DNA of 30,786 nucleotides from a virus: the IMG/VR virus record IMGVR_UViG_3300030328_003071, positions 1-30,786 of that record. One strand, written 5' to 3'. Both the position numbers and the translations under genes were made by a program. Position 1 is the first letter of the stretch. Each line of letters starts with the position of its first letter. The notes below the pieces were generated by a model, which worked only from the letters and a program-made list of their open reading frames with translations, ran no database searches and was not told the DNA's origin. This document shows positions 1-30,786 of this stretch, piece after piece.

Positions 1-31
1 ACTGTAACCTATGATTAATCCTAAACTATAT

Positions 32-607
32 TCAATCATAAACATCAAACTCCCAATCACTTTCCATATCCTCTAAATCTGGATAATAGACATTTGCATC
101 TTTTTGCACACCATGTTTCACAATCTCTTGTATTCTATGTAAATCACGATAAAATTTAATCGGCCCTAAAACAGAAGTTGGTGTAGATTCAGGGTCTTGG
201 GCTGAATAGTAGATATGGTGTGCCATCAATAAAAAATATTCTAAATCTAAACTACCTTTTTTGAAATATTTTCTTTTAAGTAAAAACCACTGTTTGTAGG
301 ACTTACCAAGTAAGAATTCACTTTCACCGTGACAAGCAATACATAGAAGATGAAAATTACTTGGTATGTTTAAACCACCATATTCTCTTCTTCTTATGTG
401 TGCGCCATGAATTTCTTCACAATCTGTCGCTCCACATGCCCAACAAGACCTATCATTAGGTAGTTCCCAATGTCTCGCAATAGCGGTCTTTTGAGGCTTA
501 CAAAAACCATAATCATCATTGTTTCTTGGTTTCTTATTAGCCGAAGGTTTTCTTTTACCGTATATGTCCTTGATTTGTTTTTTATCTAAATTTTTTCTTA
601 TAATCAT
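32..607 (-). CDS. HNH endonuclease, probably a free-standing homing enzyme
   Basis: A 191-aa protein with a complete HNH-type zinc/nuclease core: CxxC at residues 55-58, His67 and His70 (HGAH), Asn84 and CxxCH at 89-93. The N-terminal 50 residues are basic and the C-terminal 60 are acidic. It starts four bases after the stop of the DNA polymerase gene, and its ribosome binding site (GGAGGTG) lies inside the last polymerase codons. Free-standing HNH enzymes of this kind are known to invade and split conserved viral genes (for example nrdA of phage Aeh1). Since the polymerase stops early here, I infer a mobile endonuclease inserted in polB. It could instead be a domesticated nuclease. The family call is firm; the homing role is inferred. 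Confidence 0.85.
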   Translation of the reverse strand: MIIRKNLDKKQIKDIYGKRKPSANKKPRNNDDYGFCKPQKTAIARHWELPNDRSCWACGATDCEEIHGAHIRRREYGGLNIPSNFHLLCIACHGESEFLLGKSYKQWFLLKRKYFKKGSLDLEYFLLMAHHIYYSAQDPESTPTSVLGPIKFYRDLHRIQEIVKHGVQKDANVYYPDLEDMESDWEFDVYD

Positions 608-610
608 TCA

Positions 611-2266
611 TTACACCTCCAACTCTTTAGCCTTGAATGCTGCTAATCTAATTGCTTCTCTCGCACTAGCCGTAATACTAGCGGCTAAATCAACATCAGC
701 CCAACCAAATCCTTGAAAGGCAACAATACCATAAAATGAAGCCATTAGTCTCTTTACTGCCATTTGATTATTATACCACTTTTGAAAATCGCCACTATTA
801 TTTTCTCTGGCTTCTTTCATCAAACGCTTATATTCATTTCTTAGTTCTTTCAATTCCAATACTGCTCTAGGCAAAAGCCCTAGTTCATCTGTTTTGTAAT
901 ACAACATATGTTTATTCTTCACTTCACTAAAGTCTCTAGGAGTAGAAATGTTTACTGCAAATTCAGTAGGTTCTTTTGATTTGGTTTCCCAACTAATATT
1001 TCTAGCAATCATCATACTAGGATATAGTCCTGCAAAATCAAAGGCTGCTACATTAAGATGTAATCCGTTTGTATTTTCGCTTAATGGGTCATAAATCATA
1101 GCACCATCATAGTCCTTTCTTTCTACATTTTTATTTCCTGTAGGGGCTTTCCACCATGCATTTCTCATAAAATAAATTGAACCCATATGAGAAGCATAAA
1201 AACATGCATCAAATGGGGCTTTCAATAATCGTTGTAAAGATATAACTGCTTCACTACAATAGTTAGTTTCATCTATTTTGACTAATAACTCTACATCCAC
1301 TAAAGCATATTCAAGATATATTTCTGTATCTTCTAACCATGCTCTACGAAAGAATTCGTTTTTATCTGTAAATTTACTTTGTTTAACTTTACCTTCTTGA
1401 AATAATAGTTGTGATACATATTCTAATGATAAAGAAGGTAATGTTCCTCTTTGAGAATCATTCCACTGTCTTTCAAATGCTAGGTCAAGAGAGAGCGTTA
1501 TACGGCCTCCTATGGGCTGCTCTATTGGAGAGAAACCCTTCTCAGCGTAGGCAAAAGAGAAACCCTCCTTCGCCTTCTTAACACCCTTAACGGATGCGAT
1601 TGGAGACATTACTTGTGGGTCTAATCCTAAAGCACATACTCTTTTAATTAAATGGGGTAAATCGAATCTTTGACCAAACCATGCAATTAACATATCGGGG
1701 TCTTTTACAATCATAGTTTTCATAAAGTCTTCAAGCATTTCTTTTTCAGAATCAAAAATATATCTTACTCCTGTATCAAAAACAGTATTCAATGGCTTAT
1801 CGTTTGGAAACCAAACCCACTGATTATAGTGCTTATCATAATTATCATACACTACAATAGTAGTAATACAGTCGTGGTATTCTCCACCTTGTTGCCATTC
1901 CATATCCCAATACCATTTACGCATTTTATATTCTGGCATTTCATGAATACAATCAACTGCATATCTAAAATGCAAAGGAACATCTGCTTCATAAGTTTGC
2001 CTAAAACAATCTTTAGCCTTTCTAACATCAAACGAATTTTCTACATAAACTCGCTTTAATGGTTTTTTATTCAAGTTTACAAAATCGCCATTTTCATACT
2101 GAAAATCTCTTGAGATATATTTTGAAGGATTATACGAAGGAACTTCCTTCGCAGATTCTAAAACATAGAAGTATGGCCTATGTTCTACTATCTTATGTTT
2201 CTTCTCTTTGTTTTCTCTCCAAGATAAGAATATACTTTTACCGTCTTTACACTTACTTATTATCAT
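611..2266 (-). CDS. polB: Family B DNA polymerase, N-terminal part (exonuclease plus palm up to motif B)
   Basis: The 551-aa product has the 3'-5' exonuclease motifs Exo I (D121, E123), Exo II (F201-D202, without the usual Asn four residues earlier) and Exo III (Y320, D324), then polymerase motif A (D410 with LYPS at 414-417) and motif B (K505 to Y512-G513). It ends about 38 residues after motif B. Motif C (YxDTDS), which supplies the second catalytic Asp, and the thumb are absent; family B enzymes are usually about 750-900 aa. The stop is followed directly by an HNH endonuclease gene, so the rest is probably a separate gene left of the window. The gene overlaps the PCNA stop (TAATG). It would be the replicative polymerase, working with the PCNA, RFC and SSB-like proteins encoded just upstream. 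Confidence 0.95.
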   Translation of the reverse strand: MIISKCKDGKSIFLSWRENKEKKHKIVEHRPYFYVLESAKEVPSYNPSKYISRDFQYENGDFVNLNKKPLKRVYVENSFDVRKAKDCFRQTYEADVPLHFRYAVDCIHEMPEYKMRKWYWDMEWQQGGEYHDCITTIVVYDNYDKHYNQWVWFPNDKPLNTVFDTGVRYIFDSEKEMLEDFMKTMIVKDPDMLIAWFGQRFDLPHLIKRVCALGLDPQVMSPIASVKGVKKAKEGFSFAYAEKGFSPIEQPIGGRITLSLDLAFERQWNDSQRGTLPSLSLEYVSQLLFQEGKVKQSKFTDKNEFFRRAWLEDTEIYLEYALVDVELLVKIDETNYCSEAVISLQRLLKAPFDACFYASHMGSIYFMRNAWWKAPTGNKNVERKDYDGAMIYDPLSENTNGLHLNVAAFDFAGLYPSMMIARNISWETKSKEPTEFAVNISTPRDFSEVKNKHMLYYKTDELGLLPRAVLELKELRNEYKRLMKEARENNSGDFQKWYNNQMAVKRLMASFYGIVAFQGFGWADVDLAASITASAREAIRLAAFKAKELEV

Positions 2267-3033
2267 TAATTCCCACCAACATGAGGGGCTTTCAGTATCA
2301 TTCTATCGTTTGCTACAATTAGAACTGGGCATTCATCCCTCACATAGAAGTTTAACAATTGGTCTTTCTTGAAGAAAGAATACAAGGGAGAACTGAAATC
2401 TAAAGTTGCTGATTCTCCTAATGTAAATACTGGTGTCAATGTTTCATTATACGAATTTGTTGTATTCAGAGAAGTTGATATTACTAATTCATTATTATGA
2501 TAATTCAATTCATAAATTCCAGATTTAACCAATTCACAGTTCTTAATACAGTTTTGGAAATCCACTTGGTTTAGAGTAAATGCTCCTTCAAAATTACTGT
2601 TTGAGAAAGCAAATAGAGTCTGAGGTTGCACTTCATAAGTAATATGAGAAGTAATACTAATCAATCTAGATAGTGCTTCTTCATGTGGATGACTTACGTG
2701 CTTTGGGATATTCGCATTCTTTCTACCATTAGAGATACAAAGATAGTCTCCAATCGTAGCAGTTATTTGCCCATCAAACGATTTTAGATAAGGTATAATC
2801 AAAGAAGAGTCTGCAACAAAATCACCATCTTCTCCTTCTTCAACACCGATTGTAATTTTAACCATAAAGGTGGGCTCACCATTATACAAAGATAATTGAT
2901 TATCTTCTAACTTTGCATAAAAGACAGTCCCAAAATTACTGGGACTAAAACCACTATTTGTTAGATGCTTACCTTTTACTTGTAGGCTTTCTAATGCTTC
3001 TTTTAGTTCGTTGCTATTTACATTAAACTTCAT
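2266..3033 (-). CDS. Sliding clamp (PCNA-like DNA polymerase processivity factor)
   Basis: The 255-aa product has the length of archaeal PCNA. The C-terminal part, with LDFSSPLYSFFKKDQLLNFY followed by ECPVLIVANDRMILKAP, matches the last strand and the APRI-like end of PCNA. The alternating beta pattern through the whole chain fits two clamp domains. Sequence identity to known clamps is evidently low. Position supports the call: it lies directly upstream of polB and in one transcription unit with the clamp loader. A GGTGA ribosome binding site lies 5 bases before the ATG. It should form a ring that tethers the polymerase, the ligase and perhaps the PIP-box ATPase encoded at 7527-8366. Confidence 0.75.
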   Translation of the reverse strand: MKFNVNSNELKEALESLQVKGKHLTNSGFSPSNFGTVFYAKLEDNQLSLYNGEPTFMVKITIGVEEGEDGDFVADSSLIIPYLKSFDGQITATIGDYLCISNGRKNANIPKHVSHPHEEALSRLISITSHITYEVQPQTLFAFSNSNFEGAFTLNQVDFQNCIKNCELVKSGIYELNYHNNELVISTSLNTTNSYNETLTPVFTLGESATLDFSSPLYSFFKKDQLLNFYVRDECPVLIVANDRMILKAPHVGGN

Positions 3034-3266
3034 ATTTTTTCACCTTTTACTAACCAAGCACTAACTCCAAATACAGGATTAGCACCGTAAATAACCCAAT
3101 CAAACCAACAACGGTCATTGGAGGTTTTGTAATCTTTGATTTCTTTATCAGACCAACGAGTTAAACAAGGGCGATAATAAATTTTATCGCCTGTTTCTTC
3201 TTCCTCTTCTAAAAAAGTCAATTCACCTAAATTCTCATGAGGAGGTAATTTATCACTTAATCTCAT
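3030..3266 (-). CDS. Small hypothetical protein, Trp-rich
   Basis: A 78-aa protein overlapping the PCNA start by four bases (ATGA). It has an acidic run (EEEEE) near residues 20-24 and several Trp residues in the C-terminal half (RCWFDWVIYG, SAWLVKG). No family recognised. Its place between the Sak4-like ATPase and PCNA suggests a replication accessory protein, but that rests only on context. Confidence 0.7.
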   Translation of the reverse strand: MRLSDKLPPHENLGELTFLEEEEETGDKIYYRPCLTRWSDKEIKDYKTSNDRCWFDWVIYGANPVFGVSAWLVKGEKI

Positions 3267-4081
3267 ACCTTACCATCTCGCAATTCGGGAATACCATTCC
3301 AATTCACATTTCCATTTTTTATTTCTAAAGATTCCCAAACTTTACCAACAAGTTTGGTATTTGTTTTACTGCTGAGTAATTCAGCCTTATAGACTACATC
3401 TCCTTTACGGAGTGTTCTTCTTGTTGTAATGATTTGGTAGAGGTAATCTCCCCAATTGTGCCAGTTAGGTTTAGAACCTATTACTTCGCCAGTAGCACCA
3501 TAATCTGCTTTAGCATGAGTAATGTAAATTTGGTCACAATTAAGATTCTTACACATAGCCAATAAAGAATAGAAAGGAGCATTTCTTTTACCCCATTCAA
3601 ATTTCATCTTTTGTGGTTTTCCAATCTTTGAAGAACCTGTAACGTGAAGTGTGCAACAATCTAGCCACTTATCAATTCCATCAAATACAAAGAGAACATC
3701 TTCTCCTTCTTCAATCTTAGATTTAACATAAAGAACAAAGTCTTCTGAATTTGCTTCAGATTTTTGAATATCTAATTCACCATTAGCATTTCTAACTTCT
3801 GGATTCCAAAGAGTAATCCTATCTGCCATCTCATGGTTTTGTCTCCATGTAGGTTCACAACCATCATCCCAATCTAAGACATAAATTTGTTTGTTAGGAA
3901 AATCGAGAGCAAGACCGCTTTTAACAGTCTTAGGTTCTCCCCAAATTCCACAAATCAAACGGTTGTTTCGATTTAACCGAGTCTGTGTTTGTTCTTTTAG
4001 TTTATTTTGAAATGCAATAACTCTAGTGTTATTCTGCATTTCAGTATCTACTGCTTTTCCTTTATTACTTGTTAATCCCAT
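3263..4081 (-). CDS. RecA-fold P-loop ATPase of the Sak4 / AAA_24 type (phage recombinase-like)
   Basis: With the ATG preceded by a GGTGA site as start, the product is 272 aa. A P-loop of the form GEPKTVKS is at residues 48-55 and a Walker B strand VLFVFDG at 129-135. Early strands such as QIYVLDWDDG follow the pattern of phage nucleotide-binding proteins of the AAA_24/Sak4 group, relatives of RecA/RadA used for single-strand annealing and recombination-dependent replication. The P-loop lacks the usual glycine before the Lys (VKS for GKS). A GTG nine bases upstream lies inside the ribosome binding site and is unlikely to be the start. Neighbours are the SSB-like protein (one gene upstream) and PCNA, as expected for a recombination/replication module. 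Confidence 0.75.
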   Translation of the reverse strand: MGLTSNKGKAVDTEMQNNTRVIAFQNKLKEQTQTRLNRNNRLICGIWGEPKTVKSGLALDFPNKQIYVLDWDDGCEPTWRQNHEMADRITLWNPEVRNANGELDIQKSEANSEDFVLYVKSKIEEGEDVLFVFDGIDKWLDCCTLHVTGSSKIGKPQKMKFEWGKRNAPFYSLLAMCKNLNCDQIYITHAKADYGATGEVIGSKPNWHNWGDYLYQIITTRRTLRKGDVVYKAELLSSKTNTKLVGKVWESLEIKNGNVNWNGIPELRDGKV

Positions 4082-4086
4082 TTTTA

Positions 4087-4569
4087 TCACCTATACATTT
4101 TCCATATTTTTATTATTTCATCTATTTTTTCTTCATCTTTTAGATACAATTTTATGAATTTATTTTTAGTGTGTAATTTAACTATTTTATTATCACTAAA
4201 GTCATCTTGCATCCAAGTAATGAATTCTATTGCGGATAAGTCTGCAATTCTATTATTGACTAGAACAAATCCGTCTTTGATTTTAATTATTTCATTCACC
4301 TTTCTATCGTAGTATAATCTACTTGTTGTGAAACTAGCACTACATTTAGGCCTATTTTCCATTTTTGGTTTAGAGGCCTTTCTCTTAAATTTAAGTTTAA
4401 GAGAATGTAATTTTTCCTTGGTCATAACTTCTGTTACAAAGTCCACTTCTCTTTCAAAATGTAGTTCAACATTGTAGAGATTTTCACCCATTGGTTTCCA
4501 AGAAAGGTTTGTTACGCAATTTAAATCTGTAATTGCTCTTTTTGTTTCTATAAAATTTTCTTCTATCAT
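4087..4569 (-). CDS. Hypothetical protein
   Basis: A 160-aa, Lys-rich protein with a mostly beta N-terminal half, a basic linker near residues 60-72 (KFKRKASKPK) and a helical C-terminus. No family recognised. A GGGGA ribosome binding site lies about 7 bases before the ATG. It sits between the SSB-like and Sak4-like genes, so a role in DNA metabolism is plausible but unsupported by any motif. Confidence 0.7.
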   Translation of the reverse strand: MIEENFIETKRAITDLNCVTNLSWKPMGENLYNVELHFEREVDFVTEVMTKEKLHSLKLKFKRKASKPKMENRPKCSASFTTSRLYYDRKVNEIIKIKDGFVLVNNRIADLSAIEFITWMQDDFSDNKIVKLHTKNKFIKLYLKDEEKIDEIIKIWKMYR

Positions 4570-4683
4570 ATTAATTTCCCCATAGGGATAGGCTTCGCAC
4601 CTAATCGAGCATCAATTTTATCCACAAGTTTATGCTTACACTTGCAACGAGGGCTAACGTAGGAGCCCTTGGATTATTAGGCC
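4570..4683. other. Short intergenic region with a hairpin
   Basis: No ATG-started gene is visible. A perfect 6-bp hairpin (AGGGCT / AGCCCT, 8-nt loop) sits at 4650-4669, just after the stop of the SSB-like gene, and could slow or end transcription. One minus-strand frame without an ATG reads a Cys/Lys-rich stretch (RCKCKHKLVDKIDARLG), which may be a decayed zinc peptide or chance. Confidence 0.4.
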
Positions 4684-5889
4684 TCAAAACCAATCAGTAT
4701 TATCCTCCACTGGTTGACTTACTTCAACAGAAGCACCATGTCTTACAGTGCATAGAAGACCGGAAGTGTTGATAGTTACAGGCTCTACTTCACCATCTAT
4801 AGTTCTTTGACTGGTTCTACCAACAATAATTACTGATGAACCAATACCGAAATCAAGCGTTAAATGTTCTGGAATCCAACAAGTGGTAATACCATCATTA
4901 TCATAGTCTAATTCTGCATTTAAATCAGTGATGTAAATAATTCTGTTACCGTTCTTTGTTGGAATCATGTTCATATTACAGACAGTTCCATCTGTAATAA
5001 TAAATCTCTCTTTAGATGGTAGTGCTTGACGTTGAAGATGTTCTTTATCCATTTCTACAAGAGAAACGATATGGTCGCTGAAATTGTTTTGAAGACATTC
5101 TTCAAAGTTAAAATCACCCATATCACGATAGATTTCATTTTCGGGGTCAAGGGAATCATTTGTAGTTAGACTCTTAATAGTTAAATCAGTTGCTCCATAA
5201 ATATCAGTTCCATTTGAACCTTCGATACATAGGAAATGAACCCATTCAAAGGTATTAGGTTTGAAGTCAATACCGCCTTGATTCTTGTAAGAAAAGTTAT
5301 ACATTTTCATATCAGTTCCACCAATAGAACCAAAGAAGATACCAGACCTTCTAAATTGTTCTTTTGGAAGAGGCTTTCCAAAGTTAGCATTTTTGCCACC
5401 ATTCATGTAAGTAGCAGTATTATCCAATGGAATAAATACTCTTCCATCTTCTAGTGTTTCTGCTCCATCTGGTAGTTTAACAACTACTTTTTCTTGGTAT
5501 TCGCCATTATGATAACGTGATACAGACCACTTACCAATTGCGTTTTCATTTGCTACTGCAACAATTCCCTTTTCTAAAGCGTTATCGGCATCTCTAAGGA
5601 ATTCTTCCTTGGCCTTTGCTCTATTCCAACTCATCATGTCTCTTGGGGCTTCTAGAGCCGCAAAGAAACCAAATGCTGCTCGGTAGTAAGAGTCGTTATT
5701 TTGGTTTCCACTCTTTTGGCTTCTTTTAGCATTAGCCACATAGTTTCTCCAAAGACCCAAACCGATAGGGTTGTCCTTTTCTATTCCATTCTGTTGACAA
5801 AGTTCATCGAACTTTACCATAGCATCGTCTTCGGGAATACCCAAGACATCTGCGCCTTTCATTATTTCATTCTTCGTATTTTTATCCAT
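4684..5889 (-). CDS. Probable single-stranded DNA-binding protein (RPA/SSB-like)
   Basis: A 401-aa protein starting at the ATG after GGTGA. The first 100 residues are helical and polar (NAKRSQKSGNQNN); the rest is rich in short beta strands of the kind seen in OB folds. The last residues are acidic and end in an aromatic residue (VEDNTDWF), like the partner-binding tails of bacterial SSB (..DIPF) and phage T7 gp2.5 (..DF). It lies between the clamp loader and the recombinase-like ATPase, where replication operons often carry an SSB. I see no zinc finger of the RPA41 kind. The fold is inferred, not recognised by a clear signature. Confidence 0.5.
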   Translation of the reverse strand: MDKNTKNEIMKGADVLGIPEDDAMVKFDELCQQNGIEKDNPIGLGLWRNYVANAKRSQKSGNQNNDSYYRAAFGFFAALEAPRDMMSWNRAKAKEEFLRDADNALEKGIVAVANENAIGKWSVSRYHNGEYQEKVVVKLPDGAETLEDGRVFIPLDNTATYMNGGKNANFGKPLPKEQFRRSGIFFGSIGGTDMKMYNFSYKNQGGIDFKPNTFEWVHFLCIEGSNGTDIYGATDLTIKSLTTNDSLDPENEIYRDMGDFNFEECLQNNFSDHIVSLVEMDKEHLQRQALPSKERFIITDGTVCNMNMIPTKNGNRIIYITDLNAELDYDNDGITTCWIPEHLTLDFGIGSSVIIVGRTSQRTIDGEVEPVTINTSGLLCTVRHGASVEVSQPVEDNTDWF

Positions 5890-5916
5890 TGTTTTCACCT
5901 TTTTTTATTTTTATTT

Positions 5917-6828
5917 TCACAATAATTGTCCCACCATCCATGATATTAACACTTTGGGGGTCATAGTATTGGAACGCCATTCTGTTTCTCCTACTGTTCT
6001 TAACAGTTTGAATTTTAACATTGTATCAATCCCCTCGGAACTGACAACAACATCATGAAGACCATTACAGATTTCTTTGATGGTCTTTCCTTGATAGAGT
6101 AAGTCATGTATTTCACCTAATATGTTGGGGTTCTTATTGATTATTTTTAACAATAGTTCGTTGTATTCGCTTAAGGAAATCTCGACCTGTCTCTTGAGTG
6201 TAGTGTCGCTAGATTTAGCCGCTTGGATTTCAGTAATCGCCCTCCTCATATCACCGTTCATGGAGTATAAAAAGCCCCCTAAATCTTCGTCTGAAAACCT
6301 AGTTACATTTTCCTTGGCTAAAATAACTTTAATCATATCTAATATCTTTTCATTAGATATTGGTTTAAAATGATAATTTGCACATCTGCTTTGTAAAGCA
6401 AATATGATTTTGTTTTTATCATTACAAGTAATAATAAATCTAATGTTAGAAGAATATCTTTCCATTATTCTTTTTAATGCGTTTTGTGCATCCGATGTCA
6501 TGTTATCCATTTCATCTAATAAACAGATTCTAAATGGAACATCACCTAAAGAGGCACTTTGAGCCGCTTGTTTGATAGTGGTTCTAACTGTTTCTAATCT
6601 TCTATCATCACTGGCATTGATTTCAAAAAAGTTCTCTTTGAAACCATCACCTAGTATTTCTTTGGCTAGAACTATTCCAGCACTTGTTTTTCCATTACCA
6701 GAATTTCCATAAAACAAAACATTTGGCATATTTGATTCTTGTTTCCAAGATTGTGCATCCATTACAAATTGTTCTTGTCCGTATAAGTCTGATAATTTAT
6801 TTGGTCTATATTTTTCAGTCCATAGCAT
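5917..6828 (-). CDS. Replication factor C small subunit (clamp loader ATPase)
   Basis: Begins MLWTEKYRPNKLSDLYGQ, the classic RFC opening. Walker A GNSGNGKT is at residues 41-48, Walker B LLDEMD at 104-109, sensor region FIITCND near 131 and the SRC arginine-finger motif at 147-149; the C-terminal collar is helical. The 303-aa length is close to archaeal RFC-S (about 320). I chose the ATG in the TAATG overlap with the upstream gene, with GGAG upstream; an ATG 15 bases earlier gives an unlikely extra MERAI. It loads the PCNA encoded nearby. No ordinary RFC large subunit is present; the PIP-box ATPase at 7527-8366 is a candidate substitute. Confidence 0.96.
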   Translation of the reverse strand: MLWTEKYRPNKLSDLYGQEQFVMDAQSWKQESNMPNVLFYGNSGNGKTSAGIVLAKEILGDGFKENFFEINASDDRRLETVRTTIKQAAQSASLGDVPFRICLLDEMDNMTSDAQNALKRIMERYSSNIRFIITCNDKNKIIFALQSRCANYHFKPISNEKILDMIKVILAKENVTRFSDEDLGGFLYSMNGDMRRAITEIQAAKSSDTTLKRQVEISLSEYNELLLKIINKNPNILGEIHDLLYQGKTIKEICNGLHDVVVSSEGIDTMLKFKLLRTVGETEWRSNTMTPKVLISWMVGQLL

Positions 6829-7079
6829 TATAGCCCTCTCCATTGTTTAAATAGATGAAAAAGTAGTTCCATATCATGGATTACTTCATCATCGTTCATA
6901 ACCGCTCCTGCTAAAAACCAATTCATTAGATGGATTTCAGTAGGAAACGGGTCATTTTTAGTTACGTTAAATCTTTTAAAAAATTCTTTTTCATCTCTTC
7001 TTAAACAAATAAATTTACAAAAATCTAAGTATTGTTCATTATTGTTAAATATTTCTTTTGCTTTTTCAGTCCATAACAT
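6828..7079 (-). CDS. Small hypothetical protein with an RFC-like N-terminus
   Basis: An 83-aa helical protein starting after GGGAGG. Its first six residues (MLWTEK) are the same as those of the RFC gene it overlaps, and the DNA is almost identical over those codons (one difference in ATGNTATGGACTGAAAAA). After that the two diverge. No P-loop. It may be a remnant of a start-region duplication or a small clamp-loader partner. No family recognised. Confidence 0.7.
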   Translation of the reverse strand: MLWTEKAKEIFNNNEQYLDFCKFICLRRDEKEFFKRFNVTKNDPFPTEIHLMNWFLAGAVMNDDEVIHDMELLFHLFKQWRGL

Positions 7080-7081
7080 AT

Positions 7082-7489
7082 TTATTCCTCCCAGTGTAAT
7101 TCTAAAACACATTTGTCAAAGTTTTTCTTTGTTATTCTAGTAAATGTGTTATCTACAGTATTGATTAAAAATTGATTAGCCGAACCAGTTTTATATTCCG
7201 AAGGAGTAATTTCATATTTTTTAATTAAAGGAATTAAATCAATTTCCCATAATACAAGAGGATAGTTACCTTTGTTGTTAAAAGAGGTTTTGCTTGCCTC
7301 TCCTACATTTTTAAAAAAAGGATACATGCTCAATATGCCTTTCAAAGCAGTTGATGTGACTTGCACTGGAGAATCCAGCATAGATGTTTTTATCATCTCA
7401 ATATTCATTTTTTCTTTACCGATAAAAATTTGCATAAGTTGTGAAATTATTCTCGCTCTCCTCCCTTCAATTCTTATCATTGCTTTCAT
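7082..7489 (-). CDS. Hypothetical protein
   Basis: A 135-aa protein preceded by GGTGAA. It has a basic amphipathic N-terminus (RIEGRRARIISQLMQIFIG) and a mixed C-terminal half (WEIDLIPLIKKYEI, FTRITKKNFDKCVLELHW). No family recognised. It is in the replication operon, between the PIP-box ATPase and RFC. Confidence 0.7.
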   Translation of the reverse strand: MKAMIRIEGRRARIISQLMQIFIGKEKMNIEMIKTSMLDSPVQVTSTALKGILSMYPFFKNVGEASKTSFNNKGNYPLVLWEIDLIPLIKKYEITPSEYKTGSANQFLINTVDNTFTRITKKNFDKCVLELHWEE

Positions 7490-7526
7490 TTATATTCACC
7501 TTTATATTCTTTCATTTTTATTCACC

Positions 7527-8366
7527 TCAAAATTCAAAGAGCGAGGTTTGCTCTATTTTTATTGGGTCTAGTTTCTTTCTTTTGCGCTTCTCTCCCAATT
7601 TTAGAAGTCTGCAATCTGCATTGTTTAATTTCGTTTTAGCCCAGTTTTTAAATTCTTCATCTTTCAATAACTGATGTAGAACTTTAGGCTCCCTTACTCC
7701 TAGTTTTCTTGCTAGAAAAGGTATTTTACTGTATGTCCCTCTCTTTGGCATATTTATTCTTCCACTAATATTTCCTACGTGAGTATATGCTAGAATATCA
7801 TAGAAGTATGCTTGTGACCATCTTCTACGAACTCGACCATCAACAAATAAAAGCCTGTTAGGGTGTAGGTTTTCTGTAAGCCAAGTTAATATCTGAGTGT
7901 CAGAGGGTTTATTAAAGTGCAATAATTCTCTCACTAAATCTCTATCTCTTAATTTAAGATAATCAGAAACTAATGAGTATGTATCTCTTTCATATGAAAA
8001 AGGCTTTTCACTTCTTGGTGCTATTTCTTTCATCTGTTCTTCTAAATGATTCTTAGAACCTGCTCTTTTGATTTGACACATGGCTTTAATTTGTTTAGGA
8101 ACGCTTTTTTCATTTATTGAAGTAATTACAATTTGGCCTTTGTAGTGTCTTAAAATGAATAAGATACTTTCTTTATCTGGTTTAATATGAATATCTTCAA
8201 TAATAATTCCATTATCAATAGGTATTGAACCTACATCTATGTTAATATCATTTGCATATACTATAATAGGGTCATTTACAAAGGTTTTTGCTTTTGTAGA
8301 TTTCCCTGTTCCTGTTTTTCCTGTAAGTAAGATTGGCCTTATTGTTTTTAAATTAGTAAAACCCAT
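7527..8366 (-). CDS. P-loop ATPase with C-terminal PCNA-binding (PIP) box
   Basis: A 279-aa protein with Walker A GKTGTGKST at residues 16-24 and a Walker B-like strand IIIEDIHI near 60. A helical middle is followed by a basic tail (KLGEKRKRKKLDPIK). The last seven residues are QTSLFEF, which fits an archaeal PIP box and closely resembles the tail of archaeal RFC large subunit (QATLFDF). The ATPase part is not a typical RFC-L. Because the operon has RFC small subunit and PCNA but no RFC-L, a diverged viral loader subunit or another PCNA-tethered ATPase is likely. The P-loop is firm and the PIP box strong; the loader role is inferred. Confidence 0.75.
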   Translation of the reverse strand: MGFTNLKTIRPILLTGKTGTGKSTKAKTFVNDPIIVYANDINIDVGSIPIDNGIIIEDIHIKPDKESILFILRHYKGQIVITSINEKSVPKQIKAMCQIKRAGSKNHLEEQMKEIAPRSEKPFSYERDTYSLVSDYLKLRDRDLVRELLHFNKPSDTQILTWLTENLHPNRLLFVDGRVRRRWSQAYFYDILAYTHVGNISGRINMPKRGTYSKIPFLARKLGVREPKVLHQLLKDEEFKNWAKTKLNNADCRLLKLGEKRKRKKLDPIKIEQTSLFEF

Positions 8367-8749
8367 TATAATACACCTTTTATTTTCATTAATTCTTCTA
8401 AACCCTCAAGGGTTTTATGTCGTTTGATGACAAAAATAGCAACAATATCTTTGAACTCTTGGACATCATTCCTATAACTTGGTAAATCTGGTAATAGTGC
8501 CGATATTATTACTAGATTCTTAATGCCAGTTATTCTTAGTGTTGGTCGGTTTCCACTGGAAACAATACTAGATAGAACACTGTATTGTAATAAAGTTCTT
8601 TGAATTGATTCAAGAAACTCTTCTTCTCCTCTTATATCTAAATAAAACTTAACACTATAACCAAGTTTAGCATTTTCATTTACATATATAACTAAATTAT
8701 GTCTAGCAAGAGAAAGCAGAATACCTTGTAGCATTTCTTTACTATACAT
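8366..8749 (-). CDS. Small protein, possibly a catalytically dead LAGLIDADG-like domain
   Basis: A 127-aa product from the ATG (a GTG nine bases upstream is possible). The pattern FYLDIRGEEEFLESIQRTL, then TLRITGIKNLVIISALLPDL, then a helix pair EFKDIVAIFVIKRHKTLEGL resembles the core of LAGLIDADG_1 domains. The expected acidic LAGLIDADG signature near the N-terminus is degenerate (LQGILLSLAR, no catalytic Asp), so if related it would be DNA-binding only. Overlaps its neighbours at both ends. Low certainty for the family. Confidence 0.45.
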   Translation of the reverse strand: MYSKEMLQGILLSLARHNLVIYVNENAKLGYSVKFYLDIRGEEEFLESIQRTLLQYSVLSSIVSSGNRPTLRITGIKNLVIISALLPDLPSYRNDVQEFKDIVAIFVIKRHKTLEGLEELMKIKGVL

Positions 8750-9086
8750 TAGAAACACGCTCTTTTGTTCCTAGATACTCTGCTTTGAATCTTAGATATT
8801 CTAAACCGTCTAGAATAACATTTTCCACTAACTTTTCTGGCTTATCTTTGGTAGCAAAAGCAAAGGTGAGAACTACGCCTCTATATTTATGAAATAATAC
8901 GGCTGAATCTTCATCGACCTTTTCTGCAACTACCATAGTTAAATAATCTTTAGATTCTTCTAAGAATTGAAATAGAAGGCCTCTTATGAGCATGTCAACT
9001 TCTTCGGTGCTTGGTTCTCCATATACAAAGAAACGATAGGTTTGAACTGTGCCATTTTTATTTATGAATTCATCTAGTTCTTCCAT
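8742..9086 (-). CDS. Hypothetical protein
   Basis: A 114-aa acidic alpha/beta protein. I chose the ATG preceded by AGGGGATGAT over one 57 bases earlier that has no ribosome binding site and would overlap the histone-fold gene by about 50 bases. No family recognised. It lies between the histone-fold gene and the LAGLIDADG-like gene. Confidence 0.65.
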   Translation of the reverse strand: MEELDEFINKNGTVQTYRFFVYGEPSTEEVDMLIRGLLFQFLEESKDYLTMVVAEKVDEDSAVLFHKYRGVVLTFAFATKDKPEKLVENVILDGLEYLRFKAEYLGTKERVSNV

Positions 9087-9090
9087 TCTA

Positions 9091-9531
9091 TCATCCCCTA
9101 GTATAATCTTCGTTTTCTTTCCAATAACCTTCAACTTCTTCATTAGTTTCTATCCAATGTATATGGGCCGCACTTATTCTACCATGTCCTAATTGCATAG
9201 CATTTCTTTCAGCGTTAGTGACCATATTTCCAACCGAAGTTTCTACCCATTCCATTAGAAAGTTTTTGGCTGACCTAGAAACCTGTAAATCAGTATTGTC
9301 TTTAATTAAAGAACTTAGATTTATTTTGCTTCTAGTCCTTGGTTTCTTTTCTACTTTCTTTTCTGGAATGAACCATTCTCCGTCTTTCATGTGGGGAACT
9401 TCTTCATGTTTAACTTTCCTCCACCTTCCCTTTTCATGGAGTATATTTTGTAGATAAGCAAAACCATTTTCAATATTCATACAGTAATAGGTTTGAGAAT
9501 CCATTACAGTCACTTCTCCTATCTTAATCAT
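9091..9531 (-). CDS. Histone-fold protein with N-terminal extension
   Basis: A 146-aa protein. Residues about 70-128 follow the archaeal histone plan: helix 1 (NLSSLIKDN), loop 1 (TDLQVSRSA), a long helix 2 (KNFLMEWVETSVGNMVTNA), loop 2 with the Arg of the RT pair region (GHGRIS) and helix 3 (AAHIHWIE). The N-terminal 65 residues hold a small aromatic-rich domain and a basic linker (KKPRTRSK), unlike the bare 65-70 aa of most archaeal histones. GGAGG lies 9 bases before the ATG, and the start overlaps the ligase stop. It could compact viral DNA, or act as a transcription factor of the NF-Y/TAF type. The fold call rests on pattern matching only. Confidence 0.7.
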   Translation of the reverse strand: MIKIGEVTVMDSQTYYCMNIENGFAYLQNILHEKGRWRKVKHEEVPHMKDGEWFIPEKKVEKKPRTRSKINLSSLIKDNTDLQVSRSAKNFLMEWVETSVGNMVTNAERNAMQLGHGRISAAHIHWIETNEEVEGYWKENEDYTRG

Positions 9532-11054
9532 TCTAATTCCTCCACATCTTTTAGCGTATTAATATCCGCAACAAATTTATCATCTCTAATTCTTTTACAT
9601 CTAGGAAATCTTAGTCCTAAGTTTCCTTTAGCATCCCTACTAACTAAGTCTGCTGAAACTTCTAAAATAACATTAGGAGTTACATTGTAAGTTCCATTCT
9701 CAAACGTTTCAATATTTCTTCTTAGGTTCAATGTTAATCTAACTAAGTCTTCATCACTGAATCCAGTACCAACAGAACCAATGCTAACAAATCCATTAGG
9801 ACTAGAAACTGCAATATCGAAAGAAGCAAAGACATTTGATTTTGCTCCTTCACCGTATCTAGCAGAAGTAATGACTACATCTAATTCAATGCGAGGAGGC
9901 TTGTATTTAGCCCATCCTATGCTCCTTTTACCTGCTTCATAGGGTAAACTAGCATCCTTGACAATGATGCCTTCAAAGCCGTCGTTAATGGCTCTATTGT
10001 AGAATGCTAGAACATCCCCACCTTCTTCCATTCTATGTGCTTGGTCGGGTATTTTCTTCATCCAAGTTAATCTTTCTTGATAGGGTAAATCCATAATAGT
10101 CTTATCGTTAAATTTCAAGCAATCAAACATAACCCACTTAACTTTGACTTTCTCTCTTGCTTCTGCATGATTCTTAGAATGGACTCTTGTTCCCATTAGT
10201 TTATGTTCAGCAGGAGAACCATCATCTTTTATTGGATATATCTCACCATCAAGAATACAATCCACACCGTAGTTTACAACAATATCAACAACATCTTGAA
10301 ACTGTGGCGTAACAATAGAGCCTTTACGATTAAAGATAATCACATTGTCACTTTCTTTGTGTATTTGGTATCTGTTACCATCATACTTGTAATCTACAAT
10401 CTTATTCTCTGGCCATTTATTCATAGGAACTTCTTTTGCTAACATTGGTTTTACAAAAGCCCCATGAGATAAATTACAGGGAGGTTCTTCTTTCATATCA
10501 TAGTATCTTACTACATTTTCTATACTGTTAAAATTAGAATGTTTTTTAACATCTGCTAATTTCTTTTTGTAATGTTTAGTAATAATCTTCTTGACTACTC
10601 CTTCATTGATACCATTTCTAGGAGTTCTTAACCAATAACGTAAGAACCATTTTCTCTCAAGAGAAGACATTTTGAGAATGGTAGTTTTAATTAATTCAAA
10701 TTCATTTGAATTTATTTTAGAAGCATTCATTTCTAACAAAGTTACAATACTTCTAAGAGTATATTTTCCTTCATTGGTAGAGGAATAATCTAGATGATAA
10801 ATAGCGTCTCCCAAATCATTCATGTGAGCGATATATTGCCCTTCTATCTCTTCATCGAATACATCAAAAACAGATGCCATCCATTTCTTAGCCCTTGCTA
10901 ATCCTATGTTGTTAACCTCATAGTCTAACGATAGAATCTTTACAAATAAAGGTGCATCAAATTCTTCTAAGTCTGCCGATATTTTTGATACTATATTAGT
11001 TGGCGTTCTGTTTTCTGTAGCCTCTAAAAGCCTACTTGCTTTCTCCCAAGTCAT
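9528..11054 (-). CDS. lig: ATP-dependent DNA ligase
   Basis: A 508-aa protein with the three-domain layout of archaeal/eukaryotic ligase I. A helical DNA-binding domain spans residues about 1-200. The adenylation domain has the nucleotidyl Lys at K223 in KYDGNR, motif III in WVMFDCLKF, motif IV in FEGIIVKD and motif V in WAKYKPPR. An OB-fold domain ends in FPRCKRIRDDK. It seals nicks in the viral DNA, probably at Okazaki fragments. It lies upstream of the histone-fold gene, in the same operon as PCNA and RFC. Length is slightly below the usual 550-600 aa because the N-terminal domain is compact. Confidence 0.97.
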   Translation of the reverse strand: MTWEKASRLLEATENRTPTNIVSKISADLEEFDAPLFVKILSLDYEVNNIGLARAKKWMASVFDVFDEEIEGQYIAHMNDLGDAIYHLDYSSTNEGKYTLRSIVTLLEMNASKINSNEFELIKTTILKMSSLERKWFLRYWLRTPRNGINEGVVKKIITKHYKKKLADVKKHSNFNSIENVVRYYDMKEEPPCNLSHGAFVKPMLAKEVPMNKWPENKIVDYKYDGNRYQIHKESDNVIIFNRKGSIVTPQFQDVVDIVVNYGVDCILDGEIYPIKDDGSPAEHKLMGTRVHSKNHAEAREKVKVKWVMFDCLKFNDKTIMDLPYQERLTWMKKIPDQAHRMEEGGDVLAFYNRAINDGFEGIIVKDASLPYEAGKRSIGWAKYKPPRIELDVVITSARYGEGAKSNVFASFDIAVSSPNGFVSIGSVGTGFSDEDLVRLTLNLRRNIETFENGTYNVTPNVILEVSADLVSRDAKGNLGLRFPRCKRIRDDKFVADINTLKDVEELE

Positions 11055-11196
11055 CTATTACCACTTCCAAATTATTATTAATTTTTTGAATCATTTCTTT
11101 TAGAAGAGGGCTGATTCTACCCTCGTTTGATTCAGCAAAGTTCCACATGATATTTGCTAAATATATCCATTCACTCTTCTTCAACTTCTGCACCAC
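11032..11196 (-). CDS. Small overlapping ORF (GTG start), hypothetical
   Basis: A 54-codon frame fills the otherwise empty gap between the ligase and the gene upstream, overlapping both. It starts at a GTG directly after a stop codon (or at an ATG at 11148) and reads a protein-like amphipathic sequence (WIYLANIMWNFAESNEG, then LLKEMIQKINNNLEVVIDDL). Dense packing elsewhere makes a gene here likely, but the start has only a weak ribosome binding site. Confidence 0.4.
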   Translation of the reverse strand: MVQKLKKSEWIYLANIMWNFAESNEGRISPLLKEMIQKINNNLEVVIDDLGESK

Positions 11197-11521
11197 CTAA
11201 CTTAGAGAGAAGTGTTAGAAAATTTTGTATCATCATTGATACAATTTCTACTTCTTGGTGAGCCTCTAATTCAATAAACCTATGTAGCATATGGATTAAA
11301 GAGGCTTGAGTTAATGCAGGAGCAAGTTTCGCAAGGCTACCATTTCCATGAATTTCCCAATAACAGACAAAAGAAGCCCTAGCAAGATAATTAGACTTGA
11401 ATACTTCGTTATATCCACCGTTAAAGTGGTCTAAAGCCGCACCCTTCAATTTCTTTTTCATCTGTTTAGACCATTCATTAAATTTTTTATCGTTTATTGT
11501 TATTAGATATACTTTATTCAT
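11171..11521 (-). CDS. Hypothetical helical protein
   Basis: A 116-aa protein with a basic first third (KQMKKKLKG), a long hydrophobic/helical middle (SLAKLAPALTQASLIHMLHR) and an acidic tail (EVEEE). No family recognised. Overlaps the next upstream gene by eight bases. Confidence 0.7.
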   Translation of the reverse strand: MNKVYLITINDKKFNEWSKQMKKKLKGAALDHFNGGYNEVFKSNYLARASFVCYWEIHGNGSLAKLAPALTQASLIHMLHRFIELEAHQEVEIVSMMIQNFLTLLSKLGGAEVEEE

Positions 11522-11744
11522 TTTTATTCACCTCTAATTCTCTTTTTAATATCGCATAGAGTAATTGCGCTTCTTCTATATTGACTCTTATTCCTTTGTA
11601 AGATGGCTTGTTATCTTTATACCATCTGATGTCTAATACATCTATTAGTTTGTATCTTCCCGTAGTTACTACTACTTCTTCTGTAGCATTTCTAGGGACT
11701 CTTCCTACAACCTTTAATCCAGTATCTTCCTTCAACTCATCCAC
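11514..11744 (-). CDS. Small hypothetical protein
   Basis: A 76-aa protein that is beta-rich in the first half (KVVGRVPRN, EVVVTTGRYKLIDVLDIRW) with a C-terminal helix (VNIEEAQLLYAILKRELEV), a layout common in small DNA-binding or single-strand-binding relatives. No family recognised. Confidence 0.65.
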   Translation of the reverse strand: MDELKEDTGLKVVGRVPRNATEEVVVTTGRYKLIDVLDIRWYKDNKPSYKGIRVNIEEAQLLYAILKRELEVNKNE

Positions 11745-12130
11745 CCCTGTTTAAACTTCTCAAGTTCCTGCCTTGAAGTAAAATATCTTGGAGTATCTAA
11801 TTCATCTAAACGGTTTACTACCCAACAGGCTCCACCTAAAGATGAGATTTGAACAACTTCAAACTGACCATCATTTACTTCTGATATTTCAATAGTGGCA
11901 ATTTCTGGAACTAATCCATACATCTTGGTAAGTTCTCCTGCAACTTCATGAATATTATCACGAATATACTTGATAATGTGCGCTCTTTGAATAGGTATTT
12001 TTGGAGCAACATCAATTTTTAGGGTTCCACTCATATTACAAACGGTACACTTATTGCCTTTACAAATAGGGCATTTTATTTGTGCTTTGTGAGGAGCAGG
12101 TAATGTTACTGTGATGGCTTTCTTTTTCAT
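11732..12130 (-). CDS. Zinc-ribbon protein (DnaJ-type CxxCxG-like repeat)
   Basis: A 132-aa protein with CPICKGNKCTVCNMSGTL near residues 19-36, two CxxC pairs with following glycines like half of a DnaJ zinc module. The C-terminal 90 residues are alpha/beta with no recognised domain. It sits downstream of the chaperonin genes; a co-chaperone role is possible but unproven, since no J domain is present. Confidence 0.65.
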   Translation of the reverse strand: MKKKAITVTLPAPHKAQIKCPICKGNKCTVCNMSGTLKIDVAPKIPIQRAHIIKYIRDNIHEVAGELTKMYGLVPEIATIEISEVNDGQFEVVQISSLGGACWVVNRLDELDTPRYFTSRQELEKFKQGWMS

Positions 12131-12243
12131 TAGGTTTCTCTCCTTTCAACGCTAAGAGTACCGTCTTTATTTTTCTTTAGGATAGTAATACTACCATCTT
12201 CATAAACTATTGTCATTCTTACTATTGTTTTATCATCAAACAT
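12130..12243 (-). CDS. Small ORF, 37 aa
   Basis: ATG preceded by GGGTGAT, a good ribosome binding site; the stop overlaps the next ATG (TAATG). It reads MTIVYEDGSITILKKNKDG in the middle, a beta-hairpin-like pattern. Placement and signals favour a real gene; function unknown. Confidence 0.6.
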   Translation of the reverse strand: MFDDKTIVRMTIVYEDGSITILKKNKDGTLSVERRET

Positions 12244-12247
12244 ATCA

Positions 12248-12328
12248 TCACCCAATTATGCTAATCAATACAATCGTACACAACAGAGAGAAAAATGTAA
12301 GGTAAATTACTTTCTCTACTTTCTTCAC
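12248..12328 (-). CDS. Tiny single-pass membrane peptide, 26 aa
   Basis: GTG start with GGAGGAG just upstream, inside the end of the chaperonin gene. Positive N-terminus (KKVEK) followed by about 18 hydrophobic residues (VIYLTFFSLLCTIVLISIIG), so a one-helix membrane peptide. It fills the gap between GroEL and the next small gene. Too short to be sure it is translated. Confidence 0.45.
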   Translation of the reverse strand: MKKVEKVIYLTFFSLLCTIVLISIIG

Positions 12329-12330
12329 TA

Positions 12331-13821
12331 CTACTCCTCCACTAATACGGCAACATCTGTAGAATAAAATAATTGTGCTATAGACATGGCTGCTAAGAAA
12401 CTATTCTTAGTGACTTTAACTGGGTCAAAGACCCCTTCATCTACTAAATTTTTCATTTCTCCAGTTAGTGCATTAAAACCAACTGGATATTCTTCGTATG
12501 ATTTTACTACTGTATTGCTATTTTCAAATAATGTAAGATATGGTTCTGTCATTGGATTCTTCAACCAATCAGGAGCATCAATTCTTTTACTGCATTCCAT
12601 TAATGCTAATCCGCCACCGGCTACAATACCTTCTGATAAAGCGGCTCTTGTTGCATTTAGAGCATCATCAAGTCTTTCTTTCTTTTCTAGCATTTCCATT
12701 GATGAAGATGCTCCAACTTTAATTGTCGCTACTCCACCTTTTAATCTAGCAATTCTAGATTTAATTCTAGCGGAATCATATCCTTCTGTATTTTCTAACA
12801 TACCTTTGAGGTAAGAGACTCTTTCTGAAGTGTCGCCTTCCGCACCAATAAGGATAGTTCTTTCTTTTGAAACTTCAATACTTTCACAAGTTCCAAAGTC
12901 ACTTTCAGTAAATGTTTTTGGGTCATCTTTACTTTCTTGGGTAAAGATAGTTCCACCAACCATAGCCTGTATATCTGCTAATTCATCTAATTGATGGTCG
13001 CCAAAGTTAGGAGCAAGACATACTACACAGTCCACTGTTTTGTTCATAATATTCATGAGTAGATTATTTAATGCTGAACCATCTATTCCTTTACAGAATA
13101 TCAAGAGTGGTCTTTTACTATTAGCAGCAAATTCTAACATTGTAATTAAATCTTTAAAGTTTCTAAATGAAAGATTTGACATGAATATAAGTGGGTTCTT
13201 GAATACAGTTCTAGCATCATCTGTATTCGCCATCAGATGGCTAACATAACCTTCTGTTAATTGCATTCCTTCTCTTAGAATTAATTCTGTTACATGAGAG
13301 TTAGATTCTTCTACCGTTACTATACCTTCTCTACCTACTTTAGAGATAGCCTCGCTAATTAAATTACCAAGAGAATAGTCATTATTTGCAGCAATAGTCG
13401 CAACACTCACTATATCTTTATCTAAGACATCAATAGAAAGATAGTCTAATTCTTGTATCATATCTGATTTAAATTTTTCAAGAATGTGATAAACTTGATG
13501 AGTAGTATAATCATCAGTAATAGTTTGAAACAGAGAATTACATAATGCTTGTGCTAAAACGCAAGCCGTTGTTGTCCCGTCACCAGAATTATCTTGTGCT
13601 TTACTGGCCAAGTTTTGAACCATTTGAATTCCCATCTGAATATAAGGGTCTTCATGAGAAATGTGCTTGGTAATAGTTACTCCATCATTAACGATGATTG
13701 GAGGATTATTCTGTAAAATAACAGTTTTAGCCTGTGGCCCTAACGTGGGCTTTACAGTGTTTGCCACTAAATTAATTCCTTGTAATAACTTCTCTTTAAC
13801 TTCTTTTCCTTGTATAATCAT
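12331..13821 (-). CDS. groL: Group I chaperonin, GroEL-like
   Basis: A 496-aa protein with clear group I features: NTVKPTLGPQAKTVIL at residues 21-36, ASKAQDNSGDGTTTA at 72-86 (ATP-binding DGTTT), KRPLLIFCKGIDGSALNNLL in the apical domain, and a long block from IARLKGGVATIKVG to LSEGIVAGGGLAL in the returning equatorial domain, then NALTGEMKNLVDEGVFDPVKVT near the end. It is about 50 aa shorter than bacterial GroEL, through a contracted segment after the AGGG motif and no GGM tail. It overlaps the GroES gene by 4 bases, as in a normal groESL pair, but in an archaeal-type replicon, where the group II thermosome would be the usual chaperonin. Confidence 0.95.
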   Translation of the reverse strand: MIIQGKEVKEKLLQGINLVANTVKPTLGPQAKTVILQNNPPIIVNDGVTITKHISHEDPYIQMGIQMVQNLASKAQDNSGDGTTTACVLAQALCNSLFQTITDDYTTHQVYHILEKFKSDMIQELDYLSIDVLDKDIVSVATIAANNDYSLGNLISEAISKVGREGIVTVEESNSHVTELILREGMQLTEGYVSHLMANTDDARTVFKNPLIFMSNLSFRNFKDLITMLEFAANSKRPLLIFCKGIDGSALNNLLMNIMNKTVDCVVCLAPNFGDHQLDELADIQAMVGGTIFTQESKDDPKTFTESDFGTCESIEVSKERTILIGAEGDTSERVSYLKGMLENTEGYDSARIKSRIARLKGGVATIKVGASSSMEMLEKKERLDDALNATRAALSEGIVAGGGLALMECSKRIDAPDWLKNPMTEPYLTLFENSNTVVKSYEEYPVGFNALTGEMKNLVDEGVFDPVKVTKNSFLAAMSIAQLFYSTDVAVLVEE

Positions 13822-14033
13822 TCAATCACCGCCATAATAAATTTAAGGGGAACAAACTTTTTTCCATCGTATTCTTGAATCTTCTTTTCAGTAGAGAAGA
13901 TAACTAATTTACCTTCTAGTTCTGGTTCTATTGAACATGATAAAACTCTACCAACATTGTTTTCTTTCATCATGATGGTTCCACTACCTTGCATTTCTGC
14001 TTCTACTATAACATAATCATTTTTTGCTTTCAT
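13818..14033 (-). CDS. groS: GroES-like co-chaperonin (short)
   Basis: A 71-aa beta-rich protein: KNDYVIVEAE matches the GroES opening (xxDRVIVK), GRVLSCSIEPELEGKLVIFS the middle strands, and PLKFIMAVIE the last strand (xxxDILAVIE). It is 25 residues shorter than usual and the mobile loop that docks on GroEL is only a few residues (MQGSGTIMM). GGGGTGA lies upstream of the ATG. It should cap the chaperonin encoded immediately downstream. Confidence 0.85.
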   Translation of the reverse strand: MKAKNDYVIVEAEMQGSGTIMMKENNVGRVLSCSIEPELEGKLVIFSTEKKIQEYDGKKFVPLKFIMAVIE

Positions 14034-14578
14034 TCTTCTTCACCCCAAGATTGGACTCTTTCAAACTGAGATTCACGATAAATCGCTAATTGTTTAGGTG
14101 CGGTATTTTTCCAAAAACCGTAATGGCCTTCTCCACCCAAAACATAGGCACATTCCATATTTGTTTGCCAAATAGAAACGGTTCTAATATCTACTCCACT
14201 GAAATAAGCAGCACCAAATGGATGAGTGTGAATCCAACATCGAATAGGGAGTTTCATGCCTATTGGTGGGCTCATCCCAAACTCTACATAACCGCTTGAA
14301 CCTGTAGTAACAAAACAATTGTTTTCACCATCAATTACTACTTGAACTTCTAAATCAGGTAGTATTTCTGTTGAAGCATGCCAAATAGCATCAAAGAACC
14401 TTTTGTCTTCAAAAGCAACTTTGATATTTTCGACTTCCGATACTTTCTTAAAACAATTTAAAACATATTCTTCTGCCTCTTTTCTTGCTACATCAATCGC
14501 TTTAAATTCATCATATCCCGAATCATCAACGTCTTCGCCATAGGTTCTAATAAACCAATCTCCTGTTTTACTCATCAT
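14030..14578 (-). CDS. JAMM/MPN (JAB) metalloprotease-like protein
   Basis: A 182-aa protein with the complete zinc motif HxHPx(6)SxxD: H117, H119, P120, S127, D130 in HTHPFGAAYFSGVD, preceded by a strand rich in hydrophobics (KLPIRCWI). JAMM proteases of this family cut isopeptide bonds or process the tails of ubiquitin-like proteins. In this operon an E1-like gene and a Ubl gene with two residues after its GG lie upstream, so it is the likely Ubl processing or deconjugating enzyme. Start at the ATG after GGTGG rather than the GTG within that site. Confidence 0.88.
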   Translation of the reverse strand: MMSKTGDWFIRTYGEDVDDSGYDEFKAIDVARKEAEEYVLNCFKKVSEVENIKVAFEDKRFFDAIWHASTEILPDLEVQVVIDGENNCFVTTGSSGYVEFGMSPPIGMKLPIRCWIHTHPFGAAYFSGVDIRTVSIWQTNMECAYVLGGEGHYGFWKNTAPKQLAIYRESQFERVQSWGEEE

Positions 14579-14876
14579 TACCACCTTGTATTTTTACTAA
14601 CTTATCTTGTAGCGTTTTAATTTTACGCAATAAACGCTTCTCCTTGCGTGATTTAGGTGTGCTACTGGGTAAGACACCCTTGCGCTTTTTCACCTCATTA
14701 GAAGCCTCTAGAAGAAGCACAATTCCTTCTTCAGTTTCATCATCCCATAATTTTTCTAGCCTTCCAGCGATAGCCTTGTATGAGACACCATACCTGTGCT
14801 TCGCTTCATCTATACTTAGTTCATAGAAATTAATCAATAAATCTAAGTCTTTTTCTTTATTCCATCTTTTACCCAA
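14568..14876 (-). CDS. Small HTH (Myb/SANT-like) DNA-binding protein
   Basis: A 102-aa protein. KRWNKEKDLDLLINFY, then IDEAKHRYGVSYKAIAGRLEKLW, is a helix-turn-helix pattern like SANT/Myb or phage-type HTH. The C-terminal third is strongly basic and coiled-coil-like (KSRKEKRLLRKIKTLQDKLVKI). A regulator or DNA architectural protein is likely; the target is unknown. Confidence 0.6.
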   Translation of the reverse strand: MGKRWNKEKDLDLLINFYELSIDEAKHRYGVSYKAIAGRLEKLWDDETEEGIVLLLEASNEVKKRKGVLPSSTPKSRKEKRLLRKIKTLQDKLVKIQGGNDE

Positions 14877-14878
14877 AC

Positions 14879-15091
14879 TTAAGCCTCCAAGTGTTCACTT
14901 ACTTCCATTTTAAATTCCCATTTGTGAAAATACTCATGTCTTGCTAGAAAACCACCAGCACCATTTATTGGCCCAATATATCTAGAAGCACATATTTGGC
15001 AAAAGGCCATGACAATTCTCTCTTCATAAACTGAACCATCTTTGGTTTCTATATCTACGATTTCTCCGATTTCTTTTTCTGTATATCTCAT
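14879..15091 (-). CDS. Small C2H2-like zinc-finger protein
   Basis: A 70-aa protein with CQICASRYIGPINGAGGFLARHEYFH, a CxxC ... HxxxxH zinc-finger pattern with a longer finger loop than classic C2H2. An acidic C-terminus follows. The ATG overlaps the end of the E1-like gene region; a GTG nine bases upstream is a possible alternative start. Confidence 0.65.
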   Translation of the reverse strand: MRYTEKEIGEIVDIETKDGSVYEERIVMAFCQICASRYIGPINGAGGFLARHEYFHKWEFKMEVSEHLEA

Positions 15092-15096
15092 ATTAA

Positions 15097-15660
15097 TCAC
15101 ATATTGATAACGGCATATTCTTTGACCTGTTCATCATTAAACCATCTTTGAACCCACTGTGCGCCTAATCCTGCTATGGCTACTTGCATGAAATGAACTC
15201 CTTCTGTAGAACCATCCCATGAATCTCCTTGACAACTGAATGAACCTTCTTCTCCTGCCAATAATGTATCATACATTTTTGGGTCGGCTTTGTAACTAAC
15301 AAGAGCAGCATTTCTACCTTGAGCCCTCAAATCAAGCCATTTAACAGTAGTGTTATACAAAGTTCTTCTAAGGCCAATATTATCTACACAACAAATAACT
15401 AAGTCATATCCTTGCATTTGTTTTTCAGTTAGAATAGGAAATTGAATTGCCTTATTTATTGAATCACTATAATTATCAGCCATATTGGTTGCTTTGTTTT
15501 GACCAACACTAACAATTTTAAAATTCTGGTAAGGTAAATTCTTTGTTTCAACCTTATCGGGGTCGGCTACTGTAATATCATACAAACGAACCCTATCTAA
15601 TACAGGAATAAGGAAACTCCCTATCCCTCCTGCTCCAATTACTAATATTTTTCTTTTCAT
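15097..15660 (-). CDS. E1-like (ThiF/MoeB/HesA) Ubl-activating enzyme
   Basis: A 187-aa adenylation domain: nucleotide loop GAGGIGS at residues 9-15, acidic ribose-binding stretch D33-P-D35 with E38 and N41 (DxDxVExxNL), VGQNKA at 52-57, and the Mg/ATP aspartate in CCVDN (D93) followed by R98-R99. A candidate catalytic Cys is C143 in GSFSCQG. Family members adenylate the C-terminal glycine of a ubiquitin-like partner. It is shorter than MoeB/ThiF (about 240-250 aa) and has no C-terminal zinc CxxC pairs, as in compact phage versions. GGAGG lies upstream of the ATG. The Ubl at 18903-19109 and the JAMM at 14030-14578 are the expected partners. Confidence 0.92.
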   Translation of the reverse strand: MKRKILVIGAGGIGSFLIPVLDRVRLYDITVADPDKVETKNLPYQNFKIVSVGQNKATNMADNYSDSINKAIQFPILTEKQMQGYDLVICCVDNIGLRRTLYNTTVKWLDLRAQGRNAALVSYKADPKMYDTLLAGEEGSFSCQGDSWDGSTEGVHFMQVAIAGLGAQWVQRWFNDEQVKEYAVINM

Positions 15661-15929
15661 TCTGAATCCTCCGAATAATTTACAAAGGTTTGCGCTCTTG
15701 AAGAAAGAGCGAAATTTGTTCTTTTAAAACTGTTAGATAATTGAATTACAGAACTTACAAACTTCGCTAATTCTGGAACAATCTCTTGGTTTTGTTGTCT
15801 AGATAACAGTCTAAAAGCAGTTACCAAACAATTACAATCACTACAAACCCTTTGAGAACTCTCCAAAAGAGGTTCGGGGTTGTTATGGTTATATTCTTCC
15901 ATTTCTATTTCACAAAAACTACATTTCAT
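15657..15929 (-). CDS. Small zinc-finger protein
   Basis: A 90-aa protein with CSFC at residues 3-6 and CSDC at about 29-32, a four-Cys zinc site, followed by a helical, Gln/Ser-rich C-terminus. Lies between TFB and the E1-like gene, overlapping the latter by four bases. No family recognised. Confidence 0.65.
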   Translation of the reverse strand: MKCSFCEIEMEEYNHNNPEPLLESSQRVCSDCNCLVTAFRLLSRQQNQEIVPELAKFVSSVIQLSNSFKRTNFALSSRAQTFVNYSEDSE

Positions 15930-15931
15930 AT

Positions 15932-16774
15932 TTATACACCTATTTTATTTATATTTTTTCCTTTTATTTCTTTAACATTTTTACAACCAATTAAACCCAT
16001 CAATATTTTAGTTTGTAAATAAATACATTTTTCATCTATTTGAGTTTTTTCAGCAATAAGAGTTCTAGTATATTCTCTTACAAATATATTAGAAGTAATC
16101 CAACAAATACTAGCATAATAAGATTTACTTCTTTTTGTATTTCCCATTATTTTTTCAAACTTTTCTAACACTTGTAAACTTTGATTATAAAAGGATAAAT
16201 CATTTGTTATTTGTGTTAAAGCCTTTTTTAAGTAATATTCTGGACTAATTAAAGTTTGAGTATTTTTATAATGTGAATTAATTTTTCGCAATATTCTTCT
16301 AACCAATTTAGGCTCTACTTCAAATTCTGAACACACTTCTTTCATTGTTGCAGGAGTTCCCATTTCTCTTAGAACATAGAATACTATTGCCGTTGCCCTA
16401 TTCTCATATGTATAACGAGTAAAGCCCTTTAATGATGAATATAATTCATGGTAGACCCTCTCTACTCTTTCTTTGACTTCTTGGGAGTGAGAGACATTAC
16501 TCAGAACCATATTACAATAAATCAAACCATTAGTTATATGTCTAGGAGTTATTGGATTTTGAAACCTGTTGTATTTAGAAGAACCTTGCCCAGTTATTAT
16601 AGAACCAAGGTTGTTATTATCAGCATTGTGAATTACTTCACCCTTAGAATCTAATATGTGAGTTGTCTCTTCAAACATTCCTTGGATTAAAACTAATCCA
16701 CATGAAGAACAGACCTTTTCTCCTAATCTCTCATCATAATAATTTTCTCTACTATTACATTCATCACATTTCAT
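15932..16774 (-). CDS. tfb: Transcription initiation factor B (TFB, TFIIB homologue)
   Basis: A 280-aa protein with the N-terminal zinc ribbon (C3, C6, C22, C25 in MKCDEC and CSSCGLVL), a linker in the place of the B-reader, then two cyclin-like repeats (one around AIVFYVLREMGTPATMKEVC..EVEPKLVRRILRKI, the second around YASICWITSNIFVREYTRT..IDEKCI). Archaeal TFB binds TBP, the BRE and RNA polymerase; a viral copy could steer host polymerase to viral promoters. The start is the Met directly before the ribbon; an upstream Met would overlap the neighbouring gene by 47 bases. The second cyclin repeat is diverged. Confidence 0.93.
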   Translation of the reverse strand: MKCDECNSRENYYDERLGEKVCSSCGLVLIQGMFEETTHILDSKGEVIHNADNNNLGSIITGQGSSKYNRFQNPITPRHITNGLIYCNMVLSNVSHSQEVKERVERVYHELYSSLKGFTRYTYENRATAIVFYVLREMGTPATMKEVCSEFEVEPKLVRRILRKINSHYKNTQTLISPEYYLKKALTQITNDLSFYNQSLQVLEKFEKIMGNTKRSKSYYASICWITSNIFVREYTRTLIAEKTQIDEKCIYLQTKILMGLIGCKNVKEIKGKNINKIGV

Positions 16775-17912
16775 TCCAATCAACTCTATTATCATTCTCT
16801 TTATCAACAATATAACTGCCGATAGTGCTTACTATTTTTATTGTAAATACATCATTTAGAAGGGCTAAGGCTCTACCTGCAAATTGGTCGCCGATTGGTG
16901 TGCTTTCTCCCATATTATCTATACAAATAGGGCCACGCCAAGCGGGATTAACGAATTTATATTCTCCTGTTTTGTTACCCTCATCATCTAGAATCTGTTC
17001 TTTTTCTGGTTGCCATACATATGTAGAAACTGCTTGGTTGCGACTATTTCCTCCAGAATATTTTAACATCCAATCGTATTTCTTACCCCTTATGTGTAAA
17101 TTAGTTAAAACTCCTGTTTCAGAAAATACTGCTTTGAGTCTATCTGGATATTGTTTCAGCATATCCTCTACCAACTCAATTGCTCTCTTTTCTACAATGT
17201 CTTGCTTTCTATTCTGTTTAAGAAAAGCAACTAATACTTTCAAATCTGAACCTAGAGGTTTTCTACCCATTACTTTTTGATATAGGTTTTGAGGGGAAAT
17301 ATACTTCCATTTACTCCTTTTCTTACCGTGAACATAAAAACTACAATAGTTATCTAAATCTTTAAATGAAATACTTCCCCAAACACCATCTCCTATTTCT
17401 ATGGCACACTCGCTATCGGAGATACGCTTTACGTTTAGTCTTACTTCATGCAAAGAAAAGTCATGGTAGAAAAAATAAGGTAATCTATTTTCTATTACAT
17501 ATTTTATAGACTCTGGAATTTCTAGAGTAGAATACAAATATGGTAATAACTTTATGGGGTCTTTTTCAAAGCAACTCTTGAAAAGGACTCTTGCTAAAGC
17601 ATTACACATCTCATCTAGAGTCATTAGTCTACCATTAATGTAATACCTAGAAGTTTTCTTAATATGAAAGGGGGTATCTCCTATCATAAGGGTATTATTA
17701 GTAAAAGGCAATCCATTGAAGAATCTAAAAGACCTTCTATTATTTTTGAATGACGCTTTTAATGCTGCAACTAAAGCACTATGAATTGGGTCTTTTTTCG
17801 TTACATCTCCTCTAATATCTATAGTTCTTTCATATAGTTTTTTTTCAGTAAAATTTATACTTGTAGTCCAAAACTGCCCACTATCATCTGGTTTTCTTAT
17901 TCTTATTTTCAT
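16764..17912 (-). CDS. Unknown 382-aa protein, possible E2-like domain at the C-terminus
   Basis: No family firmly recognised. Residues 1-270 are alpha/beta with no motif I can name. The last third has a Trp-containing strand set (KKYDWMLKYSGG, VSTYVWQP), then NPAWRGPICIDNMGESTPIG with Cys330, then a helix (QFAGRALALLNDVF). A Cys in the form GxICxxN after a Pro-rich strand is the layout of prokaryotic E2-like proteins (Prok-E2 / PRTRC protein B type). The gene is in the same cluster as Ubl, E1 and JAMM, which makes an E2-like role worth testing; without that context I would call it hypothetical. Confidence 0.3.
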   Translation of the reverse strand: MKIRIRKPDDSGQFWTTSINFTEKKLYERTIDIRGDVTKKDPIHSALVAALKASFKNNRRSFRFFNGLPFTNNTLMIGDTPFHIKKTSRYYINGRLMTLDEMCNALARVLFKSCFEKDPIKLLPYLYSTLEIPESIKYVIENRLPYFFYHDFSLHEVRLNVKRISDSECAIEIGDGVWGSISFKDLDNYCSFYVHGKKRSKWKYISPQNLYQKVMGRKPLGSDLKVLVAFLKQNRKQDIVEKRAIELVEDMLKQYPDRLKAVFSETGVLTNLHIRGKKYDWMLKYSGGNSRNQAVSTYVWQPEKEQILDDEGNKTGEYKFVNPAWRGPICIDNMGESTPIGDQFAGRALALLNDVFTIKIVSTIGSYIVDKENDNRVDWNEM

Positions 17913-17916
17913 TACA

Positions 17917-18078
17917 TCACATCAAATATATATTAGTATTATCTTTATTGCACTCTTCATGCATCTCTATTTTTATATCTTGGGGAGTATATAATTTACC
18001 CCCACAAACCCTACATTGGGTTGCTACTTTATTGTTTCGTCTATTATTTATAATATGTTTAGGGTCTTTATCTTTCAT
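17917..18078 (-). CDS. Small zinc-binding protein, 53 aa
   Basis: An ATG in the ATGA overlap with the upstream gene opens a 53-aa frame with CRVCGGKLY and HEEC, a CxxC ... HxxxC treble-clef-like site near residues 23-43. The N-terminus is basic. It accounts for the gap between its two neighbours. Function unknown. Confidence 0.65.
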   Translation of the reverse strand: MKDKDPKHIINNRRNNKVATQCRVCGGKLYTPQDIKIEMHEECNKDNTNIYLM

Positions 18079-18428
18079 GCTGCTATTCCCTCCTCAAATA
18101 ATAAATCAAAATTATTTATTCTTACTTTACAAATATTACAAGGTTTTCCCTGTAACCTATTGCAGTTAACTTTATGATATTCTGATAAATGATAATAAAA
18201 TTCCATCTTTTCATTAAGATAGTGATTAAATCCATCATCTACTGCTTGGGGTATTTTCCAAAAAATATCATATAATGAAGTTTTTACCATAAACTTCTTA
18301 TCACGATTATCATAGTCAGAAGACATTATAACCATTGAGCGTAATTTGGCTTTTGCTTTTGAGTCGAATTCTCTCATAAACAATACCAGTGATTGAATCA
18401 CATCCTCATATGACATTCTGTTATACAA
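18075..18428 (-). CDS. Hypothetical protein with C-terminal zinc site
   Basis: A 117-aa helical protein; HKVNC and CNICKV in the last 35 residues may bind a metal. The best ribosome binding site (GGTGAT) sits 3 bases before a TTG, so a TTG start (used here) is likelier than the ATG 12 bases further in. No family recognised. Confidence 0.6.
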   Translation of the reverse strand: MYNRMSYEDVIQSLVLFMREFDSKAKAKLRSMVIMSSDYDNRDKKFMVKTSLYDIFWKIPQAVDDGFNHYLNEKMEFYYHLSEYHKVNCNRLQGKPCNICKVRINNFDLLFEEGIAA

Positions 18429-18432
18429 AATA

Positions 18433-18825
18433 TCACCGGATGTATTTATTCCTTTTAGGAACGGTATCTAAAGAAGTAAAGGTGGTAAGAAACTCTTTTC
18501 CAGTTCTAGTTACAACCCACTCTTTTTCTTCAACGAATTTCCAATTATTAAAATCAGATATACTATCATGACCAAACCTCTCGATTAATTTATTGACACT
18601 ATCAAATACTTCGTCTTTATATTCTATAATAGTGAATCCACAAGTATAGACAAATCCTTTGCCATAAGGTTCGCTCAGTGCAAAGATATGTCCTTCGGGA
18701 TAAAAGTCTGGCTTGAATAAAATTAGATTATTGTAATATCTAGGATTAGTTACTTTCCAACCTAATTGTTTTAAAAATATATTTAGGGCTTCTTCCTCAA
18801 TAAAATACATTTTATTGGGTATCAT
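18433..18825 (-). CDS. Hypothetical protein
   Basis: A 130-aa alpha/beta protein (EEALNIFLKQLGWKVTNP, FKPDFYPEG, GFTIIEYKDEVFDSVNKLIE). No family recognised. It follows the Ubl gene after a hairpin. The start could also be the Met at 18810 (MYFIEEE); neither has an ideally spaced ribosome binding site. Confidence 0.65.
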   Translation of the reverse strand: MIPNKMYFIEEEALNIFLKQLGWKVTNPRYYNNLILFKPDFYPEGHIFALSEPYGKGFVYTCGFTIIEYKDEVFDSVNKLIERFGHDSISDFNNWKFVEEKEWVVTRTGKEFLTTFTSLDTVPKRNKYIR

Positions 18826-18836
18826 CACCCAAAAAA

Positions 18837-18873
18837 GGGGAAGACGCTACTCAGGGTAAAGTAGCGACTCCCC
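18837..18873. promoter_or_regulatory. Stable intergenic hairpin after the Ubl gene
   Basis: GGGG ... CGCTAC, a 10-nt loop, GTAGCG ... CCCC: a two-part stem interrupted by a small internal loop. It lies between the stop of the Ubl gene and the start of the next gene on the minus strand. It has no U-tract on either side, so an RNA processing or attenuation element is as likely as a terminator. Confidence 0.55.
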
Positions 18874-18902
18874 CGAAATGGCTAACAATAATTAGTCCAA
18901 AT

Positions 18903-19109
18903 TCAACAGTGGCCTCCGACAATAGCGGGGGTTAAGTCCACTGATTGAACTTCATCCCAATTGATGTTAGAAATCTCTTCTCTCGCAACCATCTCACCAT
19001 CAATAAAACACCAATGGGTTGGGTGGCGGTCAATTTGCTCAATTACTTCCGTTTCCGAAAGGCTGAGTTCTGTGTGTCCTGTTTCGTTTAAAATTCTTAG
19101 TTTAATCAT
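18903..19109 (-). CDS. Ubiquitin-like beta-grasp protein with GG-HC tail
   Basis: A 68-aa protein with the strand-strand-helix-strand-strand order of small beta-grasp modifiers: MIKLRIL, TELSLS, helix EVIEQIDRH, CFIDGEMV, then VQSVDLTPAIVGG. Gly65-Gly66 are followed by two extra residues (His-Cys), as in precursors of ubiquitin-like proteins that need trimming. A JAMM protease and an E1-like enzyme are encoded downstream in the same direction. It may be a protein modifier or a sulfur carrier of the ThiS/MoaD kind; no sulfur pathway genes are seen. It has its own promoter-like sequence about 40 bases upstream. Confidence 0.75.
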   Translation of the reverse strand: MIKLRILNETGHTELSLSETEVIEQIDRHPTHWCFIDGEMVAREEISNINWDEVQSVDLTPAIVGGHC

Positions 19110-19148
19110 TTAATTCACTTCCTATATATTCTCCTACATTGTTTGCCA

Positions 19149-19164
19149 TATTTAAACACCCCTA
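19149..19164 (-). promoter_or_regulatory. Candidate BRE/TATA promoter of the Ubl unit
   Basis: Read on the minus strand: TAGGGGTGTTTAAATA, about 40-55 bases upstream of the Ubl ATG. The same TAGGGGTGTTTA word occurs at the same distance before the gene at 24425-24868. A purine-rich element followed by an AT box is the archaeal BRE/TATA layout. Confidence 0.6.
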
Positions 19165-19305
19165 CTCTATTTGGGGCGTTGCTATTGCTATTAGCCATCC
19201 TAGCCCTGTAACTAATAGCACCATTACTAAAATAGAAACTGTGAACATCCACAGACCCTTTCCTACTTTATTCAAAATCTCTAGCGTTATATCTAAATCT
19301 TTCAT
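19162..19305 (-). CDS. Small membrane protein, 47 aa
   Basis: ATG with GGAGGGAG just upstream. A polar N-terminal helix (KDLDITLEILNKVGKG) is followed by one membrane span (WMFTVSILVMVLLVTGLGWLI). It overlaps the end of the 428-aa gene by about 38 bases, which is unusual here, but the ribosome binding site is strong. Function unknown. Confidence 0.6.
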   Translation of the reverse strand: MKDLDITLEILNKVGKGLWMFTVSILVMVLLVTGLGWLIAIATPQIE

Positions 19306-20554
19306 TTTCTCCCTCCTCTTCTAATATTTGTTCTGCCTCAAACCTAGTCTTAGCAACTACATTATATTTGAGCAATAATTGTTTTTGTTTTTCTGTTGGT
19401 GGTAATTCTACGACATTTTTTAGATTTCTTAAATACCCCGCAAGATTATCTCTCTTTAATGAGGCCTTTCTCTTAAAAGAGGCCACGTCTCTATATTCTG
19501 AAGTGGTTTCACAAACCCTATCAGTAAGAACTGGTAGTCCTAAAAAGTGACAATTGTTTTCATATTCCTCATTGAATGGTAATTCCATTGTCTCTTTATG
19601 CCGTATTCTTTCCTTTTCCAATCTTTCTTGGCGTTCTTTTTCTGCTCTTTGCCTTCTTTCGTCTAGAAGCCGTTCTCTTTCTTCTTGTTCTAATCTTCTT
19701 TTCTCTACGTTTTCTGGAAGATTCCAAATCCTTTCTCTCTCGGCTTGTTTTCTCCTTCTACGTTCCATTCTCTCTTCTTGTTCGATGCGAGCCTTTTCCC
19801 TACTTTCTGTGATATAGGCCTTTCTTTCTTCCCTTTCCTTTTTCCACTCGTTGAAAGAAGGGATAAGAGATTCGCTCATAACATAAAGATATGCTAAATC
19901 TTTCATCAAATTATCATTAGGATAGCCATGAACTCTAAGTTGATTCTTAGGATTATCGGGATGGTTCCATCTCCAAACAATTGAAGCCATTTTGTAAGAA
20001 GGGGTAGCAAAGGTTCCTTTGCCTTTCTTTCTAATTACTCTTTTTTGTTCATAACGATTAAGGGAATTGATATGGACGTATTCCTTTTTGTGAGTATTAT
20101 ACCAACAGTCTAATTCTTTTATTTTATTGAACATCATTTCAAATGATTCGCCGTTTTCAGCCCACCATGCTTCTGCTTTCATAGAACCAACTCTGACTTT
20201 AATCCATTCAGCAACTTGCTCATCAGTAACTTCACCAATGAGAAGTCCCTTCTCTTCTGCAATTTGCCGCATAATAAGATAACTATTGATATGGTCACTA
20301 CCCACTACTTCTTCTACACCATTTTGTGTATTCCTAATACGGAAATGATAAACAATAGGATGACCACAAAGACATTGTAAAGCGTGATTAGTTTGAAGAA
20401 CCCAAGAAGGCATATCTCCATTACCACTCCACCAAACATCTCCGGTGGCTATCCACTCTTCTTTAGCATCATCATAATTATCAGCAACAGAAAGTTCTGT
20501 CATTTTTCTTATGAGGATTTTATCCCATCGGCCTTCGCCTAATTGTCTTCTCAT
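19268..20554 (-). CDS. 428-aa zinc-site protein with long charged coiled coil
   Basis: Residues about 55-95 carry NHALQCLCGHPIVYHFRIRN and EEVVGSDHINSYL, a CxCGH ... GSxxI pattern common to small phage proteins that bind zinc. Residues about 240-335 are an almost uninterrupted run of Glu/Arg/Lys (ERMERRRRKQAERERIW and similar), a single-helix or coiled-coil segment. The C-terminus is helical. GGTGA precedes the ATG. Role unknown; a scaffold that positions a zinc domain is a guess. Confidence 0.6.
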   Translation of the reverse strand: MRRQLGEGRWDKILIRKMTELSVADNYDDAKEEWIATGDVWWSGNGDMPSWVLQTNHALQCLCGHPIVYHFRIRNTQNGVEEVVGSDHINSYLIMRQIAEEKGLLIGEVTDEQVAEWIKVRVGSMKAEAWWAENGESFEMMFNKIKELDCWYNTHKKEYVHINSLNRYEQKRVIRKKGKGTFATPSYKMASIVWRWNHPDNPKNQLRVHGYPNDNLMKDLAYLYVMSESLIPSFNEWKKEREERKAYITESREKARIEQEERMERRRRKQAERERIWNLPENVEKRRLEQEERERLLDERRQRAEKERQERLEKERIRHKETMELPFNEEYENNCHFLGLPVLTDRVCETTSEYRDVASFKRKASLKRDNLAGYLRNLKNVVELPPTEKQKQLLLKYNVVAKTRFEAEQILEEEGENERFRYNARDFE

Positions 20555-20556
20555 AT

Positions 20557-20805
20557 TTATTCACCATTGAATTCTCTATCTTCAATTTCAAATTGGTATT
20601 GTTCTTGTAAATACCCAGTAAGTATCATATCCATTTTTTCTTGCATGGCTTCGATAATACCAGCAATAGTTCTTCTGTTTAAACTAATCCATAATTTATG
20701 ATAAGTGTTTATTACAACCTTTGGTTGTCTATCTTCATTTTCACTTATTACAATTGGTGGTAATTCTGGCGTATTTACTATTCTAAATTCTACTTCTTGT
20801 TTCAT
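20557..20805 (-). CDS. Small hypothetical protein
   Basis: An 82-aa protein: beta-rich start (VEFRIVNTPELPPIVIS), then a helix (RRTIAGIIEAMQEKMDMILTG). Strong ribosome binding site (GGAGTGA). No family recognised. Confidence 0.7.
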   Translation of the reverse strand: MKQEVEFRIVNTPELPPIVISENEDRQPKVVINTYHKLWISLNRRTIAGIIEAMQEKMDMILTGYLQEQYQFEIEDREFNGE

Positions 20806-20807
20806 TA

Positions 20808-21098
20808 TTATTCACTCCTTATATTTACTTCTAAGAAACTCATTAAACCTACAAAGTTTTTCTCGTTTAACATAGTTTCTAATCTTTCACTTTCTATTTT
20901 ATTTACGCAATATTTTGCTAATAAAAGCGACAATTTTTCGACACTACTTCTGTTAATTAGTTTTGCCGTTTTCTCAGTTAGTTCTTCTAGATATTTTTCT
21001 TGGGCTAAACAATCATAACATTGAACCCATTCCATAATTTCTAGTTGGTAGTTGGCTTGTTTAAACCATCCGTTTCCGCTACATATTTCACAATTCAT
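20808..21098 (-). CDS. Small zinc-ribbon protein
   Basis: A 96-aa protein with CEICSGNGWF at residues 3-12 and CYDC at about 28-31, giving a CxxC...CxxC site, then a helical C-terminal 60 residues. GGAG lies before the ATG. One of at least eight small Cys-rich proteins in this operon. Confidence 0.7.
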   Translation of the reverse strand: MNCEICSGNGWFKQANYQLEIMEWVQCYDCLAQEKYLEELTEKTAKLINRSSVEKLSLLLAKYCVNKIESERLETMLNEKNFVGLMSFLEVNIRSE

Positions 21099-21100
21099 TT

Positions 21101-21751
21101 CTATTTCTCCGATAATAATATTTGAGGGTATTTTGGATTCGTAGCATTATAGGCTCGAACACCAATATTGTATTTTTTAGCATAGTGGTTATTAGGCCAC
21201 CATTCAGGTTGTCTGCTCTTTTTCCATTTAGCAAATCGCCATTTACCCTCAAGATAATAATGACGATAAGATTCGACTACAAACTCCCAAGAAGGTTTCT
21301 TTGGGGGTAATCTGTATTCATCTGCCATAGCAATACTAACAGGAGTCAATCCCTGCTTAGGATAGGCATGTTCACGAATTAGTTCTTTGTATTTCCAAAC
21401 ATTTTCTATTCTTACTTGAGAACCATGTTTTTTCTCATAGCGATAAGTGTATTCGTGGCAAAGCCATCTACCATGCCTAAAGAGCCATTTGAAATTATCT
21501 CTTGATTCCCTCGCCCAAATAGTTGAAGGATGATTTAACATGGCTGGTTTCATCAACTCTGAGTTGATTTCATTATGAAACGCTTTGAGATTTTTGAGTT
21601 CTGGTTCTGTATTATACTCGATAATATATTGCATGTAGAGAATATTGGTATGTAGCATTTGACAAGTTTCCGTTGGCATTTTAACTACGTGCTTATCTAT
21701 CATTTGTTGTGCGGATTCTTCGGGACATTTTGATAATGCAAATATATTCAT
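21101..21751 (-). CDS. Conserved phage-type protein (DKHVVKM family), function unknown
   Basis: A 216-aa protein with the opening I know from many tailed-phage proteins: ALSKCPEESAQQMIDKHVVK, then ETCQMLHT, then HPSTIWARESRDNFKWLFRHG and CHEYTYRYEKKHGSQ. Databases often leave such proteins unnamed or label them as DNA-repair glycosylase-like; I see no basis to decide. Its presence links this replicon to the marine tailed-virus gene pool. Confidence 0.7.
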   Translation of the reverse strand: MNIFALSKCPEESAQQMIDKHVVKMPTETCQMLHTNILYMQYIIEYNTEPELKNLKAFHNEINSELMKPAMLNHPSTIWARESRDNFKWLFRHGRWLCHEYTYRYEKKHGSQVRIENVWKYKELIREHAYPKQGLTPVSIAMADEYRLPPKKPSWEFVVESYRHYYLEGKWRFAKWKKSRQPEWWPNNHYAKKYNIGVRAYNATNPKYPQILLSEK

Positions 21752-21755
21752 TCAA

Positions 21756-21887
21756 TCATGCTCCGTTATACCAAACAGTACGAAAGCAAGTAGCGCAATA
21801 AATTTCTATCCAGTTTTCTTCTTCGTTAATTACTTGTGCTGCTAATTTTGTATGTCCGTTTTTACATTTTAATTTTCTATAATTCAT
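21756..21887 (-). CDS. Zinc-ribbon peptide, 43 aa
   Basis: The ATG overlaps the previous stop (ATGA). It has LKCKNGHTK and EIYCATCFR, giving a CxxxH...CxxC zinc site in a beta-rich mini-ribbon. Fills the gap between its neighbours. Function unknown. Confidence 0.65.
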   Translation of the reverse strand: MNYRKLKCKNGHTKLAAQVINEEENWIEIYCATCFRTVWYNGA

Positions 21888-22093
21888 TCAATCACCAAGG
21901 TTAATTTAGTTTGATTAGCATCTTTCCAAACTGGCTTAGGATGTATGACTTCTATTACGCCAGTGTTTTCACATTCTAAACAAATAACCTTTGTTACTTC
22001 TACTAAGTCACCATCATCATTAACATAATGGGTAAAACCATATACGTCATAATCTGCATTATCATTACATCTACTATTATTATTACATTTCAT
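21884..22093 (-). CDS. Small Cys-rich protein
   Basis: A 69-aa protein with MKCNNNSRC at the N-terminus and ICLEC near residue 40, a likely four-Cys zinc site. Starts at the ATG six bases after GGTGA rather than the GTG inside it. No family recognised. Confidence 0.65.
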   Translation of the reverse strand: MKCNNNSRCNDNADYDVYGFTHYVNDDGDLVEVTKVICLECENTGVIEVIHPKPVWKDANQTKLTLVIE

Positions 22094-22098
22094 TTTAA

Positions 22099-22335
22099 TC
22101 ACCTATTGTCACGGTATTCTTCGTATGCATAATCATCTGCATCCGCTTTTATCTTTTCTTTATCAACCCATCCATATTGTTCGGATGCTATTTCTTCTAC
22201 AATCTCTTCAATATGACCACTGTTATCTTCATCAATTAAAGATTCCAATAAACTCATTAGTTCGTTGTGGGTCATATTTGCTACAATTATCTCGTAGGCA
22301 TTTTTATATCCACAAAAATTCAAAACTTCTTCCAT
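22099..22335 (-). CDS. Small acidic helical protein
   Basis: A 78-aa, very acidic protein (SLIDEDNSGHIEEIVEEIASE, then DKEKIKADADDYAYEEYRD). GGAGG lies before the ATG, directly after the helicase stop. Acidic small viral proteins often mimic DNA or block host enzymes, but there is no specific evidence here. Confidence 0.65.
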   Translation of the reverse strand: MEEVLNFCGYKNAYEIIVANMTHNELMSLLESLIDEDNSGHIEEIVEEIASEQYGWVDKEKIKADADDYAYEEYRDNR

Positions 22336-23769
22336 TTAGTTACCTCCGATTTTACTTGGTTTTGGGCCAATATAGAACAAGTTCTTTTTGGCTCTAGTTA
22401 TTGCTACATAACAGATATTATTTTCTTCAAGACCGCCTTTTGGATGAGGCATTCTTTCTGTTGCTAGAAGGTAGACATTGTTTGCTTCAAGACCTTTAGC
22501 CTTGTGAACAGTTGAAAGCATAATCTCTCCTTTATCGTTTCCATCAAATACTCTTTTTATTTCTTCAATGATTCCACCAACGGTAGTTGCCTTTTCTACA
22601 AAAATCATAATACAATCTTTCTTATCTTCAAGAGCAAATGCTTGATTCATTTTATCATTCTTTACTAATTTAGCATAGTTGAATTCAAAATCTTGCATGA
22701 ACAATTGTTTGAATTCATCTACACCCATATTGTTATTTTTACTAATTTTCTTAACGGCTTTGATTAAACCTTTAGTCATATCTCGACCTAGAATATATGC
22801 TGATTTACCTGCACTGACTAAATCATAGAAAGCACCAACTAGAGGCGCATTATATCTACAAAGAACCATGTCTTGAGGTTGTGGATTAAAGTGAGCGTTT
22901 ACAAAAACTGCTCCTTCATTAGCGGTAGGTGGGCAAGTAAACTCTTTGACATATCTATTTGCTTCTTTTACAACTTCTTTAGGGCATCTCCATGAAATAC
23001 TTAGAGGTAATTGAGTAATATCTCTAGCACTTAATTCCAACCTTTCAACGAATTTACCAATTGAATTACTATCAGCACCTCTAAATCCATAGATGGCTTG
23101 ATTTTTATCACCAACGATAATACATCGACCACCGTTTACTACACGGATAATTAATTCTCTTTGTATTTCATTGAAGTCTTGTGCTTCATCAACAAATACT
23201 ACATCATAATGAGGTAGTGGATATTCGTTGATAATTGGTAGCCAAATCATATCATCAAAATCAATATGATGAGTTTGGGTTCTACATAGTGTGAGAATAG
23301 CAGGAATTGACATAATAGCCTGTTCTTCCTCTCTGTAAGATTCAAAGGTAATGTTATACTCATCAATCAATTTACGAATTGATGAAACATCTTTACCATC
23401 TGTTAAACTGCCTTTTACTAGACTTACGAGTTTAGTAATTGGTGCGGTATAACAATCTTTGCCCATCAATTCTTGCACGATTTGGTGGCATTTTCTGTTG
23501 TTTACTTTTGTTCTAATTCCAGCATTTCTAATTGCTGCAAATCCGAAAGCATGGAATGTTTTTGCCTCTACATTATCTGGTAGTCTAACAGTCAATTCTT
23601 GTTGAATTGATTTGTTAAATGCAAGAAAGGCCGCTTGACAAGATAGAAGTTTTGATGCTTCTACAATTGTTGTTGTTTTGCCTGTCCCTGCACCTGCATT
23701 TATCACTACATGGTTTTCGGTATTTTCTATTGCTTCGTATATTTTTATTTGTTCATCTGTTGGGTTCAT
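22336..23769 (-). CDS. UvrD/PcrA-like superfamily 1 DNA helicase
   Basis: A 477-aa protein with SF1 motifs in order: Q-motif/start (NPTDEQ), Walker A AGAGTGKTTT from residue 25, motif Ia (LAFNKSIQ), motif II VFVDEAQDFN, motif III IVGDKNQAIYGFRGA, motif IV region WRCPKEV, motif V STVHKAKGLEANNVYLL and motif VI YVAITRAKKNLFYIG. It is compact, with short 1B/2B domains, like phage and mitochondrial-type UvrD relatives. The start is the Met after GGAGAAATAATA; the frame stays open about 140 bases further upstream, but that part is low complexity and folds as hairpins. No replicative MCM helicase is visible in the window, so this enzyme may serve replication or recombination. Confidence 0.95.
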   Translation of the reverse strand: MNPTDEQIKIYEAIENTENHVVINAGAGTGKTTTIVEASKLLSCQAAFLAFNKSIQQELTVRLPDNVEAKTFHAFGFAAIRNAGIRTKVNNRKCHQIVQELMGKDCYTAPITKLVSLVKGSLTDGKDVSSIRKLIDEYNITFESYREEEQAIMSIPAILTLCRTQTHHIDFDDMIWLPIINEYPLPHYDVVFVDEAQDFNEIQRELIIRVVNGGRCIIVGDKNQAIYGFRGADSNSIGKFVERLELSARDITQLPLSISWRCPKEVVKEANRYVKEFTCPPTANEGAVFVNAHFNPQPQDMVLCRYNAPLVGAFYDLVSAGKSAYILGRDMTKGLIKAVKKISKNNNMGVDEFKQLFMQDFEFNYAKLVKNDKMNQAFALEDKKDCIMIFVEKATTVGGIIEEIKRVFDGNDKGEIMLSTVHKAKGLEANNVYLLATERMPHPKGGLEENNICYVAITRAKKNLFYIGPKPSKIGGN

Positions 23770-23799
23770 TATTATTTCTCCATTATTATTATTATTGTG

Positions 23800-24035
23800 G
23801 GAATAGGAGGAGAGAGAGGGGAGTTGACAATAATAATACCTCTCTCTCCATGAATAGGTGGGGGAAGGAAACAATCTATTGGGAGTTGAAGTCAATAGAT
23901 TATACTTCATTTGTTGCGCCAGTTTCGCTTCGCCCCGTAATTATATGACCTAATTGACAACCAATTAAGTCATATCAACCGATGCCTCCTCGGAGACACC
24001 GACTCAAAGGCGAACCCCTCGGATGGTATATAGGC
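23800..24035 (-). promoter_or_regulatory. Structured non-coding leader upstream of the helicase gene
   Basis: Three stable inverted repeats in a row: GGAGAGAGAGG / CCTCTCTCTCC (23809-23819 and 23839-23849, perfect 11 bp), AATCTATTG / CAATAGATT (23873-23881 and 23893-23901, perfect 9 bp) and ATATGAC-TAATTG / CAATTA-GTCATAT (23943-23975, one mismatch). A TATATA box at about 24028-24033 could be the minus-strand promoter. The first hairpin is 40 bases before the helicase ATG. Two GGGAGTTGA words lie beside the first two hairpins. The rest of the stretch to 24069 holds no gene I can support. Confidence 0.55.
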
Positions 24036-24069
24036 AGCGAACCCCCCTACCCCTATTGTTTTTAACAAC

Positions 24070-24330
24070 TCAAAAGGGAGAGGATTCAGTGAGTAAAAGA
24101 TAAATGACAACGCTTCCAATCAATAGAAGACTTCCAAACTTTATCAGTCTTAATCTGACATTATTTGGAGGGTTACATTTTTTATTTAGACAATAATGAC
24201 TTGTTAATAATGCCCCTTGATGAACATAAGTCTCTAACAAATGATTACTGCCTTCTTCAATGTCAATCCCACAGGTTTGACAAATTGTATTTTTTTCTGC
24301 TTTGATATATACTTCTTCAATAAGTCTCAT
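24070..24330 (-). CDS. Small zinc-ribbon, C-tail-anchored membrane protein
   Basis: An 86-aa protein from the ATG after GGTGATT. CQTCGIDIEEGSNHL and HYCLNKKCN give a zinc site; one membrane span near the C-terminus (LIKFGSLLLIGSVVIYLLL). The layout suggests a membrane-attached protein with a cytoplasmic zinc head. Function unknown. Confidence 0.65.
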   Translation of the reverse strand: MRLIEEVYIKAEKNTICQTCGIDIEEGSNHLLETYVHQGALLTSHYCLNKKCNPPNNVRLRLIKFGSLLLIGSVVIYLLLTESSPF

Positions 24331-24424
24331 TTTAATCACCTTTTGGGGGTGGGAGAAAACCTTTAGGCAACAACACAACCAAAGAGAGGAACGGTTTTTT
24401 TATACTTTCAAACTCCCATGAATT

Positions 24425-24868
24425 TTACAAGGAATCTATCCCGCCATCCCAAACGCCATCTTTGAACATCTTGGCCAATGAGTTTCTAGTTTTCTTAACC
24501 ACTGATTTAGCATAATCTTCCGCATCTTCGTAAGGTTTTCCGCCCCTACCGACAGTAATCTTGCTAATCAATTCATGACTGTTAAAATAGGCTATGGCCG
24601 ATTCTTCTACAAGTCCACATGCTTTGTCAATATTCATTCTTACTGAAGTTGGGACTGAAGATTTCTTTCCTTTTCTAAAAGGAGTTCCATCACGGCCTCT
24701 CAATAATGCCTTCAATGCATTCTTAGCCGCTACTCTTTCACTAGGATTATTTTCACCAATTTGTAAGTTAAGCACAATTACTTGCTTCAACCCTTCTTCC
24801 AGAGAGTTATCTGCTTCTAGATATTCATTAACTTCTATTACTAGACTATTCCATTCGTTATCATCCAT
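24425..24868 (-). CDS. GRGG-family paralogue A, unknown function
   Basis: A 147-aa helical protein. It shares the plan of the two plus-strand proteins at 25930-26433 and 27429-27944: start (D/E)(D/E/N)xW(N/I)xxV, a central GRDGTPFRKGKKSS (others: ARKGRESS), a GRGGKPYEDAEDYA (others: GRTGG) and an ending DGVWDG (others NRWDG). Being outside the cassette array and on the other strand, it is probably the older copy. It is the first gene of the minus block and has a TATA-like promoter. Confidence 0.65.
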   Translation of the reverse strand: MDDNEWNSLVIEVNEYLEADNSLEEGLKQVIVLNLQIGENNPSERVAAKNALKALLRGRDGTPFRKGKKSSVPTSVRMNIDKACGLVEESAIAYFNSHELISKITVGRGGKPYEDAEDYAKSVVKKTRNSLAKMFKDGVWDGGIDSL

Positions 24869-24903
24869 ATTAATTACCTGTTAATCTATTATAATTCCTG
24901 CTC

Positions 24904-24919
24904 TATATAAACACCCCTA
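24904..24919 (-). promoter_or_regulatory. Candidate BRE/TATA promoter of the leftward block
   Basis: On the minus strand: TAGGGGTGTTTATATA, ending 36 bases before the ATG at 24868. It shares TAGGGGTGTTTA with the Ubl promoter at 19149-19164. The spacing allows a short leader with AGGTAA before the start codon. Confidence 0.65.
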
Positions 24920-24979
24920 TAATGCAATTAATAGCAAAAAACACCATAAATCTATTTAATTTACCTAAATTTGCCCATT

Positions 24980-25335
24980 CATCTCGCCATCTGTCTCAAC
25001 GTGAGACGAATACTTTTCATAAAAAAACCGCCCTACTGCGAGCCTGTAATTCTGAAAAAAATACGTCTCATCTCATCTCATCCATCTCAGATAATACTCT
25101 CTCTCAGAGAATCCTCTCTCCTAGCATAATACAGGGGTAGTAGTAGTATGAATGAATGAATGAATGAGATATGAGATATATGAGATAGATAAATAATAAA
25201 CTATACCTACGGTATCAAAAACGCCCTTTTTCTCTGGAAATACGTCTCATCTCATTCCTGTTTTTTCATGAGATGAATTGGAAATTCTATATTATATTAT
25301 TATAGGGATATAAAATACAATATTTTAATTGAGAT
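24980..25335. other. Candidate replication origin: AT-rich TCTCA/TGAGA repeat cluster
   Basis: No gene can be supported between 24869 and 25530. Within it, about 14 copies of TCTCA or its complement TGAGA occur in 350 bp, in short tandem runs (CGTCTCATCTCATCTCATC; ATGAGATATGAGATATATGA) and as inverted pairs (CATCTCAT ... ATGAGATG around 25248-25276; GTCTCAACGTGAGAC at 24991-25005). An ATGA tetranucleotide run is at 25148-25168 and a very AT-rich stretch follows at 25285-25335. It lies where gene direction diverges. Repeats plus an AT-rich unwinding-like segment fit an origin or a large regulatory hub. Confidence 0.45.
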
Positions 25336-25461
25336 ACACATAACGGTCAATTGAAATACATTCTGCTTTAGATGTTACAGAGAGAGAAAAGAATATTTTA
25401 CTAAAAAATAAGGTTTGTTTAAGTATATAATAACCAAAACCCTTTGTTTAGTGAATGTATT

Positions 25462-25502
25462 ACCATATGGTTCGGACTCTTTGTTCCTCTCTTGAGCGAA
25501 CC
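25462..25502. repeat. CCATATGG element R1
   Basis: ACCATATGGT core, then a hairpin GGTTCG ... CGAACC with CTTTG in its loop. The left CAAAG arm is not clear. Lies 61 bases before the next ATG. Confidence 0.8.
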
Positions 25503-25530
25503 TTAACTATACTATATTTCCCCAATAGGT

Positions 25531-25779
25531 ATGAAAGCAAGACTAACAAGTGACTTATTCAAGGATGAATATGCAAAATTGACAATAAACACATGCCTAG
25601 ATATGATGAACCATATGCAGCAGATTCTCAAGTTCACGAACAAGTTGGGCTTGGAATGGAGTCTCTCCGCATCCAACTACAGGAAGAATGGAGCAACACT
25701 CACCGTTACTGGAGAAAACCTAATACCAAACCTCGACAGAATTAGAGAATACATCTTAAGGAATGGTTGGGGCAAATAA
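25531..25779 (+). CDS. Cassette gene 1, small hypothetical protein
   Basis: An 82-aa alpha/beta protein (KARLTSDLFKDEYAKLTINT, NGATLTVTGENLIPNLDRIR). No family recognised. First gene of the rightward array, with an AT-rich box (ACTATACTATATTT) 12-25 bases upstream and no strong ribosome binding site. Bounded by R1 and R2. Confidence 0.65.
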   Translation: MKARLTSDLFKDEYAKLTINTCLDMMNHMQQILKFTNKLGLEWSLSASNYRKNGATLTVTGENLIPNLDRIREYILRNGWGK

Positions 25780-25809
25780 CTGTCCCAACCAGCCTTATGG
25801 CCATAAAAT

Positions 25810-25860
25810 CAAAGTAAGACCATATGGTTGTAATCGCTTTGCGCTTGTTTAATTACAACC
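25810..25860. repeat. CCATATGG element R2
   Basis: CAAAG, core ACCATATGGT, then a perfect 9-bp hairpin GGTTGTAAT / ATTACAACC whose loop holds CTTTG. A second hairpin (CCAAATGCT-CCCCC / GGGGG ... AGCATTGG, 25867-25911) follows just before the next ribosome binding site. Confidence 0.85.
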
Positions 25861-25929
25861 CTAATACCAAATGCTCCCCCCAGTATTGCTTCGGGGGTAT
25901 TGAAGCATTGGCTCATAGGAGTTGATAAT

Positions 25930-26433
25930 ATGAAGGAAGAAAATTGGATAACAAATGTAAACAGAGTAGCATTATGGCTTGAAGCCGAAGATAGAGGACA
26001 AGCAGGGCAAGCGATTTCCCTGTCTATTACTCTAGGAAATGATTGTGGCAGCGACGAAATGCGTTCAACATACTGGACCGCTATACGCTCAATTGGGGGT
26101 AATTATGACGACTTCCCTTTGGCCCGAAAAGGTCGAGAATCGTCTTTGTCTCCAGAAATGCAAATGGCGGTAGATGGTGTTGTTTCTGCGGTAGAGTCTG
26201 CTTTTGCGGATATTACTAACGCTGAACTAATTACCACAGTAATTCACCCACATGGTCGAACTGGTGGCGGATATGATTCAATTGCTGACTTGGCTGCTGA
26301 TTATGCCAACAAGGCAAAACAGAATCTAGTAAAGGCCGTCAAAGACAACCGTTGGGATGGAACCATGAATGGTAATATCCCAGTGATGACCCCACCTCCT
26401 CTAAAGGAGAAAACGGAGGCCCAAAAAGAGTGA
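25930..26433 (+). CDS. Cassette gene 2, GRGG-family paralogue B
   Basis: A 167-aa protein, start at the ATG after GGAGTTGA. Residues DEMRSTYWTAIRSIGGNYDD and ARKGRESSLS are nearly identical to paralogue C (27429-27944); HPHGRTGGGY and DNRWDG complete the family signature. The C-terminal 25 residues are Pro/Thr/Lys-rich and acidic. Predicted mostly helical; no catalytic motif I can name. Bounded by R2 and R3. Confidence 0.75.
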   Translation: MKEENWITNVNRVALWLEAEDRGQAGQAISLSITLGNDCGSDEMRSTYWTAIRSIGGNYDDFPLARKGRESSLSPEMQMAVDGVVSAVESAFADITNAELITTVIHPHGRTGGGYDSIADLAADYANKAKQNLVKAVKDNRWDGTMNGNIPVMTPPPLKEKTEAQKE

Positions 26434-26469
26434 TGTGCAACAATACCCCCGTTGCGCCTCTTTAGGGTC

Positions 26470-26514
26470 GTTCGCAAAGCGAACTACCATATGGTTGTGC
26501 TTTGTCATTTAACC
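26470..26514. repeat. CCATATGG element R3
   Basis: Perfect hairpin GTTCGC-AAA-GCGAAC, core TACCATATGGTT, then GGTT ... AACC with GCTTTG between. It sits between convergent genes, so it is downstream of both. Confidence 0.85.
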
Positions 26515-26530
26515 CCGAAGGGAAAACCAA

Positions 26531-26866
26531 TTAGGTTTTTACTGCCCCTCTCCACATAATTGTGAATGCTTTGGCATATACATCCTTATTTTCATCAGAT
26601 TTGTTATACAAATCTCTAGCAAATTCTAGGGATGCTCTCAATTTCTCATCCTCTATATCATCCATAACGGCATTATTCACAATCCACTCAGCAGTTGCAG
26701 GTTCCACATATTTTTCTTCTTCTTCTTCTTCAGTTGTTCCAGTTACACAGTAGCCACATTTTACAGTGACGGTAATTTCAGTAGCATCATGTTCATGCTC
26801 GGAATGATACATTCCATAAGTCACATAATTTCCACAATCTACACATTCTGCTTCTCTCCATGTCAT
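26531..26866 (-). CDS. Cassette gene 3 (reversed), zinc-ribbon protein
   Basis: A 111-aa protein with CVDCGNYV at residues 8-15 and CGYC at about 37-40, a HSEHEH stretch between them, a Glu run (EEEEEE) and a helical C-terminus. It is the only clear minus-strand gene in the array, lying between R3 and R4. No ribosome binding site; GTATATC just before the ATG. Function unknown. Confidence 0.75.
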   Translation of the reverse strand: MTWREAECVDCGNYVTYGMYHSEHEHDATEITVTVKCGYCVTGTTEEEEEEKYVEPATAEWIVNNAVMDDIEDEKLRASLEFARDLYNKSDENKDVYAKAFTIMWRGAVKT

Positions 26867-26913
26867 GATATACGGTTAAACCAACTACCTATAGGGTAGA
26901 CGTTCCGTTTACT

Positions 26914-26951
26914 CAAAGTTATCCTACCATATGGTATTGCTTTGGAATACC
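26914..26951. repeat. CCATATGG element R4
   Basis: CAAAG, core ACCATATGGT and a hairpin GGTATT-GCTTTGG-AATACC (perfect 6-bp stem). Lies between divergent genes. Confidence 0.85.
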
Positions 26952-26981
26952 TTATCATATACTTAATTATAAGTTAATAGT

Positions 26982-27278
26982 ATGAGAAAAATAACGGCTG
27001 ACGCATGCGAAGCATTTGAAAATGCATGGAACTTCAAAAAAAGCAATACCGAAGTGATAAGATATAATTCTCTAAATGTAGATATGAGATTATTCGGTAA
27101 TTTGATAGCATACAGTGACCCAACTGGGACATATATTTCAAATGGTGGCGTACCAATGACAAACACAACAAAAGAAAGATTAAACGGCTTAACGGGCGTT
27201 AACATCTATCAAACGAACTTTCAAGTGTTTTTGAATAATGAGGCTTGGGACGGCGATTGGATTAAAATCGCAGACTAA
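26982..27278 (+). CDS. Cassette gene 4, marine-phage conserved small protein
   Basis: A 98-aa protein of a type I recognise from marine cyanophages and related phages: MRKITADACEAFENAWNFKK at the start, then NTTKERLNGLTGVNIYQ, then a C-terminal WDGDWI. Function unknown. A TATACTTAA box centred about 22 bases upstream with no ribosome binding site suggests a leaderless archaeal transcript. Bounded by R4 and R5. Confidence 0.8.
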   Translation: MRKITADACEAFENAWNFKKSNTEVIRYNSLNVDMRLFGNLIAYSDPTGTYISNGGVPMTNTTKERLNGLTGVNIYQTNFQVFLNNEAWDGDWIKIAD

Positions 27279-27301
27279 AGAGGATATTCCTCGCCCTTCG
27301 G

Positions 27302-27345
27302 GGTTGATACCAAAGTTATCAACCATATGGTTGGCTTTGTTAACC
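27302..27345. repeat. CCATATGG element R5
   Basis: Perfect 8-bp hairpin GGTTGATA / TATCAACC with CAAAG in its loop, sharing its last bases with the core CCATATGG, then GGTT-GGCTTTGTT-AACC. The clearest double-hairpin copy. Confidence 0.9.
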
Positions 27346-27428
27346 TTACAGATATATCAAATAGGCAACTCTCTTATGCTTCAAAGGAGTAACAAACAAG
27401 ACACAACCCAAAACAGGAGTTGAAAAAT

Positions 27429-27944
27429 ATGAAAATAGAAAATTGGAATGTAAATGCAAACAAGGTTAGAGTTTGGGCAGAAGCCCAAGATGAAGAAGAC
27501 CCTCAAGTTAAAGCGATTATGCTTTCTCTTGGATTAGGAGACTCTGCACCTAATGATGAGATGAGAAGTACCTATTGGACCGCAATTCGTTCAATCGGCG
27601 GTAACATGGATGGTTTTCCATCTGCCCGCAAAGGAAGAGAATCTTCATTATCAGACGAGCAACAAATTGTTGTCGATGGTGTAGAGCAAGCCGTTATGAA
27701 TGTTTTTGCGGGAATCCCTACTGAATCTCACGACTTACTACTTTCCGTAATTGTTCCTCACGGTAGGACTGGCGGCGTATATGCTGATTGGTCTGCTCTG
27801 GTCAATTCAATGAAGAAAAACGCACACAACTACATGTTGAAATCCATTAAGGAAAACCGATGGGATGGTTTGGCACTAGAAGATGGTGTTCCACAAATCA
27901 CCCCTACCCCCACAAAGGCCGATGAGGTGGCCGACGAAGCGTGA
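27429..27944 (+). CDS. Cassette gene 5, GRGG-family paralogue C
   Basis: A 171-aa protein starting at the ATG after GGAGTTGA, the same ribosome binding context as paralogue B. Shares DEMRSTYWTAIRSIGGNMDG, ARKGRESSLS, VPHGRTGG and ENRWDG with it, but synonymous sites and the N- and C-termini have diverged, so the duplication is not recent. Acidic tail (KADEVADEA). Function unknown. Bounded by R5 and R6. Confidence 0.75.
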   Translation: MKIENWNVNANKVRVWAEAQDEEDPQVKAIMLSLGLGDSAPNDEMRSTYWTAIRSIGGNMDGFPSARKGRESSLSDEQQIVVDGVEQAVMNVFAGIPTESHDLLLSVIVPHGRTGGVYADWSALVNSMKKNAHNYMLKSIKENRWDGLALEDGVPQITPTPTKADEVADEA

Positions 27945-27986
27945 TTGAGTTTGTTACTCCTTTGTTGCGCCTTTGCGCTTCATTGG

Positions 27987-28029
27987 GGTAAAGCAAAGCA
28001 TTACCATATGGTAAGAATGCTTTGCATTC
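27987..28029. repeat. CCATATGG element R6
   Basis: GGTAA-AGCAAAGCA-TTACC overlapping the core, then hairpin GAATGC-TTT-GCATTC. Together the arms form one long imperfect palindrome from GCAAAGCATT to AATGCTTTGC around CATATG. Confidence 0.9.
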
Positions 28030-28073
28030 GCACCCTAAGTACCAAAACCTACTGGCCTTATTGTGGTGAAACG

Positions 28074-28775
28074 ATGCCAATAACGTATGTAAGAACGATG
28101 AAAATAAAATATGCTAGAAGTAAGATACCCGATTTAGAAATGGCTAAATTATGTGAAACTCTACAACATAGAGGTTTGAATGTAGTAGATTGGGGAATTG
28201 GTGATGAGATTACTCATTATGGAAAGATAACAAGTACAAAAGAAACAAAAATTTACACTATAGTAAATAGCCGAAACAAAGTAGTCTTTGGAGACAAATT
28301 TATGTCAATTAGAGACGACGTATTTAATCAAATTTCAAAAGTGTATAAGGTATCTAAGTCATCTTATGTTGATACAGTCACTAGAACCGAATGGGTTGAC
28401 CCCGTTGGCCAGAGATTAAGTTTGAAAGATTCTGATGCCATGATTAAAACAGACTATCATCGCAATTATGCTTATCATAATGATGTTAATATGACAGTAC
28501 ATTATTTCAACACCTATAATGGAATTGGAATTGTTTTTGAAATTACTTGGGTAGCCGACAAAATACAAAGAAAGGAAGCCATTGAACAAATGGTCGTTAA
28601 CACCCCTTTACGTGATATGGGTAGAATACAATCTATCTTTGAAGGTGCTTTAGCGCACTATACCGAGGTTGATGAGCATCCGGTGATTGATTGTCACTTT
28701 GATGCTAAAACTGAAAGCCGTAGCGAATGCACTCCAGATGTAATTAAACTTGTTAGGGAGGCCAGAAACCGATGA
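28074..28775 (+). CDS. Cassette gene 6a, hypothetical protein
   Basis: A 233-aa alpha/beta protein, start at the ATG seven bases after GGTGA; an open frame upstream runs through R6 and is unlikely to be coding. Segments such as SKIPDLEMAKLCETLQHRGL, YSIV-like strands and GIGIVFEITWVADKIQRKEA are regular but match no family I know. It is followed by two small genes with an ATGA overlap, so this cassette holds an operon. Confidence 0.7.
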   Translation: MPITYVRTMKIKYARSKIPDLEMAKLCETLQHRGLNVVDWGIGDEITHYGKITSTKETKIYTIVNSRNKVVFGDKFMSIRDDVFNQISKVYKVSKSSYVDTVTRTEWVDPVGQRLSLKDSDAMIKTDYHRNYAYHNDVNMTVHYFNTYNGIGIVFEITWVADKIQRKEAIEQMVVNTPLRDMGRIQSIFEGALAHYTEVDEHPVIDCHFDAKTESRSECTPDVIKLVREARNR

Positions 28776-28915
28776 CCTACAAGGTAATTAGATTTCGCTT
28801 TAGCGGAACAAATCGAGTAATCAAAAGAGGCTTATCGCTTGAAGAAGCACAAGCCCATTGTAGAAGAGATGATACAAGAGGAGATGGTTGGTTTGACGGA
28901 TATGCAGAAGAATAA
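28772..28915 (+). CDS. Cassette gene 6b, marine-phage conserved small protein (47 aa)
   Basis: MTYKVIRFRFSG, then RVIKRGLSLEEAQAHCRRDD and a GWFDGYAEE ending: a small protein seen in many marine phages and bacteria, beta-hairpin plus helix, function unknown. Its ATG overlaps the previous stop. It takes precedence over a longer frame starting at 28839. Confidence 0.85.
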   Translation: MTYKVIRFRFSGTNRVIKRGLSLEEAQAHCRRDDTRGDGWFDGYAEE

Positions 28916-28916
28916 A

Positions 28917-29033
28917 ATGGTTTACGCAGAATACATAACAAAACAATGTGGAGAATTCAATCACAAGTTTGAATTAAAATCTTGTGTTATTTGTAAGGAG
29001 AGAAATGATGGGATTAATGCAGCCACAGTTTAA
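28917..29033 (+). CDS. Cassette gene 6c, 38-aa zinc peptide
   Basis: Starts at the ATG two bases after the previous stop. CGEFNHKF and SCVICKER give a CxxxxH...CxxC zinc-knuckle-like site. The frame is open further upstream, but that part overlaps the conserved 47-aa gene. Function unknown. Confidence 0.6.
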   Translation: MVYAEYITKQCGEFNHKFELKSCVICKERNDGINAATV

Positions 29034-29071
29034 GGATTTTTTCCTTAAGCCCCGTAAGTCCTATATGGCAG

Positions 29072-29121
29072 GGTAATGCAAAGCATTACCATATGGTGTG
29101 GCTTTGTTATGAACTTTCACC
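29072..29121. repeat. CCATATGG element R7
   Basis: Perfect 8-bp hairpin GGTAATGC-AAA-GCATTACC fused to the core, then GGTG ... CACC with GGCTTTG between. Preceded by a small AAGGA/TCCTT hairpin at the end of the previous cassette. Confidence 0.9.
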
Positions 29122-29151
29122 CCGATATAATACCTAAAGGAACGGATTAGC

Positions 29152-29631
29152 ATGGAGGATAATATTACCGTAAATAATGAGAGCGAATCATACAGTAGCA
29201 TAATATTGCATGTATGTAGGACAGGAAAGAAAGAACAATACTATACCTTGTATCAAGAGAGCCTAGTGGTTAGAAAATATATGTATAACCACAATTGCCA
29301 CTATGTGAAAAATTTAGCCCATACAAAGGAAAAGGCTATGGCAAAGGCAGAGGTGGAAAAAGCCCAATTTGTGGCATGTAATTTTTGGCATACTGTTGAG
29401 ATACAATACCATGAGTCTCCAAGAATGGTTTATGAGAAAATGACCGCTTTTGGCACTGAATTCAAAACGTCCAGAAAAGGAACTACGATGTGGGCATATG
29501 CAACACCAGAGTTTTGGGAGAATTGGAAAACAAGCAAGCAAGAAATCAAAGACGCTGGCTTTTGGGTCAAGAAGTTTGATGATGGTTGGAGAGTATTTGT
29601 CAGGAGAGATGCTGAGTTCGACCATCGTTGA
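29152..29631 (+). CDS. Cassette gene 7, phage-type small protein fusion
   Basis: A 159-aa protein. The first half contains HVCRTGKKEQYYTLYQES and HYVKNLAHTKEKAMAKAE, a short motif known in marine phage proteins; the second half (TAFGTEFKTSRKG, FWENWKTSKQEIKDAGFWVK) is an aromatic-rich module. Function unknown. Ribosome binding site AAGGAA. A hairpin AAAACCG / CGGTTTT follows the stop. Confidence 0.7.
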   Translation: MEDNITVNNESESYSSIILHVCRTGKKEQYYTLYQESLVVRKYMYNHNCHYVKNLAHTKEKAMAKAEVEKAQFVACNFWHTVEIQYHESPRMVYEKMTAFGTEFKTSRKGTTMWAYATPEFWENWKTSKQEIKDAGFWVKKFDDGWRVFVRRDAEFDHR

Positions 29632-29642
29632 AATGGCTGCAA

Positions 29643-29661
29643 AAAACCGTATATCGGTTTT
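29643..29661 (+). terminator. Hairpin terminator-like site
   Basis: AAAACCG-TATAT-CGGTTTT, 7-bp stem with a T-run on its 3' side, 12 bases after the stop of the 159-aa gene. Placement and T-tract favour a transcription end. Confidence 0.5.
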
Positions 29662-29671
29662 CCTCGTTTGA

Positions 29672-29710
29672 GGTTTATCGGACAAAGCCGAACCATATGG
29701 TTTTGGCTTA
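29672..29710. repeat. CCATATGG element R8
   Basis: GGTT-TAT-CGG / CCG-AACC hairpin with ACAAAG in the loop, fused to core ACCATATGGT, then TTTGGCTTAG (CTTTG arm degraded to CTTAG). Confidence 0.8.
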
Positions 29711-29863
29711 GTTAATAAGTATCAATTAGCACTCATGCTCTTATTTATGTTATCCATCATAAGTCCTCGTAATTGAACTTTTAACAGTTGCGTAAAGCGT
29801 TCTATAGAAAATTACATCTTCATATGAGAACGGAGCCTATGTCTCTAATTGATACTTATTAAC
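29711..29863. repeat. Perfect 19-bp inverted repeat enclosing 115 non-coding bases
   Basis: GTTAATAAGTATCAATTAG at 29711-29729 is the exact reverse complement of 29845-29863. No supported gene lies inside. It fills the unit between R8 and R9. It could be a stem of a non-coding RNA, a small mobile element without a transposase, or a protein-binding site. Confidence 0.8.
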
Positions 29864-29880
29864 AATAGTTTCTCAATAAC

Positions 29881-29899
29881 ACAACCATATGGCTTTGTT
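29881..29899. repeat. CCATATGG element R9 (terminal, degenerate)
   Basis: Core ACCATATGG directly followed by CTTTG. No left CAAAG arm and no clear left hairpin; it is the last copy of the array. Confidence 0.75.
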
Positions 29900-29975
29900 T
29901 TCTAAAATTTTTATTTGTTAACATTTAAACAAACTGGCTTTAAATGTGGTACTTTTGACCTCCGATGGGCTTATA

Positions 29976-29990
29976 ATCTATATTTAATTG
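29976..29990 (+). promoter_or_regulatory. TATA box of the 74-aa gene
   Basis: ATCTATATTTAATTG lies about 20-32 bases before the ATG with no ribosome binding site, which fits a leaderless archaeal promoter. An ACATTTAAA / TTTAAATGT inverted repeat at about 29931-29947 lies just upstream. Confidence 0.5.
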
Positions 29991-30007
29991 GGCTTTAACG
30001 ATACAAT

Positions 30008-30232
30008 ATGTCGGCAGAGCAACAAGCCTTACAATATTTAAATGAGATATTCAAAGATATTAAAGAAACTTTACAAGAAGTTCAAAAGAATAAAAGGGAT
30101 GCTCGTCAATTAACTGAACAAGAAGAGGCCGTACTGAAGAATATAGTAGGCAAAATTAAACAAGTTAGAAGCAATTTAAATGATTACTTAAAGTCTTTTA
30201 GAGTTCAAACTAGACTTGATGAATTTAATTAA
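30008..30232 (+). CDS. Small coiled-coil protein
   Basis: A 74-aa, almost entirely helical and charged protein (YLNEIFKDIKETLQEVQKNK, then LKNIVGKIKQVRSNLNDYLK). It has the length and heptad look of small phage scaffolding or regulatory proteins, but no family is recognised. Confidence 0.7.
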   Translation: MSAEQQALQYLNEIFKDIKETLQEVQKNKRDARQLTEQEEAVLKNIVGKIKQVRSNLNDYLKSFRVQTRLDEFN

Positions 30233-30470
30233 AACGGGCCAAATTAAATAGTTTAAAGCAGCAGATTTAAATGAACAAGTTTTTATCCTGTTTATAACTT
30301 TTATAAGATTTAAAGCAGGACGCAAGTCCCGAATAAATTCCGCCACATTTTTTGAGGTTTTTTCCTTTCTTTTGATAAAGCATTTATACTTAGAATCTAT
30401 CGGATTGGATAAAGTGGGTATTCCAAAAAAATTCCGCCACAAAAATTTTGAGAAAATTAAGGTGAATAAT
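30233..30470. promoter_or_regulatory. Intergenic region with paired direct repeats
   Basis: No gene seen. AAATTCCGCCACA occurs twice (30335-30347 and 30429-30441), each followed within 10-11 bases by TTGAG; TTTAAAGCAG also occurs twice (30252-30261 and 30309-30318). The second AAATTCCGCCACA ends 30 bases before the next ATG. Probably an operator/promoter region for the unit that runs off the window. Confidence 0.5.
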
Positions 30471-30786
30471 ATGGCATGGAAAAATGAGATAAAGAAAGTA
30501 AATGTAGGTGGGGAAGAAGAAAGATTCCCCGACAGTGATAGAGATTGGATGGAAGATGATGCAGCAAACGCATTTAATCCTGAAAGACACATAAATGGAG
30601 TCATTAAAGATATACTTGGTTCAGCCAAACTTGGTGGAGGGCTATTAGAGGATATAGAAGAAAGACTTGGAAGAGAGGAAGAACAAGCACATATTTCATT
30701 TCCAAGAGGATTTGATAAAGCAAAGGTGCGAAAACAATTACTTCCTATAATAGAAGAAATTGTTAGAAGCACTATTGAAGTTGATA
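30471..30786 (+). CDS. Partial gene, hypothetical acidic protein (3' end outside the window)
   Basis: An ATG after GGTGAATAAT opens a frame with no stop to the window edge (105 codons). It begins MAWKNEIKKVNVGGEEERF, continues strongly acidic (DSDRDWMEDDAANAF) and then helical (RKQLLPIIEEIVRSTIEVD). No family recognised; being first in a new rightward unit, it may open a virion or packaging module. Confidence 0.75.
   Translation, partial: MAWKNEIKKVNVGGEEERFPDSDRDWMEDDAANAFNPERHINGVIKDILGSAKLGGGLLEDIEERLGREEEQAHISFPRGFDKAKVRKQLLPIIEEIVRSTIEVD

Follow-up and report, generated by a model that had tools for sequence, protein, structure and literature searches.

Integron-style gene-cassette platforms are known from bacteria and from some archaeal genomes, and we know of none from viruses of archaea. 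In integron arrays, short cassettes lie head to tail, bounded by a site conserved in fold rather than in stem sequence; the array has one distinct anchor end, and cassettes are gained, lost and reordered at the site. In T4-type phages, the PeSL elements are repeated stem-loops that stand between the accessory genes of a large tailed virus and show where recombination occurs; recombination as a by-product of transcription or RNA signals has been proposed for them. These PeSL (promoter early stem-loop) cassettes are mentioned in PMC5931544. REP/BIME elements, mobilised by RAYT (TnpA-REP), place paired inverted hairpins between genes, and in shufflons and Hin/Gin-type invertase systems repeated short sites permit inversions and reordering. 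The viral locus considered here is alike to each of these systems in the respects just named.

The window is a complete virus record of 30,786 nucleotides, IMGVR_UViG_3300030328_003071, in which nine short elements, R1 to R9, divide an accessory region into cassettes, a cassette being the DNA from core to core with one or a few genes and a half-site at either end. We propose, with a probability of about 0.62, that R1 to R9 serve as symmetric sites of recombination in a viral array of gene cassettes, integron-like in logic; the proposal is drawn from sequence comparison, without reads, circles or biochemistry. The features are as follows, the elements and the non-coding unit being given without strand; the array runs from a plain end (R1) to a fixed anchor end, Z (R9).

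22336-23910, minus strand: UvrD-like helicase (c7), core module, plain side
24425-24868, minus strand: core gene outside the plain end, a c1 paralogue, outward-reading, position kept in relatives
25461-25502: R1, core 25463-25470; array end opposite the anchor; left (outer) half without CAAAG hairpin; right GGTTCG..CTTTG..CGAACC
25531-25779, plus strand: cassette 1 gene, family c37, 82 aa, function unknown
25810-25860: R2, core 25820-25827; on the left, CAAAG and a weak stem; on the right, GGTTGTAAT..CTTTG..ATTACAACC
25930-26433, plus strand: cassette 2 gene, family c1 (the most frequent cassette family), helical, function unknown
26466-26514: R3, core 26487-26494; two hairpins
26531-26866, minus strand: cassette 3 gene, c27, 111 aa, reversed orientation
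26895-26951: R4, core 26927-26934; two hairpins, GGTAG/CTACC and GGTATT/AATACC
26982-27278, plus strand: cassette 4 gene, c3; Kyanoviridae Gp96 family PF23790, E=1e-13
27302-27345: R5, core 27323-27330; two hairpins, GGTTGAT..CAAAG..ATCAACC (left) and GGTT/AACC
27429-27944, plus strand: cassette 5 gene, family c1
27987-28034: R6, core 28004-28011; two hairpins
28074-29033, plus strand: cassette 6, short operon; c6 at 28074-28775, c26 ORF at 28839-29033
29072-29121: R7, core 29089-29096; left GGTAATG-CAAAG-CATTACC; right GGTG/CACC
29152-29631, plus strand: cassette 7 gene, c19, 159 aa
29672-29702: R8, core 29693-29700; hairpin on the left only; the right half belongs to the CTTTG-free type
29701-29884: unit 8, non-coding; inverted repeat TTAATAAGTATCAATTA / TAATTGATACTTATTAA at 29712-29728 / 29846-29862
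29885-29917: R9, anchor (Z) end; CCATATGG-CTTTG without stem, then an AT-rich T-run (CTAAAATTTTTATTT)
30008-30232, plus strand: c25, first gene past the anchor end, outward-reading

Every core is an exact copy of the octamer CCATATGG, with starts at 25463, 25820, 26487, 26927, 27323, 28004, 29089, 29693 and 29885; 0.27 copies would be expected by chance in the 30.8-kb record, and the maximum among 100 shuffles was two. The first-pass annotation had placed the same nine octamers and none elsewhere in the window, and since the window is the complete record there are no further copies in it; the single reversed unit that it reported is the gene at 26531-26866. Its estimate of seven or eight copies of the wide form was too high, as CAAAG..ACCATATGGT..CTTTG is complete only in six (R2-R7): R1 lacks the outer CAAAG half, R8 lacks the right CTTTG, and in R9 the CTTTG comes straight after GG. 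Each of the 50 records tested (50/50) carries 3-22 copies of CCATATGG, compared with 0-2 for a reversed-pattern control, and wherever the octamer between CAAAG and CTTTG is palindromic, in loci fetched via the core gene c8, it is CCATATGG (139/139). The octamer is invariant while the sequence around it varies. A search of Rfam gave no match. A tally of CCATATGG outside the arrays of the fetched loci was dropped as circular, because the motif itself had defined the arrays.

The element pattern was found in at least 119 stretches of viral contigs. Relatives' loci were fetched through c8, which is unrelated to the element, and synteny was judged where at least 7 kb upstream was present; every such locus carries an array of these elements in the corresponding position, flanked by two core modules that read outward. 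The two ends of a cassette match in type far more strongly (odds ratio 51, p=4e-48) than the two halves meeting across a core (3.4), and gene direction inside arrays is mixed, with 89 genes toward Z and 67 away. Across 85,000 species, a scan of cellular genomes yielded 32 stretches, of which nearly all look like single chance matches; a whole array in a contig of an Altibacter MAG is most likely a misbinned virus. Neither the array nor c1 has relatives among the named phage records, and in the literature, with incomplete coverage of the key magrovirus papers, nothing was found on the element or on magrovirus repeats.

Close relatives reveal the movement of cassettes. In one pair (L234 and L243) the flanks are 93% identical and colinear over 10.1 kb, and the arrays of 23 and 22 elements are scrambled by translocation and inversion; in a trio (L182, L190 and L192) with flanks 94-96% identical, cassette order is altered. 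Inverted blocks distinguish L032 from L085 and L112 from L118, and in the relative L117 a cassette of family c37 lies inverted with respect to its array. Within arrays, 31 of 125 homology ends fall within 15 bp of a core, where 5.4% would be expected. In 72 switched junctions, homology on one side reaches up to the core, and the other side is unrelated; past the octamer the switched side shares on average only 1.54 bases, compared with 1.36 in random pairs of elements. Relatives differ by gain, loss, translocation and inversion of whole cassettes, with exchange placed inside CCATATGG. A point against the proposal is that, of 89 switched junctions, 34 have half-hairpins with a likeness below 80%, so that some exchange or divergence takes place at the hairpin itself.

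A typical element consists of the invariant octamer flanked by two independent hairpins, GGTnnn-CTTTG-nnnACC, of which the left halves of R7 and R5 and the right half of R2 are examples. Over 664 halves, the mean perfect stem was 4.02, compared with 2.97 +/- 0.03 when arms were re-dealt (z of about 35 within a half), and stems of at least 6 bp numbered 132 as against about 17. There was no covariation across the core in the same halves (3.46 vs 3.59 +/- 0.06), on which ground a single hairpin of the whole palindrome, left arm with right arm, was rejected. Extended kissing between the CAAAG and CTTTG loops has little support, the flanking bases matching across the core weakly at most (largest excess 0.467 vs 0.410). 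Homologous cassettes supply 51 compensatory stem positions, and the stem of R2 is among those that covary. The earlier inference of selected structure from compensating stems with a conserved core and loops is therefore upheld, pairing within a half being far beyond chance over many viruses; its observation that the flanks can fold also stands, with the refinement that each half forms its own hairpin without covarying with the other. CTTTG hairpins are missing from 515 of 1545 half-sites, a third, so that this hairpin is not always needed, which also counts against the proposal.

The constraint has a strand. The strand that leads away from the core tolerates G.T mismatches and is depleted of A.C mismatches, at gene 5' and 3' ends alike, a sameness that argues against mRNA structure. 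Half-sites at gene starts and gene ends have an identical consensus and comparable Watson-Crick pairing (observed/expected 1.77 and 1.74), the constrained strand tracks the core rather than the gene and is antisense at gene ends, and no polarity of the site with gene direction was detectable.

These observations bear on the nearest known systems and on the rival explanations. Two expectations for an integron are met: cassette movement bounded by the site, and a one-sided array with a distinct attI-like end, a role filled by the Z half, albeit without insertion data. Unlike integrons, the viral arrays come without a detected integron-type integrase, their cassettes lie in both orientations, and they are carried by virus genomes and not by bacterial chromosomes or plasmids; attC is one imperfect hairpin with conserved R and L boxes (GTTRRRY type), whereas the viral site combines a symmetric palindrome with a pair of hairpins that form independently. 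Invertase systems differ in that no serine or tyrosine invertase was detected in the viruses, whose sites are perfect palindromes with fold-conserved hairpins and whose arrays gain and lose foreign cassettes, beyond mere inversion. We consider it unlikely that the elements act above all as transcription or RNA signals (a bidirectional promoter, processing site or terminator), with recombination a by-product. They are intergenic, a T-run follows the Z end, the strand on which the hairpins fold is the one that leads away from the core, and a TFIIB-like zinc-ribbon protein in the window makes virus-specific promoters conceivable. Ordinary elements, however, have no internal T-run, and neither the equal constraint on start and end halves, the antisense strand at gene ends nor the mixed gene direction suits such a signal. 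PeSLs are directional promoter-terminator elements; a directional early promoter plus stem-loop at each gene start is not what the viral arrays show, there being no directional bias and no promoter consensus seen (from consensus only, without promoter-activity data), and unlike in PeSL cassettes exchange falls inside an 8-bp core. The operator and RNA-processing alternatives of the first-pass annotation fit less well for the same reasons: half-sites do not differ between the two ends of a gene, and the strand under constraint goes with the core and not with the gene.

A possible but doubtful explanation dispenses with a dedicated recombinase altogether, invoking general homologous recombination, annealing or template switching at short shared elements during co-infection, with hairpins that merely stall polymerase or do another task. 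No known site-specific recombinase was detected, the viruses encode helicase, PolB and ligase, and the 8-bp core and CAAAG/CTTTG blocks are common to the elements. Yet 8-10 bp is very short homology, homology-driven exchange should prefer longer tracts than the near-random sharing past the octamer indicates, and the invariance of the octamer amid variable surroundings, together with frequent inversions, speaks against it. We regard as quite improbable that the cassettes are non-autonomous hairpin-ended transposons inserting into existing elements with a transposase supplied in trans, as REP/BIME are by RAYT. Cassette ends are indeed inverted and hairpin-bearing, and the element, two inverted hairpins with a 4-bp ATAT between them, is built as in BIMEs; but the cassettes lie head to tail sharing one core, none was seen with its own core at a new site, and Y1 transposase was found in none of 40 records. 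Fixed loops and core with varying stems are, moreover, the opposite of REPs, whose conserved stems lie among ordinary chromosomal genes and not in arrays of moving genes.

When the first-pass annotation put forward an array of cassettes delimited by structured sites of a recombination-like kind, it named three results that would refute this idea. None of them occurred, and the idea is supported: relatives do not keep identical order but vary in which cassettes they carry, how these are ordered and which way they face, the breaks falling at the core; stems covary in homologous copies; and CCATATGG is rare outside arrays as judged by the shuffles and the 50 records. We envisage that a nuclease or recombinase, viral or host, would act at the symmetric core, perhaps guided by the hairpins on the strand running 5'-3' away from it in single-stranded or extruded DNA. 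The palindromic core would let a cassette be rejoined either way round; the stems, which vary, would be retained solely for their fold, and the outcome would be a reservoir of exchangeable accessory genes. Whether this amounts to an undescribed class of site-specific recombination, in which an unknown virus or host enzyme uses paired 5'-strand CTTTG hairpins to cut and rejoin inside CCATATGG without regard to orientation throughout marine magrovirus-like viruses, we hold to be an even bet.

Also against the proposal, the enzyme remains unidentified, as no known recombinase, Hjc or clear Rad51 was detected; it could be host-encoded. A tyrosine recombinase (PF00589), the search for which had been suggested with the original annotation, was detected in 0 of 40 related records (controls matching 14/14), and so it was for serine recombinase (PF00239; controls 10/14) and Y1-HUH transposase (PF01797; controls 5/14). 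Hjc was not found in 33 records, in which Rad51 gave no clear match and one sub-threshold hit; the endonuclease VII search was uninformative because the controls gave no match. The ICTV profile of Apasviridae (order Magrovirales) states no integrase (PMC12999244). There is no evidence for c1 as the recombinase; it is predicted to be all-helical (pLDDT 93), with no significant match in the PDB and weak matches to unnamed viral proteins. The conserved neighbour c8 gave a model of pLDDT 87.5 without a PDB match. Further conceivable candidates among the virus proteins are the conserved, uncharacterised c14 and c5, an HNH-like ORF at 32-607 and PD-(D/E)XK nucleases.

The record is probably a magrovirus, a tailed virus of Poseidoniales archaea, and the array-bearing viruses probably infect abundant ocean archaea. 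Magrovirales are tailed, archaeal, related to Druskaviridae and 90-110 kb long, with a virus-encoded replisome and opposed replication and morphogenesis modules; relatives here reach 92-97 kb, the modules read outward, and the virus encodes a TFIIB-like zinc ribbon, clamp loader, ligase, helicase and PolB. The best named matches of PolB are the Halorubrum tailed viruses HF1/HF2/HRTV, at 25% identity; no named magrovirus record matched, and a search for the archaeal small primase (PF01896) did not find it. Arrays occupy a constant position in every examined member of a marine virus group, and exchange is mapped to eight bases; the recombination-site reading, if true, would explain accessory-gene turnover alongside a colinear core. 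It predicts that an enzyme of some unrecognised kind cuts the core and has a defined substrate; such an enzyme could be found and perhaps put to use as a DNA-rearranging tool, and cassette ecology becomes testable in existing long-read metagenomes.

With few exceptions the Z half (CCATATGGCTTTG) is confined to one end of the array, where it faces outward and has a conserved flank; the Z-end arrangement of R9, usually CAAATTTTTTATTT, recurs in about 40 further arrays at that end. The unit between R8 and R9 holds no gene and an inverted repeat, as first described; the repeat, first given as 19 bp, is perfect over 17 bp. A short unit of about 200 bp adjoins the Z end in further viruses as well.

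Nine copies of the octamer CCATATGG are present in the window, against 0.27 expected, at exactly the positions reported by the first-pass annotation. Each occurrence is the core of an element with a half-site on either side, the DNA from one core to the next being a cassette; the array (25461-29917) runs from R1, at its plain end, to R9, at its anchor end. Six of the nine copies (R2-R7), not the seven or eight first counted, have the full form, CAAAG..ACCATATGGT..CTTTG. The units between elements comprise seven with genes, one of them reversed as had been noticed, and a gene-less one between R8 and R9, whose inverted repeat had been put at 19 bp.

R1: outer side without CAAAG
R8: right side without CTTTG
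R9: GG, then CTTTG immediately
29701-29884: non-coding unit adjoining the anchor, with a 17-bp inverted repeat

We put the probability of a cassette array with recombination at CCATATGG at about 0.9. Pairwise comparison of arrays among related records (L-numbered loci) revealed cassette gain, loss and replacement, block translocation (L068/L079) and block inversion (L032/L085, L112/L118), and homology stopping at the core (L088/L119, L040/L102, L091/L120). The pair L234 and L243 gives the clearest case: over 10.1 kb their flanks are colinear and 93% identical, while the arrays, of 23 and 22 elements, are scrambled with several cassettes inverted. Cassette order has likewise changed among L182, L190 and L192 despite flanks 94-96% identical. 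Stable order is also seen among nearest relatives, L123 having that of the window at 91-100%.

The point of exchange can be narrowed further. At ≥80% identity, 31 of 125 homology ends inside arrays fall within 15 bp of a core, compared with 5.4% expected (interpolated from a separate calculation), and among 310 pairs of homologous arms (≥85%) 89 are switched, one side being homologous and the other unrelated. In the 72 of these with homology up to the core, from 30 locus pairs, the switched sides have 1.54 bases in common beyond the octamer, against 1.36 for random element pairs. The octamer-adjacent base stays with its half. Exchange thus takes place inside CCATATGG without use of any longer homology. 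Misassembly is unlikely, because assembly words are usually longer than the stretch in common and junctions recur in independent samples.

Each half-site is a separate hairpin, GGTnnn and nnnACC enclosing a loop region with CTTTG. Among 484 non-redundant elements the perfect stem averages 4.02 bp, against 2.97 +/- 0.03 when the 3' arms are dealt out anew, and 132 stems reach at least 6 bp against about 17; the base pair adjoining CTTTG covaries too (z 9.6), and 51 compensatory stem positions were counted between homologous cassettes. Between the two halves of one element there is no covariation (3.46 versus 3.59 +/- 0.06). Selection therefore acts on the fold, as first proposed, in the form of two independent hairpins around the core.

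Which nucleic acid folds is suggested by the mismatches. On the CTTTG strand, read outward from the core, G.T mismatches within stems are near expectation (0.87 at gene starts, 0.80 at gene ends) and A.C mismatches depleted (0.51 and 0.57); the pattern is alike at both gene ends and in both directions relative to the anchor, with equal Watson-Crick enrichment (1.77 and 1.74). A fold in mRNA is disfavoured, because gene-end halves would then show the opposite mismatch pattern. Transcripts beginning at the core in both directions would formally account for the strand constraint; however, its equal strength at gene ends tells against them. The constraint tracks the core, which fits DNA folded on the strand with its 5' end there.

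Sequence comparison shows that the core is invariant and the hairpins paired, that the cassette is the unit, that exchange occurs at the core and that both orientations exist. The enzymatic step is inferred: an enzyme would recognise the folded half-sites, then cut and rejoin at the symmetric core, and religation of a palindromic cut would leave cassette orientation free. We lean, with some reserve, towards a dedicated, site-specific mechanism that makes use of DNA in folded form. The tyrosine recombinase that seemed worth seeking was not detected in 40 related records, nor was a serine recombinase or Y1 transposase (positive controls were included; some records may be incomplete). The candidates left are a viral protein not yet characterised, a nuclease and ligase encoded by the virus, or a host enzyme. 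The ORF at 32-607 weakly matches an HNH endonuclease family (PF14279, E=0.006, short of the curated cut-off) and is a candidate nuclease for the core.

The array behaves like an integron, but fails the defining tests of integrase and attC architecture. It resembles the PeSL cassettes of T4-type phages, although the viral element is non-directional. REP/BIME elements share the paired hairpins; unlike the viral elements, their stems are conserved and a Y1 transposase is present. No earlier account of the element was found in the literature searched, which covered magrovirus papers only partly, so that prior notice is not excluded.

Half-sites fall into three classes: H, the CTTTG hairpin; Z, GG then CTTTG directly; and '-', without CTTTG. 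Z halves lie almost exclusively at one array end, facing outward to a conserved CAAATTTTTTATTT-like flank, and the opposite end usually has an outward-facing '-' half. The two ends of one cassette match in type (odds ratio 51, p=4e-48), compared with an odds ratio of only 3.4 across one core. Median length is 639 bp for H/H cassettes, which usually hold one gene, and 151 bp for '-/-' units. One consensus describes the halves at gene starts and those at gene ends, and genes point both ways relative to Z (89 to 67). In some relatives (e.g. L213, L234, L243) arrays have as many as 23 elements, most of them lacking CTTTG. Stems with other loops (GCGTTAGC, CTTTCG, CTTTTG) are present in a minority of '-' halves, a hint of further site subtypes. 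In many arrays a non-coding unit of ~200 bp with inverted repeats adjoins the anchor end (also in L029, L092, L104, L067, L060 and L124), alike in layout, its repeat sequence differing between viruses; it is possibly a structured RNA or origin feature. Cumulative GC skew of the window has its minimum at the array (about 25000-27000), between two outward-reading modules, and the array may occupy the region of a divergent promoter or of a replication origin.

The element pattern matched at least 119 stretches in IMG/VR, and 50 whole records hold 3-22 copies of CCATATGG each (reversed pattern, 0-2). Querying with a core gene unrelated to the element (c8, 19268-20554), and hence without selection on it, gave 80 loci; elements lie upstream in every locus with at least 7 kb of upstream sequence, most loci without elements starting close to c8. 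The palindromic octamer flanked by CAAAG and CTTTG was CCATATGG in 139 of 139 cases. The element belongs to viruses, since 257 billion bases of cellular genomes yielded only 32 matching stretches, nearly all single hits. L129 (NZTP01000027.1, filed as an Altibacter sp. MAG) has a typical array with homologues of cassette families c1, c3 and c6 and of c25, the first gene beyond the anchor end, and is most likely a misbinned virus. L128 (JAEHCK010000120.1, a Thermoplasmata MAG) has one element with two H halves, possibly by chance, and its contig genes match no magrovirus families. One 184733-base record (IMGVR_UViG_3300021958_000021; L121 and L175) has two arrays ~94 kb apart with different cassettes, which suggests a contig in which the genomes of two related viruses were joined.

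Most cassette genes have no known function. The commonest family, c1, is predicted with confidence to be all-helical, with no significant match in the PDB, and a c1 paralogue is fixed immediately outside the plain end. The gene at 26982-27278 is a relative of Kyanoviridae (cyanophage) Gp96 (PF23790, E=1e-13), suggesting that viruses of archaea and of cyanobacteria have cassette genes in common. Cassettes of 80-130 bp contain only a Shine-Dalgarno-like AGGAGGG and an Asp/Glu-rich micro-ORF of ~6-11 residues (e.g. MFFDDDE, MYDDED, VDEDEEEEQE), some being inverted between relatives.

Micro-ORF cassettes (locus:positions)
L032:7601-8371
L053:3388-3582
L085:4106-5382
L066:1009-1231
L118:1459-1575
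L028:8362

The window, 30,786 bases long, is an entire virus record and encodes PolB, an ATP-dependent ligase, a clamp loader, a group I-like chaperonin, a UvrD-like helicase, a pyrimidine-dimer-glycosylase-like protein and a TFIIB-like zinc ribbon. The named records nearest to its PolB are the tailed haloviruses HF1/HF2/HRTV. ICTV describes Magrovirales as kin of Druskaviridae, without integrase and with replication and morphogenesis modules oppositely directed, and names PD-(D/E)XK and restriction-like nucleases for a related family (PMC12999244). Gene content, PolB kinship and this description together point to a magrovirus of Poseidoniales archaea, an inference from sequence alone; no named magrovirus record matching the window was found. 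At 14030-15660, neighbouring JAB-like (weak, E=0.009) and ThiF-like (clear, E=1e-15) ORFs are reminiscent of ubiquitin-like conjugation modules.
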